From Suicoccus acidiformans (lineage in GTDB: Bacteria > Bacillota > Bacilli > Lactobacillales > Aerococcaceae): DNA of 64,000 nt. This document shows, piece after piece, positions 1-64,000 of the stretch. Below the pieces are notes generated by a model. The model saw only the letters and a program-made list of their open reading frames with translations, had not been told where the DNA came from and ran no database searches. The position numbers and the translations under genes were made by a program. The DNA lies in assembly GCF_003546865.1 (NCBI RefSeq), contig NZ_CP023434.1, positions 930,001 to 994,000 on the forward strand, in the 5' to 3' direction. Positions within the stretch are counted from its first letter, which is position 1. Every line of letters begins with the position of its first letter.

Positions 1-724
1 CTAAGTCAAGAGCAGGGCGCTCGTCAGAATCTGCAACTGCATCGGCAGCTGCTGCGTCAGCTTCAGCTTCAGCAACGTCAGCTTCTGTAACGCTAGCGTC
101 TGTTTCAGCTGCTTCTTCTGTGGATTCTGCTACAGATTCAGCTGAAACGGCTTCTTCTTCTTCGCTAGCAGCTTCTTCTGCGTCTTGTGCTTCACCGCCG
201 CCTGTGTTGAATAGGTTTTGGTCATAGCCACTTTCGACTGCAGAACCATTTTGCCATACAACTTCGTATGTTACGTCTTCTTCAGCAGTGAAAGCTTCGA
301 CTGTGATTTCGTATAGATCTTCTTCACGGTCGTAAACGACATCAATCTTGTCAAAGGCTGCTTCAGGATAGTCAGCTTTGATTTGTTTAACCGCAGCATC
401 TACACCAGCTTGGGCAGCACTTACTTCAGCTTCTTCTAAAGTCGCCGCTTCTTGAGCAACTTTTGCTTCAGCCTCAGCTTCTGCTTCCGCTTTTTCTGCA
501 TCTTCAGCCGCTGAATCAGCATCCGCTTCTACAGATTCTGCATCGCTTGCAACGCTTTCAGCCTGTTCAGAAGCAACGCTGGCATCTGCCGCCTCGCTAG
601 CAGCTTCTTCTTGGGCAGACTCTACGTCTGCGCTAGCACTCTCGGCGAAAGCGACTGGAGCTGCGCTAACCAATACGGACGCACTCAATGATAAAGCTAA
701 CAATTGTTTCAAAGATTTCTTCAT
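1..724 (-). CDS. Secreted acidic protein with PepSY-like segment (3' end outside window)
   Basis: The minus-strand frame is open from an ATG at 724 to the window edge, giving at least 241 residues. AGGAGG stands 8 nt before the start. The N-terminus (MKKSLKQLLALSLSASVLVS, then AAPVAFA) is a classical signal peptide with a likely AFA|ES cleavage site and no lipobox. Residues 28-105 are dominated by Ala, Glu, Ser and Asp and are probably extended or coiled. Residues of about 105-175 (VDAAVKQIKADYP to NGSAVESGYD) resemble a PepSY domain, seen in secreted or cell-wall proteins. A second Ala/Glu-rich tract follows. The role is unknown; extracellular location is inferred from the signal peptide. 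Low complexity makes homology calls unsafe. Confidence 0.75.
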   Translation of the reverse strand, partial: MKKSLKQLLALSLSASVLVSAAPVAFAESASADVESAQEEAASEAADASVASEQAESVASDAESVEADADSAAEDAEKAEAEAEAEAKVAQEAATLEEAEVSAAQAGVDAAVKQIKADYPEAAFDKIDVVYDREEDLYEITVEAFTAEEDVTYEVVWQNGSAVESGYDQNLFNTGGGEAQDAEEAASEEEEAVSAESVAESTEEAAETDASVTEADVAEAEADAAAADAVADSDERPALDL

Positions 725-769
725 ACAAATCTCCTCCTAAATAAATACGTTTTCTTAAACGGTAATACC

Positions 770-798
770 AGTATACTCGACATCAATAGAAATTGACA
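770..798 (-). promoter_or_regulatory. Putative promoter of the secreted acidic protein
   Basis: On the minus strand a TATACT -10 box (770-775) lies 17 nt from a TGTCAA -35-like box (793-798), about 45 nt upstream of the start codon at 724. The -10 is good and the -35 is weak. Confidence 0.45.
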
Positions 799-1026
799 GC
801 AAAATGACTCAATAAACAGCATTTATCTAATAATTTTCATACTTTGTTCAAAAAATTGAGAACCTTTGTTATTTCTGCTAGATAAGTTGCCACCTTGCGA
901 CAATAATCGCCTTTGGCACTTAACAAGCTTTCATACATTTATAATACTAGTTCGCCAAATGCATGCGCGAATTCACGCAGAAGCACCGACTATTGTTGCT
1001 GCTATTTGCATAATAAAAGTGACGCA

Positions 1027-1138
1027 ATTCCGTGGGAAAGTTGTCCGTCGGAATCGAAATGGCGTAAAATTCCGTGGAGAAGTTTCCCGACGGAATAATT
1101 GCCAGAAATCATTTCGTGGAGATTGTTTCCCACGGAAT
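1027..1138. repeat. Three-unit palindromic array, 42-bp period (ATTCCGTGG type)
   Basis: Three imperfect hairpins start at 1027, 1069 and 1111, exactly 42 bp apart. Each is about 28 bp: a left arm ATTCCGTGG (ATTTCGTGG in the third), a short loop, and a right arm ending in CGGAAT. Only the third right arm is fully complementary (CCACGGAAT). The 14-bp linkers differ. A single copy of the same hairpin lies at 46419-46446. The core CGTGG/CCACG and the spacing link it to the larger 43-bp arrays. No gene is visible between 725 and 1173. Confidence 0.75.
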
Positions 1139-1173
1139 CCGGGTTCAGAAATCCTTGGCTGCCAGTGAAAGCT

Positions 1174-1215
1174 AAAAAGCCTCACCCTTGGTGACAGACA
1201 CTTAAAGGGTGAGGC
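1174..1215 (-). terminator. Rho-independent terminator after potD
   Basis: GCCTCACCCTT and AAGGGTGAGGC pair around a loop. On the minus strand the stem is followed by TTTTT. It lies about 50 nt past the potD stop codon. Confidence 0.85.
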
Positions 1216-1263
1216 ATTATTGATGTTAGCACCTGGTTTGGTGCAAGTTAACTGTTAGTGCTG

Positions 1264-2340
1264 CTAAGGCGCTAATTTCAATTCTAGGAATAAATCATTG
1301 TATAAGATGGTCGTCTCTTGGCCTAAATCTTGAAAGGCTTCCAGTCGGGCGATTTCTTCGTCGTCTGGGTACAGCATTTCGTCTTCGCGTGCTTTGGGAT
1401 CGATAAGGTCGTAAGCAGCTTGATTCGGGCTAGAATACCAAATGTAGTCGGCATTTTGGGCGGCAATTTCAGGTTCTAGTAGGTAGTTGATTAAAGCGTA
1501 GGCGCCTTCTGGGTTTTGGGCGCTGGCTGGAATGGCTAGGTTATCGAACCAAATATTGCTACCTTCAGCTGGTAGGTGGTAGGCTAGGTTTTCGTTTTCC
1601 TCCAAGGCCATGGCGGCTTCACCCGAGAAGGTGATTCCTACACCAACTTCTTCTTGGACGAGGTACATCTTGATTTCGTCAGCAAGAATGCCTTTGACGT
1701 TAGCCATAAAGCCAGTTAAATCGCGGGCTACTTTGTGTAAGATTGCGTCGTCTTTGGTGTTTAGGGAATGTCCATTTGCCAAAAGACCGATGCCTAGGCT
1801 TTCACGGGCGCCGTCGTAAATGAGAATATCATTTTTGAATTTAGGTTCCCAGAGATTGCGCCATTGGGCTACGTCTTCTGGGCTATATTTGCGTGTGTCA
1901 TAAATAATGCCTAGGGTCCCCCAGAAGTAGGGGATGGAGTACTCGTTGCCTGGGTCGAAAGCTTGGTCCATAAAGCGAGGATCTAGGTTTTCAAGGCCAA
2001 CTATTTTGCTATGGTCTAGGGGCATGAGTAGGCCTTCGTCGCGCATCATCTCGATGGTGTATTCTGACGGAACGATTAAGTCGTATGGGGTTCCGCCTTG
2101 GGCGACTTTGGTCATCATGGCTTCATTGGAGTCAAAGGTTTCATACACGACGCGGTAACCTGTCTCTTCTTCAAATTGGGCGAGAATGTCTGGATCGATA
2201 TAATCCCCCCAGTTATAAAAGTAAATCGTATTGTTCGCTCCGGCAACCGGCGCAGCGGTGGGCATTAACCACTTTTGCATAAGCAAGAGGAGGGCACTTG
2301 CGACAAGGATTATTCCTGTGGCTTGAAGTAATTTACGCAT
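1264..2340 (-). CDS. potD: Spermidine/putrescine ABC transporter substrate-binding protein
   Basis: PotD is the extracytoplasmic polyamine receptor of the PotABCD importer. The mature part begins with the family motif YFYNWGDYIDP and continues as a periplasmic-binding-protein fold of usual length (358 residues). The start at 2340 (MRKLLQATG) is chosen because AAAGGAGG lies just before it; an in-frame ATG 20 codons upstream lies inside potC and has no such site. The N-terminus is a hydrophobic segment without a lipobox cysteine, so it is probably membrane-anchored by an uncleaved helix or released by signal peptidase. The start overlaps the end of potC by 8 nt, which suggests translational coupling. 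It is the last gene of the operon and a terminator follows. Confidence 0.93.
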   Translation of the reverse strand: MRKLLQATGIILVASALLLLMQKWLMPTAAPVAGANNTIYFYNWGDYIDPDILAQFEEETGYRVVYETFDSNEAMMTKVAQGGTPYDLIVPSEYTIEMMRDEGLLMPLDHSKIVGLENLDPRFMDQAFDPGNEYSIPYFWGTLGIIYDTRKYSPEDVAQWRNLWEPKFKNDILIYDGARESLGIGLLANGHSLNTKDDAILHKVARDLTGFMANVKGILADEIKMYLVQEEVGVGITFSGEAAMALEENENLAYHLPAEGSNIWFDNLAIPASAQNPEGAYALINYLLEPEIAAQNADYIWYSSPNQAAYDLIDPKAREDEMLYPDDEEIARLEAFQDLGQETTILYNDLFLELKLAP

Positions 2341-3145
2341 GGCTGCGACCTCCTTTATTTGACCGGGCATCCCGCATTTGAATGCTGTAATATAGGACAA
2401 CCAGAACCAGTGACAGAAGGAACATGAGTGTGCTAAGGGCGTTGATTTCTAGGGATACCCCGCGACGAGCCCGGGAATAAACTTCAACAGCCAAGGTGGT
2501 AAAGCCACCTCCGGTGACAAAGAAAGTCACGGCGAAGTCGTCTAGGGAATAGGTCAAGGCCATGAAGAAGCCCGTTAGAATCCCAGAAGAGATATTCGGC
2601 AAAATAACGCGGTCTAAGATTTGTCCAAACGATGCCCCTAAATCTTCTGCAGCCAAGAGCATGGAAGGGTTCATAGCATATAAACGCGGTAGGACCATCA
2701 AGACAACAATCGGTATATTAAAGGCAATATGTGACAATAAGACGGACCAGAAACCTAAAGGTACGGGCAAGATATAAGTAAAGAGAATCAAAAAGGATGC
2801 CCCAATAATAACGTCAGGCATAACCATTAATAAGTTATTTCCAGACATTAAGTGTTCTCTTTGTTTTGGACGACGAACGGAATAGATGTAAATTGCACCG
2901 GCAGTGCCAATCACAGTCGCCACAAAGGCTGATAGAAGTGCCACGAGAAGTGTATCTAAGACAATTGACAGCAAGCGCTTATCGGCGAAAAGATTCTGGT
3001 AATGCTCCATGGTAAAGCCGGTAAACTCATTCATCGTGCCACCCGAGTTAAAGGAATAGACAATTAAATACACTATCGGTGCGTATAAAATAAGGAAGAT
3101 TAGCACTAGGTATATTTTTGCCAGGAGGGAATTTGAGCGTTGCAT
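2333..3145 (-). CDS. potC: Spermidine/putrescine ABC transporter permease PotC
   Basis: This is one of the two membrane subunits of the polyamine importer (270 residues). The protein begins with a membrane segment (KIYLVLIFLILYAPIVYLIV) and carries further helices. An EAA-type cytoplasmic loop is visible around AAEDLGASFGQILDRVILPN, which contacts the PotA ATPase. It follows potB with a single base between genes and overlaps potD by 8 nt. Gene order potA-potB-potC-potD is the one usual in Lactobacillales. Confidence 0.93.
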   Translation of the reverse strand: MQRSNSLLAKIYLVLIFLILYAPIVYLIVYSFNSGGTMNEFTGFTMEHYQNLFADKRLLSIVLDTLLVALLSAFVATVIGTAGAIYIYSVRRPKQREHLMSGNNLLMVMPDVIIGASFLILFTYILPVPLGFWSVLLSHIAFNIPIVVLMVLPRLYAMNPSMLLAAEDLGASFGQILDRVILPNISSGILTGFFMALTYSLDDFAVTFFVTGGGFTTLAVEVYSRARRGVSLEINALSTLMFLLSLVLVVLYYSIQMRDARSNKGGRSHA

Positions 3146-3146
3146 A

Positions 3147-3950
3147 TTAGGCCACCCCTTTCTTGCGGTCTTTGGTAAGGTTCATGATGAGGAACATCAA
3201 GAGCACCAAGATAACCCCTATCGTCGAACCCATCCCCCAGTCTTGGGTGACAAGGTAATGCTGTTCAACCGCCGTACCGAGTGTAATGATGCGATTTCCT
3301 CCAATAAGGCGGGTAATAAGAAACATCGAGAGCGACGGAATAAAGACCGTCTGCACACCTGAGCGAACGCCGTCCATGGATAGGGGCCAGATAATCCGGT
3401 GGAAAGTCTGCCAAGCAGAAGCACCCAAGTCTTGGCTAGCAATAATATAGCGCTCGGGAATCGCATCCAAAGCCTGATACAAGGGCTGAATCATAAAGGG
3501 CAACTCCACATAAGCTGCGACAAAGATAAAAGCCGTATTACTAAAGAGAAAGCCCTCTTCGAAAAATCCAAGTGAAGCCAGCGTGCTTGCAATCCAGCCA
3601 TCTTTGGAAAGGATGCCGATAAAGGCATAAGCTTTGAGCAAAAGATTTACCCAAGCTGGCAGTATGACCAATAAAAGCCACAAATCCTTACGTTTGGAGC
3701 GGGTCATGAAATACGCGAAGGGGTAGGCCACAACCAGCGTTAACAAGGTAATTAAGAAGGCAAATAAGAAGGAATTCAAAGTCATCTGCATGTAATTCCA
3801 ACTGGTGAAGTACTTGATGTAATTACCTAATGTCACATTCCCATGAATATCAAAAAATGACTGATATACCAAAAGTAGGATAGGCCCGACAACAAAGACA
3901 ATTAGCCAAAGATAGTAAGGCACAGACAAGCGTTGGTATGACTTATTCAT
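3147..3950 (-). CDS. potB: Spermidine/putrescine ABC transporter permease PotB
   Basis: This is the partner permease of PotC (267 residues from the start used here). The start [10 protein letters not shown] at 3950 overlaps the end of potA by 8 nt, the same arrangement as at the potC/potD junction. A longer frame reaches 4043 but lies within potA and does not extend the conserved part. There are six or so membrane segments, and the EAA-like loop is around [19 protein letters not shown]. It acts in the cytoplasmic membrane. Confidence 0.92.
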
Positions 3951-5058
3951 CAGACTCACCTCCCACGCTATACTGCTCAATCCGCGCGTCGAAGGCTTCC
4001 TCACTCTCATTAAAGCGCATAACATGAATATCATGTGGTCCAATATTTAAGCCAATAAAGTCTTCTGGCTCAACCCGCGCTGTTGTATGCACTTTCCAGC
4101 GGTAATCCTGGGCATCGACCGCGATCAGCTCATTAAATACCCCTCGGAAAAGCACGGTCTCCACGGTCGCATCCACGACGCCTTGGCCAGGCTCAGTCAC
4201 CTGCAAGTCCTCGGGACGGATAACCACTTCAACAGACTCGCCGGCTGGAATCCCTGCATCCGAGCAGGCAAAAGTTTGCCCAGCGAAATTGACTTCATAA
4301 TCAGCTACCATGGTTGCCGGAAGAATATTGGACTCGCCAATAAATTCAGCCACATAACGATTGACCGGCTCATCATAAATATCCGTTGGTAAGCCAGATT
4401 GCACAATCCGACCCGCTTCCATGACGAAGATCCAATCCGACATGGCCAGAGCTTCCTCTTGGTCATGGGTGACAAATACGAAGGTAATACCAAGGCTTTG
4501 TTGCAACTCCCGCAACTCCACCTGCATAGCCTTGCGCAATTTCATATCTAAGGCCGAGAAGGGCTCATCCAGCAAGAGCACATCCGGCTTATTCACAATC
4601 GCTCGAGCAATCGCTACGCGTTGCTGTTGTCCACCAGACAAGGCTTCAATCGGACGCTTTTGGAAACCTGATAATTCCACCATCGCCAAGGCCTGGTCTA
4701 CTTCTTTTTGAATTTCGGCTTTAGGACGACCTTGAATCGCCAAACCGAATGCGACATTATCATACACATTCAAATGCGGGAAGAGGGAATAGTTCTGAAA
4801 GACCGTATTCACCTGCCGTTGATTCGCCGGCACCTCATTCACCCGCTGATTGTTCAGGTAAATAACACCTTCTGAGGCTTCAGTAAATCCTGCAATCAAA
4901 TTCAAAATCGTCGTCTTGCCACAGCCAGAAGGTCCAAGCAAAGTATAGAATTTCCCTTGCTCCAACTGCAAATCCACTTGCTTGAGAATCTGCTGATCTC
5001 CATAATTCTTGGAAACCCCTTCTAAAACCACGCTGTAATTGCTCAAGTTCTCTCTCAT
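3943..5058 (-). CDS. potA: Spermidine/putrescine ABC transporter ATPase
   Basis: PotA is the ATP-hydrolysing subunit of the polyamine importer (371 residues). Walker A is GPSGCGKTT, the ABC signature LSGGQQQR, Walker [12 protein letters not shown], and the H-loop is in [10 protein letters not shown]. The last third (about residues 240-360) is a TOBE-type regulatory domain. The ATG at 5058 has AAGGAGTG 5-6 nt upstream. It is the first gene of the potABCD operon. The upstream 300 bp contain no gene and lead into a palindromic array; a promoter was not clear (a possible TTGTAA-N17-TAAATT on the minus strand). Confidence 0.94.
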
Positions 5059-5384
5059 CTTTCACTCCTTAATTTATTCGCTTGCGCTTTATTTTTCCTT
5101 ATAAATTTAAGCGATTTGGCCAAGAATTACAATAGAAAATTTCATCATAATCCTGACAAAATATCTCATTGGATTGTAAAGATGGCCACGTTCAGAGACC
5201 GCGTGGGTTTGGGGATGATTGGGCTCGGAATGGGTGTTGGCTGGAGAAGGCTGGGTGGTGGAGGGCTTAAGTTGATGTAAAGAGAGAAAGTGTATTAAGT
5301 GTGCTTCGGGTATAGGAAAGGATGGCTTGTGGTAGGGGCTGGCGAGTCGTGTTGAAAGTCCGTGATTAGTGGACTTGGATTGTA

Positions 5385-6137
5385 GACTTACGTGGTAAGC
5401 AGCTACCACGTTAGTGAAAAGTGGTTAGACTTACGTGGAGGAAGTCTGCCACGTAATTGGCGGGTGTTTAGACTGGCGTGGTAGGAGTCTACCACGTAAG
5501 TGATAGGGGTTTTGACTATCGTGGTAGAGTGCCACCACGATAGTCAAGGAAGTTTAGACGGGGGTTGAATTAGAGATTGTGCTGTCTTATCTGAGTGTGG
5601 CTACATGCTGGGTTTGTAATTAAGATGAGGAAGCCACGGCAGGGGTCGTGGCATCAACCTTTATTTGATCCGGGGAGAGTGGAAGGTGCTGTTTGGTGTC
5701 GGAGACTGGGGGATGTGGGTAGGCGGAGCGCGTTGAAAGTCTGTGATTAGTGGGACTTGGATTGTAGACTTACGTGGTAAGCAGCTACCACGTAAGTGAT
5801 AGGGGTTTTGACTATCGTGGTAGAGTGCCACCACGATAGTCAAGGAAGTTTAGACGGGGGTTGAATTAGAGATTGTGCTGTCTTATCTGAGTGTGGCTAC
5901 ATGCTGGGTTTGTAATTAAGATGAGGAAGCCACGGCAGGGGTCGTGGCATCAACCTTTATTTGATCCGGGGAGAGTGGAAGGTGCTGTTTGGTGTCGGAG
6001 ACTGGGGGATGTGGGTAGGCGGAGCGCGTTGAAAGTCTGTGATTAGTGGGACTTGGATTGTAGACTTACGTGGTAAGCAGCTACCACGTAAGTGATAGGG
6101 GTTTTGACTATCGTGGTAGAGTGCCACCACGATAGTC
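5385..6137 (-). repeat. Palindromic array 1: runs of 43-bp hairpin units
   Basis: Hairpins of the form GACTTACGTGGTA...TACCACG start at 5385, 5428, 5471 and 5514 (exactly 43 bp apart), then 5767 and 5810, then 6063 and 6106. The runs therefore hold 4, 2 and 2 units. Some arms pair over 12-14 bp, for example the unit at 5514. Between runs lies a constant body with a GCCACGGC...GTCGTGGC hairpin. Compared with arrays 2 and 3 the body is in reverse complement, so this array reads on the minus strand. Apparent reading frames here do not look like proteins. Confidence 0.85.
5488..6080 (-). repeat. Two tandem copies of a 296-bp module
   Basis: The stretch from about 5488 is repeated from about 5784 with a 296-bp offset and no difference that I can read over most of its length. 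Each copy holds two 43-bp hairpin units, the body, and the GCCACGGC hairpin. A partial third copy continues to about 6150 before diverging. Near identity points to a recent tandem duplication. Confidence 0.85.
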
Positions 6138-6251
6138 AAGGAAGGTCAGACTGGGTTTGGCTTAGGGCTTGTGCTGGCATACTTTAGCGTAGTTTTAGGT
6201 TATCAATAGGCATTCAAATTGTGGGCAATACTAACTTTTTTTGGGATTTCG

Positions 6252-6290
6252 AAAGCGAAACCCCTTCAAGCTTCAACTAACTTGAAGGGG
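6252..6290 (-). terminator. Terminator of the NERD-domain gene
   Basis: CCCCTTCAAG (6261-6270) pairs perfectly with CTTGAAGGGG (6281-6290). On the minus strand it is followed by a modest T-rich tail (GTTTCGCTTTCG), just past the stop at 6297. Confidence 0.75.
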
Positions 6291-6296
6291 TAAGAG

Positions 6297-7241
6297 CTAT
6301 TTTCTGCGCTTGTAGCGGAATTTTGGTATTTTATCCCAATACGTCAAGCGCTGAAGTGGATTGACGTAAATGTTTTGCGAAGGGTTTGAGATTCTTTCGA
6401 AGTGTCGATTGAGGGTTCTGAGAACCCAGGAGTATGGAACGTCTGGTCCGCAAAATTCTGCAATTTCATAGGCTCTGAGTGGTGCTTGGTAGTGCATGAT
6501 GCCGTAGTCGCAGATGGTGCGGACGAGAGCTTGTTCAGCGGACTCGGTAATGTTGCAGTTTTGACAGATGTACTTGTATCGGCTTTTGTCGGTGTATTCC
6601 AGAAAGCACTGAGGGCAGAGAATGCCGCGTTTGGCTTGGGGTACCCATTCTAGGCACTCGAATTCAAGCCCTTGGTGCGATGGGATAGTCCGTGGGAGTA
6701 ATCGCTCTGCGAATTTATCGGGCGAGAGCATTTTTTGGCCATAGAGATTATTCTTGAGGAAAGCTTTAACTTCCCAGCGTTTGAGATAGCTGTCGCGACA
6801 AGCTTCGCCGAAGTGGATAATGTCGTGCTCACTCATATAAACATTGCGACTGATAAGAGGCACTCCGCCGAGAAGTGGTGCCAGAATATCTTCGCCCCGA
6901 CTGATTTGGGCGAAAGGGTCATGAATCTTAATATCATTCGGACCATAAAGCGTACCGTTTCGATAGTGAAATTCGACTTGGTAATTCTTAATTTCAAAAA
7001 GAAACACACAATGTGGCGCAATCACGATACAGTCCAGCTGAATTCGCTGATTGGCACCATGAAAAGTTAGATCTGTGAGGACACGCCAATGCTCTGGTAT
7101 GCATGCAGTCAGTATTTGCTGAAAAGCCTGCTCACCTCGGTAGCCCATTTCTTGTGAATAAAGTTTACGTTTCGTATAGTCATCCAGTTGGCATCGTTCG
7201 TTAAGAATGTGAAGTAGTTGTTCTTCAAGTGTATGGTTCAT
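6297..7241 (-). CDS. NERD-domain protein with C-terminal zinc ribbon
   Basis: The N-terminal half (about residues 30-150) matches the NERD (nuclease-related) domain. It has GYRGEQAFQQIL, then QLDCIVIAPHCVFLFEIKNY, which supplies the D...E-x-K arrangement of PD-(D/E)xK-like nucleases. Around residues 218-240 a zinc ribbon is visible (CPQC and CQNC pairs). The last 80 residues have no recognised domain. NERD proteins are often of unknown function and some are tied to DNA processing or defence; nuclease activity here is inference. The gene stands alone between two outward-facing palindromic arrays. The start ATG at 7241 has GGAGGGAT upstream. Confidence 0.8.
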   Translation of the reverse strand: MNHTLEEQLLHILNERCQLDDYTKRKLYSQEMGYRGEQAFQQILTACIPEHWRVLTDLTFHGANQRIQLDCIVIAPHCVFLFEIKNYQVEFHYRNGTLYGPNDIKIHDPFAQISRGEDILAPLLGGVPLISRNVYMSEHDIIHFGEACRDSYLKRWEVKAFLKNNLYGQKMLSPDKFAERLLPRTIPSHQGLEFECLEWVPQAKRGILCPQCFLEYTDKSRYKYICQNCNITESAEQALVRTICDYGIMHYQAPLRAYEIAEFCGPDVPYSWVLRTLNRHFERISNPSQNIYVNPLQRLTYWDKIPKFRYKRRK

Positions 7242-7565
7242 GGTTATCCCTCCTATTTATATATACTGAAATAAGAGGCGAATTCCATGTGATGAGTTAC
7301 AAATTGGAACAAATTATTCGCTCAAAAAGATTTAGAGTAGTTAAGTACAGTGGTTTTGATTTGAAAAACAAATAAAGCTGCACACAATTTAACTATATAC
7401 CAATTGAAGCCACTTTGGCAGGTAAGCTTACATTGGGGGGGAGTGCATTTAAAGTTGGTGCCACAGCGTTTGTCGAGGCTTCTTCATCTTAAATCAATCA
7501 ACTGTGCCCAAAGCTATATTAGGTTAGGGGCTAGAATTCTGTACATTACAGGTTTGACCAATTCT

Positions 7566-8443
7566 GACTATCGTGGTGCACATTTACCACGCTAGTCAAA
7601 CTGAGTTTGAGTTACGTGGTAGAAACCTACCACGCTAGTCAAGCATGCCTAGACTTACGTGGTGCCCACCTACCACGCTAGTCAAACGGATTTAGACTTA
7701 CGTGGTAGCCTCTTACCACGCCAGTCAGTTTACGCTGAAGAGGCAAAAAGCCGTTTCCGCCACCAAATAGAGTCACAACTTACGACTTTTCAGCACCAAC
7801 TCCGTACAAGTAAGCCTAAATTTCCATCGTTTGGCCCACAAACAAAGCCAATCATCCACCACCGGATCAGATAAAGGTTAAAGCCACGGCCCGCGCCGTG
7901 GCTTCCTCATCTTAAATCAATCAACTGTGCCCGAAGCTACATTGGTTTAGGGGCTAGAATTCTGTACATTACAGGGTTGACCAATTCTGACTATCGTGGT
8001 AGAAACTTACCACGATAGTTAAACAAGCCTAGACTTCCGTGGTGGACATCTACCACGCTAGTCAAACTGGGTTTGAGTTACATGGTAGACTCTTACCACG
8101 TAAGTCAATTTACGTCGAAGAGGCAAAAAGCCATTTCCGCCACCAAATAGAGTCACAACTTACGACTTTTTAGCACTAATTCCGGACAATTAAGCTTACA
8201 TTTCCATCGTTTGGCCTGCAGACAAACCCAATCATCCACCACCGGATCAGATAAAGGTTGATGCCACGGCCCGCGCCGTGGCTTCCTCATCTTAAATCAA
8301 TCAACTGTGCCCGAAGCTACATTGGTTTAGGGGCTAGAATTCTGTACATTACAGGGTTGACCAATTCTGACTATCGTGGTGCACGTTTACCACGCTAGTC
8401 AAACGGATTTTGACTTACGTGGTAGACTCTTACCACGTAAGTC
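7566..8443 (+). repeat. Palindromic array 2: runs of 4, 3 and 2 hairpin units, 43-bp period
   Basis: Units start at 7566, 7609, 7652, 7695; then 7989, 8032, 8075; then 8369, 8412. Each unit is a 32-bp hairpin (GACTTACGTGGT...ACCACGCTAGTC) plus an 11-bp linker. Runs start 423 bp and 380 bp apart, which equals a constant 251 bp plus 4 or 3 units. The body between runs carries a GCCACGGCCCGCGCCGTGGC hairpin followed by TTCCTCATCTTAAATCAATC. A further copy of the terminal hairpin is at 8604. The region from 7242 to 8640 contains no convincing gene. Confidence 0.88.
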
Positions 8444-8601
8444 AATTTACGGCGAAAAGGCAAAAAGCCATTTCCGCCACCAAATAGAGTCACAACTTAC
8501 GACTTTTCAGCACCAACTCCGTACAAGTAAGCCTAAATTTCCAGTGTTCGGCCCACAAACAAAAGCCAATCATCCACCACCGAATCAGATAATGCATGAA
8601 A

Positions 8602-8630
8602 GAAGCCACGGCAATCGCCGTGGCTTTCAT
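8602..8630 (-). terminator. Array-type hairpin serving as terminator of the luciferase-like gene
   Basis: GAAGCCACGGC and GCCGTGGCTTTC form a stem just past the stop codon at 8641. On the minus strand the tail is TTCTTTC. The hairpin is the same element that closes each module of array 2. Confidence 0.6.
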
Positions 8631-8640
8631 AGATTAAAGC

Positions 8641-9720
8641 TTATTTGCGTGTATGTTTTTTGACGGCTGGGACGATGGTCTCGCCGAGGATGTCTAGGGT
8701 GCGTTTGACGTCGTCAAAGGCAATGCCGCCGAAGTCTATTTGTGCTACGAAGCGTTGATTGTCAAATAATTCGTGCTGGTGCAGAATTTTGTCAATGATA
8801 AGTTGTGGCTCGCCAACGTTTAGGACGCTGTGGGGATCTTTCGCTTGTTGGAAATCCTGTTCAGGGAAGGCGTAATCATTGGCTAATTTCAGTCCATCAC
8901 GTAAGTGCGGGTATGCTTCGCGCATGGCTTGGTTACCATCTTCTCGGGTATATAAGAAGCCGGAAGCGGTGACTGGAAGTTCAGCGGGGTTAAAGCCGGC
9001 GTTTTCGGCAGCTGTCCGGTAGGCTTGGATATTCTCCGCCCAAGAAGCAGCGTCTCCGGATACGTGGGCTTGGTAAATAGGTAGACCGATGGTACCTGCG
9101 GCGATGGCGGACTCTTTTGATCCACCGAAGGCGCGCCAAATCGGTAGGCCGCCTGATTCATTCTCTGGCCGAGGATAGATGGCTATATCATTTAGTGGCG
9201 CACGGAATTGGCCCTCCCAGGTCACGCGTTCGTTCTCGTTAATTTCTAATAATAGCGCCAACTTTTCATCGAAAAGTGCCTCATAATCATCCAAATCATA
9301 GCCGAATAATTCGAAAATACCGAAGCGTGAGGCGCGTCCGGCTAGTAACTCCATTCGACCGTTAGAAATTAAATCCAAGGTTGCAGCGTCTTCAAAGACA
9401 CGAACTGGGTCAGCTGCGCCAATAATAGTTGCACCAGAGGCTAATTTAATGCGCTCAGTCATGGCAGCGATGGCGCTGAGAATTACCATATGTGATTGGG
9501 AAACGAAGTATTCTTGGTGGGACTCCCCAACGAGGAAGATGTCCATGCCGGCTTCTTCGGCAAGTTTGCCGAGTTCGATCATTTCTTGGATGCGTTGGCT
9601 AGCAGGAATGCGTTTGCCTGTATGAGGATTTGCAATCCATTCACCAAGGGTATATATGCCAAATTCGATGCCCTGACTGGTATCGATTTGGGGTAGAATA
9701 TGTGGGTTTTGTCTATACAT
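8641..9720 (-). CDS. LLM-class (bacterial luciferase-like) flavin-dependent oxidoreductase
   Basis: The protein of 359 residues matches the luciferase-like monooxygenase superfamily, TIM-barrel enzymes using reduced flavin. Visible family features are GIEFGIYTLGEW at the first strand, KLAEEAGMDIFLVGESH, ERIKLASGATII, and GRMELLAGRAS with a phosphate-binding context. The substrate is not predictable. The ATG at 9720 is preceded by AAGGGAGT. It is a single-gene unit with the array-type hairpin as its terminator. Confidence 0.85.
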   Translation of the reverse strand: MYRQNPHILPQIDTSQGIEFGIYTLGEWIANPHTGKRIPASQRIQEMIELGKLAEEAGMDIFLVGESHQEYFVSQSHMVILSAIAAMTERIKLASGATIIGAADPVRVFEDAATLDLISNGRMELLAGRASRFGIFELFGYDLDDYEALFDEKLALLLEINENERVTWEGQFRAPLNDIAIYPRPENESGGLPIWRAFGGSKESAIAAGTIGLPIYQAHVSGDAASWAENIQAYRTAAENAGFNPAELPVTASGFLYTREDGNQAMREAYPHLRDGLKLANDYAFPEQDFQQAKDPHSVLNVGEPQLIIDKILHQHELFDNQRFVAQIDFGGIAFDDVKRTLDILGETIVPAVKKHTRK

Positions 9721-10307
9721 AGTGGACTCCCTTCAACTTGTCTTTCGTATCACTATACTATCACACACGCGCTTTAGAAACTAGGGCATTTTCTATCAAA
9801 AAAGTCTGAAACAAGCCTCTATTGCTTCAAGAATCCCTATCCAGACAGAGGGCAATATAAAAAACGTATTCTGCCATAATGACACTAAATAGAAGGTTCA
9901 TTGAGAAAGGTAGGGGGTGCAAGAGAATCCAGATTTCTAGCACTGTTAGTGGTAAGGCTCAGACTTACTCGTCCTAGCAATATTCAGTATAGTCAAATAA
10001 GAACTGTCTCAAATTTAGCGCAGCGTTTTTTTACCAGCAATTAACAGGTCTGCTGCAGGGATGGGGGTCCTTGCCTTGGCTGACATTGTGGCGTTTATGG
10101 ATCAAGACGTTATTCAAGCACTCAAGCAGTGGCGGAAATTGGGTGAAATGTTTGCTGAGTTTTCCCAGGAACGTAATTAAGGCTCGTTCTTTTGGCGGGC
10201 GTTTGTGGTGAGCTGACGGATAAATTTACGAGGAGCAGTGTTTAAGCGTTTTGATTGAAGGATGATTGATACTTTGTTACATTAAGGGAAAAGAGGAGGG
10301 CATGATA
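9721..10307. other. Intergenic region with a 39-codon gene fragment
   Basis: Upstream of the glyoxalase-family gene there is no complete gene. A short plus-strand frame at 10061-10180 (MGVLALADIVAFMDQDVIQA to SQERN) has protein-like composition but no ribosome-binding site and is probably a gene remnant. The rest holds nothing I recognise. Confidence 0.4.
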
Positions 10308-10688
10308 ATGGGCCAAGAATTAGTTGAAATTTGCTTACGTGTTCGTGATATTGATGCGACGTTGGATTTCTATACGAATTTATTTGATTTTAAAGTGGAT
10401 GAGGAACGTAAATACCCTGACGATGGCTTTGATTTGATTTACTTGGCGTCGCCGGGAGCATCGGTCCGCATTGAGTTGACTTATAATTATGACGCTGATC
10501 CATATGAAGTTGGGAATGGCTTCAGTCATCTCGGTGTGACGGTTGACGACTTGGAAGCGATGCACGACGTGTGTAAGGCTTCGCCTTATGAAACGGGTGA
10601 CTTGCGCGGTTTATCAGGTGGGACACCTAGCTATTTCTTCGTGACCGATCCTGATGGTTATCGCATTGAAGTGAAGCGCCGGAAATAA
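10308..10688 (+). CDS. Glyoxalase I-like VOC-fold metalloprotein
   Basis: The protein of 126 residues belongs to the vicinal-oxygen-chelate superfamily and is closest in appearance to lactoylglutathione lyase. The start MGQELVE at 10308 is chosen because AGGAGG lies 8 nt upstream; the ATG six bases earlier is too close to it. Compared with E. coli GloA, three metal ligands are visible: Glu in RIELTYN, His in FSHLGVTV, and Glu in YRIEVKR. The first ligand, usually His in the opening strand, appears to be Glu (ELVEICLRV). The function may therefore differ from methylglyoxal detoxification. Confidence 0.8.
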   Translation: MGQELVEICLRVRDIDATLDFYTNLFDFKVDEERKYPDDGFDLIYLASPGASVRIELTYNYDADPYEVGNGFSHLGVTVDDLEAMHDVCKASPYETGDLRGLSGGTPSYFFVTDPDGYRIEVKRRK

Positions 10689-10899
10689 GCAGAATAAAGA
10701 TCTCCATGTAGTTGAGTAGTATAGTGACCCCAAAAAGTTAGACTAAATTTTTATGAAGAGTTACTCTTGTTGGGTAGCTCTTTTTCATTGTGCTTAATTT
10801 GTTGCTTCCGACCTTAAGCCACCATCCTCATCAGACATTGAAGCGTGTCAAGAGGAAGAGCGAAGCGGCTCTTGATTCGCTTCGATGGCTGTGAGACAC

Positions 10900-11793
10900 T
10901 TAGGCGCTTAAGGAAGCATAATGCTTCTTATATTCCACAGGACTCAGGTACCCAAGCTTTTCCTTGATTCGATCTTCATTGTAGTATCTTATATAGTTGT
11001 GGATTGCTTGTTCTAACGCTTCATAACTATGATACACATTCCCGTAATACATTTCTTGCTTCATGATGCCAAAGAAGTTTTCTGCCGGTGCATTATCTAG
11101 GCAGTTCCCCTTGCGTGACATACTCTGAAAGATTTCATTATCTTTCAATAATTCCTGATATTCATTCATTTGATAGGCCCAACCTTGATCTGAGTGAAAA
11201 GTACGTCGATATTCACAGTCACTTGTTGCCTCGACTGCTTCTTTAAATGCTGCCATCATAGATGTTTTGTTTGGTTGAGCTGAAATTTTATAGCTCACAA
11301 CTTCCATATTGAATAAATCAATAAATGGATCCAAATATAACTTTCTCAGTTGAAATTGTCCTGAATCATCCGCTTCATAATATCTAAATTTACTCGTATC
11401 GGTGACAATCTTCTGATGAGGAATTGTGCTGGTAAATCTGCGTTTTAAGCGATTAGGTGCGGTTTTTCCAATATCTCCTTTATAGGAGTTGTATTTGCGT
11501 GATTTACGAGTAAAGGATGTTACTTGTAACTTCAAGCTCTTCATCAGTCGCTGTACTTTATTTTTGCCGATTTGATGACCACGTCGCCGTAATTCAGCAC
11601 AAACACGACGATAACCATAGTCTTTATGTATCTTGCGAATATCAAGTATTTCATTTTTAAAATCTTTATCTTTGTTCGGCTGATTCATTCGGTTGAGATG
11701 ATAATGATAAGTAGCCTTAGGAAAATCAAGCACCTTTAAAATAATAGCCAATGTATACGTTGTTTGTTCATGGAGATTACGGATGGCAATCAC
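10900..11793 (-). CDS. IS3-family transposase OrfB (DDE integrase)
   Basis: The 297-residue protein has an HTH_21-like N-terminus followed by an rve integrase core. The catalytic triad is visible as Asp in VTDTSKFRYY, Asp in FHSDQGWAYQ, and Glu in AENFFGIMKQE. It ends with the usual GYLSPVEYKK context. The start is a GTG whose last two bases overlap the orfA stop (GTGA), so translation is probably coupled to orfA. A slippery heptamer for -1 frameshifting is not evident at the junction. Confidence 0.92.
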   Translation of the reverse strand: MIAIRNLHEQTTYTLAIILKVLDFPKATYHYHLNRMNQPNKDKDFKNEILDIRKIHKDYGYRRVCAELRRRGHQIGKNKVQRLMKSLKLQVTSFTRKSRKYNSYKGDIGKTAPNRLKRRFTSTIPHQKIVTDTSKFRYYEADDSGQFQLRKLYLDPFIDLFNMEVVSYKISAQPNKTSMMAAFKEAVEATSDCEYRRTFHSDQGWAYQMNEYQELLKDNEIFQSMSRKGNCLDNAPAENFFGIMKQEMYYGNVYHSYEALEQAIHNYIRYYNEDRIKEKLGYLSPVEYKKHYASLSA

Positions 11794-12335
11794 TGTTTGT
11801 TGTCTGGTTGCCGCTTGTCTGCTTCCCGCAATCTCCTCAATTCTTTTAAAAATTTGTTCTCAATATCTAGCTGTGTAATGCGTGCCTCTTGTTCTTCAAT
11901 GATTTTCTTTAAAGCGTCGTTTTCGTTCTCCAGAGATACTGAATTTTGTTTAGGTTGATCTTTCTTTTGTTTTGACATGGTTGGTGGCCTCCCTAGTGAT
12001 TTAGATAAGCCATCGATACCCTCTCTCTTGAATGTCCGTAACCAATTGGCGATCAAACTTGGATTATTTATACCAAATTGTTTCCCGACTTCGCGATAGC
12101 TTAACGTTGTATTCACGTATAATTCTATCGCATTTAACTTCGTTTCGACAGTATAATGACGCTTAGTCGTTTTTATGTGAAGTCCTTCTATACCAAAATC
12201 CTGGTAGTTGTGGATCCATCGTTTAATATCAGATTTGCCTATTTGATATTTCTTTGCAAGTTGTTTGTAGCTTCCAGCTCCTGCTTCATAGTCTGCAACA
12301 ACTTGAAGCTTAATCTCTAAATTATATTTGCTCAT
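11790..12335 (-). CDS. IS3-family transposase OrfA (helix-turn-helix protein)
   Basis: The 181-residue protein has two helix-turn-helix modules: residues of about 8-45 (QVVADYEAGAGSYKQLAKKY) and 60-115 (YREVGKQFGINNPSLIANWL). A C-terminal coiled coil (about 135-172, with leucine and isoleucine heptads) follows. It binds the IS ends and, in IS3 elements, forms the transposase together with OrfB. The final codons overlap the OrfB GTG start. Confidence 0.9.
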   Translation of the reverse strand: MSKYNLEIKLQVVADYEAGAGSYKQLAKKYQIGKSDIKRWIHNYQDFGIEGLHIKTTKRHYTVETKLNAIELYVNTTLSYREVGKQFGINNPSLIANWLRTFKREGIDGLSKSLGRPPTMSKQKKDQPKQNSVSLENENDALKKIIEEQEARITQLDIENKFLKELRRLREADKRQPDNKQ

Positions 12336-12386
12336 AAATTAACCCCCAAAAAGTTAGATTTTTGGTCTAACTTTTTGGAGGCAGCT

Positions 12387-12420
12387 CATAGCCACGGTAA
12401 ATGCCGTGGTTTTTTATATT
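12387..12420 (+). terminator. Terminator-like hairpin next to the IS3 element
   Basis: AGCCACGG and CCGTGG form a stem followed by TTTTTTATATTT on the plus strand. The sequence is a variant of the GCCACGGC hairpin that closes the array modules. It might end transcription of whatever lay here before the IS inserted. Confidence 0.55.
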
Positions 12421-12646
12421 TACCTAGTAATGGCGGACTTGTTTATATTTTGAACCAAAGGCCAGTATATCACTTCCTTATCTTAATGGAATACTTTGTT
12501 AGCTGGCTTTCCATCGGTAACTTTCTAGTGTGAAGAGCTCTGCCTTTTGTAATTGTAGGAGGCGTGATACAATAGGAGCAAGGAATAAGTGACAGACTGA
12601 ACGTGCATCGTAGTGCGTCTAGCTTTGTCACACAGGAGGTAAGATC

Positions 12647-14080
12647 ATGACAGATTTTGAAGCAGTGAATTGGCTGGAAGAAGTAACCAAGCGTCAAGAT
12701 GAATTATTGGCGGATTTGTTCCATCTTCTGCGTATTGATTCTGTGCGGAATGATGAGAAGGCAGATGCGGATAATCCGGTAGGTCCGGGACCGAGAAAGG
12801 CGATGGAGGAGTTTCTTAAGTTAGCTGAGCGAGATGGTTTTCAGACTGAGCAATTTGGTCCATGGGCTGGTCGCGTAGAAATTGGCGAGGGCGATGAACT
12901 CTTTGGTATTCTAGGTCACATGGATGTGGTGCCGGTTGGAACCGGTTGGGATACCGATCCATTTGAGCCAGAAATCATCGATGGTAAGATATTTGCCCGG
13001 GGTTCTAGCGATGATAAGGGACCGACGGTGGCAGCGTATTTCGCCTTGAAGCTTTTGCGTGATATGGGGGCGACTTTTAATAAGCGTATCCATCTAATTG
13101 TCGGCACCGATGAGGAGAGTGGTTGGCAGTGTATGGATTATTACTTCGACCATGCCGAGATGCCGGACTTTGGCTTTTCGCCAGATGCAACCTTCCCAAT
13201 TATTAATGGGGAGAAGGGGAATGTGTCAGCTGAATTGACGGTACAGGCAGGTACCCAGCAAGAAGGGGATTTAGCTCTGGAACATTTCGCAGCTGGCTTG
13301 CGACCTAATATGGTTCCTCAAGATGCCCAAGCTGAATTGACGATTGAGGCTGCTGGTTTTGATGGGGGAGCTTTCTTGCGGGCTTACAACACCTATCTCG
13401 ATAATCATGACTTGCAAGGGGAAGCCAGTATTCAAGATGGCACAATTAGCATGGATCTTGTCGGCAAATCTGCTCACGGTTCAACGCCCGAAAAAGGGGT
13501 CAACGCTGGAACACATCTGGCTAGATTCTTAGCTGGATTTACCTATACAGCGAATGGAGCAGACGAATTTCTGCGCTTCTTAGGTGAAATCGTTCATGGC
13601 AACTTTGACGGAGCGAGCCTGGGCGTTGATCACGAGGATGCTGTTATGGGTGAAGTGTCAATGAACGTTGGTATTATGGAGTTCGCCCCCGCTAAAGGTG
13701 GACATATTGATATTAACTTCCGCTATCCAAAAGGTACCAATCCTGACCAGATGTTGGAGCATATTCAAGACCGTTTATTGCAATTCTCCCAAATTGAAGT
13801 GACAATGGGCGAATTCAAAAAACCGCATTATGTTCCAGCAGATGATCCCCTGGTAGCCACTTTACTAGAGGTTTACCATAAGCAAACCGGGCTGGAACCG
13901 CATGAGCAGGTCATTGGGGGTGGCACCTATGCCCGCTTAATGCCACGTGGGGTAGCTTACGGTGCGCTCTTCCCAGATTCGACAGATACCATGCATCAAG
14001 CCAATGAATTCTTAGCCCTTGACGATTTACTAAGAGCTACCGCAATTTATGCTGAGGCTATTTATCGCTTAAGTCGGTGA
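12647..14080 (+). CDS. pepV: Dipeptidase PepV (M20 family)
   Basis: The 477-residue protein matches PepV, a dizinc cytoplasmic dipeptidase (Xaa-His/Xaa-Ala type) of lactic acid bacteria. Zinc and catalytic motifs are GHMDVVPVGTGW (metal His and catalytic Asp), the bridging Asp in RGSSDDKGP, and the Glu pair in GTDEESG. The metal His near the C-terminus is in TDTMHQANEF. Length is typical. AGGAGG lies 8 nt before the ATG. It is followed with overlap or near contact by the rRNA methyltransferase gene, so the two probably form an operon. Confidence 0.94.
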   Translation: MTDFEAVNWLEEVTKRQDELLADLFHLLRIDSVRNDEKADADNPVGPGPRKAMEEFLKLAERDGFQTEQFGPWAGRVEIGEGDELFGILGHMDVVPVGTGWDTDPFEPEIIDGKIFARGSSDDKGPTVAAYFALKLLRDMGATFNKRIHLIVGTDEESGWQCMDYYFDHAEMPDFGFSPDATFPIINGEKGNVSAELTVQAGTQQEGDLALEHFAAGLRPNMVPQDAQAELTIEAAGFDGGAFLRAYNTYLDNHDLQGEASIQDGTISMDLVGKSAHGSTPEKGVNAGTHLARFLAGFTYTANGADEFLRFLGEIVHGNFDGASLGVDHEDAVMGEVSMNVGIMEFAPAKGGHIDINFRYPKGTNPDQMLEHIQDRLLQFSQIEVTMGEFKKPHYVPADDPLVATLLEVYHKQTGLEPHEQVIGGGTYARLMPRGVAYGALFPDSTDTMHQANEFLALDDLLRATAIYAEAIYRLSR

Positions 14081-14085
14081 TTTCT

Positions 14086-14874
14086 ATGCAAGAAGAATTC
14101 ATCTCGTCTAAGCAGAATGCGAAAGTTAAGAACTGGCGTAAGCTAAAAACCGCTAAAGGCCGCAAACAACAGGGTTTGTATATGATCGAAGGTGAGCACC
14201 TGATTGAGGAAGCGGTCCGAAGTGGCGTATATCTGGAAGCGATTATCTTAAATGAAACTTATGAAGGAGCTTATCCGACAGGTTTCTCGACTTATCGGCT
14301 CGCGGCGCATGTGTTTGAAAGCCTGGCGGAGACTGATTCCCCCCAAGGTATTCTAGCTATTCTAGGGGCCCAATCACGTTTCAATGCTGCTGAAGACTTC
14401 CAACAGTTGTTGGCCAAGCCTGGTGACGCCATTAATCGCTGGTTGCTCGTTGATGGCGTTCAAGACCCGGGGAATCTTGGCACCATCATTCGAACAGCCG
14501 ATGCTGCTGGTTATCGGGGCGTCGTCTTAGGGACAGGTACGGTTGATTTGTATAATGATAAAGTTCTGCGCTCTACCCAAGGCTCGCATTGGCATATCGA
14601 AGTGGTAGAACTTCCAATAGAGACGGCCATGCAGACTTTGCAAGGAGCGGGTATTCCAGTCCTTGCTACGGCGCTTCACCGGGAAGCGCGTGACTACCGC
14701 ACCTTGGATTATGCTGCCGGTGCGCCCTTAGCTCTTGTTGTTGGTAATGAAGGCCAGGGCGTGCAGGCGAAACTTATTGAGCAGGCGAATCTATCCGTCT
14801 TCATTCCCATGCCCGGCCAGGCCGAGTCTTTAAATGTAGCCGTTGCAACCGGTATTCTGCTTTTTGCCTTGTAG
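14086..14874 (+). CDS. TrmH/SpoU-family RNA 2'-O-methyltransferase
   Basis: The protein (about 262 residues) has an N-terminal SpoU substrate-binding domain and a SPOUT catalytic domain with all three motifs: NLGTIIRTADAAG, LVVGNEGQGV and IPMPGQAESLNVAVA. It methylates a ribose of rRNA or tRNA using S-adenosylmethionine; the target nucleotide cannot be told. The start could be the ATG at 14086 or a GTG at 14077 that overlaps the pepV stop (GTGA). I favour the ATG, though neither has a strong ribosome-binding site. The genes before pheST in Firmicutes are often of this family. Confidence 0.88.
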   Translation: MQEEFISSKQNAKVKNWRKLKTAKGRKQQGLYMIEGEHLIEEAVRSGVYLEAIILNETYEGAYPTGFSTYRLAAHVFESLAETDSPQGILAILGAQSRFNAAEDFQQLLAKPGDAINRWLLVDGVQDPGNLGTIIRTADAAGYRGVVLGTGTVDLYNDKVLRSTQGSHWHIEVVELPIETAMQTLQGAGIPVLATALHREARDYRTLDYAAGAPLALVVGNEGQGVQAKLIEQANLSVFIPMPGQAESLNVAVATGILLFAL

Positions 14875-14911
14875 ATTATGCCGATGCTTTAGCAATCTTT
14901 GATGAATTAGT

Positions 14912-14956
14912 GAAGGTAGTGTTTGAACTGAGCGTTCGGGCACTGCCTTTTATATT
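14912..14956 (+). terminator. Terminator after the SpoU methyltransferase gene
   Basis: GGTAGTG and CACTGCC pair around an inner TGAAC/GTTCG stem, then TTTTAT. A reading frame that crosses this hairpin (14910-15170) is unlikely to be a gene. Confidence 0.7.
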
Positions 14957-15216
14957 TGAACCAAAAGTGTTCGATTACTATCTACACGTGGACGAATATG
15001 TTCGGGGTAAGGGCTGGCTTGAGCAAGTAGCTTATTTTGCGCATCAGCACTTCGCTATAGGAAATCAGTATTATGTAAACTTTGTTGTACGGTCAAACAT
15101 CGCAACTATACTTTGCGTTGAACCAATTTTTTTACACAAAATGCATGCATTTTTCATATACTTGCAATGAAACTTGTGTATAATATAGGAGAATTAATTA
15201 TAGGGGGAATGCATGG

Positions 15217-15786
15217 ATGGCATTGAATTGGCGTGAAGACCGTGAGTATCTAGCTTTGGTAGAAGATTTGCTCGCAACTGAAGAAGTTCAAAGACTCGAA
15301 TCCTATGTGCATCATAAAGTAACGAATCGATTGGCTCACTCCATTTCCGTATCTTATCGGAGCTATCGGTGGGCTAAGAAATTAGGCCTGGATACTCGGG
15401 CCATCGCTCGGGCGGGCTTATTGCATGACTTGTTCTTCTATGAAAGTGCCGACAAAGGGAAAGTCGGTGGTAAAGGGCATAATTTCGAGCATCCGCGTAT
15501 TGCTTTGGAGAATGCACGCAAGTTGACGGAAATTTCTGATTTGGAAGCGGATATTATTCTCAAGCATATGTGCGGGGCAACCTTTGATATACCTAAATAT
15601 AAAGAGAGCTGGATTGTGACGTTAATGGATAAAGAAAGCGCAATTTGTGAATTCTTTACTGGCGTCAAAGAGCGTGCCCAAGCTGAACGGAACGTTACAG
15701 TAGAAGCGTTGTCTTACTTTTTCGCTCCACTTCGTGTATCAACAGTGGTTGACGAAGCAACGTTAAATTATTATACTAAGTACTAA
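15217..15786 (+). CDS. HD-domain phosphohydrolase
   Basis: The 189-residue protein has the HD superfamily pattern: a first histidine in NRLAHSISVS, the HD pair in AGLLHDLFFYE, a later His in HNFEHPRIAL and HMCGATFD, and an Asp in LMDKESAI. Such proteins hydrolyse nucleotide or other phosphate esters; the substrate is unknown. The ATG at 15217 follows AGGGGGAATGC. A TATAAT box lies about 30 nt upstream of the start. The 3' end of the gene contains the promoter of the pheST leader. Confidence 0.82.
   Translation: MALNWREDREYLALVEDLLATEEVQRLESYVHHKVTNRLAHSISVSYRSYRWAKKLGLDTRAIARAGLLHDLFFYESADKGKVGGKGHNFEHPRIALENARKLTEISDLEADIILKHMCGATFDIPKYKESWIVTLMDKESAICEFFTGVKERAQAERNVTVEALSYFFAPLRVSTVVDEATLNYYTKY
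15749..15777 (+). promoter_or_regulatory. Promoter of the pheST T-box leader, inside the HD gene
   Basis: TTGACG (15749-15754), a 17-nt spacer and TATACT (15772-15777) form a near-consensus vegetative promoter. Transcription would begin about 15784, right where the T-box leader starts. Confidence 0.75.
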
Positions 15787-16026
15787 AGACATTGCGTAGA
15801 TGAAATCCACCCACGTCGCAAAAGACAGGAACACTTAGCATGACTGAGACTAAGTGCGTAAGTCGACGAGAGGTCTTCAATTTCGGAGCAGATCTGTTAA
15901 GGCGCGTATGGCTGAAAAGGATCCCGTTTGCCGCGGTTAATGGCCTCAAGTGCACTGGGCTTGCCCGGTGAATGAGGGTGGTACCACGTGTTTAGTTCGT
16001 CCCTTACGGGGGGCGGGCTTTTTTAT
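15785..16026 (+). promoter_or_regulatory. T-box riboswitch, phenylalanine-specific
   Basis: The leader has the T-box sequence AGGGTGGTACCACG (about 15974-15988), which pairs with the NCCA end of uncharged tRNA. It ends in a GC-rich terminator hairpin (CGTCCC...GGGGGCGGG) with a run of six T at about 16018-16024. The specifier is read as TTC in GAGGTCTTCAATTTCGG, matching tRNA-Phe(GAA) and the downstream pheST genes. When uncharged tRNA-Phe binds, the antiterminator forms and pheST is transcribed. The pheS start lies 630 nt further on, which is unusually far. Confidence 0.9.
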
Positions 16027-16659
16027 GCATTGCGTTAGTAAGTAAGGTTTGTGGGAGAGGCTGGAAGGCATTCATAATCCCTGTGGTTGTAGACCCCCAC
16101 TAAGGCTCGCTTCGCAGATGGGCTGTAAATAAAGGAACTATGGACACTCTTATCAGTTTAACCAGGAGTTTTCATACTCTATTGGCTGTGCTATTTGTTA
16201 TAACCCTTTCTAGCATAAGCGCTTAGCAATTTAGTAGCGAAGTCGTTGTTGCATCCTGTAAATTCTATAGCACTCTTATGACTCCAATGCATTCGACAGT
16301 TCGCTTTGACATAAATTAATGATTGGATATATTCTTAATCTTTGCCTTAGCTGGCCCAGTGAAGCAGATCGTTCAATGCTTTTCATCATTCTTCGCAGGG
16401 CAAGCCAAGCCAAGGATTATCGGCTGAAACCTAGTACAAGCTGGAGTACTGTACTAATTTGTGCAATACTTCGGTGAGTAGGCAACTTAGTTAACCCTTA
16501 CGTGGTTAGAGGGATGGGTGATAGGGTTTTAGTTTGTAATGTACGAATTTATAGCGAGTATTGGCTGATAATGATTAATTTCAGTAACCAAAACTTGCTT
16601 AGCCACTTATGTAGCTATTCGGCTTGATTCATCATAATGCAATAATGGAAGGAGATCCC
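16027..16659. other. Long gap between T-box terminator and pheS
   Basis: No open reading frame or RNA gene is recognisable in about 630 bp. The stretch holds a strong promoter-like sequence at 16306-16333. A segment near 16500 (TTACGTGGTTAG and GTGATAGGGTTTT) resembles a decayed piece of the 43-bp arrays. Composition does not differ obviously from neighbouring intergenic DNA. Confidence 0.6.
16306..16333 (+). promoter_or_regulatory. Consensus-like promoter downstream of the T-box terminator
   Basis: TTGACA (16306-16311), 16 nt, TATATT (16328-16333). It lies between the T-box terminator and pheS, so it could transcribe pheST independently of tRNA-Phe charging. Activity is inferred from sequence only. 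Confidence 0.6.
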
Positions 16660-17724
16660 ATGACTATTAATATCGAGGAACTTAAAGTGCAGATTCAAAG
16701 CCTTGCCGATGATGCGGTCGCTGCCATTCAAGCAGCCGACTCCAGTAAGGCTCTTCAAGATGTTCGTGTTCAGTTTACGGGCAAGAAAGGTCTACTTAAT
16801 CAATATTCGAAAGCTATGAAAGATTTAGCCAATGAGGAGAAACCGCAACTTGGCCAAGCTATTTCCAGCTTTCATGCCGCATTCAACGAGGCTTTTGAGG
16901 CACGCCAAGGTGAGATTGCCCAAGCGGAGTTAGAAGCGCAATTGGCTAGCGAGGTGATTGATGTGACCCGTCCCGGCCGTCAAGCTGCTTCCGGCTCGCG
17001 TCATCTACTTACGCAAACTCGGGAAGCTTTGGAGGACCTTTTCCTGAAGATGGGCTATCAAGTAATTGATGGACCTGAGGTGGAGTTGGATCATTATAAC
17101 TTTGAGATGATGAACTTGCCGAAGAATCACCCGGCTCGGGATATGCAGGATACGTTCTATATTGATGAAGAAGTGCTTTTGAGAACCCATACGTCACCGG
17201 TACAAGCTCGGACAATGGAACAACATGATTTTACTAAAGGGCCGTTGAAGATGATTAGTCCGGGCAAAGTGTTCCGCCGAGATAGTGATGATGCGACGCA
17301 TTCACACCAATTCCAACAAATCGAGGGCTTAGTTGTGGCTGAGAATATTTCCCTGGCTGATTTAAAGGGGACACTCTTACTCTTTGCCCAAGCAACCTTC
17401 GGTCAAGAGCGTCAGATTCGTCTGCGCCCGAGTTATTTCCCGTTTACGGAGCCATCGGTAGAGATTGATATTAGCTGCTTTAAGTGTGGTGGTGATGGCT
17501 GTAATATTTGTAAGCAAACCGGCTGGATTGAAATTCTGGGTGGGGGCATGGTGCACCCACGGGTATTAGAGATGGCCGATGTGGATAGTGAAAAGTATAG
17601 TGGTTTCGCTTTTGGATTAGGGATTGAACGGATTGCGATGCTGAAACATAATGTGGATGATATTCGTCATTTCTACCAGAATGATTTACGTTTCTTAGAG
17701 CAATTTAAAGGAGGACATGTGTAA
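16660..17724 (+). CDS. pheS: Phenylalanine--tRNA ligase alpha subunit
   Basis: PheS charges tRNA-Phe as the catalytic half of the alpha2-beta2 synthetase in the cytoplasm. The protein (354 residues) has an N-terminal coiled coil and a class II core. Motif 2 is seen at [17 protein letters not shown] and motif 3 at [14 protein letters not shown]. The start MTINIEELK at 16660 has AAGGAGAT 5 nt upstream; an upstream in-frame ATG at 16624 has none. The stop codon overlaps the pheT start (TAATG), so the two are translationally coupled. Confidence 0.96.
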
Positions 17725-20147
17725 TGCAAGTATCATTAGAGTGGTTGGGGAGCTATTTAGACCTCTCAGAATGGACCGGCGAAGCGCTAGCAGAGCGGAT
17801 GTCCCGTACTGGAATTGAAATTGAAAATGTTATCAACTACGGTGCTGAATTATCTAATCTGGTCGTTGCTGAGGTGAAGACGTGTGAGCCGATGGAAGAT
17901 AGCGATCACTTGAATATTACACAAGTGGATGCCGGTGAAGGTAGCTTGCGTCAGATTGTCTGCGGTGCACCGAATGTTGCTGCTGGGCAGAAAGTAATTG
18001 TGGCTTTGCCTGGAGCGGTCTTGCCGGGTGGCTTTGAAATTAAGGAAAGTAAGCTCCGTGGGGTGGACTCCAATGGGATGATTTGCTCCTTAGATGAACT
18101 GGGCTTGCCAGATAATGTCGTACCGAAAGCATATGCCGACGGTATTTATGTCCTAGATGCTGATGCGCCTATTGGAGCCGATGCTATCGACTACTTAAAG
18201 TTGGACGATCCCATTCTGGAATTGGACTTAACTCCAAACCGAGCGGACGCTTTAAGTGTTCGGGGTGTTGCCCATGAAGTAGGAGCCATCACCGGGCAAC
18301 AGCCGCATTTCGAAACAGATTTCCCTATGCCTATGACCGAAACATCAGATTTACTGGACGCTGTAGAATTAGCGATTGAGAGTGAGGAAATTGCCCCGCG
18401 CTTTCAAATGCGGGTTATTCGAGATATTACAGTGAAAGAAAGTCCCGATTGGTTACAATTTCGCCTGATGAAGTCGGGGATGCGACCTTTGAATAATGTG
18501 GTCGATTTGACCAACTATTTCCTCCTGTTATACGGACAGCCAATGCATGCCTATGATTACGATACCCTCGATAGCAAAATAATTGGCGTCGCTCCAGCCG
18601 CCGAAGGCCAAGTTTTTACTACCTTAGACGGGGTGGATCGTACGTTAAGCGCAGAAGATATTCTTATCCTCTCAGGGGATGAAGCGATTGGTTTAGCTGG
18701 TGTCATGGGTGGTTTGGATTCTGAAGTAACAGACCAAACACGTAACGTTCTCTTGGAGACAGCGGTCTTTAACCCGCAAAATGTTCGGGGTACGTCGAAG
18801 AAATTTGCCTTACGTTCAGAGTCAAGCATTCGCTACGAGAAGGGGATTAACCTAGCGACGGTTGCTGAGTCTGGACAAGCCGCAGCTGGTTTGATTGCTG
18901 CTTTAGGAGAGGGCCAAGTTGAAGCGGGCGTCGTGGAAGTTGACGCCACAGAAGTTGAAGACGTAAGTGTCACAGTACAAGCAGGACACATTGAAGAACG
19001 TCTCGGTTTCACTTTAAGCCAAGCTGAATTGCAGGAGATTTTCGACCGTCTTGGTTTTGCTGTGAGCTTTGCTGATGAAGCTCTGACTGTATATATACCA
19101 CCTCGTCGCTGGGATATTTCCATCGAAGCGGATGTACTTGAAGAAATTGCGCGAATTTATGGTTATGATGAAGTGCCAACATCTATTCCTGCTTTAGCTG
19201 GGGAGCCGGCTCAATTAACTGACCAACAAGCCTTAGGGCGTACTACGCGCAATCTTAGCGAAAGTATGGGCTTAAATGAAGTGATTACTTATGTCTTAAC
19301 ATCCCAGGAGCACGCTCAATACATTGCAACCGATGTGACTAAATTTGTCAACCTAGCCATGCCGATGAGTGAGGAGCGCACTGTCTTACGCCAAAGCATG
19401 TTCCCTGCCTTGATGGAGGTTGCCCAATACAATAAAGCTCGTCAGAATAAAGGCTTAGCTTTCTACGAACTTGGTCGCGTCTTTATTGGACAAGGTGCTA
19501 AAAATCAACCTTTAGAATTAGAACGATACGGCATTCTCTTATCCGGAGAGAAACAAGCCAAGACCTGGCTTGAGCCGGCAAGTACTTATGACTTCTTCGA
19601 CTTGAAAGGAATGATTGAAACATATTTGAAAGCCCTTCGTTTACAAGCTGAAATTACTTTCAAGCAAACAAATCGTATAGATGCGATGCATCCGGGCCGA
19701 ACAGCAGATATTTACGCAGATAATGAGCGGCTTGGTTTCTTAGGTCAAGTTCATCCGACCGTCTGCCGAGATTTTGACTTAGATGATGCGACTTTCTTTG
19801 CTGAACTGGATATGGATCTCCTGATTAACTTGCCGCGTAAAGAGAAAATTCAACGGGCGATTCCAAAATTCCCATCGACTTCTCGTGATTTAGCTTTATT
19901 AGTAGATGCAGAACAAAGCCATGGAAGTCTTGTAGAGATCATCGAGCAGAATGGAGGAGAATACTTGCGTAATGTACGTCTATTTGACCATTACGCCGGA
20001 GAGAATATTGAAGTAGGTAAGCAGTCATTAGCCTATCATTTAACGTTCTTGAATCCTGAAGAAACGTTAACTGATAAAGCGGTTGATGCAATAATGGTAC
20101 AAATAACAGAAGCTTTGAAGAATGTGCCTGGGTTAGAAATTCGTTAA
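17724..20147 (+). CDS. pheT: Phenylalanine--tRNA ligase beta subunit
   Basis: PheT is the large subunit (807 residues, standard length). The order is an N-terminal EMAP/OB tRNA-binding domain (about 40-150, with VVAEVKTCEPMEDSDHLNIT), B3/B4 editing domain (about 205-400), B5 (about 405-475), the catalytic-like core, and a C-terminal FDX-ACB anticodon-binding domain (about 710-805, FPSTSRDLALLVD). It works only with PheS. The start overlaps the pheS stop by one base. Confidence 0.96.
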   Translation: MQVSLEWLGSYLDLSEWTGEALAERMSRTGIEIENVINYGAELSNLVVAEVKTCEPMEDSDHLNITQVDAGEGSLRQIVCGAPNVAAGQKVIVALPGAVLPGGFEIKESKLRGVDSNGMICSLDELGLPDNVVPKAYADGIYVLDADAPIGADAIDYLKLDDPILELDLTPNRADALSVRGVAHEVGAITGQQPHFETDFPMPMTETSDLLDAVELAIESEEIAPRFQMRVIRDITVKESPDWLQFRLMKSGMRPLNNVVDLTNYFLLLYGQPMHAYDYDTLDSKIIGVAPAAEGQVFTTLDGVDRTLSAEDILILSGDEAIGLAGVMGGLDSEVTDQTRNVLLETAVFNPQNVRGTSKKFALRSESSIRYEKGINLATVAESGQAAAGLIAALGEGQVEAGVVEVDATEVEDVSVTVQAGHIEERLGFTLSQAELQEIFDRLGFAVSFADEALTVYIPPRRWDISIEADVLEEIARIYGYDEVPTSIPALAGEPAQLTDQQALGRTTRNLSESMGLNEVITYVLTSQEHAQYIATDVTKFVNLAMPMSEERTVLRQSMFPALMEVAQYNKARQNKGLAFYELGRVFIGQGAKNQPLELERYGILLSGEKQAKTWLEPASTYDFFDLKGMIETYLKALRLQAEITFKQTNRIDAMHPGRTADIYADNERLGFLGQVHPTVCRDFDLDDATFFAELDMDLLINLPRKEKIQRAIPKFPSTSRDLALLVDAEQSHGSLVEIIEQNGGEYLRNVRLFDHYAGENIEVGKQSLAYHLTFLNPEETLTDKAVDAIMVQITEALKNVPGLEIR

Positions 20148-20653
20148 GGTTGATTTGTGTTCAATAATAAATCCTGAAAACCAATAAAGGAACAGTTGTA
20201 AAATATGTTCTGAAATGTATATATCTAATCGAAACTTTTCATTCAGGGAATAAGCAAGCATGAGTCACTGCTTAAATAATTTATTGTAGGAAATATAAGC
20301 TTGTTATCAGAAGATATAAGTTACTAATCATGCTAGTTTTAAAGTTTATGATTGGTATTTGATAAGAATGACAGGTGTGACCTCTCAAGTTGCCGCCAGG
20401 TAATTTGAGAGGTTATTTCTGCGCAATGTTTATGTGTCAAGTGAGATGATAAGGGATTGAAATCCGTAATGCTTAATCTGTTAAAAAAGCAAAAAAAATG
20501 CAAGAATAATTGTGTTGGAGTATAATTGTAGTATATTGTATAAATAAAGCTTGCTATTTAACGTGTTTTTTATTACGATGTATGAAGAATTAAATAATGA
20601 ACACTTATGGAAATTACGTTAAAAGATAAGCTTGTATACAGGAGGTTTATCAT
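20148..20653. other. Intergenic region after pheT
   Basis: About 500 bp of AT-rich DNA. Apart from the hairpin at 20379-20419 and AT-rich promoter-like sequence before the GntR gene (for example TTGTGT, 16 nt, TATATT near 20510), I see nothing in it. Confidence 0.5.
20379..20419 (+). terminator. Probable terminator downstream of pheT
   Basis: GACCTCTCAAGTT and AATTTGAGAGGTT form a long stem followed by ATTTCT. It is 230 nt past the pheT stop, so it may end a long pheST transcript. Confidence 0.55.
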
Positions 20654-21304
20654 ATGACTCTAACAAATATTATATATAATCAGTTGCGCGAGAAGATTCA
20701 TGAAGGAGAGCTTACGGCGAATGAACAGATAAACGTAAGCAAAATCTCATCACAACTCAATGTAAGTCGCACACCAGTCAGCCATGCTACTCAGAAATTA
20801 TTGGAAGAGGGATATTTATATAAAGATAGAAGCCGTGTTCTTGTTCAGGACTTGAGTTTAATAGATAGTGCCAATATCACCTCGGTAGATCATTTGAAGT
20901 TATTACTTGATTTCGTTGTCAACGTATTACATTACATCGATACGTATAAGATTGAAGTGAATATTTCACAATTGGAGGTCTTAACCGATCATTTGGATCG
21001 TACCTTGGGGCAAGGGGACTTAGATGAATACTTCGATTCACAGATGGATCTTTTCAAGTATGTATTTGAGTTGCATGAAAACCCCTTATATGTGAAGTAT
21101 GGGCGCATTGCCGTGAAAGAATTGTATCGTCATGCTAAAGAACATGAAGATCAATTTAACTACGTTCATCTAGGGGAAGTTATAGTAGAGCTATTGAATG
21201 ATATTATCGACGCGCTGAAACAGTCTGATATTAACCTTGCAATTGAGCTTATCATCGAGAGTAAAGATGTCTTCTTGAAGAATAAACCTTACAGCTCTGT
21301 GTAG
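20654..21304 (+). CDS. GntR-family transcriptional regulator
   Basis: The 216-residue protein starts with a winged helix-turn-helix of GntR type (residues 5-68; NVSKISSQLNVSRTPVSHAT is the recognition region). An all-helical effector domain of FadR/FCD kind covers about 75-215. AGGAGG lies 9 nt before the ATG. The effector and target are unknown. A decayed homologue follows directly (21548-22120), suggesting an old tandem duplication. No operon partner is seen. Confidence 0.85.
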   Translation: MTLTNIIYNQLREKIHEGELTANEQINVSKISSQLNVSRTPVSHATQKLLEEGYLYKDRSRVLVQDLSLIDSANITSVDHLKLLLDFVVNVLHYIDTYKIEVNISQLEVLTDHLDRTLGQGDLDEYFDSQMDLFKYVFELHENPLYVKYGRIAVKELYRHAKEHEDQFNYVHLGEVIVELLNDIIDALKQSDINLAIELIIESKDVFLKNKPYSSV

Positions 21305-21547
21305 TAGTTTAGACAGCGATATATTATCAGTATAATTTAGCTTTTCGATAGGTATCACTTATCTACTGGTAAGTTACCACGATTGGTAAATGAAGATAAA
21401 GCTTATGCGTATGTTTTACACCGAGTGGAATAATATTAAGGGGAATTGTTGGTGTTAATCGCCGAAACTAGAAATAAAGATTTACCTAATAAATCATGTT
21501 TCTTGTAGTCTGTATCTTTTCAAATACTGAAGTGATTAAGAAGGAAT

Positions 21548-22120
21548 ATGATTGAATTTAACGGATATGGCCTACCAAAGTATATTGCAGATAAGGAATT
21601 TATTATCGGAGTGGCGCTCAATGTAAATAAACTTTCGGGTGATTTAAACGTTAGTCGTATGCCAGTTAAACAAGCTATAGAGCAGCTTGAAGAAGAAGGA
21701 TACGGCAAGTGGGTGGGTAGAGAATATTATGTGAGCGATTTGAGCATATAGAATTTCTCCTAGCGATCAGACTTGAAGTGATCTCGATAAAAAATTGAAT
21801 TTGATTCAAAGCACTTCTTAAGTATGCTCGATGAAATGACTGAGAAAATGCAAGAAGATGATTTCCAGGCGACTACAAAATGAGCGTGAATTATTGTTGT
21901 ATTAAATAAACTTACATACCAATTCATTATTTCAGAAATATGGTCTGCTGAGCATAAATGCAATTGCCGAATAAAAAGAGAAATAAGACGTTATGGAAAG
22001 GAAGCATATTAAAACCATTAGTTTAGTATTTTACTATAAAATTATTGAGTTAATTAAGCAGAACGATATTGAATCACTCCTGGAACTACTTCATTATCAA
22101 CAACAGGTTTTATGCATAAT
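21548..22120 (+). pseudogene. Decayed second GntR-family regulator gene
   Basis: An open part at 21548-21751 (67 codons) still shows the winged-helix recognition segment LNVNKLSGDLNVSRMPVKQA, closely like the intact regulator upstream. It then stops. Further on, the frame around 22040-22115 reads IIELIKQNDIESLLELLHYQ, which resembles the C-terminal helix LNDIIDALKQSDINLAIELI of the neighbour. The segment between is interrupted by several stops. I read this as a degenerate paralogue rather than a functional small HTH protein. Confidence 0.6.
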
Positions 22121-22520
22121 TTTCTGGGTTAGAGATCAAACAGTGTAATGGCTCGATAACTGAATACTATATAATTATCCAAGAGGAAGCAAATATGTTT
22201 CCTATTTTTTGTGCAGTAAATTGATCTATATTCAATAGTTCCAATTAATAAATAAGTAAATATAGCCAAAGAGATAAATTAATGCTTGTGTGTCGATTTT
22301 ATTATTACTTATATTATTTTTAAGTAAAATAAAAATGTCTATACTAAAATGAGAAGATGTATTATTTCTGAATCTCGATTGTCAATTTAAGTTAGAAATT
22401 TCTACACTATATGATGAGTGATTGAACTTGGTGACACACTTGTGCTAACCACCTTAAACAGCCCCCCTTCATCAAACTCCTGACTGGTCAAGAGGAAAAG
22501 CGCTAGCGACACTGGAGGAG
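22121..22520. other. AT-rich intergenic region
   Basis: No gene is visible. The final part (about 22430-22520) is the 3' flank of the IS30 remnant, with a CTCCTGACT...AGTCAGG hairpin. Confidence 0.45.
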
Positions 22521-22817
22521 TCAGGTGCTTAATGAAACCCTAGTTCTTAAGTGGTTGGCATAATATACAGGTGTTTGATCCAAAAGATGGGTCAAGAAAA
22601 CCTCCAGGGGAGTGTAGTAGTTAAGAGATTTACGTGGAATGATATGTCGCTTGAAGGTTACTTACTTAAGAAAGTCTTCATCCACTTCATTAAAATCAGT
22701 ACCTTTAGGCAGACCATCTTTTCTTAACTTTTTAGCGACTATGCAAGCTTTTTCGCCAATTTCGTAATAGTTTTCTATCCAAGTCAGTTCTTTCGTGTCA
22801 AGATGTGTGCAGGCCAT
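22521..22817 (-). pseudogene. IS30-family transposase remnant with internal deletion
   Basis: On the minus strand the ATG at 22817 begins MACTHLDTKELTWIENYYEI, the typical IS30 transposase N-terminus with its helix-turn-helix. After about 33 residues the frame continues as GLPKGTDFNEVDEDF, which belongs to the far C-terminal half, and meets a stop. In another frame RKSLNYYTPLEVF (about 22600-22630) is the C-terminal IS30 motif. The DDE core is missing, so about two thirds of the gene has been deleted. Confidence 0.75.
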
Positions 22818-23014
22818 TTTGTGTCTACTCCTTTATTTGTGAATGCTCTCATAAATAGTGTAGCACAAAGGGTCTTATTTGTTTTTCTAGCTTAATTTAA
22901 CAATTCAGGTTATCTAAAGGACGCTATGAGGCGATATCACAAATACCAATCATGCCCCTAGCAATTCAGAGCTAAATAACGTGAATTGTGTATCGAACGG
23001 CTTTGACCATTGTT

Positions 23015-24140
23015 GACTATCGTGGTGGAGCTCTACCACGTAACTGAAGAGCACGCAGACTATCGTGGTAGGAGTCTACCACGTAACTGAAGAGTCTGCA
23101 GACTATCGTGGTAGGGTTCCACCACGTAATTGAAGAGTCCGCAGACTATCGTGGTAAGAGTCCACCACGCAAGTGAAACGCCTGTATACTACCGTGGTAG
23201 ATTCTACCACGTAAGTCTGAAACGCATATTACAAAATACAACTCATACCTCCACAAATTTGTGCCAATTCCACCAGACCAAACACAAATCTCATCATTTA
23301 GGTGCCATGCCATTGGCTTCGTCTCCTGCACCGAGCCGAGCGCTCTCTCCGGATCTAATCCAGGTTGATGTCACGGCGTTTTGCCGTGGCTTCCTTATCA
23401 ATACCATCAACCATGCCCTTAGCAATTCAGAGTCAAATAACGCAAATCCTGCCTCAAACCGCTTTGATCATTGTTGACTATCGTGGTAGAGTTTCACCAC
23501 GTAATTGAAGAGTCCGCAGACTATCGTGGTAGGGTTCCACCACGTAATTGAGATGCCCGCAGACTATCGTGGTAAGAGTCCACCACGCAAGTGAAACGCC
23601 TGTAGACTACCGTGGTAGATTCTACCACGGTAGTCTGCAACGCATATTGCAAAATACAACTCAGAACTTCCCGAATTTGTGCCACTTTCGCCAGACCAAA
23701 CACAAATCTCATCATTTAGGCGCCATGCCATTGGCTTCGTCTCCTGCACCGAGCCGAGCGCTCTCTCCGGATCTAATCCAGGTTGATGTCACGGTGTTTT
23801 GCCGTGGCTTCCTTATCACAAATACCAATCATGCCCCTAGCAATTCAGGGTCAAATAACGCAAATCCTGCCTCAAACCACTTTGACCATTATTGACTATC
23901 GTGGTAGCATCCCACCACGCAAGTGAAGCGCCCGCAGACTATCGTGGTAGGGTTCCACCACGTAATTGAAGAGTCCGCAGACTATCCTGGTAAGAGTCTA
24001 CCACGCAAGTGAAGAGTCCGCAGACTATCCTGGTAAGAGTCTACCACGCAAGTGAAGCGTCCCTAGACTATCGTGGTAGCATCCCACCACGTAACTGAAG
24101 CGCCCGTAGACTCTCGTGGTAGAACCCCATCACGCCAGCG
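23015..24140 (+). repeat. Palindromic array 3: runs of 5, 4 and 6 hairpin units, 43-bp period
   Basis: Units start at 23015, 23058, 23101, 23144, 23187; 23476, 23519, 23562, 23605; and 23894, 23937, 23980, 24023, 24066, 24109, all exactly 43 bp apart within a run. Arms are CGTGGTAG and CTACCACG with a 4-6 nt loop; linkers resemble AACTGAAGAGTCCGCA. Runs begin 461 and 418 bp apart, which equals a constant 246 bp plus 5 or 4 units. The body holds a TCACGGCG...GCCGTGGC hairpin followed by TTCCTTATC. Orientation is the same as array 2. Apparent proteins here come from the repeats. Confidence 0.9.
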
Positions 24141-24211
24141 AGGAACAAACTGAGCAAAATTCTGACTGAGGGGAGTTGATGCTTTTTCAACTCATTAGCA
24201 TTCTCTCCAAT

Positions 24212-24258
24212 TGAGCTACGCCGATGTCACTCAAATGGGTGGCATCGGCGTAGCGAGA
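24212..24258. terminator. Strong hairpin downstream of cvpA
   Basis: GCTACGCCGATG and CATCGGCGTAGC pair perfectly over 12 bp around a loop of about 18 nt. It lies 20-70 nt past the cvpA stop on the minus strand. The U-run is poor, so terminator function is likely but not certain. Confidence 0.55.
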
Positions 24259-24280
24259 GTCTATTCATTTTTGGGAGGGG

Positions 24281-24832
24281 TTATTGGTTAGGGTTTACGC
24301 TTAGCCAGGTATTGATGGCTAGGTCTGAGAGGATTGGGGTTTGGCTGACTATCCAGTAGGCTAGCGGGCTGTCTACGAAGAGTTGCTGGACGAAATCAAT
24401 GGGAATGAGTGATAAGATGAATAAGATAAGAAACAGCATAAAGTACGTCACAAGGAAGTTGATAATGCCTCCGCCGATACGGTCAACGTAGTAATACATA
24501 TCGTAGTAGGCTAAGCGTTGGAAGAACATGGATAAGAAGTTCGTTACGAGCCAGCCGATGATTGCGATTAGGATGAAGGTTAAACCGCGGTAGAAGGCTT
24601 GGTCTACGTAGAAACTTGCCTGTTCGCCGTATAAAGCGAGTTGGCTATCAGCTTGGATAGCTGGAAAAGGCACGAGCATTTCAACGAAGCCGGAAAGGGG
24701 CTCGTAGAAGCGAGTGGTCAGGACGAGGGTGATTACGTAACCAATTAGGCGAATCCCTTGTAAGACGAGTCCTCGGCGGTATCCCTGGTAAAAGCCGGCA
24801 ACAAGTATCAATATGATAAGTAAACTTAACAC
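24281..24832 (-). CDS. CvpA-family membrane protein
   Basis: The protein (183 residues) has four predicted membrane segments: near the start (SLLIILILVAGFYQGYRRGL), about 20-45, about 85-105 (FILIAIIGWLVTNFLSMFF) and about 125-150. This matches the CvpA family found next to zapA and mutS2. I take the GTG at 24832 as start because AAGGAGGGATATTCT stands directly before it; the in-frame ATG at 24865 overlaps zapA and has no such site. The family was linked to colicin V production in E. coli; the role in Firmicutes is unsettled. Confidence 0.82.
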   Translation of the reverse strand: MLSLLIILILVAGFYQGYRRGLVLQGIRLIGYVITLVLTTRFYEPLSGFVEMLVPFPAIQADSQLALYGEQASFYVDQAFYRGLTFILIAIIGWLVTNFLSMFFQRLAYYDMYYYVDRIGGGIINFLVTYFMLFLILFILSLIPIDFVQQLFVDSPLAYWIVSQTPILSDLAINTWLSVNPNQ

Positions 24833-24845
24833 AGAATATCCCTCC

Positions 24846-25169
24846 TTAATTTTCAGGCCGTTCAAATGGAACTTTTGGTTGCACCCGTGGCGTGTCGGTT
24901 TCCCGGGTATTTCCTGGTGAAGTTAAGGTATCCAAATCTTCTTCTAAAGAAGCAATCTGGTCTTCTTTGACGAGTTGGTCAGATACAGCATTAATGGCCA
25001 TGAGGATACTGCGGTCCTCTTTGGATAGGCCAGGATCGAGTTCCTTTAGTTGATTTAATTGTTGATTAATAATGTCGACGACAGCGAGAATATGCTCATT
25101 TGAATGATCTGAGACGATTATATATTGTTTGCCGTCAATGGTTGCTTTAAAGCGTTGCTTCGAGGTCAT
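24846..25169 (-). CDS. zapA: Cell division protein ZapA
   Basis: ZapA bundles FtsZ filaments at the division site. The 107-residue protein has the family N-terminal fold (KQRFKATIDGKQYIIVSDHS) and a helical domain with coiled coil (EHILAVVDIINQQLNQL and later). The C-terminal 25 residues are disordered and Pro/Thr-rich. The start MTSKQRF at 25169 has AAAGGAGG upstream; a longer frame to 25226 lacks support. It forms an operon with cvpA, divergent from rnhC. Confidence 0.88.
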   Translation of the reverse strand: MTSKQRFKATIDGKQYIIVSDHSNEHILAVVDIINQQLNQLKELDPGLSKEDRSILMAINAVSDQLVKEDQIASLEEDLDTLTSPGNTRETDTPRVQPKVPFERPEN

Positions 25170-25284
25170 AAAGCTTCCTCCTTTATTTACTTGGTTTATT
25201 CTATCATTTATTTGCCATGAATGCACGAATGCGTTATGATTTAGCTAATTATTCCCATTTTCTTCAAGAATAGAAAGGAAACTT

Positions 25285-26205
25285 ATGTCATCAGTCACAC
25301 TTCAAATGTCAGCCCAAGCAATTCGGGAGCTAGAATCGCATTATCATACCCAACTTCAAGCACCTGTCCCTTACAGCGTCTTCCGGGCAAAAGCCAATGG
25401 CGTCACAATCACAGCTTATGAATCTGGAAAAGTCCTCTTTCAAGGTAAGAACGCTGAAGCAGAAGCCAGTCAATGGGGACAAGGCGAAAGCCCAAAAGCT
25501 AGCTCACAAGCTGCGTCCCAGAGTACCGCTTACGACAAGCTTGCCCTCATCGGTAGTGATGAAGTCGGCAACGGCAGTTATTTCGGTCCTTTAATCGTCT
25601 GTGCGGCCTATGTAGCTCCGGAACAGTTCGAGCTTGTTCGTGAGTTGGGCGCCCAAGATTCCAAAAATCTATCCGACGGGCAAATTCGAGATATTGCTTG
25701 GCAGCTAAAGGCCACAGTTCCGTATCATTTGACGAATTGCCCTCCAGTTAAGTACAACGAGGTTATAGGCAGTCGTTACAACGCGGTGAGTATTAAAGTA
25801 AGCCTGCATAACTTTACAATCCAAAAGCTCTACCACAAATTAACGGCCGAGCAGCGAGAACGGTTGGACGGCGTACTCATCGATCAATTTACACCTGAAG
25901 CCAGTTACCGCAAGTATTTGGCTCAAGAAGCTCAACCATATACCGATAGGCTCTATTTTGAAAAGAGAGGGGAGAGTGCGCATTTGGCTGTGGCCTGTGC
26001 GTCGATCATTGCTCGGGATGCTTTCTTAGAAAGTTTAGAGACCTTGGGCAAACCTTACGGCAAGACTTTGCCTTCTGGAGCGGGGCCAGCGGCAGATCAA
26101 TTTGCGGCCGGTCTTCTGAAAGCGCATGGTGAAGAGGCCTTGGCCCAAACTGCGAAATTACATTTCCGTAATACGGAGAAGGCGCGCAAATTAGCCGGCA
26201 GTTGA
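25285..26205 (+). CDS. rnhC: Ribonuclease HIII
   Basis: RNase HIII removes RNA from RNA-DNA hybrids. The protein (306 residues) has an N-terminal TBP-like substrate-binding domain (1-80), then the catalytic domain starting at IGSDEVGNGSYFGPLIVCAA, which carries the D-E pair (typical DEVG). A further conserved Asp is seen in AQDSKNLSD and in VLIDQFT. A GGAAAC-type ribosome-binding site precedes the ATG. It is divergent from zapA, the usual Firmicutes pairing. Confidence 0.93.
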   Translation: MSSVTLQMSAQAIRELESHYHTQLQAPVPYSVFRAKANGVTITAYESGKVLFQGKNAEAEASQWGQGESPKASSQAASQSTAYDKLALIGSDEVGNGSYFGPLIVCAAYVAPEQFELVRELGAQDSKNLSDGQIRDIAWQLKATVPYHLTNCPPVKYNEVIGSRYNAVSIKVSLHNFTIQKLYHKLTAEQRERLDGVLIDQFTPEASYRKYLAQEAQPYTDRLYFEKRGESAHLAVACASIIARDAFLESLETLGKPYGKTLPSGAGPAADQFAAGLLKAHGEEALAQTAKLHFRNTEKARKLAGS

Positions 26206-26253
26206 AAAAATGAGAAAAGATAAATCTCTTGGTGTGATGGCACTTGAAAGGCG

Positions 26254-26301
26254 AAAAACTCAGCTTTCCGTCCTACTTAGTAGAAGGGAAGCTGAGTTTT
26301 T
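26254..26301. terminator. Bidirectional terminator between rnhC and the broken surface-protein gene
   Basis: AAAAACTCAGCTT and AAGCTGAGTTTTT form a long stem with A-run and T-run on opposite sides, so it can end both the rnhC transcript and the convergent one. Confidence 0.9.
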
Positions 26302-26317
26302 GGGTGATAGTTGTTAT

Positions 26318-27282
26318 TTAGGAATGTTTCTTATTGTATGCTACGAGGGCTACACCAGCGACGATTAGTACGGTGCCTGCTCCAATGAGGAGTTTTGTTT
26401 ATACCTTCACCTGTGTCTGGAAGGAAGCGTTTATCGCCTGCAACTTGATCACGGCTAGTATTGTTCTGTCTTTGGTGTTGTTGGCGGGTATTGCGTACGC
26501 GAACGATGTTGTGGTTGACGTTAGTGTTACGGTTACGACGTGCACTCCGATTCGAAGCGGTAGTGCGACGGTTCGAAGTACGGCGATTGCTTCTTTGGTT
26601 TGAACGGCTACGGTTCACCCGACCACTCGTACTTGCGCTACTGCGGCTTCGACTTGAACCTGTGTTAGGAGTTACGCCTAAGTTGTCTGTAATGACGATT
26701 TCGATATCATTGCTATTGTAATTACTTCCAAAAAACCCTACATCATACATGAGGCACACTAATTCACTATCGCTCAATTGACTTAAAGTGCTTGAGTTAA
26801 TCGTTGTATTACTGATAATTTCATCACGGAATGCTGTCATATTCTCAATGTGACCGATTTGTGTTTGAATTAATTGGGCGCTTTTGGGTAATTTGGTCTT
26901 CTTGGGTTAAAGTATCGTCACTTAAGATAAGTCCAATTTCTTTATGCAAATCACTGGATTCATCCGTTACTTCATCGGTTGAAGTACTTTCATCACTGAC
27001 AGAACTATCTGCACCGCTTTCTTCACTGACACTTTCTTCCGGCTCAGTCCACCACTCGTAGACCAACTCAACGAATTTATCATAAGCAACGGGTCCTGTG
27101 CTGCCACCTGCTAGATAGAGTAGGGTGAAGAGTTCAGCGTCTGACAGAGAGCTGCCGTCTTCTTTTGGCTCCTGGGCTCGACCCACAGCCTCGTCCCTTA
27201 CTAAATCCACATCTTCCGTCTCTTCGAAATAAGTAAGAATAGTGTCGGCTTCATTTTGCTTTATGCCGCCGGCTTGGACCAT
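26318..27282 (-). pseudogene. Broken LPXTG surface protein gene (two frameshifts, 5' end missing)
   Basis: Three minus-strand frames join into one protein. The first (27282-26845) holds an acidic stretch with GGIKQNEADTIL and LSDAELFTLLYLAGGSTGP. A frameshift near 26885-26895 leads to QLIQTQIGHIENMTAFRDEI, then a second similar module (LSDSELVCLMYDVGFFGSN). Next come about 70 residues rich in Arg, Ser and Asn and the sortase motif FLPDTGEG. A second frameshift right after it shifts the membrane anchor (LLIGAGTVLIVAGVALVAYN, then KKHS, stop at 26318) out of frame. No signal peptide or ribosome-binding site precedes the first frame; it abuts an IS3 remnant, which probably removed the 5' end. 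Confidence 0.8.
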
Positions 27283-27888
27283 TGCTCCAATTCGAGGCGG
27301 ACTTGTTTAACGCGTTCATGCTTTTGGTGGGCTTTCTTCGGCCTCTGCCATCTATCAGGCCATCTGGCCATGTTTTTGATACTTCTGGACCCATGAATAG
27401 ACATTGTTGTAGGATACGGCGTATTTCTCAGCAGTTTCTCTATAGGACATCCCGGTCTCTAGATAATCTTTGACAATCTCAATTTTTTCTTCTTGTGTTT
27501 TCTTCTGGCCTTTCATTGTATACACCTCGGGTTTAGGAACAACGTCCTTAATTTCTTCCCCTTTAGTATACTTGATTAGCCAGTTTCTTACAGTGCTGTG
27601 GGAAGGTATATTGTATTTTAGAGCGAGTTGTCTGATAGGTTCTTGATGATCAAGATACTCTTCAACAACAGCTAACTTGAAGTCATGACTGTAATGATTA
27701 TTGGAGGTCTTGGTTTGGATGCCAGAATAGCCATGGCTTCTATATTTAGTGACGTAATTAGAAAACGTTCGCTTGGATAAAAGTAGTCCATATTCTTCTC
27801 TCAACGTTCTATAGGATATACCGTTCTCTAAATACAAACGAATATATTTCTCTAGTTCACTATCTGAATGTTTCCTCCTTGAACGCAT
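27261..27888 (-). pseudogene. IS3-family OrfA remnant, frameshifted, OrfB missing
   Basis: An open part at 27355-27888 (177 codons) encodes helix-turn-helix modules of the OrfA type (IRLYLENGISYRTLREEYG; DYLETGMSYRETAEKYAVSY). It ends at YQKHGQMA because of a frameshift; the next frame continues DGLIDGRGRRKPTKS, the usual continuation. A second shift gives KHERVKQVRLELEQ before a stop at 27261. OrfB is absent. The probable IS end lies near 27892-27960, where CTCCCCCT and AGGGGGAG flank AAGTAG/CTACTT. The remnant overlaps the truncated start of the surface-protein gene. Confidence 0.72.
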
Positions 27889-28007
27889 AAAACTCCCCCT
27901 TAAGTAGATTTACTTTTTTAAGTGTCTACTTTAGGGGGAGCATATCACCGCCTAGAGGAGGGGATGTTTTAATGATAAAGATAATTGCACAAGGTTTCTT
28001 CAACGTC

Positions 28008-29552
28008 TTATATGGACCCGAAATTGTAGCCTAAGTTTGGAATGGTATATACTGGGGTTGAGCTGGTATCAAGCCAACGTTTCTGGAGTATTTCAATCAT
28101 ATAATCATAGAAAATGCTCAGTTCATCGACGGTCATCATATTTGATACGTAGACGATGCATTTGCCTTCAATTGGCTGCAAACTCAAATTGGTTATCATG
28201 ATGTCATAGTCAGATTCTTCCAATTCGCCTAAGTCGAGGTGTTTCTTGCTATAGATATCTATTTTAATGATGTCACCGACACACCTCTTTAGGGCACTTG
28301 CTAGATATCGTGCGTGATAGTGGTCATATTTACTGAGAACCAGGACACGAATAGGAGCATTTGTTGCTGAAAGTTGGCTGAGGGCCGTTTCCCAGAAAAT
28401 ACAGAGGGTGTAAATTAAATGATTTAACATATTCTCATCCACTGGCCGTTCAAGAAAATCGCGGTAACCTACTAGTCCACGGTATATATCTTGATAGAAA
28501 GCTGGGTACATTGATTCAACTTCCTCAACAAAGCGGCGTTTACGCGGGAAGAGAATCGGGGTCACATAGGTATCGAATTGATCCAAGTGAGCGGTATTAT
28601 GCAAATGATAAATTAATTCCTTACGGTTAGGAATCTCCAAACGGTGCATACTAGAGATATTAGTGAGCATCAAATTTAAGTAAGTTACGGATTGATTGAC
28701 ATAAGTATTCGCCTGCTGGGCCATGTAAAAGTCATCATGGTTGAAATAATAATACTCTCCTGTATATTCGGAAAAAAGTTGTTCCAAAAAATCCATGTTT
28801 AATTCGATATCGTAATGCTTTTTAAACTCAGCCTGGAAACGCCGGAAATCATGCATATCCAGGGCAATTTGATACATTGCTTGAATCTTGGAGTGATTGC
28901 TCTCAATGCGAAAGCCTTGCAAGGTCCGTGTCATAGCCACCGAAATATTCATTTTAACCATTTGCATCGAGGCGAAAGTCATCGGAACATTTAATAAATC
29001 AGTCAAGAAAACTAATAAATCAGTTATAAACGCTTCATCAATCATAGCAAAAGGCCAATCATAAATCGTATAACGCTCTGCATAAAATTCACTCAGAAAA
29101 TAACGGATACTTTTCTCATCACCGGAGAAATGATAAGGTCGTTTCTCTAAGCGAATTCCAAAAGTTTCCGTCAATACTTCATTTAAGTTATCCACATAGC
29201 GGCTGACCGTACTCGGGCTAACAAAAAGGGTGTCAGCCAGTGACGAGGTTGTATGATCCGGATTCTTGAATACTTCCTCAACAATATTTAAAGCAACCGA
29301 TTCTTTGTTGAAGTAGCGGTAAGCGTTCTCTAAGGGAATGCTCTCATTAATTATAAGGCGCATTTGAGAAGGGTTCGTCTCAACCTCAATCCCAATATCT
29401 CGAATTGAGTTTAAATCATTCCGTAAATTATGCGGGGAAGTTTCAAGCTTATCGGCTATCTCAGCAATATCTAGCCACTCTGTATGAGATTGATACAATT
29501 CTTCGACTAGCTCCAATCGTCTCAGTTGAGTTTGATGCAGAACTTCTCTCAT
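28008..29552 (-). CDS. Mga-type helix-turn-helix transcriptional regulator
   Basis: The 514-residue protein follows the Mga/AtxA architecture. An N-terminal HTH covers about 1-65 (LDIAEIADKLETSPHNLRND), a second Mga-type HTH about 80-135 (SSLADTLFVSPSTVSRYVDN). A long PRD-like helical region follows, and the end (about 410-500, from IRVLVLSKYDHYHARYLA) is EIIB-like. The start at 29552 (MREVLHQTQ) is preceded by TTGGAGG with 9 nt spacing. Such regulators answer to PTS phosphorylation in other species; the targets here are unknown. A paralogue is at 52445-53962. Confidence 0.83.
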   Translation of the reverse strand: MREVLHQTQLRRLELVEELYQSHTEWLDIAEIADKLETSPHNLRNDLNSIRDIGIEVETNPSQMRLIINESIPLENAYRYFNKESVALNIVEEVFKNPDHTTSSLADTLFVSPSTVSRYVDNLNEVLTETFGIRLEKRPYHFSGDEKSIRYFLSEFYAERYTIYDWPFAMIDEAFITDLLVFLTDLLNVPMTFASMQMVKMNISVAMTRTLQGFRIESNHSKIQAMYQIALDMHDFRRFQAEFKKHYDIELNMDFLEQLFSEYTGEYYYFNHDDFYMAQQANTYVNQSVTYLNLMLTNISSMHRLEIPNRKELIYHLHNTAHLDQFDTYVTPILFPRKRRFVEEVESMYPAFYQDIYRGLVGYRDFLERPVDENMLNHLIYTLCIFWETALSQLSATNAPIRVLVLSKYDHYHARYLASALKRCVGDIIKIDIYSKKHLDLGELEESDYDIMITNLSLQPIEGKCIVYVSNMMTVDELSIFYDYMIEILQKRWLDTSSTPVYTIPNLGYNFGSI

Positions 29553-29633
29553 ATGAATCATCCTCCAAAAAAAACAGTCATCCCATACAATATTTGAACA
29601 CTTAGCATTATTCAAATGTTTAATCTACAATCT

Positions 29634-29685
29634 AGTATAAATGAAATTGGATTAATTTGCACGTGTTTTATGCTAGTTTAAGTCA
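29634..29685 (+). repeat. 52-bp direct repeat, copy 1
   Basis: The 52 bp from AGTATAAATGAAATTGG to GTTTAAGTCA recur at 30019 with one mismatch. Within it TTGGAT, 16 nt and TATGCT look like a plus-strand promoter, and CACGTG is centrally placed. The surrounding 29553-30302 region has no gene. Confidence 0.75.
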
Positions 29686-30018
29686 CGGGACTTTGACACT
29701 TGCCAGCCTAAAAAATCTCTCTAAGCGTTGGTGTATAGTACTTTTATTGTCAAATATCTCGTGCATATTTTTCGTACTATTTTTTCATCAGCTACAAATA
29801 TGACAAAAACATTGTTATTATCGCATTTTCCTTGTATAAAAACCGCTCTATGAATTAGATTACTTTGACACTTATATTATACTTCATACTTCAAAAAATT
29901 AAATATTTTTGTATTAAAGCACGAATAGTACGCTTTTTTTGTTGGCATAAACTCCTCTGAAATGTTGATTTAAAGAGGCTTTAGGTACCCTTTGGCCTTT
30001 AGGAGTGTCAAACGCGAG

Positions 30019-30070
30019 AGTATAAATGAAATTGGATTAATTTGCACGTGCTTTATGCTAGTTTAAGTCA
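30019..30070 (+). repeat. 52-bp direct repeat, copy 2, upstream of mutS2
   Basis: Second copy, 385 bp downstream of the first, differing by one base (CACGTGC for CACGTGT). Its promoter-like elements face mutS2. Confidence 0.75.
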
Positions 30071-30302
30071 TTTTGCATTTAAAGGAACTTAAAAAATGGC
30101 AACTGTAATCCTTAGAATGATTCTGATGGAAGTAAATATAATAAGTAATACAGCTGTTTAAAACAATTAAAAATGATATTCTGAAATAATAAAGATAATT
30201 AAATTTATGAATAAGAAAAGCCACTTCAAGACAATAACTTTCAGCGATGCATGCCGAGAGATACTTTGTTATAATAAACTAACGAACTTATGGAAAGGAA
30301 AG

Positions 30303-32675
30303 GTGACTTTGGCGCAAGATAAAGTTTATGACATTCTAGAATTTGAAAAGATACAACAAGCTGTCGCTGATGAGACACAGACGGAAGGTGGCGCTGCGTT
30401 AGCTCGTCGGATGAAACCGACGAAGAATCTACGGACTTTGAGGTACTGGCAAGATGAAACAGCACAAAGTTTGATGTTAATTCAAGCGAACCAGGCTATG
30501 CCTATTCCGCGTCTGAATGATGTGACGGTGTCATTGAAGCGACTCACTGTAGGGGCTTCTTTAAATGGGCCTGAGATTGCAGAAATCGGTCGGTTATTAA
30601 CTTCTGTGCGCCAAGTGGTGCAATTTTTCGAACAGCAGGCGCAAGAAGATAAGACGTATCCAGCATTAGCCCACTGGGTGGAGCAATGTGTGAGTTTGCC
30701 GGAAGTGAGCCAAGCGATTCGCCAGGCTCTGAGTGAAGATGGGAGTGTATTGACCTCGGCTTCGGTAGAATTGACCCGGATTCGCCGCCAACAAAGTGCT
30801 TTGGAGAATCAAGTCCGCGACCAATTGAATCAAATTGTCAAGAAGCAAGGCAATATTCTCTCCGATAGCATTATTACCATCCGGAATAATCGCTACGTCT
30901 TACCGGTTAAGACGGATTTTAGCGGGCAAATGCCAGGGACAGTGCATGATCAAAGTAGTACTGGCCAAACATTGTATATAGAACCCCAGTCGGTGGTGCA
31001 ACTCAATAATCGACGCTCTGAGCTGCAGGTGGCGGAGCGACGGGAGATTGAGCGGATTTTATTCGAGTTGAGCCAGCAGATGATGCCTTATACGGATGAC
31101 ATTAGCCAAAATCAGCGTATGCTAAGCCGTTTGGATTATATTCAAGCTCGGGCCCTCTACGCTCAGAAAATAGATGCAACTAAGCCAAGCTTCAGTCAAG
31201 AGCAGCACGTGGCCTTATGGCAGGCACGCCATCCTTTATTAGACCCTGAAGATGTTGTGGCGAATGATATCTTACTCGGGGAAGAATATCGGGCCTTAAT
31301 TATTACTGGTCCGAATACAGGCGGGAAGACGATATTGCTCAAGACCTTAGGTTTGCTTCAATTAATGGGTCAATCGGGCTTGCATATTCCTGCGGAAACT
31401 GGCAGCCAATTAGGTATTTTCGATGCGGTTTATGCTGATATTGGGGATGAACAGTCGATCGAGCAGAGTTTATCAACCTTCTCGGGACATATGACGAATA
31501 TTGTCAGTATCCTTGAACGGATGACGGGTCAATCCTTGCTCTTATTCGATGAATTAGGTTCCGGAACGGATCCTCAGGAAGGGGCCGCTTTGGCGATGGC
31601 AATTCTGGAATATGTGCGCAAACGTGGGGTGAGCGTAATGGCGACTACACACTATCCGGAATTGAAGGTTTATGCGCATGAAACGCCGTCGACGATTAAT
31701 GCGAGCATGGAATTTAATAGTGAAACGCTTTCGCCGACTTACCGCTTATTGATTGGGATTCCAGGACGGAGTAATGCGTTGGATATTTCTGAACGCTTAG
31801 GTCTTCCACAAGAAGTCCTAGAGATGGCGCGCAGTGGAGTCTCCAGAGATGACCGCTCCTTAAATGAGATGGTGGCCAACTTAGAACGCGAGCGACGTGA
31901 AGCAGAAGCGGATCATCGTCAAGCAGAAGTCCGCTTGGAAGAAGCAGAGCAGTTGTACCAGGATTTATATCGTGAGTATAATCGCTGGCTGGAACAAAAG
32001 CAGCAAATTGCTGTGAAGGCTCGCGAGGAAGCCAATGAGAAAGTTGCCCAAACCCAGGCGGAAGCGGAGCGTATTCTCTCTGATATTCGTGACTTGCAGT
32101 TGGAACAAGGGCAGGCTAATACGATTAAAGAACATACCTTAATTGAGAAACGCTCGGAATTTGATGAATTGAAGCAACCAGCTGAACTGCGTAGTAATAA
32201 GGTATTGAAGAAGGCCAAAAGGGCTCGTCAAGAAGAAGCTTTACAAGTAGGCGACGATGTGGAGGTGACCTCTTATGGTCAGCGCGGTACGATTGTGGAA
32301 CAGTTGAGCCAGAATGAGTATGTTGTCCAAATGGGAATCTTGAAGATGAAGTTACCAGCCGAAGATTTGGAACGGATTGAGAAAGCCGAAACGAAACAGC
32401 GCGTTAACGTTCAGCGCCAAGCTGGTAGTAAGGTGCAGACGACTTTGGATATTCGAGGTGAACGCTACGAAGATGGTTTAAAGCGAGTAGGTCAATATTT
32501 AGACCAAGCCTTACTGTCTAATCATCCAATGGTAACAATCATTCATGGTAAAGGGACGGGAGCTTTGCGCCAAGGTGTTCAGGACTTATTGCGCAAGCAT
32601 CCGCAAGTAGAGCGGTTTGAGTATTCTGCACCGAATGCGGGGGGCAATGGTTCCACCGTCGTGTATTTCGAATAA
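30303..32675 (+). CDS. mutS2: Endonuclease MutS2 / ribosome-collision factor
   Basis: MutS2 has a MutS-like ATPase and a C-terminal Smr nuclease domain. In B. subtilis it is also known as RqcU, acting on collided ribosomes. Here Walker A is GPNTGGKT (about residue 335), Walker B region LLFDELGSGTDP. A coiled coil lies at about 520-630 and the Smr domain at about 715-790 (LDIRGERYEDG, IIHGKGTGAL). I start at a GTG (30303) in GGAAAGGTGACT, giving 790 residues, the family norm; an upstream ATG (30207) adds 32 unlike residues. It is normally in an operon with zapA and cvpA, but is separated here. Confidence 0.93.
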   Translation: MTLAQDKVYDILEFEKIQQAVADETQTEGGAALARRMKPTKNLRTLRYWQDETAQSLMLIQANQAMPIPRLNDVTVSLKRLTVGASLNGPEIAEIGRLLTSVRQVVQFFEQQAQEDKTYPALAHWVEQCVSLPEVSQAIRQALSEDGSVLTSASVELTRIRRQQSALENQVRDQLNQIVKKQGNILSDSIITIRNNRYVLPVKTDFSGQMPGTVHDQSSTGQTLYIEPQSVVQLNNRRSELQVAERREIERILFELSQQMMPYTDDISQNQRMLSRLDYIQARALYAQKIDATKPSFSQEQHVALWQARHPLLDPEDVVANDILLGEEYRALIITGPNTGGKTILLKTLGLLQLMGQSGLHIPAETGSQLGIFDAVYADIGDEQSIEQSLSTFSGHMTNIVSILERMTGQSLLLFDELGSGTDPQEGAALAMAILEYVRKRGVSVMATTHYPELKVYAHETPSTINASMEFNSETLSPTYRLLIGIPGRSNALDISERLGLPQEVLEMARSGVSRDDRSLNEMVANLERERREAEADHRQAEVRLEEAEQLYQDLYREYNRWLEQKQQIAVKAREEANEKVAQTQAEAERILSDIRDLQLEQGQANTIKEHTLIEKRSEFDELKQPAELRSNKVLKKAKRARQEEALQVGDDVEVTSYGQRGTIVEQLSQNEYVVQMGILKMKLPAEDLERIEKAETKQRVNVQRQAGSKVQTTLDIRGERYEDGLKRVGQYLDQALLSNHPMVTIIHGKGTGALRQGVQDLLRKHPQVERFEYSAPNAGGNGSTVVYFE

Positions 32676-32743
32676 GCATATTCTTCGCTTCAGTGGTTGA
32701 ATGCTGATAGAATAAAGGTGAAGAAAAGAGAGGAGTGTGCAAG

Positions 32744-33055
32744 ATGATACAGGCAATTAGTGATGCACAATTTAATGAATTAACCGCTTCAGGGGTTACC
32801 TTAACTGACTTTTGGGCACCTTGGTGTGGTCCTTGCCGGATGCAGTCTCCGGTTATTGATGAGTTAAGTGAAGAAATGGAAGGTCAAGTAGGCTTTTACA
32901 AGGTAAACGTGGATGAGGAGCAAGAGACAGCCCGAGAATTTGGTATTATGTCTATTCCTACTTTATTGATTAAGAAAGACGGCGAAGTGATGGAGAAATT
33001 AGTTGGCTTCCATGATAAAAATCGTTTGAAAGATATTTTAAGTGAATATATTTAA
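32744..33055 (+). CDS. trxA: Thioredoxin
   Basis: This is a 103-residue thioredoxin with the active site WAPWCGPCRMQSP and the cis-Pro loop SIPTLLI. It reduces protein disulfides in the cytoplasm. The start at 32744 (MIQAISD) lies 8 nt after AGGAG. It follows mutS2 by about 70 nt and probably shares its transcript; mutS2-trxA adjacency is common in Lactobacillales. Confidence 0.94.
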   Translation: MIQAISDAQFNELTASGVTLTDFWAPWCGPCRMQSPVIDELSEEMEGQVGFYKVNVDEEQETAREFGIMSIPTLLIKKDGEVMEKLVGFHDKNRLKDILSEYI

Positions 33056-33060
33056 TGAAG

Positions 33061-33092
33061 AGAGAGAGCAGCTTTGATTGCTCTCTTTTTTT
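33061..33092 (+). terminator. Terminator after trxA
   Basis: AGAGAGAGCAG and TTGCTCTCT pair around a short loop and are followed by TTTTTTT. Confidence 0.9.
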
Positions 33093-33263
33093 AATTGAGT
33101 TGTCTTTTCAAAGAAGTGAGTTTCGCTTTATCTTGTGAAACAATTTCACAGTGATAGTGTCAAGCTTTGGAAATTATCACTAAAAGTTAAGTTGAATTTT
33201 GTGCAATCGGAGAGTCATTTTGTTACACTAGTATTAAGAAAATAAAATGGAGGCGTATAAATT

Positions 33264-34373
33264 ATGATTATTGGAATTCCAAAAGAAATCAAGAACAATG
33301 AGAATCGTGTCGCCATCGCACCTGGGAATGTCTCAAATTTAGTAGATGCAGGTCATGAAGTGCGCATCGAGACAGGGGCTGGCTTAGGTTCTAGCTTTAC
33401 TGACGAAGATTACACAAAATACGGAGCCACCATTGTAGATAGTGCGGAGGATGCTTGGGCAGCAGAACTTGTAGTTAAAGTAAAAGAGCCTTTGGAAAGT
33501 GAATACAAATACTTCCGCGAAGGTATGATTCTAATGACTTACTTGCACCTAGCTAACGATGATGCTCTAACAGATGCTTTAATCGAATCAGGTGTTACAG
33601 GTGTTGCGTATGAAACGATGGTCCTCAATGGAACCTTACCACTCTTGAATCCAATGAGTGAGATTGCGGGTAGCTATGCAATCCAAATTGGTTCACATTA
33701 CCTTGAGAAGCATCAGGGCGGTAAAGGGGTTCTCCTTGGTGGTGTCCCAGGTGTTAAGAAAGGTAAAGTTGTCATCATTGGTGGTGGTACAGTTGGTGAG
33801 AACGCGGCCCGTATCGCTTTAGGTATGGGAGCTTATGTAACTATGCTTGATGTGAATATTGAGCGTTTGAAAGACTTGAATAATATCTTTGGTGGCCAAG
33901 TTGAAACACGCTTTTCTGATTCTTTCAATATTGCTGAATCAGTTAAAGATGCAGATATTGTTGTTGGCTCTGTGCTCATCCCTGGTCGCAAGGCGCCTAT
34001 CCTAGTGACTAAGGAAATGATTCAATCGATGGAACCTGGCTCAGTTGTGATTGATATCGCAGTGGACCAAGGGGGCAACTTCGAGACTACGGAACATCCA
34101 ACAACTCACCAAGATCCAATCTATGTTCGTGAAGGTATTGTTCACTATGCAGTCGCAAACATTCCTGGTGCCGTACCACAAACAGCTAGTATGGCTTTAA
34201 CGAATGCAACCATGTCTTATGTTGCACAAATCGCAGCCAAAGGTATCGAGCAAGCAGCTAGGGATAACTCAACAATCTTTACCGGAGTTAATACAGCGAA
34301 AGGTCACTTAACCAATGAAGGTGTCGCAGAAACTTCTAAGCATGATTTCGTTGCTTACGATACATTAATTTAA
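33264..34373 (+). CDS. ald: Alanine dehydrogenase
   Basis: Ald interconverts L-alanine and pyruvate with NAD and ammonia. The protein has 369 residues, the family length. The N-terminal signature is [20 protein letters not shown] with substrate-binding Arg and Lys. The catalytic His is in YLHLANDD and the NAD-binding Rossmann motif is [17 protein letters not shown] (about 170-185). The ATG at 33264 follows TGGAGGCG. It is monocistronic, with a terminator just after. Confidence 0.95.
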
Positions 34374-34416
34374 GATAAGTAAATGGTGCGCGATTTGGTG
34401 CATTATACATGAAGCC

Positions 34417-34450
34417 AAACCCAGGGAGCTATTGTTCTCTGGGTTTGTTT
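34417..34450 (+). terminator. Terminator after ald
   Basis: AAACCCAGGGAG and CTCTGGGTTTG form the stem, then TTT. Confidence 0.85.
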
Positions 34451-34588
34451 CTAGTATGTGATAAGGGCAAGCAGAATGAGGGAGCCTACTTACTTGTTTG
34501 ACCTACCTTGGGTCGTATGGATAGATATCATGAAGTAAATTCGGTCATGTATGTTATACTAAAAGAAATCTTTGGAAAGGGTGATTCC

Positions 34589-36250
34589 ATGAATAGTCAA
34601 CGCGGTCAGGCCCAAGAAGCTTGGCAATCCTTCCGTGACCAATGGCGCCAAAAGAGTTTACCCAAGTATAAGTGGCGTAAATTGTATCTTGTTTTATTTC
34701 TGTTTATCGCAATTTATTATTACTTTGTCTTACCACCGATTCACTATGCATCGATGGACTTCTGGTTCTTCCTATTTCTTATCACAACCGGAATTCTGGC
34801 CATTGAGGCTTTGGTAGATTTATCACGACTCAATGATCCTAGTCCAAGCGGCAAAGCCAGTCGCAAGTATAAAGGGTACTTCGGCTTCTGGTTAGTGGCG
34901 CTATTGGTTGGCGGTGTGTCATATGTCGTCTTCTCTCCAGTCTTCTTTTCTGGAGGCTATGCGTCGATGATTGACGTCAAGGAGCAAAGTTTCGAAGAAG
35001 ATTTTCCCGAAACTGATTTGAACCAAATTCCCCTCGTTGACCGGGATACTGCTGAGCGCTTGGGGAATCGGCATCTGGGGGCTTTGACGGATTTAATTTC
35101 ACAGTTCGAGGCGGCCGATGACTACACACAAATTAGTAAGGACGGCTACCCTTATCGGGTCACACCTTTGGAATACGTAGATTTCTTCCGTTGGTTGAAT
35201 AATTTCAGAATTGGTATCCCGCACTATATTCAAGTTGATAATGTGACTGGGGAAGTAACGATAGAGACGCCGGAAGCTCCGATGAAGTATAGTTATTCAG
35301 ATATTCTGCACCGAGATGTGCTGCGACGCTTGCGTTTAAGTCATCCCTTTACTCTATTTAACCATCCAACTTTTGAAGTCGATGATTCAGGTCATCCATA
35401 TTACATTGCGACGACTTATCATCGTAATTTCTTCTTGCGCGAGCCGGAAGTAAGTGGCGTCATTACCTTGGATGCTGTAACAGGTGAAACCGAACTCTAT
35501 GAATTGGGTTCGGTGCCAACTTGGATTGACCGTGTTTATAGTTCAGACTTGATATTGCATCAGTTGAAGATGTGGGGACGCTATCAAGGCGGCTTTTGGA
35601 ATTCGCTTTTTGCCCAGAAAGGGGTAACGGAGCCGACGGAAGGTTATAACTACTTGCCGATTGGCGATGATTTGTATCTGTATACCGGGATCACTTCGGT
35701 GGTGGCCGATGATTCGAATATTGGCTTTGTGCTGGTGAATTTGCGTACCAAAGAAGCGACGATGTATCCGCTCACGGCAGCTGAAGAATTCTCTGCGATG
35801 CGCTCTGCCGAAGGGAGTGTACAGGAGACAAGTTATGCCGCGACCTTCCCGCTATTAATCAATATTCAGGGCAAACCTTTGTATATTCTGACCTTGAAGG
35901 ACAATTCGGGCTTAATTAAGGAATACGCCTTAGTTGATGCACAAAATTACCAACGGGTCTATACTGCCCCATCGGTTGAACGCTTGTTAGATTTATATGC
36001 GCAGGAGAATCCAGTAGATGTGGAGAACTTGCCAAGTCTCGACGAGTTGGAGACAAAAGTTGGTGAGGTGGAATCCGTAGAAGCGGTGGTGGTAGATGGT
36101 AATACCGTTTACTATTTCCTAGTAGATGGCCAAGTTTACCGTGCACCTATTGCCTTGAATGAGGCCTTGCCTTTTGTTGAAGCTGGCGATGATGTTCAGT
36201 TCAAAGCTTACGAAGATGGATTAGTGCAGGAAATTCAGTTGGATCATTAG
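34589..36250 (+). CDS. Unknown membrane-anchored protein with large outer domain
   Basis: I do not recognise this 553-residue protein. Residues 1-32 are basic and cytoplasmic. Three membrane helices follow (about 33-50 YLVLFLFIAIYYYFVLP, about 58-75, about 100-120 FGFWLVALLVGGVSYVV), and the remaining 430 residues should face outside. Two segments, NVTGEVTIETP and LDAVTGETELYELG, resemble the repeated strand pattern of PepSY/YpmB-like domains, suggesting protease or cell-wall related regulation, but weakly. The start has GGAAAGGGTGA upstream, and TATGTTATACT 35 nt before is an extended -10 candidate. It stands alone. Confidence 0.7.
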   Translation: MNSQRGQAQEAWQSFRDQWRQKSLPKYKWRKLYLVLFLFIAIYYYFVLPPIHYASMDFWFFLFLITTGILAIEALVDLSRLNDPSPSGKASRKYKGYFGFWLVALLVGGVSYVVFSPVFFSGGYASMIDVKEQSFEEDFPETDLNQIPLVDRDTAERLGNRHLGALTDLISQFEAADDYTQISKDGYPYRVTPLEYVDFFRWLNNFRIGIPHYIQVDNVTGEVTIETPEAPMKYSYSDILHRDVLRRLRLSHPFTLFNHPTFEVDDSGHPYYIATTYHRNFFLREPEVSGVITLDAVTGETELYELGSVPTWIDRVYSSDLILHQLKMWGRYQGGFWNSLFAQKGVTEPTEGYNYLPIGDDLYLYTGITSVVADDSNIGFVLVNLRTKEATMYPLTAAEEFSAMRSAEGSVQETSYAATFPLLINIQGKPLYILTLKDNSGLIKEYALVDAQNYQRVYTAPSVERLLDLYAQENPVDVENLPSLDELETKVGEVESVEAVVVDGNTVYYFLVDGQVYRAPIALNEALPFVEAGDDVQFKAYEDGLVQEIQLDH

Positions 36251-36263
36251 TTAAGCGCAAGAA

Positions 36264-36303
36264 AGTTGGAGTTCTCTATAATAGAGCCTTCAGCTTTTTT
36301 TGT
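36264..36303 (+). terminator. Probable terminator after the membrane protein gene
   Basis: AGTTGGAG and CTTCAGCT pair (with G:T pairs) around TCTCTATAATAGAG-type sequence, which also pairs; a run of T follows. Confidence 0.7.
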
Positions 36304-36356
36304 GACTTGGTGGTATCGGATGAAAGCTTAGGATTTCAAAATAACTCTAGCCCGGA

Positions 36357-36467
36357 CCTGCCTTGCATAATTATACAAGGTATGCTGAAATACTCTCTCC
36401 TGAATAATGCAGTTTTATCAACATTCAGTCATAATGATATTCATTGAGGCGTATCATTTAGGGGGAG
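36357..36467 (+). repeat. Dispersed ~110-bp palindromic element, copy A
   Basis: The element begins CCTGCCTTGCATAATTATAC, contains a CTCTCTCCTGAATAATGCAG segment and a Fur-box-like centre (CAGTCATAATGATATTCATT), and ends TTTAGGGGGAG. Copies B (54681-54788, reversed) and C (62222-62315) share all blocks. The CTCC...GGAG ends can pair, so the whole folds into a long hairpin. Confidence 0.75.
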
Positions 36468-36721
36468 TTAGAGAATTACTAGTTTATGCTGTTTGTCAGG
36501 GTGCAGAATGGGTTGGAATATGGTTGTGGTTTTTAACTCAGATTGTCTCTTACAAATATATCTTTCCACGTTCATAACTGAGCGTCCTTCACTTTCAGTG
36601 GCTAGTTAATTGGATACAAGATGATTAATTTTCTTAGAATTTAATAAGTTTTTTTGCGATGAATAATTGTGAAAGCGGGTGGGTTCGTTTATAATATTGT
36701 GTATGAAAGTGAGGGATAGAT

Positions 36722-38191
36722 GTGAGGCAGTATTTACGGAAGGGTATCTTGGCCCTGGCCTCCTTGGCTTTAGTGGGGTGCACCCAGGCTGAGGAGAGCG
36801 CTGATGATCAAGCCGTTAGTAATTTGGGGGGCGACCCGATTTCACTTGATCAGGCTTCTATGAAATCACTGCAGGATGAACAGATGCAGTATTATACTGT
36901 GTATGAGAAGATTATGCAGTCTTTGGAATCACTGAAAGGCTTGGATGTTCAGACAGAAGAGTCTTTTAAGTGGGCTGAAGGTGAGATGACGCGGACTGGT
37001 AGTGGTCAGGAAGCCTATGAGGAAGGTGAATTGACGCAATTCTACACGCAAAATCAAGCTTCGATGGAAGGTTGGACGAAAGCTCAGACTTATGCTTTTG
37101 ATGGTTCAAAGTATTACTATCAAGCAGATGGGGAAGATTGGGTTGAGGGTGAAGAAGCTCGGCAATTACCGATTAATTATATTACCTTGACGCGTTTATT
37201 GGTTGAAGATGAAGCAGCTTGGCAGGTGAGCGAGGATGAGTCCCATTATATCGTTGAGAAGGACTTGGTTAACTCTCAATTATTGGCGTCATTAGGTTAT
37301 CTGTTTGAGATGCCGGTGCTACTATCACCTCATGCGGAAATAACTGCTTCCATTCGCTATCAAGTTAACGAAGAAACGGGCTTAATTGATCAAGCGGAAG
37401 TACAAGCGCAGGTGAAAGACTTGGGTGAGACTTATGAATATCAACTCACTAGCAGTCAAACCGAATCTGAAGGGGATGTACCAGATGTAGATACATCAGC
37501 TGGGGCTGAAGCGGTCAGTGAAGCTAAACCCGATGAAGATATTTTTCTAGTAGCCTTCCAAAAAGCTGCCCTCCAACACATGCCGATGTATGAATTGTAT
37601 GAAACGCAGCAGGGTGGAGCAGAGGCAGAGCCACAAACACGCATCATGGTTTATAATTACTTGCCAAACTTTACGAATGCCGTATTGGAGGGCAAGGTAA
37701 GTGGCGAGAATGAGTGGCAGAATACTGGACTGATAATGCGTAATGTGAAAGTGGCAGAAGCGCAAGATGCACCAGAAGCTGTTGAAGCAATGCCGAGGGA
37801 TTACTATAGTTTCTTCTATGAACGCTTTACCCAAGAATTTAAGGAGTTTGAGTGGATTAAGTCGGAAGAAGAGAATGACTCAGGGCAATATGTTCTGCGT
37901 GAATCCGTTGGTGAGAAGTTAGCGGATTTGGAGGCGATTGCTGGCGGCTTAGACTTAAGTCACTTGAAGCGAGACGAAGAAGCGGTCTATGCCATCGATT
38001 ACATCATCAATCAGCAAACATTGGCACTTGAAGGTGTATATTTATGGAGTTTAACGGCTAAAGATGAGTCCATTGATTATGTGACGACTTTACAGTTTCG
38101 ACCGCTAAGTCAATCGGTATTGGAGTCATTCGCTCATAGCGTTCCTGATACTTTCTGGAAACAAATCGACGCACAGGTTAATGAATCATAG
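36722..38191 (+). CDS. Lipoprotein of unknown function
   Basis: The 489-residue protein begins with a lipoprotein signal peptide (ILALASLALVGC), with the modified cysteine at about residue 20. The mature part has the look of LolA/LppX-type lipoproteins of Firmicutes: a first domain (about 50-230) with Gln/Thr-rich amphipathic strands and a second of similar pattern (about 260-480). These are not closely related to a named family in my reading. The start is GTG at 36722, after GAGGGATA; the ATG two bases earlier runs into a stop. It is the first gene of a run leading to ddh, murI, rdgB and yfcE. Confidence 0.75.
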   Translation: MRQYLRKGILALASLALVGCTQAEESADDQAVSNLGGDPISLDQASMKSLQDEQMQYYTVYEKIMQSLESLKGLDVQTEESFKWAEGEMTRTGSGQEAYEEGELTQFYTQNQASMEGWTKAQTYAFDGSKYYYQADGEDWVEGEEARQLPINYITLTRLLVEDEAAWQVSEDESHYIVEKDLVNSQLLASLGYLFEMPVLLSPHAEITASIRYQVNEETGLIDQAEVQAQVKDLGETYEYQLTSSQTESEGDVPDVDTSAGAEAVSEAKPDEDIFLVAFQKAALQHMPMYELYETQQGGAEAEPQTRIMVYNYLPNFTNAVLEGKVSGENEWQNTGLIMRNVKVAEAQDAPEAVEAMPRDYYSFFYERFTQEFKEFEWIKSEEENDSGQYVLRESVGEKLADLEAIAGGLDLSHLKRDEEAVYAIDYIINQQTLALEGVYLWSLTAKDESIDYVTTLQFRPLSQSVLESFAHSVPDTFWKQIDAQVNES

Positions 38192-38205
38192 GAAAGAGGC
38201 AGATT

Positions 38206-39189
38206 ATGGTTAACATTCGAGTAGGAATCATTGGTTATGGCAACTTAGGACGTGGCGTTGAAATTGCCCTTCAAGCCCAGGCAGATATGGAGTTGGTGGC
38301 AATCTTCTCACGCCGCGGGCCGGCAGGCGTAAGCCCTGTTGATGCTGAAGTGAAGGTTGAATACTTAGATGCTATTTCAGCTTACCAAGGCCGCATTGAT
38401 GTCATGATTCTTTGTGGGGGTTCGGCAACAGATTTGCCGGAGCAGACACCAGCATTCGCCAAGTATTTCAATGTAGTGGATAGCTTCGACAATCATTCGC
38501 AAATCCCTGCCCACTACAGTAAAGTAGATGAAGTAGCGCAAGCTGCTGGCACAACCGCCGTTATTTCAGGTGGTTGGGATCCGGGCTTATTCTCCTTACA
38601 ACGTGTGTTAGCTGAAGCTGTTCTGCCGAAAGGGGCAACGTATACCTTCTGGGGCAAAGGCATTTCTCAAGGGCATTCAGATGCAGTCCGCCGGGTTGAA
38701 GGTGTGAAAGACGCTATCCAATACACTATTCCGATAGAAGAGGCGATGGACCGGGTACGCTCAGGTAGCCAGCCCGAACTTGCAACAGCTGAGAAACACT
38801 TGCGTGAAGTATATGTGGTGGCGGAAGCAGGGGCCGACCAGGCAAAGATTGAAGAAACGATTGTGAATATGCCGGGTTATTTCGCAGATTATCATACAAC
38901 TGTTCATTTTATCGATGAAGCTACCTTACAAGCGGAGCATCAGGCGATGCCTCATGGCGGCTTTGTGATTCGCAGTGGGGAGACGGGGGCAGGTCATCAA
39001 CATGTTTACGAATTTAGCCTCGCTTTGGATTCTAATCCTGAGTTTACAGCTAGCGCTTTAGTTGCGATTGCACGAGCGAATGTACGGATGCATGCCATGG
39101 GCCTCACCGGTGCGAAGACAATTCTGGATATTGCGCCAGCTTGGCTTTCCCACAAAGACCCTGCTGATTTGCGTCGGGAAGATTTATAA
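38206..39189 (+). CDS. ddh: meso-Diaminopimelate D-dehydrogenase
   Basis: This enzyme makes meso-diaminopimelate from tetrahydrodipicolinate in one step with NADPH and ammonia, a shortcut in lysine and cell-wall synthesis. The 327-residue protein has the NADPH-binding start RVGIIGYGNLGRGVE, the family motifs FSRRGP, SFDNHSQIP and SGGWDPGLFS, and a substrate loop GKGISQGHSDAVRR. All match Ddh. The gene is 15 nt after the lipoprotein gene and 40 nt before murI, so it is in a cell-wall precursor context. It is not found in all Lactobacillales. Confidence 0.93.
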   Translation: MVNIRVGIIGYGNLGRGVEIALQAQADMELVAIFSRRGPAGVSPVDAEVKVEYLDAISAYQGRIDVMILCGGSATDLPEQTPAFAKYFNVVDSFDNHSQIPAHYSKVDEVAQAAGTTAVISGGWDPGLFSLQRVLAEAVLPKGATYTFWGKGISQGHSDAVRRVEGVKDAIQYTIPIEEAMDRVRSGSQPELATAEKHLREVYVVAEAGADQAKIEETIVNMPGYFADYHTTVHFIDEATLQAEHQAMPHGGFVIRSGETGAGHQHVYEFSLALDSNPEFTASALVAIARANVRMHAMGLTGAKTILDIAPAWLSHKDPADLRREDL

Positions 39190-39228
39190 GCAACAATCTA
39201 TAAATACAAGGAGAATGAGGGTGTAGTC

Positions 39229-40074
39229 ATGAAACATTTACCGATCGGTTTTATCGATTCGGGTTATGGAGGATTAACGGTTGTTAAGCAAAGTTTGCGT
39301 CAATTGCCGAATGAGTCCATCATTTACGTTGGGGATAATGCACGGGCACCTTACGGACCGCGTTCTTTAACGGAAGTTAAACAGTATATTTGGCAGTTGA
39401 CCAATTTCTTACGTGAGAAAGGTATCAAAATGCTGGTCATCGCCTGTAATACCGGGACAGCCGCTGCTTTGGATGACTTGCGGCAAACTTTAGCCATTCC
39501 AGTTGTCGGCGTGATTCATTCCGGTTGCCGGGCAGCAATCAAGCAGACAAAGACTGGGCATATTGGGGTGATCGGCACCCAAGGAACAATCGATAGTGGC
39601 ATGTACCGCGATACCTTACAGGAGAAATCAGCGAAACTAAATATTCAAAGCGTTGCGGCACCTGAATTTGTAGAAATCGTTGAGCAGAACCAAATCGAAG
39701 ATCCTGCCGTCCACGATATTGTCCAAAAGCGTCTTGCACCCTTTATCGGTAATGACGTGGATACTTTGGTGCTGGGTTGTACCCATTACCCTTTGATGAA
39801 GCAAGCCATCCAAGATGTGGTCGGCTCCTCTGTTTATTTAATTGATTCAGGCCGTGAGACGATTAACGAGGTGAGCACCTTGTTAGATTACTTCCACTTA
39901 AGCCGTTCGGCCGAAGAAGCAGCCGCGGCTCCACCGACCCAACAGTTTTACACTACTGGCAATCCAAGACTTTTTGCCCGCTTTGCCCAGAAGTGGTTAA
40001 ATGACGGTTCTGTTTATGTGCACCCATTAGAAATTAAAGGAGAGTATCTCGTTGACAACCATACTAATCGCTAG
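39229..40074 (+). CDS. murI: Glutamate racemase
   Basis: MurI supplies D-glutamate for peptidoglycan. The protein has 281 residues with the start GFIDSGYGGLTVVKQ. The two catalytic cysteines are in VIACNTGTAAAL (about residue 73) and LVLGCTHYPLM (about 184). The first motif reads DSGYGG where many family members have DSGVGG. The gene overlaps the next by 23 nt, so their translation is probably coupled. Confidence 0.93.
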   Translation: MKHLPIGFIDSGYGGLTVVKQSLRQLPNESIIYVGDNARAPYGPRSLTEVKQYIWQLTNFLREKGIKMLVIACNTGTAAALDDLRQTLAIPVVGVIHSGCRAAIKQTKTGHIGVIGTQGTIDSGMYRDTLQEKSAKLNIQSVAAPEFVEIVEQNQIEDPAVHDIVQKRLAPFIGNDVDTLVLGCTHYPLMKQAIQDVVGSSVYLIDSGRETINEVSTLLDYFHLSRSAEEAAAAPPTQQFYTTGNPRLFARFAQKWLNDGSVYVHPLEIKGEYLVDNHTNR

Positions 40075-40666
40075 TCACAATGCAGGAAAAATAGCCGACT
40101 TTAAAGCACTTTTCCAAAGTTATGATATCAAAGTCGAATCACTCATGGACTATCCTGAATTGCCTGATGTGGAAGAAACGGGCACCACTTTTGCTGAGAA
40201 TGCCTTATTAAAGGCTCGGACGATTGCCAAAGAGGCAGGACGGATTACCTTAGCGGATGACTCAGGTTTAGTGGTTCCTTCTTTAAACGGTGAACCGGGG
40301 ATTTATAGCGCGCGTTATGCTGGTGTTCATGGAGATGATGCAGCTAATAATGCCAAGCTTTTAGAACGCATGGCAGGGATGACGGGCGCTGATCGCAGAG
40401 CTTTCTTTGTAAGTGTGATTGCCGTGTATGACCCGGCGACTGGGGATGACTTGGTTGCTGAAGGGAAAGTGCGCGGATTGATTTTAGATGAAGCGCAAGG
40501 TGAGGGCGGCTTTGGGTATGATCCCTTATTCTATTATCCTGAATTGAAGCAAAGCTTCGGTGAATTGACTTTGGATGAGAAGAATAAGGTTAGCCACCGC
40601 CAGGAAGCCTTGAAAGTACTAATGAATCAGTTTCCAGATTGGATGAAAGGGCGGAAGCAGTCATGA
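40052..40666 (+). CDS. XTP/dITP diphosphatase (HAM1/RdgB family)
   Basis: This enzyme removes non-canonical purine nucleotides such as XTP and dITP from the pool. The 204-residue protein has the signature SHNAGKIADF at the start, TTFAENALLKA, the catalytic DDSGLVV, and GFGYDPLFYY. The start is TTG at 40052, within the murI end, after AAGGAGAG. It lies in the common Firmicutes order murI-rdgB-yfcE-type phosphodiesterase. Confidence 0.92.
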   Translation: MTTILIASHNAGKIADFKALFQSYDIKVESLMDYPELPDVEETGTTFAENALLKARTIAKEAGRITLADDSGLVVPSLNGEPGIYSARYAGVHGDDAANNAKLLERMAGMTGADRRAFFVSVIAVYDPATGDDLVAEGKVRGLILDEAQGEGGFGYDPLFYYPELKQSFGELTLDEKNKVSHRQEALKVLMNQFPDWMKGRKQS

Positions 40667-41178
40667 AATTCTTATTACTGAGCGATAACCATGGCCGGTG
40701 GCCCCAAACCCATGAAGTGATTCAACAATGGCGAGGAAAGGTCGATTACATCTTTCACTTAGGGGATTCGGAATTTGCTTATGATGACCCGATTTGGGAG
40801 GATGTCGATGCCAAGGTGACGGGTAATATGGACTTTGATCCAGATTATCCCTTTGTGGAAGTGGTAGAGACACCAGTGGGTCGAGTCTTCCTAGCTCACG
40901 GACATCAGCACGGTGTCAATCATGGTCTGGAGAATATTGTCAGCCAAGCGCGTGAAGCAGGGGCCAGTTACGTCTTTCATGGCCATACGCATGTCTTATA
41001 TGCCAAGCGCTTTGATGATATTTTAGCTGTAAATCCTGGTAGTTTGAATCATTCCCGGGGGATGGTTCGCAATCGGACCTATGCTGTGGTGACGGTTGAT
41101 GAAGCCAAACAGCGGGTTGAATTCTATGATGAGTCCGGTGATTTATTAGATCAGTTGACCCAGGAATTTGAAAGATAA
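40663..41178 (+). CDS. YfcE/MJ0936-type metallophosphodiesterase
   Basis: The 171-residue protein is a calcineurin-like phosphoesterase. Metal-binding motifs are LSDNHG, HLGDSEF, TGNMDF, AHGHQHG and HGHTHV. The start ATG at 40663 overlaps the preceding stop (ATGA). The substrate is not known; relatives hydrolyse phosphodiesters in vitro. Its stop codon lies in the 8-bp target duplication of the ISL3 element, so the native terminator now lies beyond that element. Confidence 0.9.
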   Translation: MKFLLLSDNHGRWPQTHEVIQQWRGKVDYIFHLGDSEFAYDDPIWEDVDAKVTGNMDFDPDYPFVEVVETPVGRVFLAHGHQHGVNHGLENIVSQAREAGASYVFHGHTHVLYAKRFDDILAVNPGSLNHSRGMVRNRTYAVVTVDEAKQRVEFYDESGDLLDQLTQEFER

Positions 41179-41182
41179 TAAG

Positions 41183-42655
41183 GGCTCTTTGTCAAATAGG
41201 GTTGATGAGTAAATTTAAGGTCAAGCGACTAAATTTGTTGCTTGATCTTTTTCTTTGTTCTTAGGTTCATAAAGTCGGCACATGAGTAATATTCTGTCTC
41301 TAAAATGACTGAAGTTTCTGTAACCATAACCATTGCGTTTGAGTAGTTTAATCTTATTATTAATCCCTTCGATAGGACCATTACTAAGGCCTGCATGTGT
41401 GAGTGTGTTGTGGATATATTCCCCATACTTTCTGAACGTCCTTAATACACGCCTTAAGCCTTTTGAAAGTGTCATGGACCGGCTTTGTGCCAAAATCTCT
41501 TGATATCGTTGCCAGTTCCTATCCCTTAAGGCATCGCCCAATTGATGCACCATTTGATAGGTATCCTTCAAGACGTCGTCGTGCTGAATGAGATAGTCCA
41601 CAATGCTACGAGTATTGGTTAACCAATCAAACAGTGGGAAGCGATGGTATTCAGTAGACATTAAGTCGCTTTTTGGTTTGAGTATTAATTTCCAATAACG
41701 CTTAAGTTTATTATAGAGTCTTGAATCTTTATAACGAACCTCGTTCATGTAACGAATTCGTGTCCGATCTAATTCGCGATTTAAGGCTTGAATTAAATGG
41801 AACGGATCAAGAATAATCTTTGCATTTGGAAACCATCGCTTTGCCAGGTGCATGTATGGTTCGTACATATCTATCGTAATGGTTTGAACTTGGTAACGTG
41901 CTTGGCGACTAAACCTTGAGAAATAAGCACTGAGTGAGTGTGTTTTTCTGTCTTCGACCACATCTACGATTTTATGTGACAGTGTATCACAACAGATGAA
42001 GCTCATCGCTGCTTTAACCGACTTAACGCTTTTAAATTCATCAAAGGATAGATGCTTAGGCAACTGTTCAGTGGACCGTATTCGAATAGCTCGAGCGGTT
42101 TCATGAATCACCCGTCGGACTGTATTTGGTGATACAAAAGTATCTTTGGCGATATCTGTTTCACAAGTGACTCTTGTGGCGCGGTCCATAATCTGTTGTT
42201 TGACTTGATTCGTAATATAGCAGTCAGGATTAACGATGGATGTCTTCGCTGTAAATGACCGCCCACAGGCTTTGCATAAAAAGCGTTGCTTAGCTAGGAT
42301 TAAGTAAGCAGGTAAGCCTGATTTGGCTGTTAATGTCAGACGAGAGGAGCGTTTTCCATTACTGACAATGACATAATCATTATTGGCAATGCCACAATGA
42401 GGACAAGCCTCCGGTTTATATGCCAATGTTCCTCGATAAAAGAGCGATGTTCGCCCTTTGAATTCTATCTCTTCACAATAATCCATATCGATTTCAATGT
42501 TTTTGTCTTTTAATTGGAAGGTTTTTTCGATAAAATGATTCATACGTAGATGTTCTCCTTTATTATTGGGTCAACTTTAATATTAAAGAACATCTGCGTT
42601 TTTTGCACTTAAAAACGGTCGAGAAATTTCCATCAACCGTATTTATTTTAGAACC
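41183..42655 (-). mobile_element. Intact ISL3-family insertion sequence with 8-bp target duplication
   Basis: The left end GGCTCTTTGTCAAATAGGG and the right end (reverse complement GGTTCTAAAATAAATACGG), each followed by TTGATG, form imperfect 25-bp inverted repeats. The duplicated target ATAATAAG flanks it at 41175-41182 and 42656-42663, the size expected for ISL3. The element is 1473 bp and carries one transposase gene. Confidence 0.95.
41221..42543 (-). CDS. ISL3-family transposase
   Basis: The 440-residue transposase has an N-terminal zinc finger (CPHCGIANNDY and CKACGRSF), a helix-turn-helix (about 130-160, FVSPNTVRRVIHE), and the DDE_Tnp_ISL3 domain. Acidic residues are visible at HLSFDEFKSVK, ITIDMYEPYM and SNGPIEGINNKIK. 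It appears full length and in frame, consistent with a recently active element. Confidence 0.93.
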   Translation of the reverse strand: MNHFIEKTFQLKDKNIEIDMDYCEEIEFKGRTSLFYRGTLAYKPEACPHCGIANNDYVIVSNGKRSSRLTLTAKSGLPAYLILAKQRFLCKACGRSFTAKTSIVNPDCYITNQVKQQIMDRATRVTCETDIAKDTFVSPNTVRRVIHETARAIRIRSTEQLPKHLSFDEFKSVKSVKAAMSFICCDTLSHKIVDVVEDRKTHSLSAYFSRFSRQARYQVQTITIDMYEPYMHLAKRWFPNAKIILDPFHLIQALNRELDRTRIRYMNEVRYKDSRLYNKLKRYWKLILKPKSDLMSTEYHRFPLFDWLTNTRSIVDYLIQHDDVLKDTYQMVHQLGDALRDRNWQRYQEILAQSRSMTLSKGLRRVLRTFRKYGEYIHNTLTHAGLSNGPIEGINNKIKLLKRNGYGYRNFSHFRDRILLMCRLYEPKNKEKDQATNLVA

Positions 42656-42664
42656 ATAATAAGC

Positions 42665-42697
42665 AAAGAGGTCGATTCTTTGGAATCGGCCTCTTTT
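42665..42697. terminator. Hairpin terminator, probably originally for the yfcE-type gene and mscS
   Basis: AAAGAGGTCGATT and AATCGGCCTCTTT pair and are followed by T on the plus strand and TTTGC on the minus strand. It adjoins the right target duplication, so before the ISL3 insertion it lay about 15 nt past the phosphodiesterase stop; it also lies just after mscS. Confidence 0.8.
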
Positions 42698-42716
42698 GAA
42701 ATTCACTGTCCTGCGC

Positions 42717-43586
42717 CTAAGTTTCATCATAGATAGAGCTTGGGAAGTTGATATTATTCTCTTGCAGTTGCAGGATGTATTCGCGGTAAAATTCCCCGCT
42801 CTTCTTGTATTGCGCACTGTTTTCGACCATGAAGGTAATGCGGTATAAGAAAGTTTGGTCCATCCCGCGCACAATACCGATAACCGTCGGATCACTGACA
42901 ATGATGTCTTGATTTTGTTCGTATAAGGCTTGTGTCACTCGGTTAGTGACTGCCTCGAAAGCTTTAATGTTGGTATCATCAGCTAGAGGAATATCGATAT
43001 TAATTTGCCGATGTGCGCGACTTTGATTATTAATCATGCGAATTTCGCTATTGGGAATATAGAAAATCTCGCCAGAAGCTGCCTTAAGTTCTACAGTACG
43101 GATGCCGACTTTTTGGACGGTTCCGGTAATATCGTCGCCGGGTAAGGAAATCAAGTCCCCCACTTCAAATTGATTCTCAAAAATCATGAAGAAGCCGTTA
43201 ATAACGTCGCGAATTAATTCCTGAGCACCAAAACCAATGGCAACCCCAGCAATCCCCGCCCCAGCAAGCAGTGTGCCGATTGGGAAGCCTAGAAGGGTAA
43301 GGACCATGTAGCCATAAAGGAAATAGAGTAAATACATGGCGGCATTACGCAACATGGTTGAGATTGTCTCAATGCGCGTCGGTGAGGAGTAACCGAAACG
43401 CTCTTTGAGTTTATCTGAGACAATAATCTCAAAGGTTCGGTCGATGAATTGCCGTAAATAGTAGAATGCAATCGAAATAATGACCAATTGAAGAACAATA
43501 CTTAAGGAGTCTAGAAGTTCTTCAGACCAAGTATTCGGTAGAAGCCCTTTAATTAGGCGATCTAAACTGGTAATTTGTAACAGCAT
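42717..43586 (-). CDS. MscS-family small-conductance mechanosensitive channel
   Basis: The 289-residue protein has three membrane helices (about 25-45, 70-90 and 95-125). The third carries the pore-lining Gly/Ala pattern GTLLAGAGIAGVAIGFGAQE. The beta domain follows (FEVGDLISLPGDDITGTVQKVGIRTVELKAASGE). It relieves hypo-osmotic stress in the membrane. The start ATG at 43586 is preceded by GAAAGGAAGC; a GTG directly before it is possible. Confidence 0.92.
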   Translation of the reverse strand: MLLQITSLDRLIKGLLPNTWSEELLDSLSIVLQLVIISIAFYYLRQFIDRTFEIIVSDKLKERFGYSSPTRIETISTMLRNAAMYLLYFLYGYMVLTLLGFPIGTLLAGAGIAGVAIGFGAQELIRDVINGFFMIFENQFEVGDLISLPGDDITGTVQKVGIRTVELKAASGEIFYIPNSEIRMINNQSRAHRQINIDIPLADDTNIKAFEAVTNRVTQALYEQNQDIIVSDPTVIGIVRGMDQTFLYRITFMVENSAQYKKSGEFYREYILQLQENNINFPSSIYDET

Positions 43587-43703
43587 CACAAGCTTCCTTT
43601 CATTAATATATGTTAAGTCTAGTGTAACAAATTTCTGTAAATATTACGTGTAAGACGGTCTACTTTGCCGGCAAAAATTTGCGCATAATTCGTACCTATT
43701 ATT

Positions 43704-43722
43704 TGTAGAAAGCGCTAAATAA
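43704..43722 (+). promoter_or_regulatory. cre-like site upstream of the DUF948 gene
   Basis: The sequence TGTAGAAAGCGCTAAATA has the palindromic centre AAAGCGCTA of catabolite-responsive elements. It stands 15-20 nt before a TATAAT box (43737-43742 region), so CcpA could control the DUF948-YtxH genes. Support is by eye only. Confidence 0.4.
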
Positions 43723-43771
43723 TGGTATGCTTACTTTATAATAAAGACAAAGTAAAGGAGTGAAGCTTGAC

Positions 43772-44401
43772 ATGACAATTGGAGGCCTAGCTGGCTTAAT
43801 TGCAGCAATTGCCTTTGCGGTGTTGGTAGCATTTATTTGTATCAATTTATCCAAATTATCGCAAATTATGTCGGATGTTCAAGACACCGTCACACGTTTA
43901 AATACAACCATCGATGTCGTCACGAAAGATGTGGATAATTTATCCATCGAAGTTGAAGGTTTGTTAAATAAAGCGAATACGCTAGTGGATGATGTCAATG
44001 GCAAATTAGAGAAAACAGACCCATTGTTTACAGCGATTGGGGACTTAGGTGTGACCGTGTCTGATTTAAATGATTCAACGAAGAATATGACGGTCAATCT
44101 AATCGACTCCATCGGCAGTAAATCAAAGCGTCGTAAAACGTCAACCATCGAACGACTGGTACGCTCTGGCCGGGAGGTAGCTCAAACACGAGCCAAGCAA
44201 CCACCCAAGCCAACTGAAGTTAAACCTGAGGTTAAGGTGAAAGCTGAAGAAGCGAGTATTGCAGTGCCAGTCCAAGCTGTAGCAGAAGCTAAGGTTGAAA
44301 CACCACGACCAAAGGGACCTTCGCCTGAAGAGACTAGCCGATTAGCGGCTTATCGACCTAAAGAAACGTCGCATACAGCTGGTGAAATTCGATTGAAATA
44401 A
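43772..44401 (+). CDS. DUF948-family membrane protein
   Basis: The 209-residue protein has one N-terminal membrane helix (GLIAAIAFAVLVAFICINL) and a long coiled-coil-like region with repeated heptads (VQDTVTRLNTTIDVVTKDVD; VEGLLNKANTLVDDVNGKLE), typical of DUF948. The C-terminal third is basic/proline-rich and disordered. I choose the ATG at 43772; a GTG at 43760 is too close to GGAG. It is followed after 19 nt by a YtxH gene, a usual pair in Firmicutes before ccpA. Confidence 0.85.
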   Translation: MTIGGLAGLIAAIAFAVLVAFICINLSKLSQIMSDVQDTVTRLNTTIDVVTKDVDNLSIEVEGLLNKANTLVDDVNGKLEKTDPLFTAIGDLGVTVSDLNDSTKNMTVNLIDSIGSKSKRRKTSTIERLVRSGREVAQTRAKQPPKPTEVKPEVKVKAEEASIAVPVQAVAEAKVETPRPKGPSPEETSRLAAYRPKETSHTAGEIRLK

Positions 44402-44420
44402 GTGAAAGGAAGCGATTTGA

Positions 44421-44975
44421 ATGAGTAACAATAATAATGGTAAATTTTTCCTTGGGGCAGTTGTCGGAGCGTCTATCGGAGGTTTAGTAGCTTTACTTTT
44501 CGCACCGAAATCGGGCGATGAGTTCCGCAAAGACATCAAAGATGAGTGGGAAGATTTAAAATCAACAGCCCATGACTACACTGATTACGTCGTTGAGCGT
44601 GGTGTTGAATTCTACGATGCAGCAGCTGAAACGGCTGAAGATATTAAAGTTGATTTAAAGTATTCTGCTAACCAATTGCGCACCCAATTTGATGAGAAGG
44701 CAGACGAATTCTCTGAAACATGGGAACATACGAAAGAACAAGTACAGCACGGTGCCCAAGACATCACAGTTTCCTTGAAAGAAGAAGGTTCTCAATTAGC
44801 TGAAGACCTCCGCGAAGCTGGCAAAATTGTTCAAGAATCTGCAGACAATATGAAATTTGCCGCTGAATTTGTAACAGAATCCGTTAAAGATTCAGCTTCA
44901 AACGTCGGAGACGAAGTTTCCGATAAGATTGAAGAAGCTGCCACCGAAGTAGAAGAAGAAATCGAAGAAGCGTAA
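44421..44975 (+). CDS. YtxH-domain envelope protein
   Basis: The 184-residue protein has a glycine-rich N-terminal membrane segment (FFLGAVVGASIGGLVALLFA), followed by the YtxH motif PKSGDEFRKDIKDEW. The rest is an acidic amphipathic helix with repeated Glu/Asp/Ala/Lys, like apolipoprotein- or LEA-type helices. The YtxH family is associated with general stress in Bacillus. It is translated from an ATG after AAAGGAAGC and ends before a terminator. Confidence 0.85.
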   Translation: MSNNNNGKFFLGAVVGASIGGLVALLFAPKSGDEFRKDIKDEWEDLKSTAHDYTDYVVERGVEFYDAAAETAEDIKVDLKYSANQLRTQFDEKADEFSETWEHTKEQVQHGAQDITVSLKEEGSQLAEDLREAGKIVQESADNMKFAAEFVTESVKDSASNVGDEVSDKIEEAATEVEEEIEEA

Positions 44976-45009
44976 TTCATTGAGTTAATTATGCTGCTGT
45001 AGCTAATTT

Positions 45010-45048
45010 CCCGCAGTCGTTGAGAAGATGAACGGCTGTGGGTTTTTG
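45010..45048 (+). terminator. Terminator after the YtxH gene
   Basis: CCCGCAGTCGTT and AACGGCTGTGGG pair and TTTTTG follows. Confidence 0.88.
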
Positions 45049-45128
45049 CCTATTATGGACCTTATTTCGGCCTGTTTTATATTGCATTTATTTTCAAGCA
45101 AAATTGATGGCTATCAACTTTCTATGTA

Positions 45129-45178
45129 AATAAAGCGCTTGCAAATACTTGTCTTCTATGTTACATTCTATTAAAATA
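45129..45178 (+). promoter_or_regulatory. cre-like site and promoter of ccpA
   Basis: AAATAAAGCGCTTGCAAA (45127-45145) has the cre palindrome AAAGCGCTT with partial flanks. Just downstream are TTGTCT and, 17 nt on, TAAAAT. The cre-like site overlaps the -35 region, so CcpA might autoregulate. This pattern is known for ccpA in some relatives. Confidence 0.55.
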
Positions 45179-45213
45179 GATTTAACAATTAAAATAAAAG
45201 AAGGGATCAGCAT

Positions 45214-46218
45214 ATGGAGAAGCAGACAATCACAATTTACGACGTGGCTCGTGAGGCCGGCGTCTCAATGGCTACCGTTTCCCGGGTAGTCAATGGCAAT
45301 CCAAACGTTAAACCAAGTACTCGCAAGAAAGTTTCCGACGTCATCGAAAGGCTTAATTACCGGCCTAATGCGGTGGCGCGTGGTTTAGCGAGTAAACGTA
45401 CTACTACCGTTGGAGTAATTATTCCGAGTGTGACGAATTTATTCTACGCATCATTAGCGCGTGGGATTGATGATATTGCCGCCATGTACAAGTATAATAT
45501 TCTACTGGCTAACTCAGATGAGAATACAGACAAGAAGATGACGGTGTTTAATACATTATTAGCCCAGCAAGTAGATGGCATTATCTTCATGGGTTACAAT
45601 GTCGATCAAGCGATGCAAGAGGCAATCCAGTCATCCAATACACCTGTCGTATTCGCAGGAACAGTACTTGATAATGAGAATACTTACCAAGTTAATATTG
45701 ACTACCGCCAGGCAACTGAAGAAGCTACGGCACGTTTATTAAAGAACCATCGCAAGGTAGCATTGTTGGTCAGTTCCAAAGAAGCATTAATTCATCAATA
45801 TCGCAGTGAAGGCTTTAAAGCAGCCCATGAAGCTGCCGGGATGAGCTTCGATGACGGACAAATTGTCGAAATATTGGACGAGAAGGAAGTTGAAGTACGC
45901 CTTGAAGAATTATTGGCAGAGAATTACAACGCGGTTATTGCTACAGATGATGTACTCGCAGCCACGGTGTTAAATAATATTCTCGACCGAGGTATCGCGG
46001 TTCCAGAAGACTTTGAAGTGATTACCACGAATAACTCCATGATTACGGAGATTACGCGGCCAAGCCTCTCTAGCGTTGCCTTGCCTTTGTATGACATTGG
46101 TGCAGTAGCCATGCGCTTGTTGACGAAGATTATGAATGAAGAGGAAATTGAAGAAAAGCAAGTCATCTTACCACACCGCTTTATCGAACGCGGTACGACC
46201 TTGAATGAAGCTGAATAG
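45214..46218 (+). CDS. ccpA: Catabolite control protein A
   Basis: CcpA is the LacI-family master regulator of carbon catabolite repression in Firmicutes, working with HPr-Ser-P. The protein has 334 residues. The HTH (TIYDVAREAGVSMATVSRVV) and hinge (NYRPNAVARGLASKRTTTVGV) match CcpA closely. The effector and co-repressor domain (ASLARGIDDIAAMYKYNILL) follows. The ATG at 45214 has AAGGGATC upstream. The gene follows the DUF948-YtxH pair and probably has its own promoter. Confidence 0.93.
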   Translation: MEKQTITIYDVAREAGVSMATVSRVVNGNPNVKPSTRKKVSDVIERLNYRPNAVARGLASKRTTTVGVIIPSVTNLFYASLARGIDDIAAMYKYNILLANSDENTDKKMTVFNTLLAQQVDGIIFMGYNVDQAMQEAIQSSNTPVVFAGTVLDNENTYQVNIDYRQATEEATARLLKNHRKVALLVSSKEALIHQYRSEGFKAAHEAAGMSFDDGQIVEILDEKEVEVRLEELLAENYNAVIATDDVLAATVLNNILDRGIAVPEDFEVITTNNSMITEITRPSLSSVALPLYDIGAVAMRLLTKIMNEEEIEEKQVILPHRFIERGTTLNEAE

Positions 46219-46252
46219 CTTTCTGTATGAGAATTAACTGAATATTATCGAA

Positions 46253-46314
46253 AGAGGCACATTTCATTAAACTAGCCGTAGTGATGGCTAAGTTTGCTGA
46301 AATGTGTCTTTTTT
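46253..46314 (+). terminator. Terminator after ccpA
   Basis: AGAGGCACATTTCA and TGAAATGTGTCTTTTTT pair across an inner TAGCCGTAGTGATGGCTA hairpin, with the T-run at the 3' side. Confidence 0.85.
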
Positions 46315-46418
46315 GATAGAAAGGGAGGGTGCATTTGCAGGAAGAGGGGAGAGCGGTAGTTGGTTGAATGCTCGTTTGATGATTGATGTGGCGATCTCTG
46401 TCACTTAAATGCGGCGCA

Positions 46419-46446
46419 ATTCCGTGGAGAGGTCGTTCCACGGAAT
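46419..46446. repeat. Single ATTCCGTGG-type hairpin
   Basis: ATTCCGTGGA and TCCACGGAAT (46419-46446) form a perfect 9-10 bp stem around GAGGTCGT. It is the same hairpin as in the 42-bp-period array at 1027-1138. The rest of 46315-46490 has no gene. Confidence 0.7.
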
Positions 46447-46492
46447 CCAACAAGCTCCTTCGAATTATTGCGTCCACTTATCAATTAGTAGG

Positions 46493-46516
46493 CAAAAAAA
46501 GCCCTTGCGGGCTTGC
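46493..46516 (-). terminator. Terminator of the branched-chain amino-acid binding protein gene
   Basis: AAGCCCTTGCGGGCTT is a perfect stem. On the minus strand TTTTTTTG follows. Confidence 0.9.
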
Positions 46517-46530
46517 TTTGCTAGGCTAAA

Positions 46531-47703
46531 TTATTCGTAATCCGTTGTAATTTCTTCTGCACTGACCACTTCGCCGCCTTGGTATTCCAACATAATTGCA
46601 GGCTTATCTGGGTTATGGTTAGCATTCATTGTAAAGTCACCTGTGACACCAGCATAGTCTGTCGTCTCTTGTAAGGCTTTGTTGACTGCAGCCGCTTCGG
46701 TCGTACCTGCGCGCTCGATAGCATCCACAAGGAGCATAATCGCGTCATAGCCAAGGGCTGCAAAGCTATCTGGTCGCTCACCGAATTTCTCTTCGTAAGC
46801 GGCAATAAATTCTTGCGCTTCCGGACGATCGGTTTGATCGTAGTAGTGGCTTGTGATGTATAAATCATTCAGGTTATGGCTTCCTGCCAATTCTACAAAG
46901 GTTTCGTTGGCATAGCCATCCCCACCGATAATCGGTTGTGTTAAGCCCATTTCACGAATTTGCTTAACAATTAGACCGGTTTCTGTGTAGTAACCTGGTA
47001 AGTAGATGACATCAAAGTCATAGCTTGCTAAAGTCGTCGCTAAGGCTTGGAAGTCTGCGTCGCCTGACTGATATGCTTCATAGCTGACGACTTCACCACC
47101 GAGTTCTTCGTATTTGGCTACGAAAGCATCGGCTAAGCCTTGGGAATAATCCATCGCTTGGTCAATAATCACCACAGCCTTTGGCGCATCTAATTTAGAC
47201 ATGGCGTACTCGCCTGCAATAGCACCTTGGTATGAATTCTCAAAACATACACGGAAGATATTTTTGATGGCCGTGCCGGCATCGTCTAAGGTTAAACCGT
47301 CACCCGTCGTTGATGTATAAATCATGGGTGCCTCGCCCTCAGAAACGGTTGGTGTAATGGCATGGCCTAAGGTGGTGGAGTTAGGGCCGATGATGCCAAC
47401 GAGGTTTTGGATTTCACTAATTCGGCGAGCCACAGACGTTGCTTCTGTTGTATCTGATTTATTATCGATGACCTCGATAGCTAATTGATCCCCTTCGAGA
47501 ATTCCGCCATTGGCATTAACCTGTTCAACGGCTAGTTCCATGGAGCGGGAAACAGGCGTGGCATAGGCTGCTGCATTACCGGTTAACTCCAAGTTGCCGG
47601 CAATAGTCCACGTCTCTTGGGCGCTGGCCGTGAGAGGGGTAATAAGACTACTAAGTACGAGGGAAGCAGTGAGTAAAGCTCCCTTTAATTTTTTGCTTAA
47701 CAT
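46531..47703 (-). CDS. Branched-chain amino-acid ABC transporter substrate-binding protein (LivJ-like)
   Basis: The 390-residue protein has a Sec signal peptide (LLTASLVLSSLITPLTASAQ, cut after ASA) without lipobox. The receptor domain of the Leu/Ile/Val type I periplasmic-binding fold shows WTIAGNLELTGNAAAYATPV, VNANGGILEGDQLAIEVID, and GIIGPNSTTLGHAI. It captures branched-chain amino acids or related ligands outside the cell. No liv permease or ATPase gene is adjacent in this window. The start has AAGGAGG upstream, and a clear promoter is at 47735-47763. Confidence 0.88.
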   Translation of the reverse strand: MLSKKLKGALLTASLVLSSLITPLTASAQETWTIAGNLELTGNAAAYATPVSRSMELAVEQVNANGGILEGDQLAIEVIDNKSDTTEATSVARRISEIQNLVGIIGPNSTTLGHAITPTVSEGEAPMIYTSTTGDGLTLDDAGTAIKNIFRVCFENSYQGAIAGEYAMSKLDAPKAVVIIDQAMDYSQGLADAFVAKYEELGGEVVSYEAYQSGDADFQALATTLASYDFDVIYLPGYYTETGLIVKQIREMGLTQPIIGGDGYANETFVELAGSHNLNDLYITSHYYDQTDRPEAQEFIAAYEEKFGERPDSFAALGYDAIMLLVDAIERAGTTEAAAVNKALQETTDYAGVTGDFTMNANHNPDKPAIMLEYQGGEVVSAEEITTDYE

Positions 47704-47734
47704 AAGAGCCTCCTTAAATAAATGTCATGTTCTC

Positions 47735-47763
47735 ATCATAATCTAATCCTACTTGAAAGTCAA
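47735..47763 (-). promoter_or_regulatory. Promoter of the LivJ-like gene
   Basis: On the minus strand TTGACT (47758-47763), 17 nt and TATGAT (47735-47740) form a near-consensus promoter about 35 nt before the start codon. Confidence 0.75.
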
Positions 47764-47828
47764 TTTAAAATGAAAACCATTCCAACAAAAAATAACAAAA
47801 TTTGCAGAGGCCTAGCCTAAAAGAAAGA

Positions 47829-47857
47829 TTGTCACACCCTTAAGAATTTGTTAGAAT
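47829..47857 (+). promoter_or_regulatory. Promoter of the valS T-box leader
   Basis: TTGTCA (47829-47834), 17 nt, TAGAAT (47852-47857). The T-box leader begins a few nucleotides downstream. Confidence 0.7.
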
Positions 47858-47865
47858 AGGTAAGT

Positions 47866-48083
47866 AAAGGAAGCGTTGAAGAGAGGAAGTAGCCGATTCA
47901 TACAGAGAGAGGATGCATGCTGAGAGTCCTTATCGGTGAACGTAGCTCGGAGCTCGTTGGGTGAATGGAGTAGTCCAACGCGGAGAGGCACTCCGTTATG
48001 AATGGAAAGAGGGAGCTTTAGCTCTAAATTTAGGTGGTACCACGTTTCAAACGTCCTATGCTATGTGATAGGGCGTTTTTTAT
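47866..48083 (+). promoter_or_regulatory. T-box riboswitch upstream of valS
   Basis: The T-box sequence TTAGGTGGTACCACG (about 48030-48045) is followed by a terminator hairpin (AACGTCCTATGC...GATAGGGCGTTTTTT). A stem I of the usual kind spans about 47885-47965. The specifier is probably GTA (in GAACGTAGCTCGG), a valine codon, but GTG in the same region cannot be ruled out by eye. Binding of uncharged tRNA-Val would allow valS transcription. Its terminator ends 30 nt before valS. Confidence 0.88.
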
Positions 48084-48112
48084 GTGGGCAAGCCAATTAA
48101 AAGGAGAGTACT

Positions 48113-50749
48113 ATGAATCAAGAATTATCACCGAAATATCAACCAGGTGAGGTTGAAGCGGGACGTTATCAGAAGTGGTTAGATCAAGGTGTCTTCAAAC
48201 CCTCAGAAGATCCAAAGGCCGAGCCGTATTCGGTTGTTATTCCACCACCCAATGTTACCGGGAAATTGCACTTAGGTCATGCCTGGGACGTTACCTTGCA
48301 AGATATGATTATACGTCAGAAACGCATGCAAGGCTATGACACGTTATGGCTACCTGGAATGGACCATGCTGGGATTGCTACCCAGGCGAAAGTGGAGGAG
48401 CGCTTGCGTGAAGACGGTGTCAGTCGCCACGATTTAGGCCGGGATGCTTTCTTGGAGAAGACCTGGGAGTGGAAAGAAGAATATGCCAGTGTTATCCGTG
48501 AACAATGGGGCAAGATGGGTATCTCCGTTGATTATAGTCGCGAGCGTTTCACCTTGGATGAAGGCTTAAATAAGGCGGTTAATAAAGCATTCGTTGATCT
48601 TTATGAGAAAGGTCTAATTTACCGCGGTGAATATATTATTAACTGGGATCCTGAAGCGCAGACAGCCTTATCAGATATTGAAGTCATTCACCAAGACGAC
48701 CAAGGTGCCTTCTATCACATTAATTACCCAGTGGTAGGGTCAGATGAAGTGCTAGAAATTGCTACTACACGTCCTGAAACGATGTTAGGAGATACAGCGA
48801 TTGCGGTTCATCCAGAAGACGAGCGTTACCAACACTTAATCGGTCAGAAAGCCTTACTGCCTCTAATGAATCGAGAAATTCCTATTGTAGCAGACGATTA
48901 TGTCGATATGGAATTTGGAACCGGTGCAGTGAAGATTACCCCAGCCCATGACCCGAATGACTTTGAAGTCGGCAATCGCCACGATTTACCGCGTATTAAC
49001 GTTATGCATAAAGACGGTAGCATTAATGAAAAGGGTGGCGCTTATGTAGGCATGGATCGTTTCGAAGCGCGGAAAGCCGTTGTCAAAGACTTGAAAGAGC
49101 AAGGCTACCTCGTTAAAGTCGAAGAAATGGTCCACAGTGTCGGTCACTCCGAACGTAGTGGAGCCGTCGTTGAGCCTTACCTATCTACCCAATGGTTCAT
49201 CAAAATGGCACCCCTCGCAGAGCGAGCTATCCAAAATCAGCAGACCGATGATGCGGTGGAATTCTTCCCGCCACGCTTTAACGATACGTTCCTGCAGTGG
49301 ATGGAGAATGTGCATGACTGGGTAATTTCACGTCAACTATGGTGGGGGCATCAAATCCCTGCTTGGTACCATAAGGAAACAGGCGAAGTGTATGTTGCAG
49401 AAACGGCACCAGCAGACGAAGCGAATTGGGAACGTGATCCGGATGTCCTAGATACGTGGTTCAGTTCAGCCCTTTGGCCATTTTCGACTATGGGTTGGCC
49501 GGAGCCGACGGAAGATTTTGAACGTTATTTCCCAACAAATACCTTAGTCACAGCATATGATATTATCTTCTTCTGGGTGAGTCGGATGATTTTCCAATCC
49601 TTGGAATTTACGGAACAGGCACCTTTTAGAAACGTCCTAATTCATGGTCTGATTCGGGATTCTGAAGGACGGAAGATGAGTAAGTCATTGGGTAACGGGA
49701 TCGATCCAATGGATGTCATCGATGAATACGGGGTAGATGCCCTACGTTGGTTCTTAGCTAACGGTTCTGCACCGGGTCAAGATATTCGTTATTCAACCGA
49801 CAAGATGGCGTCAGCTTGGAACTTCATTAACAAGATATGGAACGCGAGTCGTTACGTATTAATGAATGTAGGAGAGATGGATATTGAACATATTCAAATA
49901 GGGGCTGACTTGACCTTGGCGGACCGTTGGATTCTGTCACGCTTACAGTCAACAATCCGTGATGTAACGCGCCTTTTCGATAAGTTTGAATTTGGTGAGG
50001 CAGGCCGGGTCTTATACCACTTTATTTGGGATGATTACTGCGATTGGTATATTGAGATGACCAAGGAGAGCTTGCAAGATGAGACGAGCGATAATACATC
50101 TACGCGCAGCATTCTTGTCTACGTGCTTGACCAATTCTTGCGTTTATTACATCCTATTATGCCTTTTGTAACGGAGGAAATTTGGCAACATATTTCTGGT
50201 TCCCAAGTATCGATTGTGCTTGCATCGTATCCAACGGTTCAAGAGAAGTGGATTGATGAAGCCAGTGAACAGGCGATGAACCAACTCATCGATGTGATTC
50301 GGGCAGTACGGACGATTCGCAATGAGATGAATACGCCGCTCTCTAAAGAAGTTGACATCTTTATTAAGGTAAACCAAGCTACTACTGGTGAAATTATGGA
50401 AGCTAACCGAGCTTATATTGAGCGCTTTAGTAATCCGGCAAGTTTAGAAATTAGCCAAGCGCCAAATACACCGGAACAAGTTGTGAGCCAGACAACGTCC
50501 TTTGCGACGGTCATGATGCCACTGGAAGGCTTGGTATCCATTGAAGATGAGTTGAAGCGACTCGATCAAGAGAAACAAAAATTAATCAAAGAAGTTGAAC
50601 GAGTTGAGAAGAAATTAGCCAATGAGAACTTTGTCAGCAAAGCCCCTGAAGCTGTGGTGAATGCTGAGAAGGAGAAGGGTAAAGACTACAAACGTCAACT
50701 TGAAGCTGTCGAGCAGCAAATGGTACAGCTTGCTCAGTTAGGTGAATAA
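48113..50749 (+). CDS. valS: Valine--tRNA ligase
   Basis: ValS (878 residues, normal length) charges tRNA-Val. The class I signatures are [14 protein letters not shown] (HIGH) and [11 protein letters not shown] (KMSKS). Between them lies the CP1 editing domain (about 175-380). The C-terminal coiled coil ([20 protein letters not shown] onward) binds the tRNA. AAAGGAGAG precedes the ATG at 48113. It is controlled by the T-box leader above. In many relatives folC follows; here radC follows directly. Confidence 0.96.
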
Positions 50750-50882
50750 TACAGCAATATTTCGTGCAAAGCAGGCAATCCCAATGGAGCTGCCTGCTTA
50801 TCTTTATTTAATTTAAAAATTAAAAATTGGTCAGATGGAAATCGACCCTTTCTTGCGTATATATATAATAGGAGGGGATAAA

Positions 50883-51596
50883 ATGACCAATATGTTTATT
50901 CGAGAAGTTCCTAAAGAAATCAGACCACGTGAGCGCTTAGTAGAGTATGGTGCAGCAGCCTTATCTAATCAAGAGTTGCTAGCGATTCTCTTTCGAACCG
51001 GTCAACGAGGCGAGAATGTTCTGGAAATGTCACTGCGTTTTCTGTCGCGGTTTGAGAGTTTGCCTGAAATAAAAGGGGCAAGTTTAGAAGAGTTGACCGC
51101 TGTTAAAGGGATTGGCGAAGTGAAAGCCATTGAATTGAAAGCTGCTATTGAATTGGGCTACCGTATCGCAACAGCCTCGGTGCCGAAGTACGGGCAAGTC
51201 CTATCCACTGAAGCAGCAGGTCAATGGCTGATGCTTGAAATGGCTCATGAACAACAAGAATTACTGGTTGCCTTATTCTTAAACACTAAGAATGAAATTA
51301 TCCGCAAGGAAACCGTCTTTAAAGGCACGGTGAGCAGTTCCGTAGCGCATCCTAGGGAAATCTTCAAAGAAGCTGTGAAATACCCAACAGCCCGTATTAT
51401 TATGGCCCATAATCATCCATCAGGTGACCCAGAGCCGTCACGAGCTGATTTACAATTTACAAGGCGGATGATATTATGTGGGGATTTGATGGGAATTGAG
51501 TTGTTAGATCATATTATTGTCGGCGAGCGCGATTTCGTTAGTTTATTGGAGACGACGGATTTATTTGACGACCCGATGAGTCATATGGGGGATTAA
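50883..51596 (+). CDS. radC: RadC family (JAB-domain) protein
   Basis: The 237-residue protein has an N-terminal helix-hairpin-helix region (LVEYGAAALSNQELLAILFR; LEELTAVKGIGEVKA) and a C-terminal JAB-like metal domain with the motif HNHPSGDPEPSRAD. The family was named for radiation sensitivity; its biochemical function is not settled. The start MTNMFIRE at 50883 is preceded by AGGAGGGG; an upstream ATG at 50835 is not. It is 130 nt after valS. Confidence 0.92.
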   Translation: MTNMFIREVPKEIRPRERLVEYGAAALSNQELLAILFRTGQRGENVLEMSLRFLSRFESLPEIKGASLEELTAVKGIGEVKAIELKAAIELGYRIATASVPKYGQVLSTEAAGQWLMLEMAHEQQELLVALFLNTKNEIIRKETVFKGTVSSSVAHPREIFKEAVKYPTARIIMAHNHPSGDPEPSRADLQFTRRMILCGDLMGIELLDHIIVGERDFVSLLETTDLFDDPMSHMGD

Positions 51597-51650
51597 TCCA
51601 AGCAGGAGTATGTTTATCAAGAATAGTATTAAAGAGATATTAGAGAAGCC

Positions 51651-51678
51651 TTGTATTTTTGGATTTATATGTTATACT
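51651..51678 (+). promoter_or_regulatory. Promoter of the cold-shock gene
   Basis: TTGTAT (51651-51656), 16 nt, TATACT (51673-51678). The transcript would have a leader of about 110 nt before the ATG, as is usual for csp mRNAs. Confidence 0.65.
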
Positions 51679-51797
51679 TAGATTGTGTTTTTGTATAAGG
51701 TAAGTACGGAGTTATAGCCAGTAGTAACGTCTCGTCGAGCCGATCGCAAGAATATAATATTTAGAATGTGCTTAGGCACGAGGAGGATTTTGTTTAC

Positions 51798-51998
51798 ATG
51801 GCAGAAGGAAAAGTTAAATGGTTTAATGCTGATAAAGGTTTTGGATTCATCGAGCGTGAAGGTGAAGCGGACGTATTCGTACACTTCTCAGCTATTCAAG
51901 GTGAAGGCTTCAAGACTTTAGAAGAAGGGCAAGAAGTGAGCTTCGATATTGAAGATGGCGCGCGTGGCCCTCAAGCAGCTAACGTAGAGAAAATATAA
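51798..51998 (+). CDS. Cold-shock protein (CspA family)
   Basis: This is a 66-residue single-domain cold-shock protein with both RNA-binding motifs: KGFGFIER (RNP1) and VFVHFSAI (RNP2). It binds single-stranded nucleic acids. The start MAEGKVKWF at 51798 lies after GAGGAGG with 10 nt spacing. The C-terminal end has ARGPQAANV. Transcription probably starts near 51685, and a terminator follows. Confidence 0.94.
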
Positions 51999-52004
51999 GA
52001 TTTC

Positions 52005-52032
52005 AGCGAGGTTTTATCACCTCGCTTTTTTT
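52005..52032 (+). terminator. Terminator after the cold-shock gene
   Basis: AGCGAGGT and ACCTCGCT pair with loop TTTATC, followed by TTTTTTT. Confidence 0.9.
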
Positions 52033-52444
52033 GTGCTTAAAATAAAGAAATTTGAAGGTAAGTACGCTTGAACGACAGATTGTCTACTGCATGAGGTGTT
52101 GGGCTATTCACAACAAAATTTCTATCAATTTATTGAGTTTATAATAAGAAAATTACTGAACAGTCTCCCCTGAAAATAAATAATTTAATTTTATCTTAGC
52201 AAGTTTTATTGATAATATTTTTGATATATCTATTTTCGTTAGTATATGCCTTTACTTAAATATAAAATTCGCATAATACATGAACATGACTTAATAATAA
52301 AATGAATTAATGGAAAATACAGAAAATATTCATCATCTTTTATGCGCAAATATATATCAAAAAAAGAATTTTGTGATAAAATTAAGTGGATTAGATAACA
52401 CACTTAGATTGTCGCATTATTTCGAAAGGGAATAGGGGAAGATT
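52033..52444. other. AT-rich intergenic region upstream of the second Mga-type gene
   Basis: About 410 bp, very AT-rich. Only a short match (CTCCCCTGAAAATA at 52165-52178) to the dispersed 110-bp element is seen. No gene is visible. Confidence 0.5.
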
Positions 52445-53962
52445 ATGGAATTCTTAAACAAAGTGGAAAAACGACAACTGAACTTAATCAAATTACTTTA
52501 CCAAAACTCAGATTGGATTACCTATGGCTATTTGTCTGAGGCCATTGGTGTCGCAAAGAATACAGTGAGTACGGATATTAGTTATATTGAAGAGATTTTG
52601 GGTGAGGGGGTCAATGTTGAGAAATCAACTATTGGAATTCGGGCTAACTTTAATCCAGGTATGAATCTGTTATCCATTCAGCGTATTTTCTTTAATCACT
52701 CGATTTCTTATAAATTGATTGAGGATATATTTATTGATTATCCAATTACGAAGGAGAACTTATCGACGCGCTATGATATTAGTCGTTCAAGCTTATATCG
52801 TTACTTAAATCGTGTTTCGGAAGAGACAGAGAAGTTCTATCACTTTACTTTTGAAGGAAACCCTTTATATATGAAAGGCCAGGAGGAAGAGATACAGAAT
52901 TTCTACGTCAATTTCTTTTTGGATAAGGTACATCCGTTTAATTGGCCTTTCAAGCAAATCGATCAACAAGTTCTGGATAATTTTATTAACTTTATCCTGG
53001 ATTCCTTCCGAATTGATATTAACTATGAAGAATTTCGCTATGTGGAATATGTGATGTCTGTGACCTTGCTCCGGATGTCTTTAGGCTTTGTTTTAGAAGT
53101 CGATACCACGAATCCTATGATGCCGATTTTTGAAGCGTTTATTCAAAGCAATAATCAGAATGTTGAAGCGTTTAGAGTTTTGGTTGAAGCGCTCGGTATT
53201 GAATTGACGGCTACTAACTTTAGCCATATGATTGCTAAGTTTTATGAGACGCCTTTCTTGAATTACGGCATCCAGAATATTGTTAATATGGAGCGCAGTA
53301 ATTTGCTTGAGGAGACACACCGACTTATTGGCGATATTGTAGATATTTTGACTGAGAAATATGAGTTGCAATTAAATAATCGTCACCATCTGATGAATAA
53401 TGTCAATAAATTACTCCATATGAGCTCTTCGAACTTGGGCAGTAATGAATTATTCTTTCGTCAACAAGAAAGCTTCCTTCGTAAAATACGGGCTATTAAC
53501 CCAGATTTCTATAAGTCTATATATGAGTTGGTCGATAATAAGTTAATTAATGCTTACCAGAATGATGCTTGGAGCTCTGATTACCTTGTAGCAATTATCT
53601 TATTGAATTGGGAGAATATTTATCCGCAGCTGCTGCGCAAGGCAGGTCGGTTAAAAGTGTATGTGATGAGCTTCCAAGATGTGAGTATTGCTAAGACGCA
53701 GGTCGATTTACTAAGTAGTTACTTGGAAGATCTTTATGATATGCATTTATTTGAAGGGCGGGAAATCTCTGAAGAGATGGTTCAAGGCCTGGATTGTGAT
53801 GTGATTATTAGTGATTTGAATTTACCAACGATTAAAGATAAGCGGATTGTAAGTATCCAAAGCTTGCCGACGGTTGAAGATATTCATCTGCTCTTAGATT
53901 TATATTACGAGATTCTTTATGGCGTAAATATGGGTGGTGAAAAGCGCATCTTCACTTATTAA
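52445..53962 (+). CDS. Mga-type helix-turn-helix transcriptional regulator (second copy)
   Basis: The 505-residue protein is a paralogue of the regulator at 28008-29552. The N-terminal HTH (YGYLSEAIGVAKNTVSTDIS) is followed by the Mga HTH (LSTRYDISRSSLYRYLNRVS), PRD-like helical segments, and an EIIB-like end (LKVYVMSFQDVSIAKTQVDL). The GGGAATAGGGGA before the ATG serves as ribosome-binding site. The two paralogues may answer to different PTS signals; no nearby target is evident. It ends 17 nt before yaaA, so they may be cotranscribed. Confidence 0.83.
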   Translation: MEFLNKVEKRQLNLIKLLYQNSDWITYGYLSEAIGVAKNTVSTDISYIEEILGEGVNVEKSTIGIRANFNPGMNLLSIQRIFFNHSISYKLIEDIFIDYPITKENLSTRYDISRSSLYRYLNRVSEETEKFYHFTFEGNPLYMKGQEEEIQNFYVNFFLDKVHPFNWPFKQIDQQVLDNFINFILDSFRIDINYEEFRYVEYVMSVTLLRMSLGFVLEVDTTNPMMPIFEAFIQSNNQNVEAFRVLVEALGIELTATNFSHMIAKFYETPFLNYGIQNIVNMERSNLLEETHRLIGDIVDILTEKYELQLNNRHHLMNNVNKLLHMSSSNLGSNELFFRQQESFLRKIRAINPDFYKSIYELVDNKLINAYQNDAWSSDYLVAIILLNWENIYPQLLRKAGRLKVYVMSFQDVSIAKTQVDLLSSYLEDLYDMHLFEGREISEEMVQGLDCDVIISDLNLPTIKDKRIVSIQSLPTVEDIHLLLDLYYEILYGVNMGGEKRIFTY

Positions 53963-53978
53963 GGGTGAGGCGTTAGCT

Positions 53979-54671
53979 ATGAAATTTATTCTATCACCTG
54001 CCAAAGAAATGCAAACGAAGTACCCCATTGAGCGAGATTGGCAGTTAAGCGCCTCGAGTCAAAAAATTCTGGATAAACTTGAAGCGTTAAATGCTGCAGA
54101 CTATCAAGCTTTACTGAAACTTTCGGATAAGCAATTCTCCCAGCAACAGGCCTACCGTGAAGCGTGGCAACAGCCAGTTACTTATGAAGCATTAGCTTTA
54201 TATCATGGCCTAGCTTTTCGTCAAATTACTTTTACAGACGCAGACCGGCCCTATTTAGCCAAACATTTGCGGATTTTATCAGCCTTTTACGGTGTGTTAG
54301 AGCCTTTCGCCTTAATTAAGCCGTACCGTCTCGATATGCAGACGCCTTTAATACTTGAGGGCCAGCGTTTGAAGCAATTTTGGCGTGCTGAATTCAATGA
54401 GGCCTTTGCGGAAGGGGAGACCATTGTGAATCTTGCCAGCCAAGAATTCACCTCCTTATTCACCCAGAGTCGTTATCACTGGGTTGACGTTGAATTTATC
54501 GATGGTGGTCGCAAGCATTCAACGATTTCTAAGAAGGGACGCGGTGCCATGGTTACCTATTTAGTCCGTGAGAAAGTTGCGACACTGGATGCTGTGAAAG
54601 GCTTTAACCTTGACGGCTATGCCTATCAGGTTGAGCAGTCCCGGGATGATTTATTTGTCTTTGCACGATAA
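53979..54671 (+). CDS. yaaA: Peroxide-stress protein YaaA (UPF0246)
   Basis: The 230-residue protein has the family signatures MKFILSPAKEM, ALYHGLAFRQI, LRILSAFYGVLEP, KPYRLDM and, at the C-terminus, FNLDGYAYQVEQS. In E. coli YaaA lowers Fe-driven DNA damage during peroxide stress. The start at 53979 is taken because GGGTGAGG lies upstream; longer extensions overlap the Mga gene. A dispersed 110-bp repeat begins 10 nt after the stop codon. Confidence 0.9.
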   Translation: MKFILSPAKEMQTKYPIERDWQLSASSQKILDKLEALNAADYQALLKLSDKQFSQQQAYREAWQQPVTYEALALYHGLAFRQITFTDADRPYLAKHLRILSAFYGVLEPFALIKPYRLDMQTPLILEGQRLKQFWRAEFNEAFAEGETIVNLASQEFTSLFTQSRYHWVDVEFIDGGRKHSTISKKGRGAMVTYLVREKVATLDAVKGFNLDGYAYQVEQSRDDLFVFAR

Positions 54672-54680
54672 TCTTAACGC

Positions 54681-54788
54681 CTCCAAAATTATACAGCTCA
54701 ATGATTATCATGATGACTGAACGTTGATACGACTGTATTTTTCAGGGGAGATTATTTTCAGCATACCTTGTAAATTATACAAGGCAGG
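54681..54788 (-). repeat. Dispersed ~110-bp palindromic element, copy B (reversed)
   Basis: Reverse complement of this stretch begins CCTGCCTTGTATAATTTACA, contains ATCTCCCCTGAAAAATACAG and a near-palindromic TCATCATGATAATCATTGAG, and ends AATTTTGGAGG. Copies A and C share the same blocks. CTCCCCTGAAAAATACA can pair with TGTATAATTTTGGAG, closing a long hairpin. Confidence 0.78.
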
Positions 54789-54848
54789 TCAGTGTAATAC
54801 ATATTTTCATTTCTTGTTTTGTATTAAATAGAGGGAATTTACGACATA

Positions 54849-54886
54849 AAAAATAGACGAGCACGCATAATGTGCTCGTCTTTTTG
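54849..54886. terminator. Bidirectional terminator between yaaA and galU
   Basis: AGACGAGCAC and GTGCTCGTCT form a perfect stem, with an A-run before and a T-run after. It ends the galU transcript on the minus strand. Confidence 0.9.
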
Positions 54887-55795
54887 TTAGGGTAAATTAT
54901 CTCGTTCGTTTAAATAATCCCCGCTTTCAAGTAATTCACCTACCGCAATAATATGATCTTGAACATCGTCTTGAATTTCAGGGTGTTGCAAGGCGTAGTC
55001 GAGTGAATATTCTAGGAAGCCAAACTTACTGCCTACGTCATAGCGCTTGCCGTTAAATTGCCTTGCATAGACATTCTGGAAGGTATTGAGTTTGTCGATG
55101 GCATCCGTTAGCTGGATTTCATTACCTGCACCAGGGTTCGTCTCGGCTAAAATTTCAAAGATTTCAGGTGTGAGTAAATAACGGCCAATAATTGCTAAAT
55201 TACTTGGTGCATCTTCTGGTTGAGGTTTTTCAACAAAATGGTCAACTTTGTAGATGTTATCAGCGTATTGACCATCTGGGGCAATGACCCCATAATTTGC
55301 GGTATCTTCTTGGGGGACCTCCATGACAGCCAAGTTCGATGACCCGGTCTGCTCGTATACTTCGATGAGCTGCCTCGTTAAAGGTACGTCATCAACCATT
55401 AAATCATCCCCCAACATGACAACAAAGGGCTCATTGCCGACAAAGGCCCGAGCTTGTAAGACAGCGTGGCCGAGGCCTTTAGGATATGGCTGACGGACAA
55501 AGTATAGGTTTAAGTTCTCGGTTGCTTGAACTTTCTCTAATAAGTCGGTCATGCCATGAGCTATAAGGTATTTCTCCAAGTCTAAATGTGAATCAAAGTG
55601 ATCTTCAATGGTCCGTTTAGACTTTCCTGTAACAATGAGTATATCTTCAATTCCTGCTTCTAAAGCTTCATCGACGATAAATTGTATGGTTGGTTTATCG
55701 ATAATCGGCAACATTTCCTTGGCCATGGCCTTGGTGGCAGGGAGGAAACGTGTACCTAAGCCAGCTGCTGGAATGACTGCTTTTCTAACCTTCAT
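54887..55795 (-). CDS. galU: UTP--glucose-1-phosphate uridylyltransferase
   Basis: This enzyme makes UDP-glucose for cell-envelope polymers. The 302-residue protein keeps the nucleotide-binding motif [19 protein letters not shown], the Lys and Gly segments (GLGHAVLQA), the metal Asp in LGDDLM, and the sugar-binding VEKP and GKRYDVGSK motifs. Its start overlaps the 3' end of the upstream paralogue (55785-56690) by 11 nt, so the two are coupled. Confidence 0.94.
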
Positions 55796-56690
55796 ACTGG
55801 GCCTCCTTTTGCGTCTTCAACTCTTTGCTTTTGGCAATGAGATAGTCTTTCAGTTCGTCTTTCGTCTCAGGATGCTCCAAGCCGTGGCGGATAGATGTCT
55901 TGACAAAGCCTAGGGCATGTCCTGCATCATTGCGCTTTCCTTGTAGTTGATAGCAGTAAATATCATGTTCTTGGCCCAAACTTGAGATGGCATCACTCAA
56001 CTGGTATTCACCAGCAACACCGGGTTGTAAATCACGAATAATATCGAAAATATCAGGTGTTAGAACATAACGTCCGGAAGCAGCCCATTGGCTAGGTGCT
56101 TGAGCTTCACTGGGTTTCTCGACAATCGTGTGCAATTTAGCCAAACCGTCTTGCGAGAAATCGGTCGCCAAATCAACAATGCCGTAACGACTCAAATCGT
56201 CCCCTTGGACTTGGTCGACAGCCAGTACTGGTTCTTGAATTTGCTCAAAGACGTCAATGATTTGCTTGGTTGCGGGCACATCACCTTCCATAATGTTATC
56301 AGCAAGGAGCACTAAGAAAGGTTCATTCCCAACAAATGCTTCCGCATGTAGAATGGCATCAGCTAAGCCTTTTGGTTCCGATTGGCGAACGTAGAAGATA
56401 TTCTCGTAAGTCGTCGTTTTGACGATATTTAAGAGGGCTTGCTTGCCTTTACTTTCTAAGTTCTCCTCCAATTCTGGATTCGCATCGAAATGATCTTCAA
56501 TCGGTCGTTTATTCTTCCCAGTAATGATCAGAATTTCATCGATTCCAGAAGCTTTCGCTTCTTCGATGACGTATTGAATAATCGGTTTATCAACAATCGG
56601 AAGCAATTCCTTTGGTTGCGCCTTTGTTGCAGGTAGGAAATTTAGCCCATAACCTGCGGCTGGGATAACTGCTTTACGTATTTTCGGCAT
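55785..56690 (-). CDS. GalU paralogue with altered active site (GalF-like)
   Basis: The 301-residue protein is a full-length relative of the neighbour. Key residues differ: [11 protein letters not shown] is replaced by [11 protein letters not shown], so the Thr-Arg pair that contacts the nucleotide triphosphate is gone. GLGHAV is GLADAI, the metal-binding LGDD is LADN, and GKRYDVGSK is [10 protein letters not shown]. coli GalF shows similar loss (GLGMHMLPATK) and modulates GalU. I infer a catalytically weak or regulatory partner. A TATAAT -10 (56723-56728 on the minus strand) precedes it. Confidence 0.85.
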
Positions 56691-56965
56691 GTTAGACCTC
56701 CAACTAGAGTGTAATTTATTTCATTATAGCATAACTGTCGGGAAATACATGGATAATTCGGTAAGCTTACAAATTTGGAAGATTGGAGGAAATGAATCCG
56801 CACTTATTTTTTTAGGTAAAACTAAAATAGAATCTTTTAAAAAACATTCGCTAAAGCTTGACTTTATCGATTTCAAGCTGAGTCAAAAAGATGGTTATTT
56901 TATTGGATTCGTGTTATGTTGTAGGTAAGATATGTATATTCGAAGTGCACAAAGGAGGTCGTTAT

Positions 56966-57976
56966 ATGGAAGGAAACAGAACCTTATTATTAAAGCAATC
57001 AGAAGTTGAATCTTTGATTGACTTAAGTGATGTTAATCGTCTGGTTGATTTAACTTTCCATGGCATGGGTGAGGGAACGGTTAAAAATCCGCCTAAAGTA
57101 TCCCTCGATTTAGGCGAAACTGGCAATTGGCCGCATTATGAAGGTTTTATGAATGCCATGCCGGCTTATATTGGTTCCCTGGACGTTGCAGGATTGAAAT
57201 GGGTTGGCGGTTTTGAAGGGGAACGGGAAGCTGCCGGTTTACCTTATATTACGGCGATGATTTTACTCGTCAATCCACATTTGGGGACCTTTCTATCAGT
57301 GATGGATGGGGCCTATATTTCCAATGTTCGTACAGGAGCCCAAGTCGCCCAGGCCATTCGCTACTTATTCCGGAAAGATCACATCACTTTAGGTTTATAT
57401 GGCGCAGGTATGCAGGCCCGTAAGACGGTTCGAGCCGTTGCGGATGCGGTGCACATTGATTGCCTGCATGTGTGGAACCACCGGGAAGAGACGGCCCAGC
57501 AATTTAAAGAAGATATGGCTGAAGTAGTTCACGGTGAAATCATTGTCCATGAGGTAAGTGACCAAGCTGGACCATGCCAAGCTGAGGTGGTGGTAACCTT
57601 GACGCCAGCGCAAGAACCTTTAATTCGGCGAGAGTGGGTTCAACCGGGGACCGTTATCTTTCCCATGGGTTCCTATCAGGAGATTGACGATGCACTAATT
57701 TTAGAAGCAGACCAAATTATTGTCGACCATCCGGAACAAGCTTTACATCGCGGCGCCTTAAAAAAACTTCATACCAATGGCCAAATCACCCTTGATGATA
57801 TTGACGGCACCCTAGGTGAATTATCTTTAAAGGAAACAGGCTTAGCCAATATAGATAAGCAGATTACCTTGTGTATCCCTATTGGCACAGGTGCTATGGA
57901 TGTATCGGTTGCTTATGAAGTGTATCGAAAGGCAAAGGAGGCTGGCGTGGGAGAGTATTTCGATTTTGTAGGATAG
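56966..57976 (+). CDS. Ornithine cyclodeaminase / mu-crystallin family protein
   Basis: The 336-residue protein belongs to the OCD/mu-crystallin family, whose members are NAD(P)-dependent cyclodeaminases, alanine dehydrogenases or ketimine reductases. Visible motifs are VSLDLGETGNWPHYEG, LKWVGGFEGER (substrate lysine) and the Rossmann segment LGLYGAGMQARKTVRAV. The substrate is not predictable from motif alone. The start at 56966 (MEGNRTLLL) follows AAAGGAGG. The fetAB genes follow 30 nt on, so they may be one operon. Confidence 0.85.
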   Translation: MEGNRTLLLKQSEVESLIDLSDVNRLVDLTFHGMGEGTVKNPPKVSLDLGETGNWPHYEGFMNAMPAYIGSLDVAGLKWVGGFEGEREAAGLPYITAMILLVNPHLGTFLSVMDGAYISNVRTGAQVAQAIRYLFRKDHITLGLYGAGMQARKTVRAVADAVHIDCLHVWNHREETAQQFKEDMAEVVHGEIIVHEVSDQAGPCQAEVVVTLTPAQEPLIRREWVQPGTVIFPMGSYQEIDDALILEADQIIVDHPEQALHRGALKKLHTNGQITLDDIDGTLGELSLKETGLANIDKQITLCIPIGTGAMDVSVAYEVYRKAKEAGVGEYFDFVG

Positions 57977-58004
57977 GCATGAATGAAAGAGGAGTCGAAT
58001 TTAG

Positions 58005-58673
58005 ATGGCTGAAGTCTTATTTGAATTAAAGGATGTAGCATATCAAGCACCCGACGGTTACCAAGTAATTGAGCGGGCCAATTTCACGATTGACGATGGA
58101 GATGCGGTGTTAATTACCGGTCCATCGGGTAGTGGGAAGTCTACACTGTTGAAATTACTGGCAAATATGATTAGTGCGACTGAAGGGGAGATTCTCTATC
58201 AGGGGAAATCTGTTTATGAATATCCACCGACAGAGTATCGCAAGGAAGTATCTTATTTCTTCCAAAATCCGCTTTTATTTGACCAGACCGTACGGGATAA
58301 CTTAGCCTTTCCCTATGAGATCCGCAAGGAGTCCTTTGATGAAACAGCAGCGATAGCAGCCTTGGAGAAGGTGAAGCTATCCAAGGATTTCCTAGATAAG
58401 TCGATTGGTGATTTATCAGGCGGTGAGAAGCAGCGGGTTGCTTTTGTTCGGAATTTACTGATTACACCGAAGGTATTATTACTTGATGAAGTGACGGCTT
58501 CTTTAGACAAGACCAACCGTGAAGTAATCCAGCAGCTTCTGCAAGAATTACGTGACAAGGAGCAGGTGACAATTGTAATGGTATCGCATATTAGCGAAGA
58601 TTTAACTGATTTTAACCGGACGATTGAGATTGAAGAGAAAGTTGCAGGTGAAATTAATGCAGACGAGCGGTGA
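58005..58673 (+). CDS. fetA: ABC transporter ATPase of FetA type
   Basis: The 222-residue ATPase has Walker A GPSGSGKST, signature LSGGEKQR, Walker B LLLDEVTASLD and H-loop VMVSHIS. It is paired with a UPF0014 permease, which in E. coli forms the FetAB exporter linked to iron homeostasis. AGAGGAGTC precedes the ATG. The gene overlaps the next by 17 nt. Confidence 0.88.
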   Translation: MAEVLFELKDVAYQAPDGYQVIERANFTIDDGDAVLITGPSGSGKSTLLKLLANMISATEGEILYQGKSVYEYPPTEYRKEVSYFFQNPLLFDQTVRDNLAFPYEIRKESFDETAAIAALEKVKLSKDFLDKSIGDLSGGEKQRVAFVRNLLITPKVLLLDEVTASLDKTNREVIQQLLQELRDKEQVTIVMVSHISEDLTDFNRTIEIEEKVAGEINADER

Positions 58674-59424
58674 TTTATCTTTAGGATCTCTCTTATTCTC
58701 TTCAATTCTACTCCTGATCCCGATCGTCATCTCTTATAAGGAAGACCTCGGTTTGGAGAAGGACATAGTTGTAGCAGGTGTACGAGCAGCCGTCCAGCTC
58801 TTTATTATTGGCTATATCCTGCAATTTATTTTCAATGTTAATCATTCTTGGGTAACCATCCTGATGATTTTATTTATGGTGGTGAACGCTTCATGGAATG
58901 CAGCCAAGCGTTCCAAAGGTATTCCCGATGCTTTCCAAATAGCGCTCATCTCCATTGCCTTTGGCGCAATCATCACTTTGGTTATCCTTCTTGTAACCGG
59001 TGCTATTAATTGGACGCCTCGTGAAGTCATCCCGATTATGGGCATGCTCTCGTCCAATGCCATGACAGGTCTAAGCTTAAGCTTTAATGACATGAACGAC
59101 AAATTCACCGATCAGAAACAGAAAGTGCTCGAAAAGATTTCCTTAGGGGCGAACCCTAGCCAAGCTTCTAAGATAGTAGTCCGTGAAAGTATCAAGACCG
59201 GCTTAATTCCCCAAATTGACTCTACCAAAATGGTTGGACTCGTCTCTCTACCGGGTATGATGACAGGAATGATTATGGCTGGAGCTGAGCCGACAGCAGC
59301 CATTCGCTATCAATTGGTCATTATGTTTATGATGCTTTCTTCAGTAGGCTTGTCGACGATCATTGGCGCCTACTTGGCTTATCCGAAATTCTTCAACGAC
59401 GAAGGGCAATTAGTGACAGAATAA
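58657..59424 (+). CDS. fetB: FetB-type (UPF0014) ABC permease
   Basis: The 255-residue protein has about seven membrane helices. UPF0014 motifs are VVAGVRAAVQLFIIGYILQF, MVVNASWNAAKR, and SLPGMMTGMIMAGAEPTAAIRYQ. I start at the ATG at 58657 (MQTSGDLSLG) inside the fetA end, since a longer frame has no ribosome-binding site. It exports iron or a related substrate with FetA, as inferred from E. coli. Confidence 0.88.
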   Translation: MQTSGDLSLGSLLFSSILLLIPIVISYKEDLGLEKDIVVAGVRAAVQLFIIGYILQFIFNVNHSWVTILMILFMVVNASWNAAKRSKGIPDAFQIALISIAFGAIITLVILLVTGAINWTPREVIPIMGMLSSNAMTGLSLSFNDMNDKFTDQKQKVLEKISLGANPSQASKIVVRESIKTGLIPQIDSTKMVGLVSLPGMMTGMIMAGAEPTAAIRYQLVIMFMMLSSVGLSTIIGAYLAYPKFFNDEGQLVTE

Positions 59425-59441
59425 ATACAATTCTTAATGTG

Positions 59442-59477
59442 AAAACCTCCCATCAATTTTAGGCTGATGGGAGGTTT
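59442..59477 (+). terminator. Terminator after fetB
   Basis: AAACCTCCCATCA and TGATGGGAGGTTT pair around a short loop, with A-run and T-run flanks. Confidence 0.9.
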
Positions 59478-60032
59478 CTATTCTAAATTATTCAAATATT
59501 ATACACTACAATTGCTTATCACCCTTTGGATGTTATGTTGGTAATGGGTTTAGTTTATAATTATACTCTGCAAAACAAGGAAATGCCATTTTATTGGCGA
59601 ATTGAATGGTATAATTAGAGCTTTTTGAAAAACTGTAAACCAGTGTTCCGAAATATCCGATAGATTCGATATTTGGAAGGTTTATGGGTGGAAGCGGGTT
59701 CGAGCATAGTGACATGAGTTGCTGGCCAGTATGTGTGGACGAAGACTCACTGGCTTGCAGAAAATGTGAGTTTGGCAATTCGGTGCCATATATAATTCAC
59801 TAAATGTGCTTCCTCATGTTTGACCCACCTTTCAAATATGAGCAAAATGATTTGCTAAGGTTTGAACCGTCTTTCAAACACGAGCAAATTACTTCCTGAT
59901 GTTTGGCTCGCCTTTTTAAACTTAACGGAGAATTATATAAGACGTTGAACGACTTGGCAGACGTCGCCGCATACGCATTAAATCGACATACAATTGTTTG
60001 GCGGGATTTACGTTTTTCACAAAGCGAAGCAC
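59478..60032. other. Intergenic region with short tandem repeats
   Basis: The first half (59478-59817) shows no gene or RNA that I recognise. The second half contains three imperfect tandem repeats (listed separately). Confidence 0.5.
59818..59940. repeat. Three imperfect 41-42-bp tandem repeats
   Basis: Units start at 59818, 59860 and 59901. Each begins GTTTGAMCC..., has TTTCAAAYAYGAGCAAA, and ends in CTAAG or CTGAT. GTTTGAA and TTCAAAC in the second unit can pair. The period is close to that of the other palindromic arrays but the sequence is unrelated. Confidence 0.6.
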
Positions 60033-62045
60033 TTACCATATCACCAAGCGTTCATCTGGTGCCCGGTACATGAGGCCACCTGCTTGGATGTTGAAGGTTT
60101 CATAGAATTCATCGAAATTGGTAATAGGAATATTCACCCGCACATCGCTAGGGGCATGAACATCCATTTGAAGAAGTAGGCTGGCCATTTCATTCGTAGT
60201 AAGTTGTGCCAAATATGCGCCCATTTTACGAAAAATGCTTCATAGTCGGGTTGGTCTAAGGCACTGGTTGCTTTTAATGCGGCAGCTAGGCCACCATTAT
60301 CGGCAATATTCTCTGAAACGGTCAATTCACCATTGGCTTTACCGCCTTGAGAAGGTACCCCATCAAATTGTTCAATCATCGCTTGGGTTTGTTCTTGAAA
60401 GGCTTGATAGTCTGCTTCGCTCCACCAATTGGCTAAGTTACCGTATTCATCAAATTGGGCGCCATTGTTGTCAAAGGCATGAGTGATTTCATGGGCGATA
60501 ATGGTACCGATGCCCCCGCAGTTGGCACTGTCAGATTGCGCCAAACTATAAAAGGGTGCTTGGAGGATTCCGGCTGGAAAGACAATCGTGCTAAGCAAAG
60601 GGTTATAAAAGGTGTTGACCATTGCTGGTGAGGCATCCCATTGGGTTCGATCTACTTTATCGCCGTATTGGCTATAGTTAAGTTTCGCTAGATGTGTCAG
60701 ATTGTCCAAAGTATTTCGGAAGAAGGTGGCTTCTGGGTCGGTAGATACTTCCAGTTGGACGGGGGATATTTCATCAGGATAGCCTACTTGAATTGCCATC
60801 GACTCAAGCTTGTGGATGGCTTGTTGAATGGTTTCCTGGCTCAGCCAATCGTTCGCCTGAAGTCTTTCTTCATAAATTCTGATGATTTCATGAACCATCT
60901 GCGCAATGTCCGCTCGTCCTTCTGCGCCCAAACAGGTCTTGCCATAATAATCACCGAGAATATGCCCAAAAAGATTCATAGTCAATTGATAGGGCATCGC
61001 TTTTTGGGCTAAGAATTCCCTGGTACCGGATAGGATTAGCTCGTATCGGCTAGCCGTTTGGCGGATTTCCTCAGTTAAGTAGGGGTTTAGAGTGTTGGCG
61101 AGGTTTACAATTGCCAAGCCTTAAAGTATGGGGAATCTTCTTCGGTTAAGAAGCTATTCAAATGTTCGAAATAGCTTGGATATTCAACGATTATTCGGTC
61201 CACTGGTTGTCCCACTAAGGTTTCCACAATTTGACTTAGGGAAAGGATGTCAGTATAAGCTTCGATTTCTGACCGGCTTCTAGGGTTATAAGCGCTCGTC
61301 ACATCAGTCCTGTCTTTGGTATCCGGTGTGAAAGGGGCTAATTGCTCATCGAACTCAAGGGCTTACTTGCTTAGCTGGCTAGCTTCTTCAGCGCTGTAGC
61401 CATAGAGTAGAAGCAGTTGCTCGTTCTGCCCTTGGAGGGCTTTTTGAAGTTGTTTTTTGGCAGGGTTGAGGCCATCGTAGAAAGATTTATCCGGTAGGAA
61501 AGTGGTGGGTGTAGCCAGCCAAAGGGCTTAATGCTGGGTGTCTTGCATATCCGGAGACACATAAAACTCCAGGGCAGCATTGCGAAACGTAAGAGGTCGT
61601 CCTGTGAGAGTTCTTCGAAATCTTTAAAAGATGTCAATTGCTCAACTTGAGCCAACAGCCTTCGAGCTTGGCTAACGCCATCAGCTTCACGCTGATTGAA
61701 GTCGGCGGCTAAGCGGTAATAAGCGATCATATCTTGAGCCTTAGGGGACTCTGGGTGAATCTCACCTGCTGCCATCTTTGCTAAATCTGCTTGGAGGACA
61801 GTATCTAGTCGGTCTTGAGCTACGGCAAATTGCCCATAGAAAGGTTGGTCGGCTGGCATTTCTGTCTGGCTTAACCATTGGTTGTTAACTGCTTGATAGA
61901 AATTCTCTGAGATAAGCTCAGTTTGGATAGTAGGCTGAGGTTCGTGGCTTGAGATCTCTTCTGCTGCAAGTGCCGTCGGTGTTAGCATAAAAGCAGTAAA
62001 GATTAAGGTGCAGACTGCTTGGATGATGCGTCTCCATGGTTTCAT
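60033..62045 (-). pseudogene. pepO: Inactivated M13-family endopeptidase gene (pepO)
   Basis: An intact PepO would be a secreted zinc endopeptidase of about 640 residues. Here a signal peptide (ICTLIFTAFMLTPTALAAEE-like) starts at 62045. A frameshift follows near 61575-61590, then in-frame stops at 61528-61530 and 61363-61365 (both TAAGCC, possibly from CAAGCC). There is a second frameshift near 61105-61125 and a third near 60205. The zinc motif HEITHAFD, the ENIADNGG motif, and the C-terminal LVIW are still visible. Multiple lesions mean no functional protein. Confidence 0.92.
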
Positions 62046-62221
62046 GAGTATCCCTTCCTTCTTTTAGATTTCAAGGAAAGTATATCATGATAGTCTCAAG
62101 CAAACGTCAAGGAATTCTCAATTATCTCTAAAAGTGTGCACGCTAGGAAGCTGTCGAAAGATTCCACAAACCATTGGTTTGTGCAATTTTGTCCATAGAA
62201 GGTGAAATCTATAACACTGAA

Positions 62222-62315
62222 CTGCCTTGTATTATGCTGAAAATAAACTCCCCTAAAAAGCAAACCTATCAACCTTCAGTCATCATGATAATCATTGAGG
62301 TGTATTTTTGAGGAG
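62222..62315 (+). repeat. Dispersed ~110-bp palindromic element, copy C (shortened)
   Basis: CTGCCTTGTATTATGCTGAA, ACTCCCCTAAAAAGCAAACC, TCAGTCATCATGATAATCAT and GTATTTTTGAGGAG match copies A and B in order. The TATACAAGG part is missing, so this copy is about 15 nt shorter. It lies between pepO and mapP. Confidence 0.75.
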
Positions 62316-62320
62316 TGCAA

Positions 62321-62355
62321 ATAAAAGAAGCCACGATGCAAGTTCGTGGCTTCTT
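62321..62355 (-). terminator. Terminator of mapP
   Basis: AAGAAGCCACGA and TCGTGGCTTCTT pair around a short loop. On the minus strand TTTTAT follows. The GCCACG/CGTGGC stem resembles the array closing hairpin. Confidence 0.85.
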
Positions 62356-62364
62356 AAGTATTCT

Positions 62365-63216
62365 CTAGTCTAAATTAAGGGTTAAATCAATCCCGAAGTG
62401 ATCAGACACAATAGGGCCTCTTTCACCATTGAGGATGATTCGATAGGTTTCTGCTTTTAAGTCAGGTGAGGTAAAGATGTAGTCAATGCGTTTCCCTGCA
62501 TCATGACCCTCCCACCCTGCAATCGCTGCTTTGACAGTCACTTTTCCTTCTTGATGCACACTGGTGTGATAACTGTCGCTAAAATCTGCTTGTATAATGT
62601 GGTCATAGCCTTGCTTGCGAATGCTTGCTTCGTTATTAAAGTCGCCCATTAAGAGGATAGATGTCTGAAGGGGACTCAAATGCTGGCGGAGTTCCTGCCA
62701 TTCTTCTTGGAAACCTTGGTTCCACCAAGATAGGTGGGTAGATACGGCTTGCAGCTTGTGGCCATTCACAACCAAACTGGCAGACAAGGCGACTCGGCGG
62801 CGATAATCTGCAAATGCTTTACCGGGACTGAGTAAATATCCCTCAGCTAAGAAGGGGTATTTGGATAGTATGGCGACCCCTTCATCCATGTAATCATAAG
62901 AATGATGAGCTGGAAGCCAGGTCCAGTAATAGGATAGGCCTTGTTTAGCTAAAGCTTGAACCAAATTTAAGGCGAAATTATCTACTTTAACAGGAGGCAA
63001 CGCTATCTCGTCCCACACGCCCGTATGTTGAATGCTTTGATAATTCAAGCAAGCGAATTGGGACTCAGGCAAGAGCTCGGCTTTAATCTGCTGGTTAACT
63101 TCTTGCAGGGCAATTAAGTCATAATTATTTTGACTAAGCCAAGCGGCTAAGTCCCTAAGTTGCTTGCTGTTATCTTCTTCTAACCAAGCATGGGCATTTA
63201 AAGTCATGACTTTCAT
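62365..63216 (-). CDS. mapP: Endonuclease/exonuclease/phosphatase-family hydrolase, likely maltose 6'-phosphate phosphatase
   Basis: The 283-residue protein has the EEP fold signatures: MTLNAHAW, LQEVNQQ, STHLSWW, LMGDFNN, and SDHFGID at the end. In Enterococcus faecalis the gene directly downstream of malT encodes MapP, an EEP enzyme that removes phosphate from maltose 6'-phosphate after PTS uptake so that maltose phosphorylase can act. Here the gene directly follows a PTS gene with EIIB and EIIA domains, 3 nt away. The assignment relies on this context; related EEP proteins are often misnamed nucleases. Confidence 0.8.
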   Translation of the reverse strand: MKVMTLNAHAWLEEDNSKQLRDLAAWLSQNNYDLIALQEVNQQIKAELLPESQFACLNYQSIQHTGVWDEIALPPVKVDNFALNLVQALAKQGLSYYWTWLPAHHSYDYMDEGVAILSKYPFLAEGYLLSPGKAFADYRRRVALSASLVVNGHKLQAVSTHLSWWNQGFQEEWQELRQHLSPLQTSILLMGDFNNEASIRKQGYDHIIQADFSDSYHTSVHQEGKVTVKAAIAGWEGHDAGKRIDYIFTSPDLKAETYRIILNGERGPIVSDHFGIDLTLNLD

Positions 63217-63219
63217 CGC

Positions 63220-64000
63220 TTAAGCCTCTTCATTAAATTGGACGGAAAGCGTACCAAGTTCATCATTAGCTTGGACTTGGCCAGATTTAATTAAGGTAAG
63301 TTCACCAACAGCTTCATCACTTAAGGCAACAACCATGATAATCGGTGACTTGCCTGCTTCCTTGACTTGAGCTATATTCATCTCAGCCAAGCTGTCGCCA
63401 ATATCTACTAGATCTCCTTCACTCACCCAAATGTCAAAAGGTTTCCCCTCAAGTTCTACCGTATCGATTCCCATATGAATAAGAATTCCTGCGCCAGTGT
63501 CGGTTTTAATATTTATGGCGTGCTTAGCCGGAAAAATTGAGGTAATACGTCCTTTGACAGGTGAGTAGATTTGTCCGTTACTCGGGTCAAGACCGTAGCC
63601 ATCGCCCATTACTTTTGAACGGAAGACCTCATCAGGGACGTCACTAATTGGCATCACTCGGCCATCACTGACAGCCACTAAAGTTTCTTCAAGCCATTTG
63701 CCCTTTGCTTCAGCAACCGCATCGGTTTCTTCTTCAGCTTGGATGTCTTCTATTGAAGCTTCAGGAATAGCAACGCCAGAATCTAGCGCATCTTGAATGT
63801 CCGATTTCAACACATCTGCTTTCGGTCCATAGACGGCTTGAATTCCTTGCCCTTTGACCACCATGCTCATGGCGCCAGCTTTCTTCCACGTATCTGCCTT
63901 AGCGACTTTCTCTGGATCATTAACCGTCACCCGCAAACGTGTCATACATGCATCCACATCTTGAATATTGTCCTTACCACCAAGCATATTGATAATTTGG
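63220..64000 (-). CDS. malT: Maltose-type PTS permease EIIBCA, C-terminal part (5' end outside window)
   Basis: The frame is open to the window edge and is the 3' part of a PTS permease. It has the EIIB domain with the phosphorylated cysteine in VDACMTRLRVTV, a linker (about 75-120), and a glucose-type EIIA domain with the active-site histidine in GILIHMGIDTVELEG. The membrane EIIC part must lie upstream. Together with mapP downstream this fits the maltose permease MalT; other glucose-family sugars cannot be excluded. Confidence 0.82.
   Translation of the reverse strand, partial: QIINMLGGKDNIQDVDACMTRLRVTVNDPEKVAKADTWKKAGAMSMVVKGQGIQAVYGPKADVLKSDIQDALDSGVAIPEASIEDIQAEEETDAVAEAKGKWLEETLVAVSDGRVMPISDVPDEVFRSKVMGDGYGLDPSNGQIYSPVKGRITSIFPAKHAINIKTDTGAGILIHMGIDTVELEGKPFDIWVSEGDLVDIGDSLAEMNIAQVKEAGKSPIIMVVALSDEAVGELTLIKSGQVQANDELGTLSVQFNEEA

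Follow-up and report, generated by a model that had tools for sequence, protein, structure and literature searches.

The locus and its protein

The window analysed here (the whole stretch of 64,000 nucleotides from Suicoccus acidiformans, in whose coordinates the features below are given) carries a gene for a NERD-domain protein set between two arrays of palindromic units. Its relevant features are the following:

5383..6176, minus strand: array 1, which lies downstream of the NERD gene and has 8 dyad units with a 43-bp period; its 296-bp blocks contain body hairpins
6297..7241, minus strand: NERD nuclease gene, 314 aa (PF08378, E 1.1e-13)
7258..7287, minus strand: competence-type box TGGAATTCGCCTCTTATTTCAGTATATATA in the promoter of the NERD gene
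about 7560-8632, plus strand: array 2, which lies upstream of the NERD gene and has 9 dyad units; its blocks measure about 380 bp and contain body hairpins
about 23015-24134, plus strand: 13 units that form a third array of this dyad family, which no NERD gene adjoins
50837..50865, plus strand: reference competence box of radC (ORF 50883-51596)
E37, D70, E83 and K85 of the window protein: nuclease-domain residues, invariant in the alignment and in the homologues
C209/C212/C226/C229 of the window protein: zinc ribbon, CxxC...CxxC

The sequence-only reading had described two opposed arrays with reverse-complementary bodies that enclose a single NERD gene with a zinc ribbon, and both parts of this description were borne out. 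The arrays are real tandem arrays, and their body hairpins, 54 bp long, are reverse-complementary at 89-93%; therefore array 1 reads on the minus strand and array 2 on the plus strand. In both arrays the blocks are made up of four parts: the body hairpin GATGCCACGGC...GCCGTGGCTTCC, a leader, a short run of CGTGGT-N8-ACCACG dyad units spaced at 43 bp, and a tail. The third array, 17 further arrays in the genome and the competence-type box all come on top of what had been listed before. Regarding known repeat classes, the Rfam search of the window arrays gave no match, and the arrays differ from CRISPRs in that the units vary as well as the spacers, and spacers reappear from one block to another; no cas genes were seen by eye among the ORFs listed around the arrays. 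Elsewhere in the window, a T-box leader (Rfam RF00230) lies at 47867-48061, before an ORF (48113-50749) that reads as valyl-tRNA synthetase.

The window protein scores 52.1 bits against PF08378, whose curated cut-off is 22.1. E37, D70, E/D83, K85 and the four zinc-ribbon cysteines are retained in 61 of 61 NERD proteins, 40 of which were not pre-filtered on motifs while the other 21 were picked with filters that included part of those residues. The ribbon has a weak likeness to the Rpb12 zinc ribbon (E 0.002), and the C terminus behind it reads as helix-turn-helix-like; a single-sequence structure model (mean pLDDT 37) puts three helices there with low confidence. The NCBIfam search with the protein gave one match, far below its cut-off, and the PHROGs search gave nothing of note.

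Distribution of the dyad family in the genome

A two-unit pattern of the family matched 147 times in the window genome against 0 for the reversed control, and all 147 matches fall into 20 arrays of 2 to 36 units, one counted unit being a chance match. The spacing is nearly invariant: among the 157 gaps between units shorter than 60 bp, 154 are exactly 43 bp, two are 42 and one is 44. The remaining 26 inter-unit gaps span 77 to 627 bp, and the 77-bp gap ends at the chance match instead of a unit. Only two of the 20 arrays touch a NERD gene, and the other 18 sit between unrelated genes in all orientations. Among 76 genomes of the family the pattern is present in one, the window genome itself. 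A scan of a genome collection, in which records near the window genome may be missing, gave 10 stretches that on inspection were single pairs of other kinds.

The 20 arrays are grouped into 11 clusters against an expected 16.6 (P 0.0009). They lie towards the half of the chromosome opposite dnaA, with P 0.027 on one test and a Rayleigh P of 0.13. We considered arrays that act as terminus-linked organisers and did not retain this idea, as the clustering and the position are suggestive only. Besides dnaA, eighteen above-cut-off matches to the DnaA family lie between 33813 and 2293833 of the window genome, mostly with the same score, and these are probably the helper ATPases of repeated insertion sequences.

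We also observed palindromes of other kinds. Those of the form GGATTCCGTGGG...CCCACGGAAT, at about 1371-1432 and at 10558 of locus L051 and at 7116 of L046, may be a second family of hairpins in the window genome. L081, L084-L088 and L090, which are Sulfurovaceae, Epsilonproteobacteria and Nitratifractor records, contain palindromes GTAGCGTGGGC...GCCCACG in pairs, spaced at 43 bp except for one pair at 56, and these pairs resemble GTAG-type REP dimers.

The locus had also been likened to a defence cassette. This is unsupported: the defence-library search (PADLOC) gave for the NERD protein no family beyond one weak 14-bit match, and no copies were found in phage, plasmid and viral collections. 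A narrow cassette made of the window NERD gene and its specific repeat was rejected too, given the 18 arrays without a NERD gene and the second NERD gene of the window genome (at 607 kb), which adjoins a different repeat.

The sequence-only reading had proposed that the link would fall if the repeats occurred widely without NERD neighbours and the NERD gene widely without the repeats. Taken literally, this is what was found: 18 arrays are free of NERD, and of the 75 other family genomes 38 have NERD homologues and none has the window repeat. On the distribution of the window repeat alone the NERD link would thus pass for coincidence. The modular build of a body plus units, and the position of the arrays between unrelated genes in every orientation, speak for ordinary repetitive DNA (BOX- or MITE-like repeats, terminators or stabilisers of mRNA 3' ends) that the protein does not recognise. 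We think this improbable, since it leaves unexplained why a different repeat lies beside nearly every NERD gene and why half-sites are kept at an exact 43-bp spacing without conserved pairing. The proposal above was too narrow, as it took no account of a repeat sequence that differs between genes.

NERD genes and their private repeats

NERD homologues are present in 39 of the 76 family genomes, the window genome included. A tandem repeat finder reported an array at 10 of 15 other NERD loci (L040 and L067-L080), mostly abutting the gene, and the periods of these arrays include 31, 41, 42, 51 and 52 bp. Read by eye, most of the same loci have inverted repeats of differing sequence, also where the finder reported none.

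Blind tests were made on 40 stretches of 16 kb around NERD matches from 12 family genomes, and on larger sets. The loci were picked by match score and long contigs, not at random, and ten duplicates were removed. Three tests gave the following results.

i) Repeated dyads within 500 bp (the same 6-base arm in at least 3 copies) were found at 25 of 41 NERD ORFs and at 17 of 216 other ORFs from the same stretches (Fisher p 2e-13), where 4 of the 17 control positives are ORFs of L097, a stretch listed earlier as NERD and followed by an array, which had no tblastn NERD match in this test and was therefore counted among the controls.

ii) Dyads with 8-base arms, assessed with 40 dinucleotide shuffles per flank, were found at 40 of 61 NERD genes and 24 of 202 controls (Fisher p 8e-16), the 61 leaving out L102, whose ORF is truncated and at which no array was seen. 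In this set the repeats lie downstream of the NERD gene in 34 cases and upstream in 8.

iii) Motifs of 9 bases, direct or inverted, within 400 bp and mostly downstream, were found at 71 of the 77 NERD genes and 40 of the 202 controls (Fisher p 6e-30), so that 20% of the control genes also satisfy this lax test, a point in favour of ordinary repeats. By group, the test is passed by 41 of 45 genes of the family, 15 of 16 of other families of the order and 15 of 16 of other orders of the class, all set against controls drawn from family stretches only. Judged by gene content, the order is probably Lactobacillales and the class Bacilli.

The window gene passes the 6-base and the 8-base dyad tests and misses the lax one because its arrays begin further out. 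Seven loci were left out, L067, L068, L076, L170, L178 and L181 by the ORF filter and L237 for want of an ORF; arrays are visible at L067, L068 and L076. NERD genes mostly adjoin repeats of their own, and the motif is not the same from one gene to the next. In a second NERD subgroup from other orders of the same class (L224, L226, L230, L231, L234 and L235) short direct repeats of about 20 bp stand in place of dyads.

The variety is also seen inside one genome. G036 has 14 NERD matches, with many unlike pairs of NERD gene and array, and its paralogues have unlike motifs, for example AACGAACT, CGCGTATA, AAGTGGCC, ATAACTTC, CGTCAGAT and CATTGTCA. Similar dyads were found at closely alike proteins in two cases, L124/L071 and L127/L079/L169. 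The proteins of L101 and L106 are 85% alike in the nuclease part and 91% in the middle (to residue 204), against 50% in the zinc ribbon and 60% in the helix-turn-helix part, and their dyads differ. Counted over all pairs by C-terminal identity, a dyad is shared by 1 of 6 pairs at 55% or more, 0 of 7 at 45-55% and 7 of 263 below 25%; since this count gives no clear relation, and a single pair is suggestive, co-divergence of the C-terminal part and the dyad is a lead only.

Regarding dispersal, 25 exact dyads of one NERD gene of G036 lie at 18 places. When the arms were chosen by hand, dyads turned up again in 5 of 143 further stretches of their own genome against 8 of 910 stretches of other genomes; the five stem from only two families, and in 4 of the 27 rows of this test the hand-picked arm was not counted even at its own locus. 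Most other families have no copy beyond the NERD locus in the sampled part of the genome. Spread is clear for two repeat families, that of the window and one of G036, and is not general.

Dyad or hairpin

Among the 182 distinct units of the window family the half-site ACTNNCGTGGTR is kept on both sides. At the variable positions of the palindrome, pairing is kept no more than with shuffled partners, in a test that is weakened by the relatedness of units inside one array. Because the variable positions lack compensatory pairing, recognition of double-stranded dyads is favoured, and the exact in-phase spacing with fixed half-sites would fit a dimer on double-stranded DNA better than a selected RNA or DNA hairpin. 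The suggestion that the protein acts on its own flanking hairpins therefore stands in part: it gains comparative support from the NERD genes of family, order and class, which mostly lie beside an array of their own, whereas the hairpin as the recognised form is doubtful, as base pairing is not maintained.

The same data bear on a pair of the type III toxin-antitoxin kind, in which the array would be transcribed and its RNA repeats would restrain the nuclease. A nuclease gene that adjoins a tandem array with repeats of 31-52 bp would suit such a pair. Nevertheless, the arrays come mostly after the gene, where type III pairs have their RNA repeats ahead of the toxin gene, the window family is without compensatory pairing, arrays are dispersed, the promoter is of the competence type (see below) and the fold family of ToxN is, we presume, unlike that of NERD; we consider this reading very improbable.

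A competence-type promoter

Many NERD genes are preceded by a common TGGAA-N8-TTTTTNCGTATWTATA, a promoter that the sequence-only reading had not foreseen. With up to three mismatches allowed, and with counts for the reversed control in brackets, this box gave 4 (3) matches in the window genome, 21 (2) in G036, 19 (4) in G057, 16 (5) in G056 and 7 (2) in G054. We examined 20 of the 21 matches of G036: 10 stand before NERD genes, 6 before competence genes (cinA, comGA, radC, ssb, a comFA-like gene and prepilin peptidase), 1 before the gene of a secreted, surface-like protein and 3 before nothing notable. The matches of the window genome include radC and a comFA-like gene. The enrichment at NERD genes is partly circular because the pattern was first read off NERD genes; the competence identity of the other genes behind the box is free of that circularity.

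Concerning these identities, NCBIfam matches above cut-off were obtained for ComGA, CinA, RadC, DprA and SSB, and ComEA was recognised via its repeat region. Pfam confirms CoiA and the type IV prepilin peptidase, and the ComFA-like assignment rests on helicase domains together with sequence reading. In three genomes (L201 in G036, L137 in G056 and L138 in G057) a competence box is also directly followed by the gene of a protein of about 500 aa that is secreted and possibly anchored in the wall.

A weight matrix was built from 23 sites of late competence genes (comGA, comEA, dprA, coiA, cinA, radC and ssb) and compared with 295 control upstream regions. On this scale 34 of 61 NERD upstream regions lie above the 99th percentile of the controls and 29 above all 295 of them, while 27 fall short of the threshold. 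It is passed by 30 of 45 genes in the family and 4 of 16 outside it. The window NERD gene reaches 13.7, where the best control has 1.9; the second NERD gene of the window genome scores -6.1, which is not above the 99th percentile.

With this promoter in hand a competence-timed guard has to be weighed, in which the nuclease would destroy or block incoming DNA or recombination intermediates and the arrays would mark the element as self or serve as landing sites, steering the nuclease or holding it back, and the element would thereby escape replacement during transformation. The promoter and the conserved nuclease residues agree with a guard, as do the many unlike pairs in a genome such as G036 and the finding that most arrays are seen at their own gene only. 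However, there is no link to phages, plasmids or the defence library, and a guard by itself leaves the 18 NERD-free arrays of the window genome unexplained. We judge it unlikely, although it is the alternative we take most seriously.

Proposed explanation

A nuclease predicted to be transcribed with the competence genes, beside a private array of sites, is best explained, in our view, as a pair of protein and sites that would act during DNA uptake. Specifically, we propose that the NERD gene and the flanking dyad arrays form one functional pair, a competence-expressed nuclease with its own DNA sites that is comparable to RAYT-REP in anatomy, its enzyme being unrelated, and we hold this tentatively, as a reading somewhat short of probable. 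The nuclease would be transcribed from the competence promoter (ComX/sigma-H type), and a NERD dimer would bind its own dyads via the C-terminal zinc ribbon and helix-turn-helix. It may then act on dyad-bearing DNA during uptake; the most likely action, in our opinion, would be to nick or break DNA at the dyads or close to them, with repair through recombination afterwards. Such an action could multiply the units locally and spread them in some genomes, and in that case the pair would resemble, in its behaviour, a RAYT-REP element whose enzyme is PD-(D/E)XK-like. What the sequences themselves show is the association, a private repeat at each gene, the kept nuclease residues, the promoter and, for the window family, exact spacing with fixed half-sites; the binding, the cleavage, the spread, the part in transformation and the benefit to the cell or to the element are what we infer. 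The pair may spread itself, guard its locus or serve the cell.

A wider proposal, which is possible and which we hold with less confidence than the pair itself, is that these are widespread competence-coupled elements, in which a NERD nuclease exploits DNA uptake either to copy itself together with its sites or to protect both from replacement, and is retargeted by change of its C-terminal part. Such elements would make up a system, selfish or self-marking, that is founded on natural transformation and has many unlike pairs per genome.

If this is true, part of the intergenic repeats regarded as 'junk' would be owned by a nuclease family that is expressed with the DNA-uptake machinery, and natural transformation would gain a layer, the targeted handling of particular DNA sites. 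Furthermore, there would be a ready source of pairs of nuclease and target site with many specificities, and it would become testable how lineage-specific palindromic repeats arise and turn over outside the RAYT world.

Comparison with known systems

BOX elements are modular intergenic repeats with a variable number of a module of 40-odd bp. The arrays resemble the BOX, RUP and EFAR repeats of Firmicutes in being modular, intergenic and capable of forming hairpins. We know of no dedicated nuclease gene that adjoins repeats of this type, whereas here the NERD genes each own a separate motif. RUP and EFAR are named as MITEs in PMC3733652.

The CIN-box of S. suis is YTACGAAYW (PMC5167698), and the NERD box TTACGTATA differs from it at one position. 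The likeness to a ComX regulon extends to the genes, as the NERD box is common to comGA, comEA, dprA, coiA, cinA, radC and ssb of the same genomes. NERD genes as members of the ComX regulon were not found in the literature searched.

An integron-cassette protein with a NERD domain and a C4 zinc finger is mentioned in a section of PMC3262767. NERD proteins in general (PF08378) thus share with ours a nuclease domain and a zinc finger, although that section mentions neither a repeat array nor competence control. No prior description that ties the NERD domain to palindromic or tandem repeats was found in the open-licence papers searched. The different array beside each relative in many other bacteria suggests that a NERD nuclease paired with its own DNA sites is an undescribed pairing.

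According to PMC2817692, the RAYT-REP anatomy is that of a gene for a REP-associated tyrosine transposase beside its cognate palindromes. The likeness lies in a nuclease-type gene with cognate palindromes, lineage-specific in sequence and, for two of the NERD repeat families, dispersed in the genome, and also in the gene flanked by two inverted repeats at the window locus, where the relatives mostly have them downstream only. The differences are that the window enzyme is NERD (PD-(D/E)XK-like) and not an HUH/Y1 transposase, that NERD has a competence promoter, that the dyad arrays are exactly spaced and in the relatives mostly one-sided, and that most NERD arrays are not seen elsewhere in the sampled stretches. 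Membership of REP/RAYT was rejected, as there is no intact Y1 transposase near the locus; in the window genome PF01797 is matched only by two pieces in 72-aa frames, which lie at 2.125 Mb, more than 1 Mb away. Although its defining transposase is absent here, RAYT-REP is the closest known kind in anatomy.
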